A stretch of DNA of 64,000 nucleotides, from the NCBI GenBank assembly GCA_038049695.1, contig CP142452.1:108075001-108139000 (forward strand), read 5' to 3'. The notes under the pieces were generated by a model. It searched no databases. It was not told where the DNA came from and worked only from the letters and a program-made list of their open reading frames with translations. This DNA comes from Cinnamomum chago (lineage: Eukaryota; Streptophyta; Magnoliopsida; Laurales; Lauraceae). The position numbers were made by a program, and so were the translations under genes. Shown piece by piece: positions 1 to 64,000 of this stretch; position 1 is the first letter of the stretch; each line of letters opens with the position of its first letter.

Positions 1-237
1 TACTTCTTTTGTATCAAACTTAAATGTTTTAATAGCACTTGATGGAATTTGATACCTTATATCAATGAATTACGACCTCCGCTATATGAAATGTTATGTG
101 TTCTCACATGTGGAATAGTCGATTTTCTCTCCTTCGTATGTTGTATTTGACTCGAGACAAGTACAATATACGGGAGTACGCGTGACACATCTCGGAGATT
201 ACCTAGGCCAGGCTGATTTCGGGACCGGGATGTGACA
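1..237 (-). mobile_element. LTR fragment, probably Gypsy type
   Basis: Read on the minus strand, the block begins with TGTCACATCCCGGTCCCG at its right edge. That resembles the 5' end of plant Gypsy LTRs, which start with TG and often with TGTCACATCCC. The right edge meets the Copia coding frame abruptly near position 238, where an in-frame stop lies just before the first Copia codons. I infer that this LTR inserted into, or recombined with, the Copia relic. The other LTR end and the internal region lie outside the window. The family assignment rests on the terminal words only. Confidence 0.4.
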
Positions 238-252
238 GAAAGCGTCCCTAGC

Positions 253-632
253 ATCGAACAACGCATGCTTATCAAGTCAATGCCAGTACTCCTGCTTCCT
301 CCAGCGCTGCTTCCAACAACCCTCTTACTACAGAAATGGTGCAACAAATTGTCCAAACTTCCCTTGCTTTTGCTTTTTCCACCATGGGTCTCTCAGGTAA
401 CAGGAAATCCTCTCTTTGGTATGTAGATTCTAGTGCCAGTCATCATATGACTAACTCTTTAACAAACTTGGCCAATGTCGAATCTGTGGATAATACTCAT
501 CACATTCGTACTGCTAATGGCGGTCATATTTCTATTTCTGGCATTGGTAATCTGCCTTCTCCACCATTGCATCTGAAAGAAGTTCTCTTTTCTCCTAACC
601 TTACTGCCAATCTTCTTTCTGTCAGTCATTTA
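253..632 (+). pseudogene. Copia polyprotein fragment, gag end to protease
   Basis: An open frame runs from about 253 to the transposon insertion at 632. It contains the spacer after the gag region, then the retropepsin segment with VDSSASHHMT, then GNLPSPPLHLKEVLFSPNL and NLLSVSHL, the usual lead-in to the pre-integrase domain. In Copia proteases the catalytic motif is normally D-S/T-G-A-S, and here the glycine is serine, so the enzyme is probably inactive. The gag domain upstream is missing at the LTR junction. The downstream half of the same gene continues at 4651 after the inserted element. The frame is continuous if one copy of the TTA target duplication is removed. Confidence 0.85.
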
Positions 633-2190
633 GGGTCTGTTTGGCAAATCTGATCTGTTTGTAATTGATCTGGCTCAAATAGACTATTTCAAATAGATCT
701 GTTTCAAATAGACCCCTTTCCAAATAGACCGTTTGGTAACACATCCAGTATATTTAATTCAAATAGATCTATTTGATAAAACTTGTTTGGTAAATATAAA
801 AAGAAGAGCTTATTACAGGGGCATTTCTTGTCTTTTCCAAAAAAGTCAATTTAGGAAAGAAATTCAATTTGACATCCATTACAAATTAATTTTAAATTCA
901 TTCAAACAATGTATTATTAACTGGAATACATGGAGCAGCAATAAATTAATTGTGTGTCTTGTCCAAATGGTGGGCCCCATGACTGGAATGATCTTGTCCG
1001 TCCAATGGAAGAAAAATATAAAATGAACCAAGCTATGTCTTGATCCACCAGATTGTTAAAATGGAGTGCCATAATCCTCTTCAGGTTACCACTTGCTTGA
1101 GCCCATTAGATCACAGTTCTGGGCTTCAAGATGTGCCCCTTGTGATAATGGTTGTCTCATAATTGAGAGTCCCTAATAGATTTCTTTCCTACGTGAGCAT
1201 GCTTTTCTTTTTCGGTGCGAATAAAGATTCTTCGTTTATTGTTTTTTTAAATATAATTTACTTATTTATTTAATTTTTAATTTTCTTTTCCTGTATATAT
1301 ATCAATTCATGTCAACTTCCAACCTGTGTCACATATATAAATTGAAATTGCTAATTCCATTGTCCAAGACCAAATCTACTACACCCAACGTCCATTTCCA
1401 TTCCAAAATCATCAAAAAATAAAACAAGAAAATTCATTCCACTTCATATTAATATTCAAACATCCTTTCAACATTGAAAGCACTTTACCATTACCATTAC
1501 AAAATTAATACAATTGGTAACATTCTACTCTATACCAACATTCAAATGCCAATGAAAATTTACATGTTCAAATATGATCATTTCCTTGTTGCACCATTCC
1601 AACACCTGCACCATTGTTTTAAAAAACTTCATGAACGTCATTTTGTCCTATAGCAATGTGTTACTCTGCATACTTGGCCTTCATGTTGGCTGCATCCTAA
1701 CTGCATGGACTCTTTTAACAAATTTGTTTTTCAATTTTGATTCAATCTGCATTAAAAAAAATAGCAAGATTAACATATGATTAAGAATGTTGGGCTGCCG
1801 CATTTCCTAACATATATGCAACCCGCATTATGAAAGGTTGGGCTGCCTCGGCATAGTTCATCTTCTTCATTTCTTTTGGGGAGGAAAAAAAAAAAGGATC
1901 CATTGAAACAACTTGAACCAGAGTTCTAGCAAATAAGATATTGCTACTACCAACAGCTCTCACAGAACCAATAACAGTCTTGACTGTTGAATGGCTGCTT
2001 TAGCTGAAAGAACACTACACAAACATTGGCACCTAACTGATTGCATAAATGATTTTCTGTTTCGTGTTCAAATCTTTTTCTCTACGATTTCACTTCTAAT
2101 ATAATTATGAAGACAGTGAATCACTAGGCCTCAAGATAAGATGCTCATTGGAACTGCCTCAGAAACCAAGAAAAGGATTCAAGAGTAGAC

Positions 2191-2295
2191 CTGATTGAAG
2201 TCTCCAGTATGATACAGAACTACGGCTAGAAGGCTATAGGCACCTGTAGTCATCCGATGATAAGGACCACATACTGCTACAAGTTTTGCTAGTGC
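2191..2295 (-). pseudogene. Captured exon of a clustered-mitochondria/REC-like TPR protein
   Basis: The 105-nt block encodes 35 residues without a stop, starting [20 protein letters not shown] and ending [10 protein letters not shown]. This matches the first TPR unit of plant CLU/FRIENDLY and REC-type proteins, where the stretch [32 protein letters not shown]-like is highly conserved. An AG acceptor (complement of CTGC at 2296-2299) precedes it. The donor side reads GTCTAC, a weakened donor. No following TPR exon is seen downstream, so this is a fragment and not a gene. In intact relatives the protein acts in the cytosol on mitochondrial distribution or, for REC proteins, on chloroplast compartment size. 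Here it is passenger DNA in the Harbinger-like element. Confidence 0.7.
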
Positions 2296-3177
2296 CTGCA
2301 TACATTTAGAATTAAATGTTATAATGAGGATATTATGACTTCCAACAGTTGACCAAACCATTGGTGGAAGGACCCTAATGATGATGGAAAACCATATACC
2401 AACCACTGATGAGACTGCTCTAACATCCCTATTGTCACTTCTAAATATGAAATAACAGCCATTTCTATTTGTAACATTCTTCTTGAGGCTGATAGACATA
2501 GATAGAATTGTCCAAATATTTATAAAGTTGCCTATCCACCACAATATCCATCAGATGGACTGTCTAGATCATCCGTTGATGCAGTGGTGCGGTTACCAAT
2601 ATAATTGGTTAACCAAAAGAATTAGCAGCAAAAGGCATTATGTTCAAATGAAGAAAATTTTGTCACGTATACATATGTTAAAATAGTCCTATGGACTACC
2701 ATATCTTTGAGATGATCACTGTTGTAACTAGGAGATGAATATATCATAATCACAAACCCAAACAGATTCCAAATCCAAGAAATGAATGCCAAAATTCTAA
2801 ATCTGAGAAATGAGCCAAACCATCAAATTATATAAGGAATCCAGACTACAAGTCTGAATGCCTCACCTTATGCCATCATTTACAACCACTGGGATGTTCA
2901 GGTTCTTGCTTTTCTCTTTTCTTAAATAAATAGATAGATATAGCACTAAAAGGGCAAGGAAAAGCATTCTAGTAGTGATTCTTGAGCATTAAAAAAACAT
3001 TTTATATTATAATTTTTTATCAAAAAACTTGTGTATTACAAATTTACAATTTTCAAAGTAATGAGTATCTATGACAAAACAAAACACTTTTGGCATGCAA
3101 CCTATGTAAATTACATAATTCTCAAGATAAAATTTTGGTTTCACTTGTTTCAGGTTAAAAAATCAATTAGTACTCAC

Positions 3178-3249
3178 TCTTTGCAGTGAGTCTGACCTAC
3201 GCAAGAATGCCTCTGATGTTGACAAATTCTTATCTTCCTCTCGAAATTT
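3178..3249 (-). pseudogene. Unidentified captured exon
   Basis: A 72-nt block encodes 24 residues (KFREEDKNLSTSEAFLRRSD, then SLQR). It is flanked by a TTTCAG acceptor and a GTGAGT donor on the minus strand, with phase 0 at both ends. A possible preceding exon at about 4133-4174 (KIDGHSREELRFDF) also ends at a GTGAGT donor in phase 0. I do not recognise the parent protein. The intact splice signals argue for capture of genomic DNA, introns included, rather than of a cDNA. Confidence 0.45.
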
Positions 3250-4650
3250 CTGAAATAATGAAAACAACATAAGGGTGTAATTAGAATACAGCAAGAACCA
3301 ATCCAAAGTTCATTGACAATAAGTTTAACATAGAGTCATAGACAAATGCAATTTGATGAAAGCTTCAAGTGAGAGCATCAACAAAATAAACTTACAAAAA
3401 GGGGTATCTGCAAAAGTACAGTCAACAAGAGATTTTAAGTTACAATGAACAGAGTAAAATATTCTTATATAGGACACATTAAAGCTGAACTAATTTTGCT
3501 AAAGAATGATGTAGGTAAGTGACAGTTCCGAAACTTCTACAACAAACTATTCACAAAGGGAGAAAGATTACAACTTAGAAGTAAACTGTGAGAAAGTCTA
3601 TTCATACACTACAACTATTTGTTATACGCTTCTGAAGTCCAAGTCGCTCATATATTTGTTTGCATCTGACCTCTGTCATCTTTCAACTTGATATGTAGGA
3701 ATTAAGGTACAATTAGTATGAATAAATAACCAACTTGTTGCAAGAAAGAAGAATGTGGCTCATAAATAAACCACAAGCCAGAGTTGTCATTTGATTCAAT
3801 CATCATTTCAGTTTGGCTGTTCAAATCTAACATTCTAGCATTCCCATCTTATGTTCCAAAAAAGAAATGATGGAAAGGGAAAAATAAAAACTAGAAAAAG
3901 GTAAGAACAGAAGAAAGCTAAAACATCGGTGAGAAAGCGTCCCCTAGTTACAGAAGCGATAAAAAAAACCTTTGATAAATATCCAAGATACAGAAGCGAT
4001 AAAAAAAAGATTGAATAATTATAATACAAGATAACAGATAAATACATAAAAAAATCATGATTTGCAAACACTTTGGAGGAGATCAAACAAGCATCAAATA
4101 TATGCACATTGAAAAACCTTAGACAACTCACAAAATCAAACCTAAGTTCTTCTCTACTATGGCCGTCGATCTTCTGAACACAAAAGAAAAGAAAAAAAAA
4201 ACCCAAACCCAATAACAAAGATGAAGAGAGGAATAGAGAGACAAAGCAAGAAAATCACAGACACAAAAGAGAATATTAGGATAGAGGTACCTTGTCGTTC
4301 TTGATAGAGGAATGGAGAAGAGGCGGAGGAAGATGAGTCTCCTAGGGTTTTTTTGCAAATGAGGATCGAGACTCATCTTTGTTGCAAAATAGAAGTAGGG
4401 TAAACTTGTCAATCCTAGAAAAAGAAGAGGGCAAACTTGTCCAAAAATAAACTGGAATGGCCTACCTGCTTCAGACGTTTTGCTCTGTCTCAAGTAGCAC
4501 TGTTTCTGGCCCATTGTAAAATAGACAGCAAATGTCTATTTTCTATTTGAAACAGACATATAAATTGGTGCATCCAAACAGTCTAATGTCTTTCTCAAAC
4601 ATTTTTAAGAGATATAGACCCTGCATTTAGACATGCCAAACGGGACCTTA

Positions 4651-5323
4651 GTTGATAACAATTGTCGTGTCACTTTTTCGCGTGATGGATGTTTGATACA
4701 GGATCAGGTAATTGGGAAGCCGATCATGAGGGGGCATAGGGATGGACAACTATTTGCTTTACAGTTGGGTGCCTCTCCTACTGCTTTATTTTTTAGGACT
4801 TTCCAATTCCAAGCAACAATTTCTTTATTTGTGGCATCGCAAATTAGGCCATTTACATTTCAATAAATTGTTAGCAATGTTGAACTCTGGTGTGATTAAA
4901 AATAAATATTCCTTTTCATCTTCTAATGCTATTTGTGGGAGTTGTTGCATGGCTAAAGGCAAAACTCAGCCTTTTCCCATTAGTGATACTGTTTCTCATG
5001 CTTGTTTTGATTTAGTCCATACTGATGTATGGGGTCCTGCCCCGCTACTTTCTCGTCATGGCTATAAGTATTTTATTGCCTTCATTGATGACTTCAGTCG
5101 TTATACTTGGGTCTATTTCTTTAATACATGTACTGAAGTTTTACGAATATTCAAGGAATTTCACACACTTATTGAAAATAAGTTTTCCACGCGAATCAAA
5201 ACATTGCACTCCAATTCCGGGGGAGAATATGTATCTGCTCAATTTCAATCATATTTAAAAGAAAAGGGGATTGAATCTCAGCGTTCTTGCCCCTACACAC
5301 GTCAGCGTTCTTTGGATAGTTAA
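4651..5323 (+). pseudogene. Copia polyprotein fragment, pre-integrase and integrase
   Basis: The frame resumes with VDNNCRVTFSRDGC, followed by the GAG-pre-integrase zinc motif LWHRKLGH..CGSCCMAKG and the integrase core beginning FDLVHTDVWGPAP. The first catalytic Asp (HTDVWGP) is present. The second catalytic position reads LHSNSGGEY where Copia integrases have SDNGGEY or SDSGGEY, so Asp has become Asn. The frame ends at a stop just after the CPYTRQ box, where intact elements continue with a Q-NGVAERK-like motif. Reverse transcriptase and RNase H are missing. This is a dead, 3'-truncated relic. Translation should be read as one interrupted gene with 253-632. Confidence 0.85.
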
Positions 5324-7129
5324 TAGAGTAGCTTCGTGATTTCTGTACGTACCATGTAGCAAAAGCGTGACGGACTAGCGTGGGAGAAAGATTTTTAAAT
5401 GTAGGAAACCTCAATAATCATAAAACAAGAATGGAAAACTTGCATCATTACTCGCCAGGGAGATGGAGTGGCATAAGGCGTAGGTTTGTTTGCATGTCTT
5501 GTATTTGAGACCACTCAGATTTACTCGCATTGCATTTGTGTGATTAAGTAGGCGCGTCGTATTGGGGATACTCAAGTTATGAAAAACGGAGAACTTACAT
5601 CTTCATATTCATCAATGGGCAGAATCTTGAGTAATTGAATACACTGAATGTATTTGAGGACTTGTTTGATAATTTGCTACTAGCACAATAACCTGTGCTG
5701 AGCACACATAGGTCAAAATATTACAAACTAAATATTCTTATTTAGGGACTAAATAATTGATCAAATTGAAATAAAAAGGACATAAAAATAAAATAAAATT
5801 AATTCATAGATTCCTTATCTTCTAACGAAAACCTCTAAATAATCGTCACATGCTAATCTTATTCATAAATGTTAGAAAGAAAACAAAAGAAAAGAAAAGG
5901 TTAAAAATAAATGTTTGAATACTATGAGAGCTAAAGTGATATAAAATGAAAATTGGGAAAGAAATATAATAGAAGCGGTGGGATAGAAAGGGAGTTATTA
6001 GAAAAGAAGTGAAACTTTCAAAAGTGGATAGTGGACGTGAGATTCATGAGATAAAAAAAATGGTAGTTGAATAACATAGGTAGTAGGGAGAGAATGTGGA
6101 GTATTAAAAAAAAAAATAACTTTTCATCCAAATTGTAATTGACATTCGAAATTAGATCCAAAATCTTCCAAATTAACTTTCCATAGGAATGATTTGAATG
6201 AAGCAAAAGCAAGCCCATCCATTCCACTCAAAAGTGAAAGGATGAAAACTGTTACGTGGTCATTGTACTCGTCGAAAGACCCAAAAATCCAAATTGAATC
6301 CTATTTTGAGCTGGAGTCGATAACAAACTGACCCATTACATTTCAGATCTAGTCCTGAATATCACGCCTAATAAGTGGACGTCAGGCCCCTATCATGGGA
6401 TTTAGGTTGAGCTCAAAGAATTTGTTGCCTTCACCCATGTATTAAATGTACTTATTTGTTCAACCTTGGCACAACAATTATATAGCTAAGTCGTTAAAAG
6501 ATGAGGAATATTCATGTGTATACATCCCTCACAACAATGATCAGTTTTATATTCATCAAACTTATGCTCATTGTTGAATTGAATATCTAAGAAAATTCTA
6601 TAGTTAGAAGACCATTAGATTTTAAGGCTATTAAATCATGAGGTATGATAGTATGATGGGGCTGAGTTTTTGCACGACCCTTGACCACATAGAGACCTTT
6701 CCATCATTCCATGCATCCTACCCTAATTGATAGAAAAGCATCCAAGTGAGCCCTATGAGCTGGACCGAAACAAGCACATATGCGGTCTGCTCATAGGTGA
6801 AACCCCTCCTGTATAACCAAATGCAAAGTAGGGATGGCATGGAGGTCAAATGCCCATGGGACCTCAACTATATACAGAGGGTGGACCTTAATTGGGACCC
6901 AACTGTCAATCAAGTTGGTTGCAAAATAGCAAAGCATGGACAGAGATTCTGGGAAGCATTTGTGGGTTGAACAGATCATGAGGGTTGGCCCTATTCTTGT
7001 TTTAGTTCTCTTGGTCTCTTGTATAATTTATTAGTAAGTAGAAATTTTTTTCATTGATATTAATTACACAAATGTGTTTATCAATAACTCAACCCATAGA
7101 TTGGTATCTATTTCAGCGTTTATGTGGTG
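5324..7129. other. Gene-free stretch
   Basis: Beyond the Copia truncation I see no coding frame longer than about 70 codons and no recognisable domain. The sequence is AT-rich (5640-6110 especially), with short A-rich runs. No terminal repeats could be paired with confidence. Confidence 0.6.
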
Positions 7130-7137
7130 GTTACGAA

Positions 7138-7293
7138 TAGTGGCGGACCTAGGATTTTAGTTAAAGAGGGGTGGACACAAAAATTTTATGTGAGATTTCG
7201 AGGAAAACTAGAAATTTTTAAATGCATTTTGAAAGTGGGCCAAAGTCCCAAAGGAGCGACTGCCCTGAAAGCTTGTATGTAGGTCCGTCAGTG
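7138..7293. mobile_element. Miniature hAT element (156 bp)
   Basis: The ends form an inverted repeat: TAGTGGCGGACCTA on the left, and CACTGACGGACCTA as the complement of the right end. These are close to the CAGTGGCGGA terminus common in plant hAT transposons. Identical 8-bp copies of GTTACGAA at 7130-7137 and 7294-7301 fit a hAT target duplication. There is no coding capacity. Confidence 0.7.
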
Positions 7294-7301
7294 GTTACGA
7301 A

Positions 7302-8118
7302 TCTTCAATGGGCTCATTCTTTTTGGGGTGTTGGTATATACACCCACTCTATACCTATGCCTATCTAGTCAATTCATGTATTGTCTTTTCATATAATCCA
7401 TTCCATCCACAGCAAACACTTTTCACCAGAATATAAAAATGAAGTGTGTCCTATCACATGATTTCTTGTCACATGGTTTTGAAGGGTGGTCCACAGTTTC
7501 CAAATCCCTACATGTCAACATAAAATCACTTCAGCTTGATACTTGCACTGTAATAATTACTGTATCATGTTTCCAATAAAACATAGGTGTGGGGTTTGTT
7601 TATTTGCACTGTATTCCGCTCAAGGAGTCATTTTAGGGATGGGCAGATCTTTACTAGCTTTAGGATAGTTTAGCTTGTGGCCCACACCTGAAAGTATTAT
7701 TAAAATCATTCTAAGATTATGAATCCTTTTTTTTTTTTAATTTAAGTTGTTTAATGGTTGTTTTATGTTTTAATAGAAAAAACCAACTTTGTTTTTAGCA
7801 CAATGCTGGTTCTTGCAGTGACCAATGTATCAAGAGAGCTGCACTATTCAAGGTTTTTCAAAAATAAGAGAATGTCATAATGAGGATTGATATTTGCATT
7901 TTCAAATACATATTGTCTGATACAATAACAGTAGCAAGTCTGACCATCTCAAGTGTACTTAAGTGCACCTCATCTCACTAGTAGTTACAGGGAATATATT
8001 CTCTGCAGGGAATATATTCTCTATTAAAGTGTGTATCTTTAGTTCCATTAGATCTGTGTTTTAGTCTATATATACATAGATATGATTCTTCTTGGCAATA
8101 TACATACTAGTAGAAGAT
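7302..8118. other. Gene-free stretch upstream of a MULE relic
   Basis: No coding frame is seen. A short direct repeat of GGGAATATATTCTCT occurs at about 7991 and 8010. A poly-T tract lies at 7728-7738. The last part may hold the 5' region of the following transposase relic. Confidence 0.5.
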
Positions 8119-9675
8119 ATGAATTTGGATCAACTGAGAATTTGGGCTAATGATCTGCGATTGTCAAGTGGTTCAAGTAATCAGGTAAATATATAATACT
8201 TTAATTATTTCAGGAAATAATTTTTTATTAATTGCAGATGCTCAAGTGAATGTATATTGTTGTTAGGATGATATTCTCAGAAGCGAAATAAAACAAGAAG
8301 ACAAAAATGTGGATGAAAATGTTACAAACGAATTTTTCACCGACATGGTATGATATTAACTCAATTCCAATTATATTTTATTTTTTTAATTTTTAATAAA
8401 AAGTTGTTAATTTCTAACAGAATGAATACATTTTTAGGTATTTAATTCGCGCCAATCTCTAATTGATTGGATTCAAAATACTGGACGCAATTTAGGATAT
8501 ATCATTGTCATTAAAAGGTCAGAGACTAGTATAATCGGGAAGAGTCCTAGATTATTGTTCCAATGTGATCGCGGTGGCACATACAGAAGCAAGAAAACTT
8601 CTACGAAAGTTACAGGCACAAAAAAAAAAGATTGTCCTTTCAGAGTGAAATGGATGAAAATGTGAACAGGTGAAGACTGGATGGCAAGGGTAGTATGTGG
8701 AACACATAACCATGCTCCTACATCATACATGGAGGGACATCCATACCCCGGTCGCTCTCTGAATCAGAAATCCAGTTGACGGTACATCTGTCTACGAAAA
8801 ATGTGAAGTCACGAGATATCTTGACATCGTTGAAGAAGCAGAATCCGGATAACATGTCTACCATTGAGACCATATACAATGCACGCCTGAAATTTCGGAT
8901 TGCAGAGAAAGCCGGCAAAACCCAAATGCAAGTTGTCATGTCATTCCTACAACGTGAATGATACATTTTCGAAAGTCGAACAAATGCTGTAACCAATGAC
9001 CTTGAAGATTTATTCTACGCACATCCAGAATCATCAGAGCGATGGAATGCATTCCCGCACGTGTTATTGATGGACGCAACATATAAAACAAATAAGTACT
9101 GCTTTTCTTTGTTTTTTTTTTCTCCTTTCTCTTTCCCAACTTTCGTGTTCATTTTACTTGTCTCCTTTTAATGAATATTCTTGATACTGATAAAAAAAAT
9201 AATAAACAGGTATAGGATGCCTCTCCTTGAGATTGTCTGCGTGACGGCAACTAATATGACATTTTGTATAGCATTCGTGTTCATGCACTCAGAAAAAGTG
9301 TTCAATTATACTTGGGCTTTAAGGTGTCTGCAGTCAACAATGGATGGATGCACCGGTCCACGAGTTATTGTCACGGACAGAGAGTTGGCTTTGATAAATG
9401 CGTCTGCCCACGTATTTCCCGATGCTAAGAAATTACTCTGTAGGTGGCACATTTATAGGAGTATTTTGAGCAAGTGCAGGCCATCAATAACAGACAAGAA
9501 ATCCTGGAATGCATTCTACAACCCTATTCTATACCAAGAAAAAATAATAGTAATTGACGTTCAGATCACAGTAACTTCAGGCCACAGCAAGATCAACCAC
9601 ATCGTGAAGTTTAGAAGTAAAAAACAAGAGCAGGAAAAAGGCAGTGATCAATATGATGATAATCAAACAAAGTAA
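8119..9675 (+). pseudogene. Dead MULE transposase, distinct from the 39-50 kb element
   Basis: Exon-like blocks are 8119-8184, 8267-8347, 8438-9095 and from 9210, with GT..AG borders (the last intron 9096-9209 splits the AAG codon in DATYKTNKYRM). The frame covers a FAR1-like N-terminal region (FQCDRGGTYRSKK..DCPFRVKW..GTHNHAPTSY) and the MULE core with DATYKTN (first Asp) and VIVTDRELAL (second Asp), then the CRWHI zinc-like motif. It is broken by TGA at 8663-8665, further stops and a frameshift near 8775, and a TGA near 8960. Homology ends after SWNAF at about 9515; the third acidic residue and the SWIM zinc finger are missing. It belongs to the transposase group often annotated as FAR1-related or PKS-type MULE proteins. 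Confidence 0.8.
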
Positions 9676-11714
9676 AATTTAGTCAGATAGATGAAAAGAG
9701 TCTGATTTTTAAGTGGTTTTAGCTCTCAAAGTAGGTCACGCATGAAATTTAGTCGGAGTCGAAGAAAAGGTGGACAAAAAACCAATATCGGCTTCTGCGC
9801 CTCTCCAAATACATCGAACGGTCCACAACTGATCTCAAATCTAGACATGATCTCAGTCGTCGAAGAGAAGTTATGGAACAAATAGTCAACAAGACTCCAT
9901 AGGCTGTCACGATCGCCAAGGACACGTGATAAGATTTCACGGCCTTGATAGTGTGATAAGATTGCGCAGGACATACCCATACTTCGATTGCCTAGATCGT
10001 GCAGGATACTCGGACAGGACACGTTGTATGACAGTAACATATAGAATTTAATAATGCATATATTGTGCTAATCACGATATCAATCATATGTTGGATCTCA
10101 CGGTGGGATCAAACCCAAAATTTGGAGGGCTGGAAATCAATTTTAACGGTCTGGATCATCAATGGGTGGATCCAGGGTAAGTTACACAAATCCCAAGCGT
10201 GGAATAGACCACTCCATCGGATCCGAATTCCAACTTCAAAAACGACAAAAAGAAAAGCAGCCCCCACTGGCTCCACCACAACCAAAAGGACGCATCTCTG
10301 CCTGCAATGATGCAAGGATTTCAGCCTCCTAATTCTTATTATGTGGATGGAGATGGGACAGTGCCTGCTGTAGGGTGGGTGCACTTACCAAATAGGGTGG
10401 GTGCATTTACCATAATCCTTCTTTTTGCAATGCTGAATTCCAAGTACCCTCGTTTCTTCCACCCCGTATTTGCAGGTAAATGGTCCCAAAGCCCAATATG
10501 ACCACACATCACCTCGCTAGCGAAGTTTTTGCAATGCCTATGTTTTCTTCACTTCTTCGTTCCATGTCTAGTCTTTTGGCTTAAACAACTTAAAAGGCTT
10601 AAGGGTGAGTTACTACTTGAGCTCCATCTATATTCTAGTCAGCTATTAAATAAAATAATATAAATATATGATTTATTAATATATATATATATATAGGATT
10701 TTTATGAGAAAAATCACTTTAATATTAAGTAATAGTAGGAGGACCCAAATTTTGAAATAGGTGGATGGCCCAAAGACGTATATAAAGCATTATCAAGCAC
10801 ATTACTTGGGCGATGTGGGATGTGGGATTTTTCCAACACTTCCCCTTACATGCAAGCCCAATAAATTTCATGAACGAGCCTATCACGTAAGCTGCACAAG
10901 AGCAATAGGATCGAAACCTGCTTACCATGTAAAATATCATGTACCACCAAGTACTAATCCAAAAGCTTAGTCCAAACAAATATATAAAGTCCTATCAAAC
11001 CCAACGTTTAAACTGATAGGGGGAAGGTCAAACACATATATAAAACCCTACCAAACCCATCCCAATATCAAAGTTTTCCCTCAATTTCTGAGAATTATAA
11101 TTTAGCAACAAATAACTCATGCCTCTCTTGGTTGAACTTTCCAACTATTCCGGCAGACAAACATGAAGCCCTGCCTAGGTATCTTTATAAGAGAATAGAA
11201 CCATTTGATTAATGGCCGACCAATATAGAGTTGACAAATGAAATACAGGAAAGGTCAGATTTGCAGGCTCATTCATCTAAAGAGAGATTCTTAATTAGAA
11301 TCCCTTCATTCCATGTTTATGATTGGAAAGGAATAGAGTAATGTAGTTGTGAGACCCAAGTATCAAGTCTATACGAGATCCTTTCAGGTTTTGCTGAAAC
11401 TCGTGTATCTGCCGATATGCCATGGATTCTAATTTCATATATCAATCATTTGGATTCTTTATACCTTGAAAAAAGAGATTATAGAAAGAAGGTCACATAG
11501 CAAAACACTCTGAAACCTGTTCTTTTTTCTAGGAGTGACTGTAATTATAAGAAAGGACGCACAATCATCTTAACTATTACAACACTACTTGCAGGATTGA
11601 AACAAAGATACATATATGATATACACCTGCAGAATAGAAAACAGATAAGCATGTTACATGGATAGTCAAACTATTAAACACTAACGTCTAACAATATTAT
11701 TTGTTTAAAATAAG
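9676..11714. other. Gene-free stretch, repeat-derived
   Basis: No gene is recognised. 9726-10040 is open on the minus strand for 104 codons without any known motif. An (AT) run lies at about 10677-10695. The segment 10741-10880 (CGATGTGGGATGTGGGAT, followed by a C-rich stretch) resembles the 3' end of small LTR/TRIM repeats, but no partner repeat was found. Confidence 0.5.

Positions 11715-11745
<31 letters not shown>
11715..11745 (+). repeat. (AAT)n microsatellite
   Basis: About ten uninterrupted AAT units in an AT-rich context. Confidence 0.9.
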
Positions 11746-11747
<2 letters not shown>

Positions 11748-12720
11748 TAGTATTCATGCGCATCTATCCCTCACTATATTACGGTGAGGGACAACCTAGT
11801 GGGGCCAATTTTATAATATATCTAAACCATCAATACACATGGAACACTCTTAGGTACATCCATCTATTTTTCACCTACTAGTGCCCTGCTGCTGCTTACC
11901 GGTATGATTCTTTTTTCTCCCTGTTGATCAATACCTGTATCCTCCGTATCTCTCCTGCAGAAAGAAAGGTATTGAGTGAGAGAGAAATATTAAGAGTGGA
12001 AACTATATATAACTGTGACAAGCAGTAAGCCACATTGTTTGCTGAGTGGCGGAATAATTAGGCCTTCCAATGTGGAATTTCCTGAAGTTCCCTGTGAATT
12101 TGATTCCAGGTATATATCAGTTGCCACAACACTCTAAAAAAATATTTTTAACTAATTTTAAGCATTTCGAATGTAAATAATAATAAATATTTTGATAATC
12201 ACAGTGTGGTTGTTATGGACAACACACCCGCTCTATAGTTCCACCCAGGGATTGGTTTCCTAGGTCTCCCTTAGCCAGTAAGCCAACTTGGCAAAAACAA
12301 AAAGTTTTTTTTTTTTTTCGTTTTGTTTTTTGAAATTGCAATGGTAATATAATTACGTTGGTAAGAACGGAATACAAATTAATAGTACAGAAAATCAACA
12401 TGGATGTCAGTCGTGGCTGAAACCTATGCATATCTGGTAATCCAAATTCCAAACTTGTTTATGGATCTTGTTATTGTAACTGCATTTTACCTAAATGTGG
12501 TTTATACCAATTTCTACAAGTGCATTCTCTTCAACTCAGGGGCTCAACCATTTCACTTGATGGCAAGTGAGGATTGGCATGAGATAGGCATTGAGCTATA
12601 AAATTGTCAATCCAAGTTTTGGGTATATTCTGAACGAAAGTAGGACTCAGGCTACCTTATTGTGTGGGAAAAAGGTTCCAACCTATAACACTCATATGCC
12701 CTAAATATTGTTTCTGTTGC

Positions 12721-13267
12721 GGACTATGGACCACTACAAACTCCACATTGGTATGATATTGTTCACTTTGGACCTAAGATATTGTTCACTTTGGACCTAA
12801 GCCCTCATAGATTTGCTCTTGGACTCTACCCAAAAGGCCTCATACCAATGGGGTTGCACATCCCCAACAATCCTCTCATCAAACAAAGGACCATATCTCT
12901 TTGGATATTTTTACCGGGCCTCCCCTCAAACGATCATCCATCCGTCCGCTCCATCGAGGAGAGCCAACTCAAGAGCCTCACCACGGATCTACCAATCGTG
13001 AGTACTGCGCTTTCCCTGCGCATCACCGGGGCCCACCACCTTTGTTCAGCAATACAAGGATTCTCCTTGCTAAGTTTGTTAAGGACTATGGACCACCACA
13101 AACTCTACATTGGTATGATATTGTCCACTTTGGGCCTAAGCCCTAATGGATTTGCTCTTGAACTCTACCCAAAAGGCCTCATACCAATGGAATACTTAGT
13201 CCTACTTATATGCCCATGATCTTTCCCATTTCTAACCGATATGAGACTTTGGTTGCACATCCCCAAC
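12721..13267 (+). mobile_element. TRIM-like element with two short direct terminal repeats
   Basis: Two direct copies, 12721-12868 and 13082-13267, share GGACTATGGACCAC, TTGGTATGATATTGT, CACTTTGG-CCTAAGCCCT, CCCAAAAGGCCTCATACC and the end GTTGCACATCCCCAAC. They flank a non-coding interior of about 210 bp. This is the layout of a terminal-repeat retrotransposon in miniature, and the LTR words resemble a TRIM type widespread in plants. The left copy has a 23-bp internal tandem duplication (12757-12802, word ATATTGTTCACTTTGGACC) and lacks about 60 bp present near the end of the right copy. No clear primer-binding site or target duplication was found, so the element is old. Confidence 0.6.
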
Positions 13268-13586
13268 CATTTCTTTTTTCTTTTTCTCTTTCTACAGTAA
13301 TTTTGCAATAGTCCTTCAACATTGCATTCAATGGTTGTTGAATGTGACTTGACTTGTAGCCACTTTTTTTCTAGCGCCCTAAAATGCAAAGCGAAAGAGT
13401 AGAACTAGCTGCTTACTCTGCTCCCTTTTTTACTTTTTTAGCAATTCTTTTTACAGGCTTCAACAAGCTGCTGGCACGCCCTCTCATCTTCACATCTTGG
13501 ATCTAAGGCAGTTGTGATATTGTAACAGTGAATTAGGTTGATCCTCGGTCCTATTGTTGTTATGCATCCATTTATTCATCATTCAA

Positions 13587-13756
13587 CCTCGAGGAATAGC
13601 TCAGTTGTCTTAGGAACACGGTTTGCATCCTGAAGTTGAGGGGTTCGAAACTGTACAACCACACGGGGCCACAGGGGATTCATCCGGCTCCCCTTGAGCC
13701 TGAAGGAATTATTCTGACCCAAAGAATTACAACCGTTATGAATAAAAAAAATTAAC
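13587..13756 (+). mobile_element. tRNA-derived SINE, copy 1
   Basis: The left part contains an A-box-like TAGCTCAGTTGTCTTAGG and a B-box-like GGGTTCGAAACT at tRNA spacing. The body ends with CTGAAGGAATTATTCTGACC, then AAAGAATT..AACCGTTA and an A-rich tail. The element is flanked by CATCATTCAA at 13577-13586 and 13757-13766, a perfect 10-bp target duplication. The same body and tail recur at 34178-34344 (+), 24833-25043 (-) and 34850-35345 (-, split), so this is a dispersed family. It is not a functional tRNA: the acceptor stem does not pair and there is no clean anticodon arm. Confidence 0.82.
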
Positions 13757-13796
13757 CATCATTCAATGGTTGCTGACCAGAGCATTGTTATTATTG

Positions 13797-13835
13797 GTGG
13801 TGGTGGTGGTGCCGCTGCTGCTGCTGCTATATAAG
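13797..13835 (+). repeat. (GGT)n/(GCT)n compound microsatellite
   Basis: Trinucleotide runs of GGT then GCT, ending in TATATAAGG. It is non-coding here. Confidence 0.85.
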
Positions 13836-14590
13836 GGATTTGACTTCTCTACTCATACAAACCACATTCCTAACTGGTTAAGCTAGAGCAAGGGGCTGGT
13901 TTTCTTAGTATCAATTACGGCTAGAAAGAGACATGCTCAACATTGAGGGAGGAGATGTAGAAAGGGAACCTGAGAACATTTAGTTGGGCCTCCTTTTTTT
14001 TCTCTTTCAGAGATCAGTGACACAGAAAATGGATATAGATTGGAACTATAGACTAACTGATTTCTCCATTTCACCAATGAAATTACGTAATATGGAAGTA
14101 GGAATCAAAACTCATCCGAAATCCTCCCTACTGAAATGTGTGCATCTGAAAACAGAAGTAAAATTAAAGGGAAAATGAGGAAAACCAATAGTCTATAAAC
14201 TAACAAGCAAATTAATCGGGGAAAAAAAAAAGTCAGTAGTCCATACTAAACTTCAACAGCAGTAGCAGCAACAGCCATACACACAAAAAACCAAAAAAAA
14301 AAAAAGGAACTAACAATCTGATGATTGAAATTGTTTATAGACCAATCTCTGGAAACAAACACAACCGTACTCTCCTCCATCATCATCAGTTACTTGAATG
14401 TCCATGACCTGAGAACTTGTCAGTGTAAAGCATATAAGGGAAATTCCAAACAGGGATCCGAATAAGTATGGTTTAAATATTTCCTGCATAGTCGTATATC
14501 ACACGACCCTAATATATTGCACACTGAAACGTGTGATACCGCAAGTGACTAGAATATCACACATCGCCGCAACATTAGTTCTCTTGGACT
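13836..14590. other. Gene-free stretch
   Basis: No supported coding sequence. The open frame 13984-14178 has no recognisable motif and sits among A-rich runs. Confidence 0.5.
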
Positions 14591-14591
14591 T

Positions 14592-15194
14592 GGGGGCCTT
14601 TTTGGAAATTCAAAGTAAAAGTAATGTAAAGTCTCCATTTTTTATATAATGGTTCACATCAAAATAAATATCTTCAAAAATCATTCCTTCTTTCTAAAAA
14701 ATAAAGTAAAAAAAAGAAAAATCATTTCTCCACTAAATGACAAAAAAATATTCACTTTTGACACAAAGGTTAAAAAGATTGTTTACCAATTCACGAAAAA
14801 CAAAGTACCATCATAATTTTCTTATATCTTATTTTCTCTTAATTTGATATTTTATTTTATTTTTATTTAAAAGAAAACTATCAAAAAGTAGAGTATGTTT
14901 CTTTACTTAAATTCCGGATAGGAGTTTGAGATATTGGTGCTTTTTAGACCTGACATGACATCTTATCATTGGCATTTGAAAATGTCTTATTTCTTTCCAA
15001 TCATTTTAGAATTTCAATCACTTCAAAGGTATTAACGACTTTGGGAATTCAAAATTTTCAGCCCCTTTGCATTTAAGTGAAATTTCTGGATACTCATAAA
15101 ATGTAAAAGAGCATTCAAAAATTCTACTTTATTTGAAAATTTAGAAGTTCTCCACACTGGAATTTCTTAAATTCTACAAAAGAAATAGGCCCCT
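14592..15194. mobile_element. Possible hAT-type MITE
   Basis: The ends look like an imperfect inverted repeat: GGGGCCTTTTTGGAAATTC on the left and GGGGCCTATTTCTTTTG as the complement of the right end. The flanking octamers TGGACTTG and TAAACTTA differ only by three G/A transitions, which would fit an aged 8-bp duplication. The interior is AT-rich and non-coding. The pairing is suggestive only. Confidence 0.35.
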
Positions 15195-16010
15195 AAACTT
15201 ATAGGGTTTAAGGGTTTATGTGGGGTATCAATCTAAAGACCGTTGTTCAGACAATATTCCTTTTATCTTCCCCTTGCGAAAACAAAACTAGCGCTAGCTT
15301 GCAGCGTAAGCCATTTCAGACTTTCAATGCTTTTTCACGAGGAATCCAGACTGATCCAAACACCAGAAAGAATCAATCGCAGAAATCTGTCACGGCTTTC
15401 TGCTTGACTTCCGTGTGCACAAACATAACTTGATCCAAAGCTTTCATGACACTGTAAGTGCATAATCATGGAGAAGTGCCATAGCCCATATGAATGCATT
15501 TGACCGAGCAAAAGTGGGCCACACCCACATGATCCACATCCACTCAAATCAATAGGTTGTATTCTTCCTACATTAAAACGGGTACTGGTTCACCAGTTAC
15601 AACCCGCATTATTCAAATAGAGTCCGATCCAAAACATTCAACTTGGGTCCTATTTTGGGCTCAAAAGACAATGAGGTCTGACTTAGATGCCCATACTAAT
15701 GGAGCCATTGTGTATCAGCACTGGTGTTTTTTTTTTTTTTTTTTTGGCTTTCTTACAATTATATTAGGTCTTGTGTTTAATATCACTCCTATGCTGTGGA
15801 TTTTCACGCCCAATGGCCATCATCATTCATGGGCTTAGGTCGATATCATGCCTTCATATGCCATTGTAAATCACTCTGTCTCGTTTTTAATTATGCAAGT
15901 GCCTTGAGACCTGATTCCAATCTTTAAATTGTGGATATTAAAATCTAAAAAACTTATTTATACTATTAAAGACAGTGCGAAAATAACAATTTTACCATCT
16001 AGTAGTGCTA
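15195..16010. other. Gene-free stretch
   Basis: No supported gene. A poly-T run of about 20 lies at 15727-15745, which may be the tail of a decayed retroposon. Confidence 0.5.
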
Positions 16011-16113
16011 CCTGGACAAATTTTTTGGCCAGAATTTTGGATAACCCCTATGATATCCCTTGAATATCATTCATAGGGGTTATCCAAAATTTTGGCAAAA
16101 AAGTTTGTCCAGA
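16011..16113. repeat. Long foldback hairpin (MITE-like or miRNA-like)
   Basis: Arms of about 43 nt (16011-16053 and 16071-16113) are inverted copies with only a few mismatches: the left arm begins CCTGGACAAATTTTTTGGCC and the right arm ends TTTTTTGCCAA-like..GTTTGTCCAGA in complement order. A loop of about 17 nt separates them. TA lies immediately outside both ends, as expected for a 2-bp TA duplication. It sits about 0.57 kb upstream of the deSI start codon. Confidence 0.7.
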
Positions 16114-16678
16114 TAGACTTTTTGTTTTTTTTTTTTTTTAATCCCTTTAGTCGGAAGTTGCTCGGAGGACAGTGGGATAAACTCCCCAGTAGCCTCAATA
16201 TGGCAGTATACTTTTGAGCCCACAACATCTATATGCAAATCGTTGTCCTAGGCCAAGTGAGTTATCCCTCGGAGTTATATCCAATCATGTGGCCCACCTA
16301 CGTCTAATCTAATTGACTCACATCACACGCGTCCATAATTTTATACAGTGGCTCAGATTTTGCTCAATCATACAGATCTGAACCGTTCAATCAATCAAAC
16401 ACAAATTATATATGTATTACGTCTACCACAGATGACGAATTATAGATCCCTCCAATCAAAATAAAACTCAATCCAACTCCTATAAATTGTGAGTGGTCTT
16501 CTATATTAAAAAAACTGATTTAGCTGATGTCAGGGACCTCACCTGGTAAGAAACAAGAAGAATGCTGAGTAGGAAAGGAAGATCGAAACGTGCTTCTAAC
16601 CTTCTTCTCCACCTGTTTATCAGTGGAGCTGTGTAGAGAGTATTATGAATTGGAAGCTTTTGAGGTGAGTAGGGTTTA

Positions 16679-19600
16679 ATGGGGACTCTGTTTTCAAGCT
16701 CTGCTTCTGGTGGGAGTGATGGGAATTGCACCTCTCAAGTGTTCTTGAACGTCTATGATCTCACCCCTTTGAATAGTTACACCTACTGGTTTGGTTTGGG
16801 GATCTTTCATTCAGGAATAGAAGGTGAGATTTCCAATCATCAAGAAATTAGAAAGAAAATTGTTGATTTTTTTCTTTTTCTGTTTCCGTTTCATTGCTTT
16901 TCTGGATCTGGGTTGGATTTGTTTTATTATTTGGTTTTGGTTTTGGTTTTGGTTTTGTGGGTGTCTATTGTTTGAATTGGCTTTTTTGAAGGGGTGGTCT
17001 TTTTTACTTTTTCTTTTTTTTGTTGTCTTTTCTTTATTGTATCTTTGGATTCATGGGCTTTTGGTAGCTAGGCAAATAGCATTGATCTGGGTATGTTAGT
17101 TGTTCTGAAATTTTCTGATAGAGATTTGGTCACAGAGATATATGTAGTTTTGGGGGTGGAGATTTTTCTTGATTAAGGTGTTGAAATCAGTAGATTTTTA
17201 TGTTTGATTGATTCTTTTTTTTTTTTCCTTGAGAATTTGCTTCCTGTGGTATGATTGTGAAAAGGGTTTTGGATGCAATTCTTATTTTTATTTTTTTTTA
17301 ATTATCTGTTTGAATTTGTATTTGTGTGATTTTTCTCCTTGGATGGTATCAGTGGTTTTGTGGGGAGCTGTTTGGTGTCATGTTGTTGAGGGTTGTAATG
17401 GGAGTGATTTGGATTGGAATGGAAGGCAGAAGGTGTTTTGTTTCATTTATAGCTGTGTATGATGATTATTTTATGTATAAGTAGCACGTCTTGCAAATGG
17501 TAATCTCAAGAAAGGGAATGTTTTCACTGTGTCACGGCTTGGAGAGCGTGGTCCAAAGTTCTGGGGCTGTTTGGGAAATATGGGCAATACCAAGAACAGT
17601 TGCAGAACTATTCTAGGGTCTTTTGGATAATCTGCCTTGTCATGGTCTTGATCCCTATGGATGGATAACAAGTTTAACAATTCGACTGGTAGGGACTTCT
17701 TCAAGCTGTGGGAAGAACAGTTTGAAAATTCAAGGGGACAGTGGTAGACTGGGCTGCAATAGTGGCAAATTCATTCTGCGTTGACAGTGATCCCCTGCTT
17801 GATGTTTGGGTTCATGTATTGGGAGATGATGAATGAGGCAAGCAGTTTGGTGCCCTTATTGCGCAATGATCTCAAATTCAATTCTGATGGTTGTTCTTTA
17901 AGAAACCTGGGACTTAGAAATGTATGAGGATTGTCATCAAAGTATGCCTGGGCCCAGTGAGAGGGACTAGAGTTAGCTTCTTTTTTAAAATTTGATGCTT
18001 CCATCATAGGGCAGGATTCCTCAAACAACGTTAGGTGGACTTCAGTGGATGACAACTACCCCTGATCTTCTTAATTGAATTGAGAGAGGAAAGGATCTAA
18101 TCAGGGTAGTCAGAGTATTGATTTGCCCTCTACCATGTCAACTAGAAAGCAAATTCCTGCACAGATCCCCTTGCTAATAGGGGTGTCCAAAGTCACTTCA
18201 GTTGTCGGTGTCCATTACCTCTCTATTATATGTTATGTCAGTAAGCCTTTTGTGATTCCTATTAGTAAAATGGAGATTTTACCCATCTGAAAAAAAGGAA
18301 AAAGAATAGGCAAATCAATCTGCTCCTATGGGATATGCTTCTGCATCTGTCAATTCTATCTTTGGAACAATAACTAAGAAATCACTAATGCTCAGGTTAT
18401 GGAATGCCGTCAAAATTAGCTCATCAAATGGGAGCAACAGATAGATGTGCAAGGGACTGATTTATGGTCAGTACAACTAAAATCGCTAATGAATTGAATT
18501 ACTTTGGGAATATCCAAAATTCAAAAAGGTTCAGACATTACTTTGATTTGAAGTTGTTCAGCCCATCTCTATAAATGATATATTTTCACTTTCAACAAAA
18601 CCAAGGATTTCCCAAAAATATGTAAATAAAAACAAACTGCAATCCATAGAAACCACAAGCATTATATGCAGCCTATGTTCAGAAAAAAGAAATTTGGTTT
18701 TGGAAACCTGAATGTAGTTTAGGGCGTGTAAGTTTTCAGCTCTTTTCTTGATTGGTTCTTATGAGTTCTGTGTGAGATTGTGATCAGGTAGGTTGAACAC
18801 CTGGCTTGGGTGTGGGGATATTTAAAAATGAAAAGCTTCATTTGGCGCAAATGAACAATAGCTGGTTGATATGCATTATGCTGCTCAGACTCTTATTTTC
18901 ATTATATTTGGAATCTAATAGTGGATGAAACTGCATCAAAATAAATCAAGCAGCAGCAACGACTCAACATGGAAATTTTTTTGAGACAATGGTTAATGCT
19001 TGTGGAATGGTACCTTTCATCAATGGATTTTATTGATAGTTTTTCTGTTGTGTGGATCAGTACATTTTCTTTTTATTTCATTTGGATCTAACCATGTAAG
19101 GCACTGCAGTAAAAATATGCACTGACACATGCTAGATAGGCGAAACCCAAATATGGACTTTCTAAGATAAGGAAAGAGTTTCTATTGCTTCAGAGGAATT
19201 TGCTTATATAGTTTTATATATTGGGCTTGGTGAATTTTTCTCGTGGTTACTTGTATTTGTGAGTACATTTTGTTCTGAAATGCACAGTTAAGGTTATGTT
19301 TGGTAGTGGGATAAATTGACAAATTTTTAAGTCAGAGGGATGTAGCAGCTGAAGAGCTTTTTGTTAAGCATTGGTTAAACATATGTTAAGATTTTATGTT
19401 ATTTTCACTCAAAATGGAAAATGGAGAAACACACTGCTTCTAGTACCGAACAAGCACTTAGTCTATATGACTACTTGATTCTTTGAATCAGACAATGTAT
19501 CCATATCACGTTGTTTCCGATACTTAATTTGTATTTGTAATGTTTATGTCTCTGCCATATTAAGGTGTGCCCTTGCCATATGCTTGCTTTATCTGGGAAA

Positions 19601-21055
19601 CATAACCCATAGGCTGAATTTGGACATATCCCAAATAACAAGCAATAAATTTTTTTTTTTCTGGCTGAATATGTTGACTGGCTGTCTGTTCCTCCATGCA
19701 TATGAGTGGGTTTATAAATCATCTAAGGGTACATCCAGATGCTATTTTGATGGCTAATGCTGCTGAACTTAGCCTCTGGGTTATTATTTCATTTTTTTAT
19801 TTTGAGTCATAACAAAATTGTTAGGGGGGCTACTTACTCTGAAAGGAAATTTTAGTTATTCTGTCAGTTTAGTCATTGCATTTGAAATGAAACATGCTTC
19901 TACTTTGCCTCTCACCTGCAATTATTTTAAAATATTTTGTCTGAATTTTGAGTTTCTCATATTAAAAGAAATAATAATAAATAAAAAACCTGTAGTGGAT
20001 CTAAAAGTGAAGCACGATAAGTGCTTATACTTCATAGAATTGCTATGCTTACCAAGTGCCTGCTCCTACTGTACCTTAATTTATTTTCTCTAATATAGAT
20101 CTTATGTAAATTGTACAGTTCACGGTTTAGAGTATGGATATGGAGCCCATGATTTCCCAACTAGCGGTGTTTTTGAGGTGGAACCCAAGCACTGTCCAGG
20201 TTTTATCTACAGATGTTCTATTTCATTGGGCAATATAGATATGTCTCCGGATGAATTTCGGGCGTTTTTGGAAAATCTGGCTTCTGAATATCATGGCGAC
20301 ACGTATCACCTCATTTCGAAAAATTGCAACCATTTTACAGATGATGTCTGTTCGAGATTGATAGGGAGAGGGATCCCTGGATGGGTGAACCGGCTTGCTC
20401 GACTAGGTATATTTTTTATTTTCTTTTTTTGTCCTTTCTTTTAGTTCCTTTTTTTTTTCTTCTTCTTCTTCTTCTTTCCTCTCAGTCCTGTTAATTACTC
20501 TCACTTGCAACATTATATAGGGAAATGTTCACCTACAAGCAGACTTCATATTGTGATATGCAGTTTAGCTTGTGGGGCCCACTTAGTTGCATATCTATCT
20601 ATGGGACAAGGGCAGATGGAAAGGTTTCGTTAGAGATAAAGGTCATCGAAAACATTAGCCTCATTAGATTATCCTAGCCCTTGATTTAATAGCCTTAAAT
20701 TTTAATGAATTTTTTGGCATAGATTATTTTTAGATTCAATCCAATAGTGAGTGATGGTTAAATGAGCATAAAATTAAGCCTCGTGCCAGATCATTGAATG
20801 AAATGAGTGTGAGAGGGGCTGGACTGATCTGAGGTGGGCCCAAGTGGGCCCTATAGAGCTGGGCTGCAAATGCAGTATTCTTGTAGGAGAACATTCTCCC
20901 ATTATATATCCTTTTTACTCTTTTAGGGGTGTTCATCCTCAAAGTAAATGCAGCTTTTGTTCTCACAGTTTATTACGCATCAGAACTGTAGATATTGTAG
21001 GGTCTTATGATTGATATTTCTTACTTTCCCCTATCAATTGTCAGGCTCATGTGGA

Positions 21056-21100
<45 letters not shown>

Positions 21101-21849
21101 ATATATATATATATATACACTCACCTTATTATGAGAGTTAAAGGTGGGGGTCCTCACATTTAAGTTGTTGGTATTGGATATGGATGTGGAATGGCATGGG
21201 TAATTTCATCCCTAACAGGCATCCTAACCTGGTGATGCGGAAGTATATGTTTATGAATTCTAATACACTCTTAAATCAATGCTCATGCACTTCAAGTTCA
21301 AATCATGAATTACATATCGCTTTAAGAATTTGAGTTCTTGCCTTTTGAATCTGAATCTTTTCATTTGGATTTTATTTTGACCAAAAGATTCACAATCGTT
21401 AATGGCAGTAGAGTTTAAGGTGTAGATACCATCTTCATTGCAGGTGCCTTGTGCAGTTGTTTGCTTCCTGAATGCCTCCAACAGTCTGCTGTCAAACAGA
21501 TGCCTGAGTACCATATGTGTTCTGGTAATTCTGTGAATTCTCTTTATCTCAAAATGTCTTGAGAAATTTCTTCTTTCTCCTTTTTTCTGAATCATCTCAA
21601 AAGCCTGTTCTGTTAAAAGAAGCTAGAAGTTATACAGTAAAAAACTTTCCTTTATTTGAGTACTTCTGAAGAAAGGATAGTTAAGCTTTTATTTTGTAAT
21701 TTTGTCTACATCCAGAAGAAGGATCGGAGCCGATTTCAATAACTACTCCACATGATCCTACAGAAAGTGAAGATGCAGATCATGAAAAACTTCTCTCATC
21801 ACCATCCTCATGTGGGGAAGTGGCTTTTATCAAAGAGGTCCAAAGGTGA
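16679..21849 (+). CDS. deSI-like PPPDE-domain isopeptidase
   Basis: Coding exons are 16679-16823, 20119-20406, 21444-21524 and 21716-21849 (648 nt, 215 aa); all phases join and all introns are GT..AG. The first intron is 3.3 kb. The PPPDE papain-like fold occupies about residues 20-145. The conserved motifs are VYDLTP, IFHSGIEVHG with the putative catalytic His44, EYGYGAHDFPTSGVF, and YHLISKNCNHFTDDV with the putative catalytic Cys118, then GIPGWVNRLARLGALCSCLLP. The C-terminal 45 residues are acidic and Ser-rich, without a fold. Relatives of this length (At4g17486-like, about 220 aa) are annotated deSI-like; animal deSI proteins remove SUMO, but plant substrates are poorly known. The start codon is the first ATG and places the fold about 20 residues in, as in relatives. 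Intact and probably functional. Confidence 0.93.
20454..20478 (+). repeat. (CTT)n microsatellite in deSI intron 2
   Basis: A run of CTT units after a poly-T stretch. Confidence 0.8.
21058..21118 (+). repeat. (CT)n-(AT)n microsatellite in deSI intron 2
   Basis: About 16 CT units, then CTAT units, then AT units. Confidence 0.9.
21362..21411 (+). mobile_element. Possible SINE tail fragment
   Basis: The words GGATTTTATTTTGACC, AAAGATT and ATCGTTA occur in the same order and spacing as the 3' body of the SINE at 13587-13756. The tRNA-like head is absent, so this is at best a truncated copy inside the last long deSI intron. Confidence 0.35.
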
Positions 21850-24815
21850 GTTAACAGCTTTTTAAACAATGGAAACAATAATCATTTCCACTGGTGGTGA
21901 TTTCATTGTAGTATTTATCATTTGATCTCATTCCTTATTGTTTTTCAAATCCAACAATCAATCTGCAGTACCTGCAATCATGTCATCTGGGCCTTGGTTT
22001 GTTTGGATTGTTGTAACTGTGTCATTTTCATTCAATGCAGTTGTCACACCAACAATGTTTGACAAATCGTGAAATTCTTTTTTTTTTTAAGAAACTAAAA
22101 TAGCTGATATTTGTGTGTGATTGCAAAGAACAGTGTTTTTTTTTTTTCTTGGCATGCCACTTGCCCCAGACCAGCAAGGGTTAGGTGCCTTCCACTAATC
22201 CAACTATGGATTGGCTGTATGATCATTTTTTTCATTTTTTTCTGTGAATGAAATGTTTATAGATTGCAATTAAAAATTATCATGGTCAGACTTGTTTCAA
22301 GTAAGGGACTTATTATTACTATAATTATTTAAATTATCTAACTTTAGCTGGAAGAATTTAGATGGAAAGATGGCCTAATTTACAGGTCAAGAATGGTTAA
22401 GTGGAAGGATTAACAAATGCAGATGTACATGCATATTTGCCATGAAAGGCAGGTTAGCTAGGTTCAAGTTCTGCCATGAAATGCAGGTTAGGTAGTTTCA
22501 AGCTCTGGATGGTGGAGGGAGGTATTACCTTAAGAAAAATAAGTTCGGTAGGATAGGTTAGGAGGATACATTGGAATTACAAAATGAAATTGGTTTTGTG
22601 CTACTCCAATTCTTTTATTCATACTTTCATGAATAAAGCACGCAAAATATTTGTACAGTTTAGTAATTATAAAAAAAAAATTCGAGTTGGCTTTAGTAGT
22701 TAACAAAATTGAAATAGAAATTAATCCTAAGAATCTTTTTTCTCCTTGGGTGACTGAATAAATAATTTATTGTTAGAACTTAGAAGCTCAAAATAAATAT
22801 GAAACAGATAATGTTATGGAATACTTGGAATCTTGAAAACATTTAAATGTCCCAAAGTATCCAGGATTATATAGCCTTGTAACTGCTACTGAATTTATAG
22901 CATTGGATCCATGCAATTCATGGGAAGACTATAAGCCCCATCACTTAGGCTGGGCTTCTTCACTTACCACCAATGGTGGCCAGTTGATTACTGCCTTTTT
23001 GGTTTGTCATGTGTTGATTCTCTTTCTAAAGCATAACAAACCCTTGTTGGACTTGGTTAATATAAATTCAATTCAATACTGGTGAAAGCATAGCAACTCG
23101 CCAAATTGTCTGAGGAACTGCATTGTTGATTCATATGGATCAGCCTATGCTGTAAGAGTCTAGTCTATTCGTGCCTGCCATTAATTATTTGCATTAAGCC
23201 CATTGAACTTGGAATGTTTCAGTGTTCTATATGCTAGCCATCTATCTAATGCCCAGAAAATAGATGGATGCATTATCCAACTAGATTTTATTGGTAGTAT
23301 AAATATTTTTTTGAAAGTTTTTTTTTTTTTTTATTAATGCTGAACTCACTCAGGTCAGTGCTGAACCTAAATCAAATGCAGTTGATCAGAGAGAGCCAAC
23401 ACAACATGGATATCTAACCAAAAAAGTTGTATGGTGTTATCTGAGTGGGGCTCACTTTTTTTTTTTAATTAAATGAGTGGGGCTTACTTGGTACTACCAC
23501 TGGTCATGGTGCAAGTGAAACTGATGTTTTATTGTGAATGAGGTTTGACAGAAAAAAAATCACCCTCCATATGATGGTAGACGTCAATTTAGGAGCCACA
23601 GGTTTCCTAAGTTCAATATAATGGTGATTATTTCTTTGATCAGTATGGATCACATGAGGAATTGGACTATATATCAGATGAATGCGGGAGTTTAGACATG
23701 CCACACAGCAGCCTGTTGCCGGCTCATGCCAATGCATACTTAATACCCACTGTGTGTAGGTTGACTTGGGAAAGGTTTATTGAATATTATCATCCGTCCA
23801 ACCTAAGATTAATCAGACTATTAACCCACTGTGTGCAGGTTGACTTGGGAGAAAACTTTGATTTATTGAATATTATCATCATCCAACCTAAGATTAATCA
23901 GACAGCTGGTGGAAACATATAATAGATATTGTTGTTCTTTTTTATGTTTTTATTTTTGGCTGAGCTTAAGAGCCAACCATCCTAGTTTGAGAAGTAGAGG
24001 GCTTCTGGACATGACAATGCCTCTAGAAGGTTGGTTATTTAAGATGGCTAATCCGACAAGCTTTTCTTTCTTTATTTCTTTCTTTCTTTTTAAATGGGGT
24101 TATTAGGCTGCACCTGGCCCCTCTGATGACAAGTATCATCATTACACTAGGAGTAACAGGACACCATTCAATCTTTTAGATTGCTAATCACAAAATATTA
24201 AAGGACGTGGTTTAGCCATCAATCAAGTTTTAGATCGAATAGATGTTTTACTAACCATCAGATCGTCATGGGCGCATCCAGAGTCCAGGTTCATCGAATG
24301 TGCCCCCAACAAATTCTTATCAATGTAAAATAACAAAGGGGAGGAGGTGTACCACTATAACTGTACCAGGGATCGCCAATAAATTCGCCCCTAAATAAGA
24401 ATCAATCGCACACCTTTCGTTACTCTAATAGATAAAAACATGGGAAAGTTTATAGTCCGTCCCCTCGATCTCCATCAATAATATACCCTCTAGGCCAGTT
24501 TTGATCCTTGAAATCAGTTTCTCCGCAAATCAGATAATCCTGTAACTGTACTCACCAGCATTTGGTTACAGCAAAGAACATCAAATCTGACTTTAAATGT
24601 AAACTCAGATTATGCAGAGACGAGTCTCTATTGACTTATTAATCAAAATACAATGATCCAAATGCACCATTAGGTTGAAACAGAAAAAAAAGGCCATGTC
24701 CTATGCCTTCCTAACCCCCACCCCAAAAAAAAAAAAAAAACCCGTCTTCCACGAGCTGACCTGAAACTAAAAATAAATAAATAATTTAACCTACTCCAAA
24801 TAATCCCCTGTTATA
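21850..24815. other. Intergenic stretch between deSI and MPP-alpha
   Basis: It holds the deSI 3' untranslated region at its start and no further gene. It contains poly-T runs (22079-22089, 22137-22148, 23318-23332), a local tandem duplication at 23746-23903, and AT-rich unique sequence. 22903-23085 is open for 60 codons but has no motif. Confidence 0.55.
23746..23903 (+). repeat. Tandem duplication of about 77 bp
   Basis: 23746-23820 and 23825-23903 share CCCACTGTGTG-AGGTTGAC, TTATTGAATATTATCATC and CCAACCTAAGATTAATCAGAC. They differ by small indels (GAAAACTTTGAT is present only in the second). Non-coding. Confidence 0.85.
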
Positions 24816-24832
24816 GATCATGGGCTCCCATT

Positions 24833-25043
24833 TTTTCTTTTCTTTTTTTTTTCATTTTTTTTTCATTTCTAACGAAGAGTTCCCAGCCCTTTGAACTGAA
24901 TTATTCCCTCCGAGCCCAGAGAGAAACCGAGTAAAACCCCTATGGCCCCTACGTGGTAGTACAAGTAGACTCAACCTTCGATTCCTGAACCGGGTGTCGA
25001 TACCAAAACCTCTAACACCAAAGGAAGAAAGAACCGTGGTCCT
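24833..25043 (-). mobile_element. tRNA-derived SINE, copy 2, full length
   Basis: In minus orientation it starts near GGACCACGGTTCTTTC, contains the B-box-like GAGGTTTTGGTATCGAC, and ends GGGCTCGGAGGGAATAAT, then TCAGTTCAAAGG and CTTCGTTA with a long A-rich tail (poly-T on the plus strand). It is flanked by identical 17-bp copies of GATCATGGGCTCCCATT (24816-24832 and 25044-25060), a clear target-primed integration footprint. Body and tail align with the copies at 13587 and 34178. Confidence 0.85.
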
Positions 25044-25361
25044 GATCATGGGCTCCCATTGAGAGACCACAGGTCCCTCAGATTTTCACGTTACTTTTCT
25101 CTTTTGATAAATTTGGTCCCATTACTCAACCAATAGGAATCTGAAAATCCCTTGTACAAAGGACCGGTCCTTTTCGGTTGGCTAAAAACCATGCCATGGA
25201 AGTACTATTGACAAATTATTATTTCCACCACTTTCCCAGCAAGAGTAGCAGCTTTTTCTTTAGAAGGTAAATGTGATTACTAAATAAAAGCTATGAACAA
25301 ACAGTGTTTTTTAATGGTAAGCTTTATTACTAAAGAAAAGCTATACACAGCATCTCAGCTG

Positions 25362-25443
25362 TAGCTCAGCTGATTAGAGACAGGACATGAGTGTGTGAGA
25401 GTGCATGACTTCAAGTCTTAAAAACTATAAAAAAAAAAAAAAA
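25362..25443 (+). mobile_element. Short tRNA-like retroposon candidate
   Basis: GTAGCTCAGCTGATTAGAGA resembles an A box, and GACTTCAAGTCTT about 35 nt later resembles a B box. A 15-nt A run follows. It has no proper cloverleaf and is not counted as a tRNA gene. It may be a different SINE family from the other copies. Confidence 0.4.
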
Positions 25444-25972
25444 GGGAAAATAAGAGTTATAAAGCCAAATGAAACCACAAATAGGATTTTGAGATGCACT
25501 TGAACTGGCCATATAAAAAAGCTGCCACAAAAAAGTCTATAAAATTTAAAATAAAACAGGCTTAACAAATCAACTGTCTTGATAAGCATCAAAGAAACCG
25601 CAATGAGCATTTGGACCAAAGAAATTATTGAATCCCAAATGGGATTTTAACTCACGTTTTGCCTCAGCAGCTTTTATTTGATTTCAGCAATCCATAGACA
25701 TGACAAAAGGAGCTTCAAAATTTGAAATGAAGTATTACAAGTGGGGGCATCAGAGTTGCTCAGCAAATTAACTGTGAGCATCATAGAATCTGCAATGTGG
25801 ATAGAATCCAAAGGAATTATTGAACCCAAATAGAATTTTTACTGCCTTGCTTAATTACTCTTTTTGTTGTTTATTTTCAACAGTCCATTGACATGACCAA
25901 TGGATCTTCAAATCCATCGCTCCAAATTTGCAGAAAATATACATTTATGGGGAATCAGGAAAACTGCAACGC

Positions 25973-28900
25973 TCATTTTGCATGAAACTTGCTACTCACA
26001 GATTCATAGCTGGGGACGTTAATCACTGCAAAATTATTTTGTTCAAAATAATTTCGATAATTAGTATAAGATACTAACCAAATTCTAAGAAACAAGTGAT
26101 TGGAGTATTAGTTGGTTATTACCATCTCCCCAAGATGCCATTGTGAGAGGTGAAGAAATGATTTTTTGAGCAATGGAAGATATGTCCTTCAGAGTAATTC
26201 CATCAACTGCTTTCAAGAAATGTTCAATGGGCTTCCTGCAACACAGTACAACCTTTTTCAATGGAGAAGACATGTATATTTTAAGTAATTCATCTAACCA
26301 GTTTCCATAAAATAAGTAAAGCATGGGAATTACAGCTTGGTTTGACAACGATAAAATAGTTTCGTCTTTCTTTCATATTTTCCTAGTGTTGGAGAATGTA
26401 GTCATGGATTGGGGGCATTTCTTTTCATTTTGGATTCTGAATAAATTCCAGATTTGGTAGAAGATCGCAGAACTTCCACCAACTTCACTAGATTTCGCCA
26501 GAATACCCTCTCGCATTAACATTTTTTGCCACTCATGGAATTTAGCAAATGAAAATATCACTTCTCCATTTCACTTATACGTTCATTTTCTTCCACCATG
26601 TTCCCCTACCAAATAGACTAACATGGAAAAGCACGGGGATTTATTTGCCCTTTCCAGTAAGTTACCAATGTCATTTTCATGTGCATGTAACTAGAGTCGA
26701 TCATCAAGCAGGTATTACCTTGGGTCGAAAAGAACAACAGTCAGAAAAAGCAAGCCATTTGAATGGACCACTTTTGAGCCAAGAAGTCGGTAAGGACTAA
26801 GGTCAATAAGTTTTTCACAAAGATATCAAGTTTGAGTGACAATCTTATTTTCACTTAGAAAATACAAGTAAAAGGAGCATATTTTCCAAAGTTGTCTATT
26901 CAACTCAGTGAATGAATTAACCACTAAGCAGTTTGCACAGGCAATCACCCTGAGTTCATGCTACAATAATCCCAGCCTAAATTACCCAGTCTGTTGTTTC
27001 ACTTGAGAGGTCAGGTTGCTAGTCTGCCCATTCACTGCTTCTGAATGTCTTCAACTTGTCTAGGGTAGGTTTCCATGAATTCCTATTTAGTTCAATTAGA
27101 AATGTGAGGTAAACCTACTTCCCCAGTCTCTAAGTCATAACTTTAAAAATGTCGGATTTTATAATTTTCGAAGGTCGAGGTTCTTTATTACTCTAAGGGA
27201 GTGCCAAATTTATTTGTATTCATTTCAGTGAGATTATAATAGTTGTTTGATAAGGTAAAAGTCTCAATCTCTCAACCACATCTTTAGATTGTAGACATGC
27301 TCGCATTTCCTTTCCCAACAACATTGAACTTTTTTGATAAATTTCCAAATAATACTGAAAGTCCGAAACTATGACCTAAATAATCATAGACAGTTTATGG
27401 TTTGCATATTCATTCTATTATCCAAATTATGAAACGATTTGCGATACGATTCTGATTTTGAAAACTATGACTGAAACTATGACCTAAATAATCATAGACA
27501 GTTTATGGTTTGCATATTCATTCTATAATCCAAATTATGAAACAAACTACACATCAATACAAAACAAAATGATTTACAATTCGTAGCTCTCGCTGGAAAG
27601 TAGGCAACATATTTCCCAAGTCAACCATCTACACCTGCAGACCTTCTAGCATGCGCAACTTTCCAAATTACAAGTGAAAGACCAGAAACTTTTTTTAGGT
27701 CTAGAGAACAATCGGCTATATGATAGAAAGAACATAACATAACATTACTGATGACATTCTCCTTGGTGCAGACTGGAAATGCAAAAGAAATACCTAGTAC
27801 ACCAGTAAATGCAAAAGAAATATCAAGTACACCAGCTAATGGGGGATGGAAAACTCACCTCTCCCCATATGTCAGAATCTGTCGCCCGATATCTTCAGCT
27901 ACAACCGTCTGCAGAATCAAATAAAATAATGAAAAATAATTTTAAAATTGCGTAGAATGAATAATTAGAGATCACACAAATAATCAATATAAAGTCATAA
28001 ACTAAACCAAGTTTATAAACTAGAAAATAAAGAGTAATTAAAAGCATACTCTTGATTCCAGGTTCATTAGAACTGCAGACTTTGTTGACTCTTTGGCACG
28101 ATCAAGCTGTTTCTGGTCGACTGCCAGGAGAATAAATGAACTATCAAACATAGACGCACGAAACACATTGATTTCATCAATAGATATAAAACAGCGACCA
28201 TCAATCACATGACTAATGTGACAATGAAAGCAGTCTCACTCTAGAGGAGAGGTCCTGGGATCTATGCACCAGAGGACCTACTATGAAACAAAAGAAGGGG
28301 GAAAAAGCAGACAACCTTCACCAGGAGTTGCAACTGCAATAAGTTCTCTTGCTGCTAAATCAAAGGCTTTGGATACAAAGTCAGACCCCTGATAGAAAAT
28401 TTGAGCACACAGCTTAGTGGGAGTGCCAATCGTTGGTAATATCCATTAATATAAGAAAGGCAGCAAAAGCATGAGAATCAAGGACTTTTGAGTGACTGCC
28501 ATTGTAAGCGCATGTGCGCAAGTGTAGGCAGGGACGGAAATTATGTAATAAAGAAAATCTTTGGGGTTAGGGTTTTTTTTTTTTTTTTTGGGAGGGGAGA
28601 GGGTGTGGTGGGGTTTGGGGAAGTAAAATGGCAGAAAATTTTCTCAACCTATAAGGGGCTTTCTGAAAAATGAGAGGCCATGGCCACCCTCCCTCCCTTC
28701 CCCGGTTCCGCCCCTGCGTATAGGTCTGAGTAGATAGATAGACTGGTGCACAGAAGATCAACCAAAAATGCTGGTGCTGATCAATTACTAAGCAGGCAAC
28801 TTACAGTAGTCGCATGAATCCCAAAGATGCCAGTGTCATTATAGATACTGCTGAAAGCAGAAAATGACTGTATTTGTTGAAATTCATTTAAGACACGAAG

Positions 28901-31888
28901 ATCTGTCCACATTGGCATCAATTACATTAGTTAAATTTATGAAATGGAGACGCCATACTAAAAAGCTGAGATAGATCTGACATCATTTTGTGAAGGTATA
29001 ATATAGACACATCAGAGAGTAGAAAGTAGAAAGATTATGGGCCGCTGACTTCTCATTAGTGAACAACAGTAAACATAACTGCACAAATATCATCAAGTTA
29101 GGTGATAAAAATATCCAACATGTATATGCAATAACTTACAAAGCCGAGAGTACATCCCTTTTCCAGGACCTCCAGTAGAAAATGTACCACCTCCACCCAT
29201 GAGCATCTGCAGGAGAGGGTCAAGATAATATGGGTTGATAAGATATACACAAAATCCAAAGGGTAGGGTGCAGACCCTAGATTGTTGGGTAAAGCTAAGA
29301 TGAAGATGATAGTGATGATGATGATTCCCAAAAACATAAAAAGGAGCAGATCCAATAAATAAAATAAAACTAAACTGATAAAACACCCCAATCCCAAACT
29401 AGAATTGCATGCGGCACAAAGGGAAAACTGAAATTAGAGAACCTGAAGTACTGTGAGTGTCATGGCATCCTTCTCCTTGTGCCAACCGCCAGGAACTTCA
29501 AAAGCAAGTGCAACATGAGTCTTCTGCTTTCAGGAAAATAAAGGAACATTATAAACAGCCCCATAATTAGCTAAATGAAAAGAAAAATCAAATGCATAAT
29601 AAATGAAACAATAATTACCGGAGAATCAGCTTGACAACGATAATCGCCACCAACATATACAGACTTAGGTGTCTCTGGTGGAGCTACCTTGGGAAGGTCA
29701 GATAGGAGAGGTTCGGCATATGATAGCAATTCTTCATGTTCCACCCCTGACGCTGCAAGTACAATTCGGGGAGCAGTATAATTCTCCTGATATTCTCAAA
29801 GAAAATGAAAGTATAAGCACAAAACCAATGCAACCAAATAAGAAATAACTATAAAGCAGTAGTTGAAAGATAGACAGACGTTGCATATAGAAAATGATTC
29901 AATATGTACTTACAACAACAAATTCCTCCAATATTGTACTATTTAATCTGCTTATTGCAGATTCAGGAGCTAAGAGAGGATTTGCCAATGCACCAGAATA
30001 TCCAGCAGAATGAATTGCCTCCAAAAGCAAACCATGTGGATTGTCAGATATTTCCCCTATCTCCGCCTTCACTTTATTCAGCTGCAATGATGTAGATAGA
30101 AGCTCAATATCTAACACCATAAAACAACATAACAACATCAACACCACAAAAGGATCTAGAACGATAGAATACCTGCTCATTAACCTCCCAATCAAGGAAA
30201 ACAGGGTTCCTTACACAATCAATAAGCACCTCGACCATTTCAGGCACATATGTTTTTAGAGCATCATAAGTATATGCCATCTGTTCCCGAGAGGCTGATG
30301 CTGTAACATTGCCACCTATAGCTTCTACTTCACGTACAATACGTAGATGGCTTCGATTTGTTGTGCTCTTGAAGGCCATTCGCTCCAAGAGGTGTGTGGC
30401 CCCAAAAGAAAGGGGTGTCTCATAGACCGAACCACAATTGACATATAATCCTATTGAAGCAGAAGGGCTCTACACGATCAACCCAACCAACAATTACTAA
30501 ATGAGTAACACAACATAAATGGAGAAAGGCCAATAGTAAAATGCATGGAAGAATGGGATGAAAAGAAAACACATACTGCAGATGTTTCTGAGGCGATCTT
30601 GACACCATTAGGAAGAGTAGTTATCTTAGTCTTTGCCGGTTCCACATAGTCAGGCAAAGAAGGTGGAAGTGTGACATCTGCAAGAGGAAGTTCTAGAGGT
30701 GGGAGTGAACTGGACTGTCCCCCAAAGATCCAGCTAAAGAAACCTTCAGAAGACGACCTTTTTGCAACACTTGTACTGGCAAATCTGGCTGATGTTAAGC
30801 TATTGCCTGCAGAGCTCTGGAAATGCCAAATATTGTATTACTCAAATGTTTCAAACAAAAATTACACATTAGTAAAAGCTCACGCCCATGTTTACAATTA
30901 ACAAAGAGTCAAAACTCCCCATACACCCATAGAAATCTTTAAGCTCAAAAGCTAAAATTCTACATGTGCATCTCTACACATAAACTTGAGACCTGGTCTT
31001 GTGGGAACAGGGCAGACGTATGTAAGTTCCAAATCGATCATCAGGTGGGCGTCCACCACGGCTTACGTTCCAAATCATCAGTCATACAATTCTCCCCACT
31101 AGAATTAAGTTAGGCAATGAATAAATTAGTCTATACTTGTATTCCCCTTTCATTTTTCCCCTAAAATCAAGTAGTTAGGATGGTCCAACCAACCTGATCT
31201 GCAGATGAGGTCACATCCAGATAGGTGACCATCTATCTAATCAATAGTTCAAGATCAAAACACCCGCGCTCGAAGTCAGACTCAATTCTACTATATCACA
31301 AATAGGACAACCCCAATATGTCAAAATCAAAATATAAACCGTGCTCTGTTTTGATTCTTGCCCTTACAACCACAGAATTCCGTCTCCTGATCTAAAATCT
31401 TTGGATAATGCTACTACAAATCAGAGAGGAGTTCTCTCAGCTCCTAGATCACAGCGAACCAAATGCAGCTGCTACAATTTATCAAATTCTCCTCTCTCTT
31501 TGATTTTGCATTTCGTATACAGACCTAAGATCAGTGCAGGAATCATAGATGAGAAATAAGACATTTCTAAATCAAATTCAACAGAGATTGTGTCCATTCC
31601 AACGCCATTGGATGCACTCACCTGAATTTCATCAACAAAAAGGAAATGTAGCACAAAAGGATAGAGAGAGAGACTGAAAACCTAAAATTCATTCACAAAA
31701 CGAATCGAAATCGTCGGCGAGGAGAAATCGAAACGAACGAAGATTAGATCTATACTACTAGATGAATAGAAAGACAACAGAAGCTGAGAATCAGATGTTT
31801 TCTTCTCAAGAACAGGACATGGAGGAATCCGACGAATTAGGGTTTGGAAACTGACCTTGAAAGCTCTGAGCCTTGAAGCTGTGTACAT
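25973..31888 (-). CDS. MPPA: Mitochondrial processing peptidase, alpha subunit
   Basis: Thirteen coding exons on the minus strand: 31856-31888, 30577-30816, 30173-30469, 29914-30081, 29619-29786, 29443-29523, 29140-29206, 28805-28902, 28316-28388, 28050-28120, 27859-27908, 26123-26235, 25973-26025 (1,512 nt, 503 aa). Every junction is GT..AG and in phase. The N-terminus ([11 protein letters not shown]..) is a basic mitochondrial presequence. The M16 fold follows: [17 protein letters not shown], then [13 protein letters not shown] at about residue 117, where the zinc site HxxEH of the beta subunit is HxxER, as expected for the non-catalytic subunit. The substrate-guiding glycine-rich loop [19 protein letters not shown] is at about 333-351. 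In plants this protein is also a core subunit of the cytochrome bc1 complex. A Pack-MULE lies 177 bp upstream of the start codon, so the proximal promoter abuts transposon DNA. Confidence 0.96.
27366..27543. repeat. 70-bp direct duplication around a hAT element end, in MPP-alpha intron
   Basis: 27366-27434 and 27475-27543 are near-identical (ACTATGACCTAAATAATCAT, GTTTATGGTTTGCATATTC). Between them lies GATTTGCGATACGATTCTGA, then TTTTGAAAACTATG, which matches the right end of the hAT-like element at 60335-61155. No matching left end is seen, so only a terminal fragment remains. Confidence 0.7.
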
Positions 31889-32056
31889 GTTCGATGATTT
31901 GAAATCCTTGGAAATTCGAGCTCTGCTGCGTTCAGAAAGAGAAGAGAGAGAGAGCACCTGCACCAGGATTTTGGGAATGAAAAGGGAAGAGACCAGAGAG
32001 AGAAATGAACGAAAAAGAGATAGAGAGAGTGTCTGATATTTATATGGGAGATCTAT

Positions 32057-32065
32057 TATAACTTG
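32057..32065 (+). repeat. 9-bp target duplication, left (TATAACTTG)
   Basis: Identical to 34029-34037. Nine bp is the Mutator signature. Confidence 0.93.
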
Positions 32066-32499
32066 GGGAAAAAAGCATTATACCTATCTGGACTTTGGCC
32101 GTTTTGCATAGTGCACCATGTACTTTGGTATTTGTGACTAAACCTACCTGTAGTTTTAGTTGACATGCAAAATGGACGGATTCTGTTAGTATTAACGGTG
32201 TATGTCGTATAAAATGTGTTTGGTGCATACTGACGCCAAAATATTCGCCCAAAAAGACCTATTTGCCCCTGAACCAGCTTAGAATGGCAAATATCCACCT
32301 TTCACTGCTCCAGATCATTCATTTGATGAGCTCCACTGTGGATTGGCTAGTGAACAATGAATTGTTTAATAGTAAGCTCTCAAAGCCAACTCAAGATTGA
32401 TATGATGGGGGCTCTTTCAACGGCATTTCATCTCTCTCTCGTTTCCTAAAACCATGACTTAGAAGAAGAAATCTGCAGTCATTTCTGCATAGCATCAAA

Positions 32500-32598
32500 T
32501 GGCAGCAATTGCCAAATCCAAAGGAACTTGGGCTCGTCTTCTTCTCTCCCGATTCTCTATGAAGTCAGCCTCTCCCTTTGCACAACCCATATCCTGAT
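32500..32598 (+). pseudogene. Possible second captured exon in the Pack-MULE
   Basis: ATG at 32500 opens a 32-codon frame beginning MAAIAKSKGTWARLLLSRFS and ending at TGA. The Arg/Ser/Leu-rich, acid-free start looks like an organelle-targeting N-terminus. Parent gene not recognised, and the frame is short enough to be chance. Confidence 0.3.
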
Positions 32599-32945
32599 GT
32601 AGAAATAAAAACGATGAGCACGATCCTTGGTAGGTTCTTGGCACAAATTAACGGAAATGTGGTGCACCAACTACCAATAGAAGCCAAGCATAAGGATTTA
32701 CAAAGCGAAAAAAAAAAAAAAAACCATCTGTATTTTTACCAAACATTTGAATCAACCAAGAGCATTTCCAAGATGAAAAATAGAGTTTTTATATATGATT
32801 CCCCAAGGAAGAGAACCCAATTGAATCAGTTCTGAACACTATCAGAACATCATGGATAAAGAGTTCATAAAACTGGGGGCATTGCATCATATCATCAGTT
32901 ATCAACCCAAGGAAAATAAAAGACAAGATCTAAAACTCCACAAAC

Positions 32946-33770
32946 CTGTACATGTAGATATCTTTCCCTTCTTCCAGTTTCTTCTTGCAAGAGCAGCAGA
33001 AGCTCAAAAAATCATCTGGGGGATAGTAATTGTCCGCGCCCTTAACCAGTGCTTGAGATTCAATTCCCCATTCTTTCTTATTACAATCAGCCAACTCAAA
33101 CGTATGGCTCTCTAAAACACAATTACCATAAATATGAGTAGTTCTAGGATTTGGACCATGAGAAATGACACAGGTATAGTCCTCAGAGAGTTCTATTTCG
33201 CTAGCAGAGAGAGACCCAATAAATCTCTCCCCAGAGGCAATAGATTTTAGGGGTGGACTTGATTTCAAGTCAGAAAAATTTTCAAAATTGGGGCAGTCAA
33301 GAGCAAATGGAAGAGAACCGGAATCCTGTTGGGTGTTTTTAGAATCTGACCAAAATTCCTCTAATTTGGACATGGATTAGAGTGCATCAGCCACGAAAGA
33401 TCAGGGAATAAGATAAACATGATCGGATTTTCTCAACTACCTCGCTCTTTAAATTCATTTCATTGGATTCAAATACAATGTCTGAGTTACCTAATTGGAG
33501 GTTGGGTGATTTTAGCGGAGAAATCGCATAGTTCTTAGGCAGTGATCTGGGAGTTAGAGAAGAATTAAGTGAATTAATCAGACGGGTCTGGCAAGTTGGG
33601 ATGTTGATCCTCATCTGAGAACCAAGCACTATATTGCGTTGCGACCCTCAGAAAACCCAAAAATCTTTGCATTTGGTTTGGTCTCATTGTTGAGAGAATC
33701 AATAATGATCAAGAGGAGAAGTAGGGCTCCTGGCAGATTCATAGTCTGATAAACCCTTGGCAGTAAATCC
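32946..33770 (-). pseudogene. FLZ (DUF581) zinc-finger protein fragment, captured
   Basis: Read on the minus strand, the pieces follow the order of a plant FLZ protein: GFTAKGLSDYESARSPTSPL near 33715-33770, DSLNNETKP, GSQMRINIPTC, KNYAISPLKSPNLQ, SDIVFESNEMN, VEKIRSCLSY, then a 147-codon open block (33370 down to 32946) ending FLSFCCSCKKKLEEGKDIYM at the first half of the FLZ finger. The finger needs a second Cys pair, encoded by the next exon in intact genes; here the exon ends at a GTTTGT donor and no second half is found. Frameshifts near 33620 and 33400, stops and a deletion after SPTSPLD break the rest. Intact FLZ proteins bind SnRK1 kinase subunits. This copy is a truncated passenger of the Pack-MULE. 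Confidence 0.85.
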
Positions 33771-34028
33771 TACAAAAAGGAAGGAGGGGCGGTTTCACCC
33801 AAAATCGTCAGGAACCCTAACTGCAAGTGAAAAGGGGGAAATGAGCAAAAATCGTGAAGAGTAAAACTGATATATGGAGGGGTAAATTCGCCATTTTATT
33901 GATTCCGTCACGGCAGTTAGTATTTGCATGTCAACTAAAACTACAGGTAGGTTTAGTCACAAACACCAAAGTACAGGATGCACTCTGCAAAACGGCCAAA
34001 GTACAGGTAGGTATAGTGTTTTTTTCCC

Positions 34029-34037
34029 TATAACTTG
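34029..34037 (+). repeat. 9-bp target duplication, right (TATAACTTG)
   Basis: The partner of 32057-32065. Confidence 0.93.
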
Positions 34038-34177
34038 AGTAGTCGCCCAAGCCAGCGAGATTTTTGGCTACTATGAGTGGGGTGTAACAGTAATCGGATC
34101 CTCTGATGGGCCAGCCAGTTTAACTACTTGTAATGAACAACTTCCTCTTACATGAATGTAGCAAGATTTAATCTCAA

Positions 34178-34344
34178 TAGGCTGTGGCCAAGTTGTCAGG
34201 AGCACGGTTGCTCCCTCTTTCGGAGGTAGAGGTTTTGATATCGATATCTAGAGGCAAGAGGGATTTTATCTGGCTTCTTTTTAGGCTCGAAGGAAATAAT
34301 CCAGTCCAAAGGATTGGGAACCTTCGTTAACTCCAAAAAAATGA
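34178..34344 (+). mobile_element. tRNA-derived SINE, copy 3
   Basis: It begins near GCTGTGGCCAAGTTGTCAGG, carries GAGGTTTTGATATCGATATC in the B-box region, and ends AGGCTCGAAGGAAATAATCC, AGTCCAAAGGATTGGGAACC and TTCGTTA, then an A-rich tail. Body and tail match the copy at 24833-25043 closely. Related flanks starting CAAGATTT (34162 and 34345) are a probable target duplication. Confidence 0.75.
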
Positions 34345-34345
34345 C

Positions 34346-34849
34346 AAGATTTCAATTCAAAATGAATTATCCAGGTACATCTGAGCATAATGAATGAATG
34401 AATAAAATAGTGACCTAAATTTAAGTAATTTTATTTTTACAGAAAAGTTATTTATTCTTTTCAGTGTGTCATGTGTTTTGTATAAGACAAATATTACCAT
34501 CCATGATGCATCCACCTCCCAGTTCTTACTGTACATGGTAGTACGTGAGGCCCACTTATATATCGATCTAAATGGAAGATCCAAACTCATCAAACTGCTG
34601 TGACACTTTAAAAAGCCTATATTAAAATTTTGGATCCATCAAAAATATCAAATAAAAAGCATGGGTGCACCCTTGAAATCCATGTAAAAAATCCTCAGTT
34701 TAGCTCCAAAATTAAATTAATTATTAAGATTGCACCGCTTAAACAAAAATTCTAGATCCATCACTGGTTCTATTGAGACGATTGTTGGAATGAGGATCAA
34801 TTTTTTTTTCTTTTCATTTTTTATGTAAGTCACTAAATTTATGGATCAC
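34346..34849. other. Gene-free stretch
   Basis: No gene seen. AT-rich sequence with a poly-T tract at 34801-34808. Confidence 0.5.
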
Positions 34850-35345
34850 AAATCAAATAGTATTATTTCTTTTTACAACTCAAAAACTACACCCTTGTGG
34901 CTCCAAGGTGGCAGTTAGGGATGTAAATGGGTACCCGATTCTCCGATTATCCGAATGTTCCAACCCGTTAAAACTCGGGTCTGGGTCCTTATGTAAATCG
35001 GTCCGGGTCCGGTTCTACCTTAGTTTGGACCTGAGACCCAACATATTACCTCAATTTTAGAAAATATTTCATAAAAACCATGTTTTTTTAATATCATTCT
35101 CTACTTAAATCCGGACCCGTCCCATATATGGTTCTGATTTCGGAGCCAAGAAACCGGTTCCGAAGAGGTTTCGGGTCTGGTTCCGATCGCACCTTATCCT
35201 TAACAATTTCGGGAACCGAAACTGACAATTTTACAACTCTAATGGTAGCACTAGTGGACTCAATCATCAAAAGAAGAAAATAAAAATCGATACCAAGACC
35301 TCTAGTTCTAAAAGATGAAATAGCGGTGGTTGGGCAACCCCTTCG
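34850..35345 (-). mobile_element. SINE copy 4, split by a hAT element
   Basis: 35242-35345 contains, on the minus strand, GAGGTCTTGGTATCGAT and TTGAGTCCACTAGTGCTACC, matching the copy at 24833-25043. The plus-strand bases left of the insertion (ACACCCTTGTGGC..AAGGTGGCAGT, ending 34915) continue the same alignment (AAACCCCTATGGC..ACGTGGTAGT in the other copy). The intervening 34916-35241 is a hAT-like insertion. The left limit is approximate. Confidence 0.55.
34916..35241. mobile_element. hAT-type MITE inserted in a SINE
   Basis: The termini are TAGGGATGTAAAT and, complemented, TAGAGTTGTAAAAT. The flanking octamers GTGGCAGT (34908-34915) and ATGGTAGC (35242-35249) differ by three transitions, consistent with an aged 8-bp duplication. 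The interior is rich in ACCCG/GGGTC words. No coding capacity. Confidence 0.6.
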
Positions 35346-35565
35346 GGTGAAGAACATAATATTGACATGAAATAAGCTCTACATCCTCCAGTCCGGTCTC
35401 ATTATTTGTGGGCCCCATGTGAGCTTCAGTAAAATCCACCTTGCAGGCTTGCACGATACCATGACCATAACGGCGTGCTGAACTCAGGCGACACACAGAA
35501 TAAAAAACAGCGCAAGTCAAGTCCCTCCCAAAACCTTAAACCCTACCACTCATTTGTTATCTTCT

Positions 35566-35665
35566 TCTTCTGGAGACATTCCCCTTCTTCTTCCACCCTT
35601 CCCCTTCTTCCAAAACCCTACACTGCTATTTTTATCTCTTTCTCCTTCTTCTTCTTCTTCTTCAT
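35566..35665 (+). promoter_or_regulatory. CT-rich 5' leader region of KAE1
   Basis: A pyrimidine-rich tract with several CTT units directly upstream of the start codon. Such tracts are common in plant 5' untranslated leaders. The transcription start cannot be placed from sequence alone. Confidence 0.45.
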
Positions 35666-35745
35666 CGAGATAGAGAGAGAAAGCTTTTTTGTTTTTTTCT
35701 TCTTCTTGAGAGGAAGTTTGATATATAATAGACAGAGAGAAGGAA

Positions 35746-37569
35746 ATGGGGAAGCGAATGATTGCTCTAGGGTTTGAAGGCTCTGCTAACAAGATAGGCG
35801 TCGGAGTCGTAACCCTAGACGGAACCATCCTCTCCAACCCTCGCCACACCTACATCACCCCACCCGGCCACGGCTTCCTCCCCCGCGAAACCGCCCACCA
35901 CCACCTCCACCACATCCTCCCCCTAATCCGCTCCGCTCTCGACACCGCCTCCATCTCCCCCGCCGACATCGACTGCCTCTGCTACACCAAGGGCCCCGGC
36001 ATGGGCGCCCCACTCCAGGTCGCCGCCGTCGTCGTCCGCATCCTCTCCCAGCTCTGGCGCAAACCCATCGTCGCCGTCAACCACTGCGTCGCCCACATCG
36101 AGATGGGTAGGATAGTCACCGGCGCCGTCGACCCCGTCGTCCTCTACGTCAGCGGCGGCAACACCCAGGTCATCGCCTACAGCGAGGGAAGGTATCGCAT
36201 ATTTGGCGAGACCATTGACATTGCCGTCGGCAATTGTCTGGATCGGTTCGCCAGAGTCCTCACTCTCTCCAATGATCCCAGCCCTGGATACAATATTGAG
36301 CAGGTTCGCCTTATCAAATCAACCCTGCAAATTTATTTAAATCGCAGAAACTTTATCAATCTAATCGCGAACTTATCACGATTACTACAGTTGTAGAGTG
36401 GAATGAGTAATGAATTTATATGATTATCTAGTTCATAATTCATATTAAGTGGTCAGTGTTAATATTTGTGAGTGTGATATCAATTTATTGAAAGGAAATT
36501 TTAGTGTACAAGCATTGAATCACAATGTGCTCATTTGTAGTTTCATGCTAATGTGTGATGAATTTATGGGTATTCTGTAGTTTTGTTTTGTGGGTGTTTT
36601 CTAAGAACATCAAATTTAGTAATTTACTGTTTTCTTTGCTGTTTCCAACTGTTTTTCTTTTTACCCCATGTCTTTTCTTTTATAGCTAGCAAAGAAAGGA
36701 GTGCAATTTTTGGATCTTCCTTATGCTGTCAAAGGAATGGATGTTTCTTTTAGTGGGATACTGAGCTACATCGAAGCTACAGCTGTCGAGAAGCTCAATA
36801 ACAATGAGTGCACCCCTGCAGATTTGTGCTACTCTTTGCAGGTGAGATTTAATTTTGTGAGAATTTTTTTTTTCTTCTTTTGTTGGTGAAAAATATTGTT
36901 TTTACTACTCATAATAGCAGGTAGTTTTGGAAAATCTATGATAAAAGGCTCTCTCGTATTAAAAGTGAAAATCATGAATCACGATAATAAGGTCCCACTA
37001 GGTGTGTTTTTAAATTGCTGTGTGAATGGGATTCAGCACTGTCTACTCAGATCAGGGGATTCCTAATGAGTGGCTCATTAGCCTGGTTTAAGTAGGGCCT
37101 TCTTTGTGGCCAAGGTACTTATCTATCAGGTGTTGTGTTGGGTTGCACTTGAATGTTTGCTGTATTCTGCATAACACGTCAATTCTCACGCAATGTATCT
37201 CCCATGTTATTGTCTCCTTTTATGACACAGGAAACAGTGTTTGCAATGCTTGTTGAAATTACAGAACGCGCCATGGCACATTGTGACACGAAAGATGTTC
37301 TTATTGTCGGTGGTGTGGGATGTAACGAGCGGTTGCAAGAGATGATGCGAATAATGTGCTCTGAGAGGGGTGGCAGGCTATTTGCTACTGATGATAGGTA
37401 CTGCGTAGACAATGGAGCAATGATAGCATATACTGGTCTCCTTGCATATGCCAATGGCTTAACTACCCCACTAGAAGAATCAACCTTCACCCAGAGGTTC
37501 CGAACTGATGAAGTACATGCAATTTGGAGAGAGAAGGATATGCTTAATGCAAATGGTGTTGACAGTTGA
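35746..37569 (+). CDS. KAE1: tRNA N6-adenosine threonylcarbamoyltransferase, KAE1/OSGEP type
   Basis: Exons are 35746-36303, 36686-36841 and 37231-37569 (1,053 nt, 350 aa), all in phase 0 with GT..AG introns. The protein starts [20 protein letters not shown], the ASKHA/Kae1 fold. The metal site is formed by His113 and His117 in [11 protein letters not shown] and Asp298 in [13 protein letters not shown]. Other conserved segments are [36 protein letters not shown] and [14 protein letters not shown]. As part of the KEOPS complex it transfers the threonylcarbamoyl group to A37 of tRNAs that read ANN codons. It lacks an organelle presequence, so this is the cytosolic/nuclear paralogue and not the mitochondrial GCP1/Qri7 type. 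A CT-rich leader (about 35570-35700) precedes the ATG. Exon 1 is strikingly GC-rich while exons 2-3 are not. Confidence 0.96.
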
Positions 37570-39037
37570 GGTAACAATTTGGTAACAAATTCTTCACATC
37601 TTTGAGAAATGGAACATGGAATTCTTGAGGCAAAGTTACCCAAAAAAAAAAGACTGCAGTGTGTTTCTTAATCTTATATAGAAGGCCAATACAATTTGTA
37701 TCTGCTTCACATATAGAAGGCCAGGACAACTTCACATGTATCTGCTTTTATGTTTTTTTTGTACCGAAGGATCTGTTCTGGTGTAAATCCAAAATATTTA
37801 ATATTTGGTGCGGCTGTGGTAACGAATCATAGATATGACCATGTTAACCAGTATTCCAACAGTGTTTGCAACTTCAAAGTGTAGCCCAACTGGTATTTGT
37901 TGCACACTTCCAAGTAGCTAGTAGGTCTAGAGCAAAACTCCTGAAAATCCTGAGCTCAAGTCTCTGTGAAGGGGGGAATTCTTTATAATTACCTAAACTG
38001 GAGTACATTGTTTCCAAAGATCTGACTATATAGAACAGAGAGAAAAATATTTTAGAGGAACAAGGTTGAATTCTTAGTATCTGGATCAATTTTGTAGCAT
38101 TGTTATTTAGTTGTTAAACACAACAGATCATCCTCACTCACTCTAAAAGCAAATTGCCGTGATTATGCCTTTGTGCTACTCATTCTAGAGCTCTCTTACT
38201 ATGTTTCTTTTTCTTATTGGCCTGGCAGGAACTTGTGATTCTCTGTAAGATAATCCGCCTGTGGAAAATGCTCCAAGTAGGTGCCAATGTGCTCTTTGGC
38301 TTGATTGCTATTGGTGAAGAGTGTTAACACGCTATTGAAGCAAGGACTAAAATAAAATTCATCTGGAGTGGCAACTAATGAGATTAACTAGTATTATGAG
38401 ATGATCGTGATTTGTATCTCTATTTGATTTATCTGCAATTTGAATTTTTGTCATACATTAAGAGCTTATAATCGAATGACCATCATTTGTTACTTAAGTT
38501 TATGCCACCCCATGGAATACAATCCTTCGTTCTTGCTTTAAATTAGAAACAGTGGACAGTAGCTCTGAGCAACGTACTCATTTGAGTAAGCTCATGTCGT
38601 TGTTACCTTTTGAGCTTAAAAAACAAACCTTACACTTGTAAACTTAAAAGATGTACACACAAATAACAATATGGCGCACAGTTTTAAATGGTTCGGTCGA
38701 ACTGGATATATTCTAATGAGAAGAGAACCATTTGGATCAAATAGTCTTAGTTTAATGTATATAATTGTCTTAGTGGGGGTAAGTAGTGCTATTTACATAC
38801 TGAACAAATTTGTAAATTTTTTAAGATGAATGTGGATGGCTTTGGTGAACATATGGGCAAAAGCTTAATAACTTATGTACAGAACTACAGGTATACATCC
38901 AGAGGGGTGATCCTATTTTCTGAGAAGACTTTCCACTAAACAATTTGGGAGTTTCATTTAGTCTGATCAAAACTTTCATATAAATTTATTTTTTTATTTC
39001 ATGAGCTCCTTTGATCTATTTTAAGTTCAAATGGGCT
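37570..39037. other. Intergenic stretch between KAE1 and the large MULE
   Basis: It includes the KAE1 3' flank, with a small duplication (GAAGGCCA..TGTATCTGCTT twice, 37681-37750), and no further gene. A short tRNA-like segment lies at 37876-37975. Confidence 0.5.
37876..37975 (+). mobile_element. Possible tRNA-like SINE remnant
   Basis: GTGTAGCCCAACTGGTA resembles an A box, and GAGCTCAAGTCTC about 60 nt downstream a B box. No tail or target duplication was identified. Confidence 0.3.
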
Positions 39038-39046
39038 TTAATAGTA
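39038..39046 (+). repeat. 9-bp target duplication, left (TTAATAGTA)
   Basis: Identical to 49991-49999. Confidence 0.92.
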
Positions 39047-39544
39047 GGATTAATTAGCGAAAGGTCCCTCGAATGGAATGTTTCCAGCCTCCAGTCCAGG
39101 CGGATTCTGTTTAAAGGTTCTGGTCCAAGCAGTTAGGATGTTTGCAGCCTAAGGTCCCTCTATCCACACGGTTTCAATTTTGAAGACTAATTTACCCCTG
39201 TAACCGTCGCAGCATGCAGTGGAGTGGTCCCCAACGTGTCACTATTATTTAGCCACGATTTAAGTGCATAAGTGGGGAAGTTATTACTGATATGCCCCTG
39301 TCATCCAGCGCAGATCTCGTTTTTTGAATCTAAACCTGCAATCGCTTATGATATTGAATTTGAATGTAGAAACCTAACGAGAGAGAGATTCACTGTTTGC
39401 GGAGCAGATTGCAGATCAATATTTTGGTAGGAGTTCTATTGTAATTGGATTATAGTCTCGTATATTGATTGGCTGGGAAACAGTTCATTGGCTTGGAAGC
39501 AGAAACCAGATCCAAACGTTGGGAAGGGATTCATCTTTTTTGAG

Positions 39545-40448
39545 GTAAGCGATTTTTTCTGTTTACATCAGATATTATGCAGTTTTTTGTTATCTGAACG
39601 TATAGATATATATATATTTCTGATGCGCATGCTCAGTTCTATTCTTATTGGTTTTTAGCTGTGTAGTTTGATTTACTGTATAGCAGATTTCATATCTAAC
39701 TTTTGTGTAGCAGTTCTATCTTTTATATGGACGTGAAGTTGATTTCAAATCTAACTTTTGTGTAGCAGTTTTATCTTTTATAAGGACTTGAAGTTTTTCA
39801 TTTTTCTTTTCGAGTGTTGATAGTTAGGTTTCTTTAGTTTTGTTGGTGATGAAGTATTCAATTTGTATCAGCTCAGTTGATGTAGAAATAATTTGATGGT
39901 CATGCATTTAGATTAGCTAGAGCATGACTTATTTACCAGTCTTATTTCAGAGCTGCATTATGGAAGAAGTAATGTAATATAAGATATTTGACTTTTAGCA
40001 TGAAATTTATCTGACTGTTAGTCAGACAAATCGTAGTTTGTGCAATTTTATCTGAGTTATATACACAATATCTGATTTCTGTGTTGAATTTATCTGAGTT
40101 ATGTACAATTTATCTGAGTTGTGTACAATTTATCTGAGTTGAGAGCCAAAATTTATCTGAGTTATGTACAATTTATCTGAGTTCAGAGCCAAAATTTATC
40201 TGAGTTGTATACAATTTATATGAGTCATGTACAATTTATCTGAGTTTATATGAGGTGTGTACAATTTATCTGAGTCATGTACAATTTATCTGAGTTGAGA
40301 GCCAAAATTTATCTGAGTTGTGTACAATTTATCTGAGTTATGTACAATTTATCTGAGTTGTGTACAATTTATCTGAGTCATGTACAATTTATCTGAGTTT
40401 ATATGAGGTGTGTACCATTTATATTCATTGAATGATGTTGTTTTACAG
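39545..40448 (+). other. Predicted 5'-leader intron of the transposase gene
   Basis: GAG|GTAAGC at 39542-39550 is a strong donor. TTTTACAG directly before the ATG at 40449 is a strong acceptor. The intron would contain the first tandem array. It is predicted from splice signals only. Confidence 0.55.
40040..40420 (+). repeat. Tandem array 1, core AATTTATCTGAGTT (+ orientation)
   Basis: About 15 copies of a roughly 20-bp unit, AATTTATCTGAGTT followed by a variable GTGTAC, with a few longer units carrying GAGAGCCAA. It ends about 30 bp before the transposase start codon, inside the predicted leader intron. The same core occurs in the three other arrays, on the opposite strand. Confidence 0.95.
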
Positions 40449-42721
40449 ATGTCACAGCCGTTATTGCTTCTCTGTAAGTATGGCATGCTTACGACTGTTA
40501 TTCATTTGAGTCGGGGTATGAGCTATGATGGTTTGATGCGTCAAGTTTGTAACAGGTGGAGAAATCTTACAATGAACATGGTTTGTTTTACTTATGCGTT
40601 GCCTGGCCACCCAAAGTACTTGCTGGACAGCGATTCGGATCTAATGAGCTTGTCCATGCTGGCTTCTTCAATGGGATTGGGGACAGTTGATGTATTTGTA
40701 TCAGAATCGCATGAATCGGAGGACGATGATCAAGAGGAAATTGGTGATCATTTAGCTGAAGATGCACTACCATTAGTGGGGTACGAGGATACAGATATAG
40801 AGACAGATCTTCTTCCACAGTTTTGTACCCACAAGGAGAAGATGTTGCTGTCTTCCGGCTGGGCAAGTGGTATTAGAGATGTGGGGCAGAGGTTTGAGGG
40901 TGGTGTTGGGGAGTTTAGGAGTGTATTGTGCAGACATTCAATTGAGGTTGGGTTTGGATTTGTATATGTGAAAAATGATAAGGTGAGGGTGACAGCTGAA
41001 TGCTCTCGCAGTCATTCAATGGGATGCAGATGACGTGTTCATGCATCTATTGAAAAGTCTAGTGGCCATTTTTGTATCAGGACACTAAACAATGAGCATA
41101 CATGTGGTGCAGCAGTTTGAACGTCAAAGAACAGCCGTATGAATTCTGAGACAATTGCAGATTTAATAGTGGATCATATCCGTGAGAAGCCGCTCACCAG
41201 ACCCATTGATGTCGTGCACCACTTTAAGGCGAATTATGGGCTTACCATTACATATCATCATGCATGGTGGGGTGTGGAAAGGGCTAGAAATAAGTTGTAT
41301 GGTGATTCGTCGCTATCTTTTGACCATGTTCGCTGGTATATTAAGGTGGCGGAGGAGGTAAATCCAGGAAGCCTCTTTGTGCTAGATTACGACGAATCAA
41401 CTATGTGTTTCAAGCGTCTCTTTGTGTCGTTCTATGCTTCAATTGCTGGTTTTAATCATATTCGTCCTTTATTATTTCTGGACGGTACTTTCTTAAAGGG
41501 CAGATACAAGGGAAACCTGTTGGCAGCGACGGGGAAGAATGGGAATCAAGGTAAGTTGTAATGCTGTTTTTTTTTATATTATTGACCCATTTATTTATAT
41601 TTATACGAATGATCAGCATGTTTTGATTTTCTGAATAGTATCAGAAATATAAAAATTTGTTAATTCATGGGACAGGTTTGTTCCCCGTTGCTTTTGCGGT
41701 CGTGGACTCAGAGACGGAGGACAATTGGACATGGTTTCTGCAAAATTTAAGGAAAATCATTATGTCAGATCGCACTATTACATTTGTTTCCGACAGAAAT
41801 CCAGGTCTGATAGAGGCTGTCTCAAAGGTATTTCATTTTGCCCATCAGGCGTATTGCCTCCAACACCTTAAGGCGAATTTGAGGGACAAGTTGTCTGGTG
41901 GTTACACTAATGCATTTAGAGAGAGAATGGTTATGATGCTGCGGGAATGTGCATATGCGCCAACCATCCCTGCCTTCCACGCAAAGCTGCAGTCGTTGAG
42001 GCATGAAGGTGGTTCTAATGTAGATAAATTTCTCTGTGGATTGCCTCATGAAAGATGGAGCAATGCATATTTTAAAGGGCAGCGGTATGGTGAGATGTGT
42101 TCGAATGCCGCTGAGTCTTTCAACTCATGGATTAGAGAAGCTCGCCATCTTCCAATTACAAAGATGGTTGACACAATAAGGGTTCAAATAATGGAGCAGA
42201 TGGCTAGTAGGAAGGAAGTTTCCAGTAGATGGAAGTCAGTCATCTGTCCGGACATGGATAAGAGGCTTGATGCTGCTATCCGGCTTGGAAGGACGTGGAC
42301 GGTCAGCCGTTCGAGTGAAACTGTTTACGATGTGCATTCTTACCCGTCAGTGACCGTTGACATTTTTAATCACATATGTTCGTGTTATCAGTGGCAGATC
42401 AATGGGTTCCCCTGCGCCCATGCTTGTGCGGCGATCCAAAAGAGTGGAAAGGAATTGAGTGTCTTTGTTGATCATTATTTTCACACTCATACATATAGGG
42501 CTTCGTATGAAGAGCAGATTTTTCCAATTCCAACCGTGGGAATGCCAGAGACAAAAGGCGATGAAGTCGTTATTCTCCCACCTATTGTTAAACGACCAGC
42601 TGGCAGGCCGGAAAAAAAGAGGATCTTGTCAAGAGGGGAGGTCACACGGCAGATAAAATGCGGTCGATGTGGTCGGATTGGCAGCCACAATAAGAAATCG
42701 TGCAAGGAGCCTCTTCTTTGA
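40449..42721 (+). pseudogene. MURA-type MULE transposase, two nonsense codons
   Basis: Exons 40449-41550 and 41676-42721 (716 codons; GT..AG intron, split Gly codon). The domains in order are: an N-terminal PB1-like ubiquitin fold (about 10-95); an acidic linker; the plant MuDR zinc-type DNA-binding domain (AECSRSHSMGC.. about 180-200); the MULE DDE core with Asp345 (LLFLDGTF), Asp407 (FVSDRNPG), the CLQH motif at 428-431 and Glu514 (SNAAESFNSW); a SWIM finger (CSCYQWQINGFPCAHACA); and a C-terminal zinc knuckle (CGRCGRIGSHNKKSC). TGA codons at 41031-41033 (codon 195, where relatives have Trp) and 41118-41120 (codon 224) interrupt the frame. There is no frameshift. Translation could restart at 41139, but that product would lack the DNA-binding domain. 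All catalytic residues are intact. Confidence 0.92.
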
Positions 42722-42977
42722 CATTTCATTGAATTAGATATTGAATTTAGGTTAGGTGTAATATTGTTGATACAGCTGATGTAATTCTGATTAGTGAATA
42801 AAAAGGTGAAATTGAGATTCCCTTTAATGTTGATTAATGTGTTCTTGCTTTTATAAGTAATTACTTTCAAAATGTGTCTAAATCAGTTAGTCATTGTTCA
42901 AAATTGATATTGAAATTGCATTAGAGCTGAGATTATCTGGAATCATTAGGTAGACAGAGCAATCACATTACCCAGCT

Positions 42978-43615
42978 AAATATGTAGCAGAACTCAGATA
43001 ATTTCAATCTAGACTCAGATAATTTCATCCATGAGTCAGATAATTTCAGCCAGGATTCAGATAATTTGAGTCAGAAGTCAGATAAATTCATTCGTAAGTC
43101 AGATAATTTCACCAGGACTTAGATAATTTCATCCATGAGTCAGATAAATTCACCAAGGACTCTGATAATTTGAGTCAGAACTCAGATAATTTCACCCATG
43201 ATTTAGATAACTTCATTCAGAAGTCAGATAAATTCATTCATGAGTCAGATAAATTTAACCAGGACTCAGATAATTTGATTCAGAACTCAGATAATTTCAT
43301 CCAGGACTCAGATAATTTCATATATAAGTCAGATAATTTCATCCATGAGTCAGATAATTTCAGCCAGGACTCAGATAATTTCATCCATGAGTCAGATAAA
43401 TTCACTCAGGACTCTGATAATTTGAGTCAGAACTCAGATAATTTCACCCATGAATCAGATAATTTGATTCAGGAGTCAGATAATTTCATACAAAACTCAG
43501 ATAATTTGATCCAAAAGTCAGATAATAAAAATTAGAACCTAGATAATTTCATCCAAAACGTAGATGATCTCAGTCAGAAGTCCGATAATTTCTATCAGAA
43601 GTCAGATAAAATTCA
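42978..43615 (-). repeat. Tandem array 2, about 21-bp unit, between convergent gene ends
   Basis: Close to 30 copies of a 21-bp unit: on the plus strand TCAGATAATTTCA plus a variable CCATGAG, CAGGAC or TCAGAAG end. The core is the complement of array 1. Because 21 is a multiple of three, the array is open for 121 codons (43170-43535), giving a seven-residue repeat of the type SDNFIHE. I regard that frame as a by-product. It lies between the transposase stop (42721) and the protease stop (43864). Confidence 0.95.
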
Positions 43616-45273
43616 CCCAGAGATTAGAAACAAAAGATTGCATAGTGCTGACGTACGAAGACATTGGCAGGAATAATTCTATTTACATTCATTCACAAAT
43701 GTGAGAATTACATTGACATAAATGTTTGTCCAACCTTCATGTGAACCAAAAAAATACATTCACAAGTCTGTTGAACATTCACTATTCATATAAAGAGATT
43801 TACATAAAATACATCAACTTGAATGGAAACAAATTGTTTGTCTCATTGCTGTAGTTTTTTTCGTCAGTTCTCGAAGTCGTCATCAGCAGCTAGTTGCCTG
43901 GCTTGGTAGTTTTCAAGTGACCAGCTGCAACGCTTGTCGTTTAGGAACTTGGTTACTATCTCTGCCCTTAATCCGTCAAGGACATGTTGTGGCAACTTCG
44001 AAGCAATTACTTGTTTGTGAGTAAGTTGCTTCATAAGATAACAAACTATCACCCCGCAATCAACACTGGAACAGGACATGATATTGTTAGTCGATTGTAA
44101 GTAAGGCACTGTCAAGTCAATTGAATTACTGTAGTTGCACAATGATACTTACGAGCCCATTTTCTGTTGTGGGGCGTCTTCGACGCTTATCAATGGAACT
44201 CCATATGGCTGTGTATCCTCAACTGTGACAAAATTGTAATTCTCCACATACTGTTTCTGCAGGAAAAAAAAAACATTCCGTATTTTTGGGTCAGTTTCGA
44301 TTATTTTAACAGTATCTTTGAAAAAATAATGACCAAGTAAGTGAGACATACCAGAGTTCGTGCATCCTCAAAGTAATGATCAACTGTTTTAGGTGATCTT
44401 GGTCGTAAGGAGTTGTAATGTAGCCAATCTCCTTCTTTCTGATCCAGCACCAACAGTGTCCAGTGGAAGGGTTCAGCATCCTTCCTTTTTCCATTTGAAT
44501 TCATTGGAAAAAGCACGAATCTGTGTTCTGCAGTTCTGCTTGGGGAGATATGAGGGTGCAGTATCTTGTCCTTCATTTCCGGCGACGAGGAAGTAACAAT
44601 TTTCTACATTAAGACATGTTTAGTAATTGTTTATTATATATAAAAATAAAGTAAATGATGACACAGTCAAGACAGTTATTGTCTTTTACCCAGCATAAAC
44701 TTGTTACGAAGTACGATTTGTCACGAGGCAGCGTGTCTGTTTGTTGGACAGTTGTGAGTTGCTGTTGGATTTCACTCTGTTCTCTATATAGCAACTCAGC
44801 GTAGCAGTCAATAACCTGTTCAATTAGTGTAACCACCTAATGTGAGGCATATTGTTTGAACACGACCATATTATGTTTGTGTAAAATGTAGGAATATGTT
44901 GTCAATGTGTCTGTGTTGTGATGCTTACAGTGCTTGACATTTCTGCTTTGCAGAGAACTGCTACTATGTCTTCATAAGATACAACCTGTATGCCCTCACC
45001 TCCCCAAACGAGTGCCCTGCGAATCCAATTGCAGAAATGGCCCAATTAGTCTACATTTTCATTAAGGTTTCTTAAATTGAACAGTGGTGTTGCTTAGGTG
45101 CATAGGTATGTGACTTACGAATTGCCCTCAGCTTCAAAAATCTCCTTCAGCTTCTCTACGTCAGATGCATTCAGGAGCTTAGTGACTGCATTTTTGGGGA
45201 GTGTGAAGGGGACATTTGCTGGGTTCATTTTCCTCGTCGCCGTTCTTTTCTTGATTCTTTTCACCATGGAGGA

Positions 45274-45852
45274 CTGTTCACCTCCTTAATTGGGTTTAAT
45301 GGTTCAACAGACGGCATGATCTGATCAATATTTCAATTATAAAAATATAGATTAATCAAATTAGAATTTGATGAAGGGCAGATAACTTTCATATAACATC
45401 AGGTAAATTTGCTGATAGTGTGATAAAATCATACAGAAGTTAGATAAATTTAATGAAAAGTTTTATAAGTTGATACAGAACTCAGATAAATTGTTAGAAA
45501 GTCGGATAAAATGACACAGAAGTCAGATAAATTGACACAGAAGTCAGATAAATTTGATACAGAACTCAGATAAATTGTTAGAAAGTCAGATAAAATGACA
45601 TAGAAGTCAGATAAATTGACACAGAAGTCAGATAAATTTGATACAGAACTCAGATAAATTGTTAGAAAGTCAGATAAATTTGACACAGAAGTCAGACAAA
45701 TTTGATACAGAACTCAGATAAATTGTTAGAAAGTCAGATAAATTTGCTATAAACTCAGATAAAATGACACATAAGTCAGATAAATTTGATAGATATGCAA
45801 AACATGAATTCAATGCAAAGATAAATTTATCTAAACAAGCATGGTCGTGTAC
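45274..45852 (-). other. Intron of the Ulp1-like gene containing array 3
   Basis: Minus-strand donor CAG|GTACAC (45853/45852) and acceptor GAACAG|TCC (45274/45273) keep phase 0. Most of the 579-bp intron is array 3. Confidence 0.75.
45370..45795 (-). repeat. Tandem array 3, core CAGATAAATT
   Basis: About 18 copies of a 20-22-bp unit: TCAGATAAATTTGATACAGA, TCAGATAAATTGTTAGAAAG and TCAGATAAATTGACACAGAA alternate in a loose higher-order pattern of about 105 bp. The transcript sense of the host gene reads AATTTATCTGA, the same as array 1 in the transposase transcript. Confidence 0.94.
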
Positions 45853-48081
45853 CTGAAGATCGTCAGGTACATTTTCTGCAACATTACGATCAGTTGCAGC
45901 CTCTTTCGCTGCTTTCTATCGTGTAGTAGTTTTTTTTGTAGGCTGGAAGATATCATCTAGAGTCTTCCCAGCCCACTGCAATCCTTTCTCTGTATATTCA
46001 ATTGTCATTTCCCTCAAGAGCTGCTGCAGTTTGAAGTTGTTTGATTCCAGATTAACCAACTTTTTCTTCAAGCCCTTTACCTCATTTTCTGCAGTCGTAG
46101 CTCTCGAGGACTGCATATCTGACACACTGATGGTGTGTTTAAGCTGCTCTTTGAGGGAGCTGACCATTCGAGTTGACTCCTCTAAAGTATGATCTTTGTC
46201 CACAGTGTGTGTTTCAAGCAAAGTCTTCTCATTTGTCAATTGCTCAACCAACAATAGAGCATCATCTCTTTCTCTTAGCAAGCTGGTGATCATGTGTTCA
46301 GTTTCAAGCCGCTGCTTTTTTATGCTGTTGTTTTCGGCCGACGTCCTTTCAAGGTCAATAGCCATCCGTTGGATCTGCTCTTGTAATTCTGTCTTCTCCT
46401 TAGTGAGTTGGATGACTAAAGAATTTGCCCTGTCACGCTCCTCAGTAAGAGTTTTGATCTCGCTGTTTTCAGGAGTTTGTGATTGTTGTCTAGGACTAGG
46501 CAATGTATCACCAGCTTCTGGTAAGGATCCAGAGTGTGCTTCAGATGACTCTTCATTTACTGTGTTGCTGGCGCTGACAATTATGTCAGCTAAGATGTTT
46601 GCAATCAGCAGATCTGTTTGTTGGGATGTCTGTTCATAGCCCGCCATCTCTGCACCAAATGCTATTGACTGTTTTGCCACAGCAGGAAAATCTGTTTCTT
46701 CACTGTTACTGTTTTGCAGCTGCTCTTCCAACTCGGATACAATCAATGTGTCTGTCAGTATGTCTGTATCTGGTTGGGTGGCTTCAATCATTTTCATCTG
46801 TTCTCCCTGATCTCTTTCTTCCAATTCTTCCTGGATGTTTTCATTTCCATCCTCTTGATCGTCTCCTTGATCAACATTTTCTCCTTCTAATTCTACTGCT
46901 ATGCCTCCCCCATCTCCTTGCTTTTTGTGTGTTTGGCCATCATGTTGCTCTCCTTCTATATCCATCATAACCTCCTTGTCACTAGCGCCACTGTCCAACA
47001 AGGACTGTAATCGCTGCACTTCAAGCAGCGTGATATCTAATTCGTCCCCAAGGACCTGCATTTGATACAAATTTTACAATGAACATGTTAGATTAAAAAC
47101 TTAGAGAAAATTAGAGAGTGAAAGTTGTGAAAAATACCTCAGTAGCTACTAGTGAATGAAGGGGCCTTTTCCTAAGTGCCATACTCAGTGCCCTTAGATT
47201 CCACTTTAGTACTCGTGGGAAATGCACCGAATCATCTGGTTTGATGATCGTCGTATGCTCACACAACCAATACTGTTACAAAATCATAAAACATAAATGT
47301 AGGTCAATAAATATTTGTATATTGAAATTCGAATTTGTAAATTTGTAGTTGTATATCATACCGGTAATGCAATAAGGCAACCAATTACTCTATCAGACCC
47401 ACGGCTTCTGTTGTGTATCGACTCCATAAGAAACTTTGAAATCTCTTCTGCCCAGGCATAGTGCTTCATATCCATGTAGTTTTCAACATATCCCACATAT
47501 GCCCATCCTATGGTGTTTCCATGGGTTGCAAAAAAAAGTGTGACAAGGATATACAGGCAAAGTAGCCTAGCAACATCAGCAATGTCAGTTTCTGATACTC
47601 CATTCAATGCTAGAAGGAGCTGTTGCTTTATTTGTGGAGCCGACACCCTTGAACAGCCATGGAATCTTCTAGAAATGAATTCAGTTGTTTTCCTTTTTGA
47701 ATATTTTAGATCAAGTTCTCTTGTTCCGTTTGGTATGCCGAAGATCAACGATATGTCATTTGCAGTTAATGGCACGTAGGACCTTCCTAATCTGAATTGT
47801 CTTCTCTGTGTGTTGTATGTATCAAGGATCAAGATAATGTCCTTGTCAAACTTTCTGCACATCTTTTCAGATATTTTGTTGGCCAGCATGCATTCTATGA
47901 GGCTCCAGAATGGAGTCTTTCTTAATTCAACTCTGTGGTCTTCAGTGACCATTTGTTTGATGCTGTGGACCAGTGACACAGTTGAGACCAAATTTGATCT
48001 GAACTGGTAATGAGCGCTAGTCTTCTCATCATTTATGTCCTTACTGACTTCATTCTTGTTTGATGGTTTATCTTCCACCAT

Positions 48082-49338
48082 TTTTCTCTTGTTATGTTTT
48101 ATTCCTGCATATAGTAAAATAACTCAGATTCATATCACCAAAATATTAAAACAACATCACACAGAACACAGATACAATTGCACAGGACACAGATAAATTT
48201 GATCTGAACTCAGATAAATTTGATGTAAACTCAGATAAACTCATGAAATAGACAAAAGATTTGGTGGATTTCCAGTCCAGCATCAGACTCTCTTGCTTTT
48301 AATCTCATATAAAGTCAAGAGACATTGATTCAACATCACACAGAACACAGATAAAATTGCACAGGTCACAGATAAATTTGATATAAACTCAGATAAATTT
48401 GATCTAAACTCAGATAAATTTGATGTAAACTCAGATAAACTCATGAAATAGACAAAAGATTTGGTGGATTTCCAGTCCAGCATCAGACTCTCTTGCTTTT
48501 AATCTCATATAAAGTCAAGAGACATTGATTCAACATCACACAGAACACAGATACAATTGCACAGGACACAGATAAATTTGATATAAAGTCAGATAAATTT
48601 GATCTAAACTCAGATAAATTTGATCTAAACTCAGATAAACTCATGAAATAGACAAAATGTTTGTTGAATTTCCAGTCCAGCATCACACTCTATTGCTTTT
48701 AATCTCAGATAATTTCATCAGGACATTGATTCAACATCACACAGAACACAGATACAATTGCACAGGACACAGATAAATTTGATATTAAACTCAGATAAAA
48801 TTGATCTAAACTCAGATAAATTTGATCTAAACTCAGATAAACTCATGAAATAGACAAAAGATTTGGTGGATTTCCAGTCCAGCATCAGACTCTATTGCTT
48901 TTAATCTCAGATAAAGTCAGGAGACATTGATTCAACATCACACAGAACACAGATACAATTGTACAGGACACAGATAAATTTGATATTAAACTCAGATAAA
49001 ATTGATCTAAACTCAGATAAATTTGATCTAAACTCAGATAAACTCATGAAATAGACAAAAGATTTGGTGGATTTGCAGTCCAACATCAGACTCTATTGCT
49101 TTTAAACTCAGATAAAGTCAGGAGACATTGACTCAACATCACACAGAACACAGAAACAATTGCACAGGACACAGATAAATTTGATATAAACTCAGATATT
49201 TTTTTTTTTAAATCTAAGATAAAATTACTTGAAACTGACAAAGTAGCAATGAATGTTATACATTTGGTTCAACATTTCTAATTTATACAAGAACGACAGA
49301 CATTATAAGCCAAAAAAGAAAAAAATCTGTCTGGATAC
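48082..49338 (-). other. Predicted 5' intron of the Ulp1-like gene containing array 4
   Basis: Donor AAG|GTATCC on the minus strand at 49338. The acceptor could be CAAG at 48088 (phase 0) or GCAG near 48107. It is predicted only, because the first exon has no homology support. Confidence 0.45.
48121..49205 (-). repeat. Tandem array 4, higher-order repeat of about 200 bp
   Basis: Six copies of a 180-202-bp unit start at about 48153, 48331, 48531, 48732, 48932 and 49134, each with AACATCACACAGAACACAGA. Each unit contains five to eight CAGATAAATTTGATCTAAAC-type subunits plus a conserved spacer (CATGAAATAGACAAAAGATT, TTCCAGTCCAGCATCA-CTC, CTTTTAATCTC). Several nested periodicities are visible (about 20 and 200 bp). 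It lies upstream of the protease coding start. Confidence 0.95.
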
Positions 49339-49990
49339 CTTCAACTTTCTGTTGCTCTTGCTCCGGCTTTCTGAAAGAATTGAGGACTTCGTTCTGGCCA
49401 TTTCCTAATTTGGTTTTCGTTATTAGAAGAGGAAGCAGAAAGAATAGTAGTAAATCATTCAAATCGGCGATTAACGGTAAGATAGGGTTTCCAAACAAAA
49501 AGACTGAGAAACATTGAACTTACAACGGAAATGAGTATTTTGAACTGTATTTGTATGCTTTCGGAAACAGTTATGCAGTTGTGGAACCGTCTTCTGCAAC
49601 TAGGGTTTGTATGTCGTCTTTTTTGTATCACAACTTGTCGAAATCAAAGATATCTTTGATGCAAACTCTAACTTGCAATGAAACAGTTAATCTAAGGAAA
49701 GTTTTTGAAACTCTAACTTGCAATGTTGTTACTCGTTGCATGCAGTCACAGAGACGAGAACGTCGCCTTCTTCGTCGTTTCTTTCCTCTTTCAGAATATT
49801 CGAAAGACTTTTTGCGATATAAGTGTAACGCTTTCGCTGGCCTTATCTTAATAAAGATAGAATGAATGCAAGGGCAAATCAGTCCTTTTACATACCAAAT
49901 TGTATATGAGGGACCTTTGGCTCGACGTTTTGTTTTTGTGGACTGTTTGCAATAAGGTGAGGAGTTGAGGGACCTCCGCCCAAAGTCCCC

Positions 49991-49999
49991 TTAATAGTA
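49991..49999 (+). repeat. 9-bp target duplication, right (TTAATAGTA)
   Basis: The partner of 39038-39046. Confidence 0.92.
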
Positions 50000-50322
50000 T
50001 TGATAAACAAGGTTATTCAGAGAAAAAAGAATTCATATTTTCTAAACAGGTTTATTTGAGGAACACTAATCTGAGAGGAGAAAAGAGAGAACATGGTTCT
50101 TGTCTGAACATAGGACAGTGATCCAACATAATTTACAAATATTACAAGCAAACTAGCAAAGTATTATGTCAGACTGGCTCCATTATTTTGCAATTAATGT
50201 TAATATGATACAAAAGAGATAATGATAATCTACCGGCAAATTCATCATCTCAAGGACTCCTTTTGCTTTATCCATGTTAATTGCAGTCCTAACTCCTAAC
50301 ACTTATAACATGTCAGTTATCT
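50000..50322. other. 3' flank of the histone acetyltransferase gene
   Basis: No separate gene. Probably 3' untranslated and flanking sequence of the minus-strand gene ending at 50323. Confidence 0.5.
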
Positions 50323-53300
50323 TCAAAATTTTGCCTCAGAGCTACAATGCAAGGAAACCTTTTCTGCAATCTTAAAAATCTCTTTCATCCGTTTGTCAAG
50401 TAGGTGATTCAACTGTTCTTCTTGACCCTTCCTATCTTTATCAACCTCGAAGTCAAAAGGGCAATCTGTTCCAGCTGCTTGGGACCGAAACATCACAAAT
50501 GTCATGTCATGATCATCTGGGGCCTCAACCACACATTTCCCGGCAGTCCCAACATCTTTCCCCAAGACATCCACCTTCATTCTATCTAAAATAGAGGCCC
50601 TATAGTTCTCCATAGAATGACAGTCCGTGGGGTCAAGATTCAGATACACTAGAACTTCCCAACATCGGAGGAACTGTTTCTTGTTGATCTTCAACTGTTG
50701 CCTGACTTTGTCAACTACATGTGCCGTTGGATTAGAGCGGAACTCACAAGTTTTCTTCGATAGGCGGCCTTGTTTCAGTTGAGAAGCAGTTGAGCTAATT
50801 GCTGATTTGATAGGGTCAAATTTTAGTAGGCGAAGTGTGTCAATGCAGGTGCGCACATGTTGGAGGTAATCAGACGGGTCTTCAACTGTCACATCATAAG
50901 CATTTTCAGATATAGCTACCGAGTTCAGAGCCTCGAGAAGGTGACGCCCATGTCCTCCGCCCTGGTTAGGAGGTAATACCAGTATCTGCAGTGGAAATGA
51001 AAAGGCTAAATAAGCTAAATAAGCTAAATAACAAAATAAAAAATGTCGCCATCTTCTATTCCTGAGGCAAATGAGATGAGAAAAGGTTCTAGAAAAACAT
51101 GCATACAATATTTTGACAAGCAAATGCAGAGCTGAAAGGTCCTGCTCAACAATACAACAGAAGGATGGCTACAATCTAAATAAAGAACGGTGCAAGCAAC
51201 AGTTTTCACAGCTCATGCATCTCAAATAATAGGGCTTCATCTGTATTGAAACTGATCTAGATTTTGAAGATTTTGATAGCATTTAAAGAGCATTACTATT
51301 AGAGGAACACTGGGCTAGATGTTATGAGAAGTATTTTGACAAAATATCACTTTCTTTATTGGTTAAGTCTCTCTTCTTTTTTTTTTTTAATTTTAATATC
51401 ATTCAACCAACCCACAAGTGATGATACAGGTACTTCAAAGTAGGGAATGTATCATATAGTTTCACATGTGAAAGTTCATTTTTTAATGTGTAAAATCTGT
51501 GCATCAGCCGTATCCATGGTGTGTTCCTATCATTTTCATCCCATATCTGGGCACCATAAGCCCATGAGGCAGATTTGGGTGTATCTTGGACATGTGACAA
51601 AACAAAATGTAGAAGAAACATTTGCAGCAGAAAGGGCAATCAGTCATTTCTGCTGTGCATTTGGGTGGTCAGAAAGACTGAGCACATCACCATACATCTT
51701 TTCAGCCTTTTCCAGCCCAAATCAATATCCATTACATTTTATATCATGCAATGGTTATTACTGTGGGCAGAATGTCATCTGCTGCCCACCTTCCTATAGA
51801 GGTCCAAAAATTTACATTTGTCGTAACCACAACATGAATTCTAAACTACTGACATTCCATGACTGGAATGGAGGAACAGAATTCATATGGCTGATCCCAG
51901 CATGGTTGGGACAAGGCTTTGATAAAGTTGATGATGACAACGATGATGTAGGAAACATCATGTTATGTTGCTTTTTGATGAAATCAAAACCATTTTCCAA
52001 GTCATTGTTTGTTTGGAACTAATCACAAAGCAAACCACTTTTTAGTAACCTGCAAAGTTGCATAACTTTTCTCCGTGGATCCCTTCAGCACTATCAGATG
52101 CAGATCGTCTGGAACATACAGATGCGAAGATATGCATAAATACATTTGAAAATACAAAGGGTCACGCTTAAAGGGGAATATGAAACCATTATTTGAGTAT
52201 AGAGGGGCCTAATACTCATAAATGATTCTAGCGGGGGGTTGTAGACCGATCTTGTTAACACAATGACAGGAATTAACCTGAATCACGGAGGGTTTTCACA
52301 CTATCAAAAGATCACTGGAATAGTAATAGTGCAAGAGCGAACCTGGCCTAGACGCAATCGAGAGCTATCAGGGTAGTGATAGAAGTGGTAGATTGTTGCA
52401 AAACCAAGTAACTTGACATAAGTTTCTGCACCCAGATCAGTATTCCTCTCAATGATGAAATGGATCTCCCATTTTGGATCTGTGACATCTACAGGACTGC
52501 CACCTGAATCAACATGCTCTTCCCATTATGAACTAGACCCCAAAATTCTTAGATGTATACAAGATGAAATTTCATTGGAAGCAACTAAGCATTACCATCA
52601 ACAAAAAGATGAACAAGAGCCACCAGGCGATTATATAGTTGCCCAACAGGTACGTTGCTGAGATTCATGCGAACAACCTGGTCCTGAGGAGGGAAAAGCA
52701 TCATTCATGGCAGTTGAAATGTTGAATGAAAAAGGCGCTTATCAGTAATTCAATATAAAAGATCAAATAGATTAAATTATAGTCATATCACAGATAACAA
52801 GATACCAATTTCCTACAGATTCTTTGAAATGAGCAATGAAAGCATCAGACATGTTCCGGTGTCTAATTCTTCTTGGATTGGTTTAGTTGAAACTTAAAAC
52901 TTTGTATTGCAATTGAGAACATATATGTTTTTGATAGGCAACATGGCTCAAACAAACAAAATCATGGTTGTGACGGTGAGCACCTTTGAACTGCACTACA
53001 GGCTGTTGTCACAAGTGGTAAAAATATATACATGTGCATGAGGGTTTTTTTTTTTTTTTTTCAAGGCCACAATTGATAAAATATTAATATGCTGTTTAAT
53101 TTAAGTCGTCCCTCATCTGATCTATCTAAGGTCATTTTGATTTTTTACTATTTAACACAAATATGGATGGTTGCTAGGGAACTTGTACAAAGAGCACCAT
53201 ATCAATCAGCTGCAGGATGAAATATCATAACCACAAACATACTGGTCAAGTCTGGAACATTACTTTTGGAAATGCTTATTTAACTGAAAAACCCAGACAT

Positions 53301-55761
53301 ATAAGCCAGATAGCATCATGAAATTAAAAAATGCAAATGAGAATAAAAGTAAAATTAAGAGAGCACCTCTGTGATGGAAGCCTCTGGTTCCAAACGGCCA
53401 TAAGATGCATCATCATGCCCCTTGGAAGCTTCAGAGCCTATGACTTCTCCATTTGAGATGATGTTTCTGAGAGCAGTAAATCAATATGAAAATTTACAAA
53501 GCTGTAAAGATAGCCATATGAATTACATACAAATGAAAGGCTGAAGTTTGAATTACACATTAAAAAAAAGGGTAGAGTTGAAGTTCCCCAATACATGACC
53601 AAATTGCCAACTTATTTAGTAAGACATGGGACAACCACACATCCACAATATCCAGTCCCTTCACCAGAACACAGATTATTGGCTCAAAAGACTAAGGGAG
53701 TTTTCTCATCAGGTGGGACAGAAGTACAATTGAATTTGGATAATTCGATATCTCTCCTCAACTATCCATTCTTTATAAATTGTGGCCCACCTGATGATCA
53801 AAACTCAAACTCAAGCCAAGACACAGTCACGGTGTGCCCTTTCAGATGTAACTTCCCAGATCTTAAACAAATGTGCCTCACCTCCACATTTATAAGCACA
53901 TACCGTCGCCCTTCACCTTCAGCGAAAATGTTTCAGTGTAATCATTAGTACATACCTGAAAAACTGAGTTTCTGTTGAAAAAGTTTTGAGGAATTCATCT
54001 TTGTTCTCAACTAGAGATTCACCACATATATCCTGGCAAACAATAATTGTTCATTACACCAGTAGCCAATATAAAAAAAACCATAAAATAAGTATCAAAT
54101 GCTTACCTGAATTATAGGATTCAGATCTGTGATTCCTTTTGATCCCTTGCAACAGCCAATAGTAGTTAGCTTTAGAATGTTGCCTCAAGAAATAAGGCTA
54201 CATAATACCTCAACACATAAAGGCCAACTTAATTCTTTGATTGCAAATAGGCCAATAAATAGAAGAAATATATGATAAGCATGATCAATCAAAAGTGATG
54301 GTCATGGTTCAAAATTGCGGCACGATTGCCATCGTAGTCGACCGTTTTCTAAGAAGCACGGACACGGGACACGGGCACGACACGACACGACATGGACACG
54401 GCATTTCTCAAAAAAGTAGGACACGGACACATCGGGGACACGTTAATAATCATAATAGTATATCTAATAATATACTAAAAGATACTATCATTTTAACTTT
54501 GTAATCAATTTAGCAATCAAATAATTAAATAATCAAGTACCACTGTACCAACTAACAAACAAATCAAATTATCAAATAGCAATACAAAATTGAAACATAA
54601 TTAATAACCATTAAACATGAAATATCCATAGTTCCATAAAATTCATACAAAGAAAAAGGGAGCATCATCAATTTCCTTTTACAAATAGCCCCCTTTCCTT
54701 TTCTTTTTTTAATGATGGCCCTTTTATTCTATTTTTTTTTTCAATTAAAAAGAGGCTCGGCGTGTCCGGAACGTGTCCCCAGCGTGTCCGAAATATAAAA
54801 AATTAAAAAATAAACTAGACACTCTTTTTTGCGTGTCCGACACATGTCGGAGCGTATCCGTGTCCGACACGTGTCGGACACCGACACTCCGGCCCCGGAG
54901 AGGTGTCCGTGCTTCCCAGCTGAAAACCATTATGACGCGGCACCGCATAGCAATTCATAGTCATTGCAGTCCATCGCAGTAAGAAATTTTATTTTAACCC
55001 CAAAAACAATCTGAAAAATATCCAAAGAATCCAGAATATTTAAAAATGCTAGAAAACAATGTTTTTTTTCCATTAGCAAACACTTTAAAGCAAAATATCA
55101 ATCCCCCCTAAGTCATAACATTATGTATCACTCTCTCGTTTGAAACTTGTAAGGTTTGTTATGAATTAAATAGTTTTACATTATAGTATGCATTGCAACC
55201 ATAATTTTGACCTAACCATTAGTGTTGAACACTTTAAAGTCAAGAGATTAGTAATAGTAGTGCAGATTTCAACCACTCAATTACCACGTAAATTGAGAAT
55301 GAATTTCAACTTTCAAGCAACATTTATTGCTACATCAAGATGAATCAATTAATGAAAGCAGTGGAGTATGGACATAGGAGCATTGTGGTTGAGGAGGGAA
55401 GAAGCCTTCATATGAGAATCCACCAAAATCTTGCAAATCACATGAGTTTTGGTTAAAAAAAAAGGCTTGGGAAGCTCTAGCAGTCTTTTTTTTTTTTTTT
55501 TTGGGGGGGGGGGGGGGTTGGAATTTTAAAATTAAAAAAATGTCGGCAGATATTTTTACCATTATTTTCAAAATATCAGCCATTATAACCATTATATTCA
55601 AAATAACAGTCGTTATGACTGTTATGGATTGATTTCACTTTTTTTTTTATACCATGACCGTTATGACAGTTGTATTGAAAATAACGTAATGACACAGGCC
55701 ATTTCCATTTCATAACTGCTTTTTTTTTAAACCATGCTGATAGCCCACCAGGTATGACTAT

Positions 55762-55793
<32 letters not shown>

Positions 55794-58700
55794 CAATAAT
55801 ATGTAAGAATGATGCCAACCATTTTCTTTATGGGATTGCTACATACTATACACGCATTCCACTCTTGAAAAGATTTATGGTCATGAAAAAAATTTTAAAA
55901 AATAAAAAGAAAAAGTTCAGAGACATAATCTACAGAGAACCAGAAGATGAATGGTCAGTCCAAATCTGGTCATGCGGTTCATTTGGTAAATCTTGATGGA
56001 TAACCATGTTCATCCAATCAAGATGATTGAGAGAAAGCCTAGAGCCTTAGTGACAGGTTCTCACCCTCAGCAGAACTTCCTTTCAGCAGTAGAGAAACTG
56101 TACAATTCTCATCCCCGGAACTCATCGGATAGATTTGCAGAGAGCTTGTACACATGGGCCCATGTTTTGATGATCCAAATCATTGACCGGTGGAAGACCC
56201 AGCTATAATCAACCATGTCTTAAATAATCAGATTTGAATATTAAAGCTATGCAATATTGAATTTCTAATTTAAATGCAAAACATAGCTGTTATCATCGCA
56301 TGACCACGCAGAACCCTGCCCTTGCAACCATGAACACCTTCCTCTCTGTGAATTGGCCCTCAACCCCAATTGACTCACCCAATTGAAATCAAAAGTTCGA
56401 TTTTAGCACAAAATTCCACTATATCTCAAGGTTGAAAATTGCAAAATTATAAGGCTCTTCTCTTATTAAGGTGAGACTGATCTGCTGGGGTGATAATTAG
56501 GGCTTTCTATGAGCCATATTCAGGCCAGACCTACCCAGGCCCAAGTTTGTGCCAATAAGGATTAAAGGGCTCGATTCCAAGTTTAGGTTGGATGTGGACC
56601 CTAGGCTCCAGGCGTGAGCATGCTCAATAAAGAAAAATAGGAGGCTAGCAACGACCTGCAGAAGGCCCGATTTCAATTAAAGCCTGGCTCAGTTTCAGTC
56701 AAATAGCTTACTCCATACCATTAAAAATAAAATAAAAAGTATACTCTATCAGACTGAGGCTCAGCACATCTGAGCCACACCTGGGCCATTGACAGCCCCG
56801 TGATAGTTGGCCCTCACCAATTCATGATAAGACTTCCATCCTCACTCCCCATGAATAACATGCATCCATGTGGGCCTCCTGGACAGGACCATAAATTGCA
56901 CCTCAAGTCTGTCGTATTAAAAACCCACAACATGTGAGAAATAGTAATCTGAGGAAATTTAAGTCTAATCAGTTGCATCAGGTTCCAGGAGAACCTGACT
57001 TTCACTCAACAAAAAACAAAAGGTATGCTGCCTAGCTAGAACCATAGAATACCTCTTCCTTTTAGTTCTCATTCTTCTATTATGTATGGGATAAAAAACT
57101 GTGGAACCCTTGGGGATTCCAACAGCTGAAAAGGAGCAGAAGAAAAGGTGATACTTACATTGAATGTGCTATGGAATGTCACATCAGCATATGCATGAAA
57201 TGACACGCAACTTATCCAAATGTTGATCTGCAACAAAAGTGCTTAAGCAATCAATAATTCAAACATAAACAATGGTAAACATCCTCCTCATAGGAAGAGA
57301 AAAATAAACTTAGTAATGGAAAATCCATTTATTTAATTCCAGATAACCATGTCTACCTCGGTATGAGAAAGCACAGTATAAGCTCAAGAAGTGCCTACTC
57401 AATGGCCTGAAATCCTGAGGCCAACTTTTTTCATATTTTCCAAAGTACTATTAATAGAAAATATCAATTATGAAAGCATTGTAATTTAAAAAATATTATT
57501 TGCAAGCATTTCATATTAACATTCCTAAGCCTGTACAAAGTAGCCTTCATTAACTTAAAATTATTTTACAGTTCCAGGAGATCATATCACTAACTTAAGA
57601 GTATTGTTGAACCACTATACTTAAAATGGTGAAGAGAATGATATTTCACAGATCACAACACTGCAGAAAGAAAATATCAACAATGATAAGAACATAATTA
57701 ATCACCAAAACTGAATCAGGTGCACTGATTGAAAAGCGCAAAGATGGATCCACAAGTAGCACTATATGCATAAAAGATGGAGCTTTTAAGGTACAAGATT
57801 GTCAAGATATTAATAGGATGGAAATTACCTTTAAATCATTATAGCCATATATCTTTCCCTCTTCGCCGAAAAAATGACACAGGTCAACTGGATTTGTGGA
57901 AAAGCAATCTGCAGTATCCATTTCTTCAGGGCAAGTTACTGTGATAAGCACCAGAAAAATAAGACGTGTTTGAAAACATTGGTAAGGTGTCAGACAATTT
58001 TACATCAAAAGCATTTATTTATTACTTACATAAAAATAAAGACTGAAACCATGACCCTGGTATTGTACGTTTGGGATATCACCATTCAGGCAAAGAAAAT
58101 TCCATACATGTAAAAGTATGGCTGAGCATTCAGGATGAAATCTCAGTTTCTTTTTTTCTTCTCCCCTACCAACACTCAATCACATGACCACATGTAAGAG
58201 TCTTCAGCTTCTTACCACGTGGAAAGGAGTGCAGTTGGTGAAATCTCAGTTTCGGTAGAAAACAATTGTGAAGAAAAAGAATTCACTTTGATGGGACATT
58301 AGGACTTCCCATGCCACCTTTCAAAAAGCAATGCTTCAGAGGCCAACAAATTAGGGGGAAAAGTCAAAAAAACCATATAATAAAAGAGGAGCCAATGGTC
58401 AATGTGAAAAGAATGCATCTCTCCACCAACATTCCCTAGTTCCTAGCAGATGCCATGGAAAAATCTTAATGTTAATCAATAATAAAAACAAAAGGAAAAA
58501 CTCCAAAAGCTGCAACAGGATTTAACTCATTAGTTGGAAATATCATCTTGCAAGCAGACAAAAAATTCATGATCCAAATGCACTGTTTCTTAAGCTCTCT
58601 GCTGACAATGGATGAAGTTATTTCTGGGCTTTATTATGTTCCAATCATGTTTCTTTCCTTAATTTTTGTAATTTCGTTATGTTCGCCAACAAAATTTGTC

Positions 58701-59358
58701 ATCTTCTCAAAAATAATGTTTTTGTTTTATTTTTCTTTTCAAATCAAACACTTAGCACATTTACCTTGGAACGAGCACATTTGCCTTGGGACGAGCACCT
58801 ACTACTGCACCATTATAAATCTCAAATGCAATACTTAGTTCATTATAGCTGATATACATTGTATGTTTTCTGACATATTAGAAGACAAAGTACAATTTTG
58901 TAAAACGTGTCTTCAGCTATTGAGTTAAAAAATAAAAATAAAAAATAAAAAATAGTGGAGCATTGCTAATGCATCAAACATATTAAGTCCATAAAACAGA
59001 CTCAACATGTGGAGTTGTGGACATGCCAATTTGTGGACAGGTCACATCTAAATGATTTACAGAAAATGTATGGTTTCAATATCTTTTTGTCCACACTGCA
59101 TACAGTATGTTCTAATTCATCAACATCTTGTTAATTGAAGCCAGAAATGGCAAATAAGAAATCAAGTGCGAAACGAATCAAAATCCAAACAGCACGGAAA
59201 GTTCCTCAACTTGTGATGACTGATGGCACAGAAGTGCAGCCAGAGGATGGATACAAATAAATATTATTTGCATGACGGCAATATATTAATTGTGATTTGC
59301 ACAGCTAAAACCATACCAAGAAAAACTTTAATGCATTCATTTGCCTCAATCCCAGCAT
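50323..59358 (-). CDS. HAG2: Type B histone acetyltransferase HAT1/HAG2 (first exon missing)
   Basis: Exons on the minus strand are 59317-59358, 57829-57938, 57159-57227, 54107-54145, 53956-54032, 53367-53466, 52596-52683, 52343-52503 and 50323-50985 (1,349 nt, about 449 aa). All are in phase with GT..AG introns. Signature segments: DAGIEANECIKVFLV; NPVDLCHFFGEEGKIYGYND; VSFHAYADVTF; KGITDLNP; ENKDEFLKTFSTETQFF; PVDVTDPKWEIHFIIE; LLGFATIYHFYHYPDSSRLR; and the GNAT acetyl-CoA loop ILVLPPNQGGGHGRHLLEAL. The first exon (about 20 codons, containing the start) is not found up to 64000, so it lies outside and intron 1 exceeds 4.6 kb. The family acetylates newly made histone H4 at Lys5/Lys12 in the cytosol or nucleus. 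The 54145-57159 intron is packed with small elements and homopolymers. Confidence 0.95.
54344..54927. mobile_element. CACGGACACG-rich inverted-repeat element in HAT1 intron
   Basis: The left end reads GTTTTCTAAGAAGCACGGAC; the right end complemented reads GTTTTCAGCTGGGAAGCACG, both continuing GACAC. The inner ends are runs of ACACGG or GTGTCCG words. The AT-rich centre (54440-54740) is non-coding. No convincing target duplication was found. The outer flanks (CATGGTTCAAAATTGCGGC and ATGACGCGGCACCGCATAGC) look like remnants of another small element, so it may be nested. Confidence 0.55.
55482..55518 (+). repeat. Adjacent T and G homopolymers
   Basis: About 18 T followed by about 15 G, within AT-rich sequence in a HAT1 intron. 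Confidence 0.85.
55764..55792 (+). repeat. Poly-C tract of about 29
   Basis: An uninterrupted run of C. The overlapping poly-Pro and poly-Gly frames are artefacts of it. Confidence 0.85.
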
Positions 59359-60334
59359 CTGCATCACAAAATCAACGTGTTAAACAAACTTATTGAAATA
59401 CAATAAATGCGTAAGAAAAGAAGGTGATGCGTAAGAATACTTAGTCTTCGTGAGATATGGTGTGGAAAATGTCAATAAATAACCATACACTCATTTATTG
59501 GTTAATTAAGATGTATCCCAAATCAAATTGAACCTGATTTTTAATGGCAAGAACAGTTATCTTTTGGGATGCACATCTCAAGTGTCAAAGTCTTGATTTA
59601 GGTGGTAAAGCATCTTGGCCTAGTAAAGGTGGCTAATTACAGAAAAAGCCAGTAAAAAAGTTGAAAATACTAAAGATGTAAAATGTTAAAATTCGGAAGC
59701 ATGCATATCAAAACATCAAAGTTTGCTAAGACCTCTAATTAGAAGGGTTCCAAAACCTGAGGCTTGGTAAATACTCAATACACATATCCAACCTGAAGCT
59801 TGGAAAGGGGTGTGAGTACATGTCATTATACTTTAGTGTTTATATACACTAAAATCTTCACAATAACCCAATGGGTCAGGTTCTGGGGCCCGCACTGCTT
59901 GCCCTCAACCCGCCTCAAACACAGCCATGGGACCTCTACTCTCTGAAGCCCAGATATCTCACATGCTTACCAGCAAACTGCACCAACACATCAAGGGCAG
60001 CTACTGACATGTTGCTGCCCATGTGCCCATTCAACATGTCGCTAATCACATGCTCACAACTCATCTATACTGGCATGCTCTCCCAACGGCGGCAGTATGT
60101 CTGGCCATTTCTGACGTTCCCAAACCAGTGTACAGACTGCACAATGATAACTTCTAGGGGGGGGCCTCTGGAAGCTTCTGGAAAATCTAATCCCAAAGAG
60201 GACACCCCTTTTAGGAAGCATAGCCTTGGCATTGTGGACCTGGATCCTTGATAGTCCTTCCTCCTTCGACTACTATCTTCATCACTGGGCTTCAAGTAAT
60301 AACTCTTATTCATGATCTATGCTAAGATCAAGAG
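59359..60334. other. HAT1 intron 1, unique part
   Basis: No exon recognised. 59871-60251 is open for 126 codons (GQVLGPALLALNPPQTQPWD..) and coding-like in composition, but has no known motif and is probably repeat-derived. Confidence 0.4.
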
Positions 60335-61155
60335 CATAGTTATCAAAATCCTACGATTCGTATCCCGAATCTTAAGAAAAACGATTCGTATCTATGTAAT
60401 GAGTCTCATTTACAAATGATTCTTAGGATTCAGGTGTGAATCCTACGATTCGATACTCGTTTCATTGAATCTTACGATTCGAGCAATTCGACTAAGAGAG
60501 AATGGCTATAACCAATAAGCTAATCTTAATAATCTTTTACCTTTTCACTTTCTTTATTCTCTCTTTCTTTTATCGCTTGTATTTTTTAAAGGTTATTTAG
60601 TAGTTAATGAAACCTCATAAGAATTTTTTACGGCTTTGATAAGGTTTTAAAGATGAATAAAGAACATGTATTTATCTAAAGCATTCGACTGTACGTATGG
60701 TGCTTGTTTATATCTTCTTCTTTTTTTAATCTATTTTGGTTTTTTTCCTTCATGAACACTTTCTTAACTTTAAGAGATATCTTACCGTGTAAGATTGATA
60801 GTTTGGATTTTATTTTATTTTTATATTTTGATTTAAAGGTTAAAATATATATATTGATACTTTAAACTTATTAAATTATTTACACAGCATTTATTTCATA
60901 TATATATAATAATATATGTCATGATGTTCTTGATATGATTGTATGATAGACTTACTTCTTATAATATTTATACTACTATAAATGGAAAAATGGATGGTTA
61001 TGACTAATTACTTTTCTCGTTTTCTTTTAATTTTTAATTATTTTTCATTTTTATTAGAAAAATAAAAAATCCTATGATTCACGATACGATTCGCGATTCA
61101 ATTCGATTCATAGGTATGAACGATTTGCGATACAATTCCAATTTTGAGAACTATG
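60335..61155. mobile_element. hAT-like non-autonomous element (821 bp)
   Basis: The termini CATAGTTATCAAAATC and, complemented, CATAGTTCTCAAAATTG form the inverted repeat. Identical 8-bp flanks ATCAAGAG lie at 60327-60334 and 61156-61163. Subterminal GATTCG/CGAATC words (TCCTACGATTCGTATC) are numerous at both ends. No coding frame. Confidence 0.85.
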
Positions 61156-61163
61156 ATCAAGAG

Positions 61164-62490
61164 GACATCTAAATAAGGAACCATACCAGCAACTTAACCT
61201 TCTCTCTTTCCGTTAGCCATTATTTATCTCTGTTGTAAATGGAACATCAGTGAGTTTAAGGTTGTCTGAGAATTTAGAGCCTTTTATACCCACAAAGCCT
61301 CATAATAAGCATGAGAAAACATTGATCCCTTGTCCCCTACTCTCTTCCCTTGTGGTTGCAATTCTCAGCACACCTGCATCACACACCCAATCTATCTAGC
61401 TCTTTGAAAATTTGTGCCAATAACGAGTTTAGGAACACTCGGTGGGACACAAGGACAACCTCCAAGATTCCTAATGACCCCTCTTCAGTTTCCCTTCCCT
61501 GACCACAATAGTTGGGAAGATCATCGTCCTTGTCTTGAATGAGGCAAAGCATCAAGTTAACTTGCAAGCCCAACTAAAAAGGTGTGCAAAAGAGTTAGCT
61601 TTCAAAAAAGCTCCCGCAGTGTTAAGCCCATCCTTTTGGTTCCAAGATGGAAGGCTCATCCAATCCATGTTGAGGGTTGAGGCTAGGGCCCTCTAGCTCA
61701 GGAGTTGGCTGACCTTGCACACAAGACCACCCAGTGAACTTGGTGTTCTCTCCTTATCATCATCGCTCTCAATGTGTTTCCTACAACTGCCTCAAGCCCA
61801 CACACAGTTCTTTTCAATTCTTTGACACCCAACTTACTGCATTAGCTAAATCACTTTCTAAAATCAACTAACCATAGCAACTGTATTTAAAGATTGATAG
61901 GGAAAATCTGTTGGGAAAATTATGTGTTCTGAAATGAGCTTGTTTGATCAAATAGAGTCCTATGCTTTGAATTGAGCAAGTTGGAATTCTTGGATCAATT
62001 CAAAGTTCCTTACAAATTGATTCATCATTATTGTTTACTGAACTCACTACACTTGCTATTTGAGTTGCATTCCTAGTTCAAAGTTGAGCTTAAATACTCC
62101 ATACCAATTTTAACCTTAGGATATGTGAAGAAAATAGTAGTGTGCTGACTGCTGATTGAAGAAATACCCATGCATGTTTCAGCATCACTCACACAGTTTG
62201 CTCTGAACATATCAAGCTTGCTACTCGAGTGAATGAGTGCATCAATTGTATAAATTGATTATATCAAATGAGCAAATCAGTGCAACCAATCCAATAAAAA
62301 AAATATAAAACCAAATTGAATAAATTTAATGATTTATGATCCCATTAGTATTGATGTTGTTTCCTATTTTAGGTTGAACTAATCCAGCTTGTTCACTTAG
62401 CAAACCCATGAGTAAATTCAATAAGTGATCTTCTCAACCATGTAAATAAATGCGACAAATCAAATGAAGTGTTAAACAATCAACCATAGT
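61164..62490. other. Gene-free stretch
   Basis: No exon or element could be supported. It presumably belongs to HAT1 intron 1. Confidence 0.45.
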
Positions 62491-62498
62491 GTACGAGA

Positions 62499-63077
62499 CA
62501 TAGTTGTCAATTTTGTTTTGGACCCGTTTCGGTTTGGCCTCCAAAATGAAATGTTTCGGCCGGTTTAGAATTTTGATGAAAGTTTTGGAGGTACGTTTTC
62601 AAAAAAATATTTAAAACATAATATACAAATACATAGAAAATATTTAAAAATATCAATAATGCAATATTAGAGAAAACTATGGTTTATATTTTTAATATGG
62701 TGGCCCCCATTATCGAGCCCACATGAGTTAGAAGGATTCAGCAAGAATTGAAAAAAAGGGGACCACACCGCATGTGACTATTGAATAGGACGCGTGACTA
62801 AGAGAGAAACTTAAAGGGGAATATGCCCCTTTCCATTGCATTGAAATCAGAACAAGAGGACAGGACTCAGAAGTGAAAGAAAGAAAAAAGGAAAGGCGAA
62901 GGAGAGGAAAGGAAGGAGAAGAGGAATCACCGAATCTGTCCAGCCACCATCCACAACAGGTATGGGTCCTACCTATTTCCCTTCTTCCTTTCTTTTTTTT
63001 TTCCTTTTTTTTTTCTTTTTTTATGCAAACAGAGATTTAGGGTTTCTTAATTGCTGCTTTTACATATCTGATACATG

Positions 63078-63118
<41 letters not shown>

Positions 63119-63287
63119 GGTTTTTCTAATAAAAAAACTGCTGAAATCTAGGGTTTTGGTCCAAAATGGAGGATTTTGGCTGACATAAACTGAAATCCAA
63201 AATGAAGTTTCTTGAAGGGGTTTTTGTTTCGGACAGTGGTACGAAACAGAAAATTTCTGCCGAAACAAAGCAATTTTCACAACTATG
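62499..63287. mobile_element. hAT-like non-autonomous element (789 bp), same terminal type
   Basis: The termini CATAGTTGTCAATTTTG and, complemented, CATAGTTGTGAAAATTGC. Flanks GTACGAGA (62491-62498) and GTACAAGA (63288-63295) match at 7 of 8. The interior holds GTTTCGG/CCGAAAC words near both ends and a CT microsatellite. It shares the first seven terminal bases with 60335-61155, but the subterminal words differ. Confidence 0.78.
63079..63115 (+). repeat. (CT)n microsatellite
   Basis: About 17 CT units inside the hAT-like element. Confidence 0.9.
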
Positions 63288-63295
63288 GTACAAGA

Positions 63296-64000
63296 CCATC
63301 GAAAGCCTCTAGGCTAACCAAATTATGAATATGGAAACTACTCTCTCTCTCTCACGCGCGCGCGCACACACACACACAACCGGACAACCACATTCCTACC
63401 TCATTAATAATTCTTATAGTAGGGCTAGAGACGTCAAATTTCCATCAGATAGATATCCATCTCCCATGGTCTTCAAAATAAACTTACCCAAATAGGCCCT
63501 ATGCTGATGTATTATCATTCAGCTTGAATATGAGTACTTTAAGAACATATTAGCACAAGGCCTCGCTAAACTAAGAAGTGGGGAGGGGTGGGGGAGACCT
63601 TAGAACAGATTCACCTACAGGCGTCATGGGACTAAACTTAGAGACACAGTACAAAATTCAAAATGCTAGCTTCAACAAAGCACATATCAACATTAGAACC
63701 CAAACTTCATACTAATCTCATTGGTTATCATAACCATACAACTTTATATGTATTTAAGTCCACATTGTATCCAAATCACGATAAAACTCACAAATCCGAC
63801 ACCAAATGAATGGGAAAAGTGCGCAAATTTTACTAGTATTGATGACGATCACACAGTTCAAATTACGATGACGATCACACAATTCAAATTACCTAGTATC
63901 GTCCTCAATTATAGAACAAGTGCGCAAATTAACCTCCAGTCATGCCGAAATCGTTCCGTAATGGCAACAACATGACAAAGAATCATACTAGTAACTGAAA
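63296..64000. other. Gene-free stretch to window end
   Basis: A (CT)-(CG)-(CA) compound microsatellite lies at 63341-63379. A short duplication ATGACGATCACACA.TTCAAATTAC occurs twice at 63841-63892. No first exon of HAT1 was found. Confidence 0.5.

Follow-up and report, generated by a model that had tools for sequence, protein, structure and literature searches.

What do dense arrays of one short sequence do inside a plant transposable element? The question is raised by four tandem arrays in a 64,000-nt window of the Cinnamomum chago genome (the window being the whole stretch of DNA analyzed). They lie within a Mutator-like element of 10,944 bp (39047-49990) with a 9-bp target site duplication (TSD), the top pick among 25 candidate 9-bp pairs ranked by terminal complementarity (Table 1). 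The terminal inverted repeats (TIRs) are weak, with 14/24 terminal positions matching between the two ends, and weak TIRs with a TSD of about 9 bp are the combination found in Kaonashi-type elements. The left-end 24-mer stands at the start of 6 of the 8 other copies with both ends. When end shifts of up to 3 bp were permitted, the TSD was exact at 9 to 10 bp in six of nine both-ended copies and weaker in three, the duplications of L011 and L013 being of low complexity.

Table 1. Features of the Mutator-like element and its flanks (window coordinates)
Feature	Position	Strand	Remarks
Left TSD, TTAATAGTA	39038..39046		exact direct repeat of 49991-49999
Left terminus	39047..39070	+	degenerate TIR; AGGTCCCTC begins 15 bp from end
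Array A1	about 40004..40403	+	16 exact cores; 5' of transposase gene
mudrA-type transposase gene	40449..42721	+	exons 40449-41550, 41675-42721
Array A2	42988..43621	-	23 exact cores; 21-bp spacing; between two converging genes
KIU-type gene	43864..48081	-	9 exons; converges on transposase gene
KIU exons 1-5	48081-47362, 47272-47138, 47055-45853, 45320-45119, 45016-44929	-	
KIU exons 6-9	44836-44690, 44603-44352, 44256-44153, 44065-43864	-	
Array A3	45422..45791	-	13 exact cores; 20-22-bp spacing; KIU intron 45852-45321
Array A4	48160..49202	-	17 exact cores; 5' of KIU
Right terminus	49967..49990	-	AGGTCCCTC inverted, 15 bp from end
Right TSD, TTAATAGTA	49991..49999		exact direct repeat of 39038-39046

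The arrays had been predicted to share one 14-bp core in about 90 copies. With AATTTATCTGAGTT at ≤2 mismatches, 75 matches were found in the window versus 2.1 expected (maximum over 100 shuffles, 6), which bears out a shared core; all but two, those at 16475 and 33267, fall within the element. The core itself is better described by the 8-bp TTATCTGA, the commonest 8-mer common to all four arrays (16, 23, 13, and 17 occurrences, without preselection of sites). Exact TTATCTGA occurs 72 times in the window and 70 times in the element, where 69 copies lie in the four arrays and none in the 5,174 coding bases. All 69 keep to one strand per array with no opposite-strand site, the leftmost array on the plus strand and the other three on the minus strand, as predicted, and each array reads in the sense direction of an adjoining gene. 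At ≤1 mismatch, A1 to A4 hold 20, 28, 17, and 28 sites, whose total of 93 agrees with the predicted number; 1, 0, 1, and 1 opposite-strand sites are additional to these. Spacing in A1 is mostly 20 bp with 22 to 23 bp interspersed, and its higher unit is 63 bp. A4 consists of about five copies of a 200-bp higher-order repeat, 93 to 95% alike, with inner sites mostly 21 bp apart. The units are thus closer in length than claimed, and the 200-bp unit is the higher-order repeat.

Selection on the core had also been proposed. A conserved core with array-specific spacers was indeed found: flank identity is 0.44 to 0.57 between arrays and 0.60 to 0.65 within them, and core identity is 0.92 to 0.96 both between and within, at sites that had been picked by core match. 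In 214 A2 units from seven copies, aligned in 20- to 22-bp steps set from flank columns only, core columns reached 0.89 versus 0.70 for the others; a rigid 21-bp grid lost register on the seven arrays (core, 0.48 versus 0.55) and was discarded for these steps. In A4, variable columns numbered 2/48 in the core versus 19/154 elsewhere, which is not significant (P = 0.17). Some flank columns match the core in conservation. Across the copies compared, the core is retained, as the original prediction expected of related elements, and its argument for selection holds.

The sites are helically phased. Counted on sites with ≤1 mismatch, 16/19, 27/27, 16/16, and 26/27 gaps in A1 to A4 differ by no more than 1 bp from a multiple of 10.5 bp, versus 0.24 by chance, and the same holds for 555 of 635 gaps between exact sites across 13 sequences. 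Overall, a period of 10.4 fits A1 best and one of 10.6 fits A4 best, rather than the 10.5 tested. Shuffling the order of gaps leaves the phase undiminished (P = 0.14 to 0.69), and a 21-bp unit with tandem duplication suffices to produce it. Helical periodicity was reportedly described by Sasaki in EMBO J in 2022.

The first gene of the element encodes a transposase with the DBD_Tnp_Mut, MULE, and SWIM domains of the mudrA type (PF03108, 2.6e-9; PF10551, 2.5e-11; SWIM PF04434, 5.8e-7; all above the cut-off), and its exon 1 holds two in-frame TGA codons in the window. Antiparallel to it is a KIU-type gene whose exon model uses splice signals judged by eye, with the start of exon 4 revised against other copies. 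Its product has a PMD-like N terminus (8.9e-4, below the cut-off), a middle that looks coiled coil by eye, and a C48/Ulp1 protease domain (Peptidase_C48, PF02902, 1.2e-8; 35.5 bits versus a cut-off of 20.7). DUF1985 and DUF287 gave no match in this gene at E values up to 10, and a PDB sequence search returned at best sub-significant SENP8 matches (E = 0.27). In the window copy, KIU exon 3 contains an in-frame stop and the frame is broken in exon 4, which might suggest two separate minus-strand genes flanking A3; this model was rejected because the lesions are absent at those places from five and six other copies compared. The coiled-coil exon carries a stop in the window's frame in 5/6 copies.

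Point estimates of pN/pS are below 1 in four exons, among them MURA exon 2 (0.26), KIU exon 1 (0.32), and the coiled-coil exon (0.72). KIU exon 1 has at least 151 matches, many of them stop-free within that exon; of the 364 candidates, 150 were scored. Among the copies compared, none is free of stops and indels across all four tested exons; an intact copy presumably exists.

Genome-wide, a core-6N-core pattern was found at 426 places and a triple-core pattern at 4,821 places in 1.06 Gb, and the reversed control of each gave 0. The core-6N-core matches listed represent 48 loci after merging by eye: 32 of family A, 7 of family B, and 9 of mixed strand, 8 of which show a related end or homology. 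In total, 47 of the 48 sampled loci are related to the window element's group and one is without assignment, so that a generic satellite, the outcome that would have refuted the original prediction, was rejected. The related loci comprise family copies, array-keeping deletion derivatives, and noncoding elements with related ends but other spacers. The 5.3-kb derivatives L009 and L023 hold 62 and 69 cores, versus 68 to 82 in copies of 10.5 to 11.6 kb, and L013, at 4.5 kb, holds 35. Family B elements (1.9 to 2.4 kb) have ends and core in common with the window element but different spacers; 36 of their 39 gaps are helically phased, and no MURA or KIU match was found in the five tested. Both ends with a duplication were seen at none of the 11 loci made up of the nine mixed-strand loci, L049, and L060, for 7 of which the stretch spans 1.8 kb. 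Repeats have been gained and lost among copies, with exact cores numbering 9 to 24 in A1 (11 copies), 13 to 30 in A2 (9 copies), and 6 to 18 in A4 (5 full-length copies).

By analogy with the Arabidopsis VANDALs, the arrays are probably cis-acting target sites for an anti-silencing protein of the KIU/VANC type. The protein of the second gene, with its PMD-like N terminus, coiled coil, and Ulp1/C48 domain, would bind TTATCTGA where cores are dense, in a single orientation, and on the same helix face. If, as we presume, methylation is the means by which the host keeps the element silent, the bound protein would strip silent chromatin marks over the element, demethylation being the likely result of binding, and the element's genes would be expressed and the element mobile. 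Non-autonomous relatives that retain or gain the same core might use the protein in trans. Support for target sites comes from the confinement of exact cores to noncoding DNA, from dense same-orientation arrays in 5' regions, intergenic region, and intron, as for VANC21 targets, and from the helical phasing. It comes likewise from the genomic pattern counts against empty controls with nearly all sampled loci related, from the cores kept in L009 and L023, from the ends and core shared by family B despite its other spacers, from the pN/pS ratios with many stop-free KIU exon 1 matches, and from the C48 gene antiparallel to mudrA, as in KI-MULEs. Counting against it are the absence of DUF1985/DUF287 with a sub-threshold PMD, the lesions in every compared copy, the fact that 21-bp duplication alone yields the phase, the best periods of A1 and A4, the nonsignificant A4 result, and the flank columns that equal the core in conservation; MURA, too, could bind the core. 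A more specific version, which we find rather doubtful, is that a PMD-type domain and coiled coil, not DUF1985, would read the sequence, with a helically phased filament on roughly 60 to 80 TTATCTGA sites per element, a number kept across 5.3 to 11.6 kb, and noncoding MULE families of the same genome parasitizing the anti-silencing protein through the core that they have come to share.

The original prediction had put the transposase first among candidate binders. That the arrays are MURA binding sites of the subterminal-repeat type, for synapsis or MURA-driven hypomethylation, now appears unlikely. The outermost arrays, A1 and A4, do face inward from both ends, and according to excerpts of the respective papers, mosquito MULEs have 9- to 15-bp subterminal tandem repeats (PMC5225508) and the end repeats of maize non-autonomous elements are hypomethylated by MURA (PMC10398659). 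However, A2 and A3 are in mid-element, A3 within an intron, and A1 and A4 begin about 0.8 to 1 kb inside, whereas a separate 9-bp sequence, AGGTCCCTC, is inverted 15 bp from both ends. Moreover, a triple core lies within 2 kb of only 4 of 16 exact left ends among the matches listed (C1:1-20.36 Mb), a comparison made by eye with exact end sequences and a strict pattern that sparser arrays would escape; it thus seems that elements with such ends can lack dense arrays.

A host transcription factor or chromatin protein that binds the arrays as an enhancer or insulator for the element's genes is quite improbable. The other strand of the core contains GATAA, which we take to be GATA-factor-like, and the sense orientation of every array to an adjoining gene would fit, but promoter elements would be oddly placed in an intron or between the 3' ends of two genes, and arrays would be expected beyond the element group, yet only two of the 72 exact cores in the window are outside the element and all sampled loci but one are related. 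We give very little credence to a neutral origin, in which the arrays descend from one seed and arose incidentally through replication slippage and unequal exchange. The similarity of the A4 copies, the free variation of array size, and a 21-bp unit that explains the phase agree with such an origin; the A2 core columns, the coding exons without exact cores, the core retained between arrays and between families with differing spacers, and the core numbers of the 5.3-kb derivatives argue against it.

The original prediction knew of no arrays this large and internal. However, in the available text of PMC5735166, introns and intergenic and terminal noncoding regions of Arabidopsis VANDALs contain tandem arrays of motifs in the same orientation, bound by VANC, and VANC anti-silencing systems are cited as established in passages of PMC12312487 and PMC12844716. 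As in VANDAL21/VANC21 and VANDAL6/VANC6, the present element is Mutator-like with degenerate end repeats, has a short motif in dense, same-orientation noncoding arrays of varying size, and has a more conserved transposase and a partly variable second protein (PMC5735166, in part); its pN/pS contrast between exons resembles that between conserved and variable regions within VANC. In contrast to the motifs given there for VANDAL21 and VANDAL6 (YAGTATTAY or AGTTGTCC/AGTTGTAC; PMC5735166), the core here is TTATCTGA. Unlike VANC, the second gene, whose function is predicted, has C48 and a sub-threshold PMD without DUF1985/DUF287, and the element is therefore not classed as VANDAL/VANC. Weak end repeats and an Ulp1/C48 gene antiparallel to mudrA are shared with Kaonashi (KI) MULEs and their KIU gene in the portions available of PMC2528002 and PMC13317346, and a review among these two describes specific noncoding motifs recognized by KIU-carrying VANDALs. 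Plant genome and core differ from those of Arabidopsis Kaonashi, kinship being judged by domain and layout. Muta1 of Aedes aegypti likewise has short tandem repeats within a Mutator-like element, but in the excerpted description these are inside long end repeats (PMC5225508), whereas the repeats here lie some 1 kb inside the element, between its genes, and in an intron.

The element's putative system would be of a kind already known in Arabidopsis, where sequence-specific transposon anti-silencing has experimental proof, and this family would be a further member. In En/Spm, which differs in belonging to the CACTA superfamily and in having its sites near the ends, the transposon protein TnpA has many short subterminal sites. 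TnpA is linked to demethylation in an excerpt of PMC10398659, and the favored target-site reading would likewise have a transposon protein counter methylation through many short sites. The family offers a natural experiment on how target motif, density, and helical spacing coevolve with a reader protein, given its clear core, many stop-free KIU exon 1 copies, array-keeping derivatives, and noncoding families that share the core. It could also yield a short sequence tag, new to the field, for directing demethylation to chosen targets.

The original prediction of four separated tandem arrays sharing one 14-bp sequence held up: the arrays are real and non-random (75 matches to the 14-bp sequence versus 2.1 expected), and all four (A1 to A4) are contained in a single Mutator-like transposon. 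The top 8-mer common to the arrays, obtained without preselection of sites, was TTATCTGA, here called the core, with 16, 23, 13, and 17 exact copies in A1 to A4, respectively. Strand is uniform within each array for all 69 of these, and three opposite-strand array sites emerge once one mismatch is allowed. Exact cores total 72 in the window, 2 of them outside the element; among the 70 inside, 1 lies outside the arrays and none falls in the element's coding sequence (5,174 coding versus 5,770 non-coding bases under the exon model prior to the exon 4 revision). A1 is in sense orientation with the transposase gene (MURA), and A2 to A4 are in sense orientation with the converging KIU-type gene.

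Positions of the element, its arrays, and surrounding features in the window
Feature	Position	Strand	Remarks
Copia-type integrase fragment	4730-5323	+	rve 7e-12, gag_pre-integrs
MULE transposase fragment	9175-9675	+	PF10551 9.1e-21; no motif array nearby
TsaD/OSGEP-type gene	35722-36396		PF00814 1.7e-47; one side of element; later exons extend to about 37.57 kb (by eye)
Mutator-like element	39047-49990		contains A1 to A4
55-bp tandem duplication	39686-39795		92% match; left non-coding part of element; without core
A1	40004-40403	+	upstream of transposase gene
A2	42988-43621	-	between converging 3' ends
A3	45422-45791	-	within KIU intron (45852-45321)
A4	48160-49202	-	upstream of KIU gene
Frame with weak, sub-threshold HAT1_C match	50323-51168		about 330 bp from right end of element
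30-C run	55763-55792

The 9-bp duplication TTAATAGTA flanks the element on both sides. The two ends agree with each other at 14 of the 24 terminal positions, a level reached by 0.12% of random pairs, and AGGTCCCTC is present inverted, 15 bp from each end. Near-identical ends were found in nine both-ended copies (the window element and 8 of 10 long loci fetched from the same genome, numbered L009, L011, and so on); when the ends were allowed to move by as much as 3 bp, the duplication is exact at 9 to 10 bp in six of the nine and weaker in L017, L021, and L025. The duplications of L011 and L013 are low-complexity, and the stretches fetched for L015 and L019 yielded no right end.

On the plus strand lies a mudrA-type transposase gene, exon 1 of which holds two in-frame TGA codons in the window copy. 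The minus-strand gene has nine exons, as judged from splice signals, with an above-cut-off Peptidase_C48 match in its C-terminal part, a below-cut-off Plant mobile domain match in its N-terminal part, and a middle of coiled-coil appearance by eye. Because the in-frame stop of the window KIU copy is absent at the same place in five other copies, and its exon 4 frame break in six others, a single predicted minus-strand gene with an intronic A3 is the better model. None of the copies compared was free of stops and indels across all four exons tested; the coiled-coil exon carries a stop in 5 of 6 copies in the window's frame, with large indels there also in L021. KIU exon 1 has at least 151 matches (150 of 364 candidates scored), with other copies ranging from 99% identity downward, and many lack a stop in that exon. 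Pooled pairwise pN/pS values, given without a significance test, were 0.26 for MURA exon 2 (7 copies), 0.32 for KIU exon 1 (8), 0.54 for MURA exon 1 (8), and 0.72 for the KIU coiled-coil exon (6).

Across the window's assembly (1.061 Gb, 14 contigs), the core-6N-core pattern was found at 267 + 159 places (reversed control, 0), and a triple core with 20- to 23-bp steps at 2,219 + 2,602 = 4,821 places (control, 0). The core-6N-core places listed on C1 and C2 were grouped into 48 loci, each a fetched stretch of 1.8, 10, or about 12.5 kb or inside the window. Family A accounts for 32 of these: the window element, 30 loci whose left-end alignment starts at base 1 to 3 of the element, and L035, identified by KIU exons. 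The full-length copies L011, L021, L025, and L027 share the order and strands of the four arrays and differ in site numbers, and A3 of L021 has one core on the opposite strand. L009 and L023 are 5.3-kb derivatives at distinct genomic places with distinct duplications, each combining a transposase fragment with KIU pieces and containing 62 and 69 exact cores, respectively; another derivative, L013, measures 4.5 kb and has 35 cores. Exact cores per element number 62 to 82 over lengths of 5.3 to 11.6 kb (these four full-length copies, L009, L023, and the window), and the 9.3-kb L017 has 77.

Family B comprises seven loci, two of which (L049 and L060) were assigned from homology to parts of the other five. 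Those five (L031, L032, L034, L037, and L038) are elements of 1.9 to 2.4 kb with ends related to those of the main element and 9-bp duplications that are exact in four and match at 8 of 9 positions in L038. Their array lies on one strand with spacers unlike those of family A, and single opposite cores occur in L031 and L038. MURA and KIU query segments had no match in L031, L032, L034, or L038, and the KIU matches of L037 fall in an adjoining family A copy. Since these protein-less elements retain the same core, they point to a reader of the core that acts in trans.

The remaining nine loci are short mixed-strand clusters (L029, L030, L033, L036, L048, L051, L052, L063, and L065), possibly a third, foldback-like non-autonomous group. 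By eye, seven adjoin a terminus resembling the element's right end; L036 has 82% identity over 566 bases to one of the seven, and for L051 neither a related end nor such homology was found. A both-ended element with a duplication was found for none of the nine in the fetched stretches.

Although the array units differ, gaps between cores group at multiples of 10.5 bp: 16/19 gaps in A1, 27/27 in A2, 16/16 in A3, and 26/27 in A4 lie within 1 bp of such a multiple (chance, 0.24). Phase concentration was 0.76 to 0.97 versus means of 0.27 to 0.33 with gaps jittered by up to 5 bp, and shuffling the gap order caused no drop. The best overall period was 10.4 for A1, 10.5 for A2 and A3, and 10.6 for A4. 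Of 635 gaps in 13 sequences, 555 conform to the phase, a tally that includes one small L037 array belonging to family B; A1 is the weakest array (for example, 8/23 in L013). The fit in family B is 36/39. Much of this helical phasing is accounted for by descent from a founder unit of 21 bp. Retention of phase rather than of unit length would agree with the 63- and 74-bp gaps of A4 and with the 63-bp unit of A1, though these do not prove it.

According to PMC5735166, VANDAL21 is marked by dense, uniformly oriented copies of the 9-bp motif that VANC21 binds, located in introns and in intergenic and terminal non-coding DNA; VANDAL arrays turn over through tandem repeat change, and VANC6 has a different motif. 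A 2026 review describes Ulp1-carrying VANC genes (KIU) as acting on KIU VANDALs that bear motifs (PMC13317346), and Ulp1 regions are noted in MULEs of grapevine, melon, and rice (PMC2528002). The window element agrees with the VANC/KIU pattern except that no DUF1985/DUF287 match to it was found; it is therefore classed as a KIU-type MULE rather than as VANDAL/VANC, one that probably works like the VANDAL/VANC system. The KIU protein is the putative binder of the core. The motif arrays are genuine, open to a biological reading, and of an already described type, with a new core in another genome, and the element group is good material for testing co-evolution.

A1 is complementary at 70 to 85% to stretches of 39 to 67 nt in A3 and A4 (among the 25 longest pairs), so that read-through transcription could yield an RNA that folds into a double strand and serves as input to small-RNA silencing. 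The end sequence TAATTAGCGAAAGGTCCCT occurs at 1,284 places genome-wide with at most one mismatch (control, 0), and for 12 of 16 such ends compared by eye among the matches listed, no triple core lies within 2 kb. As in VANDAL21 and VANDAL6, different motifs may be present in elements that share these ends.
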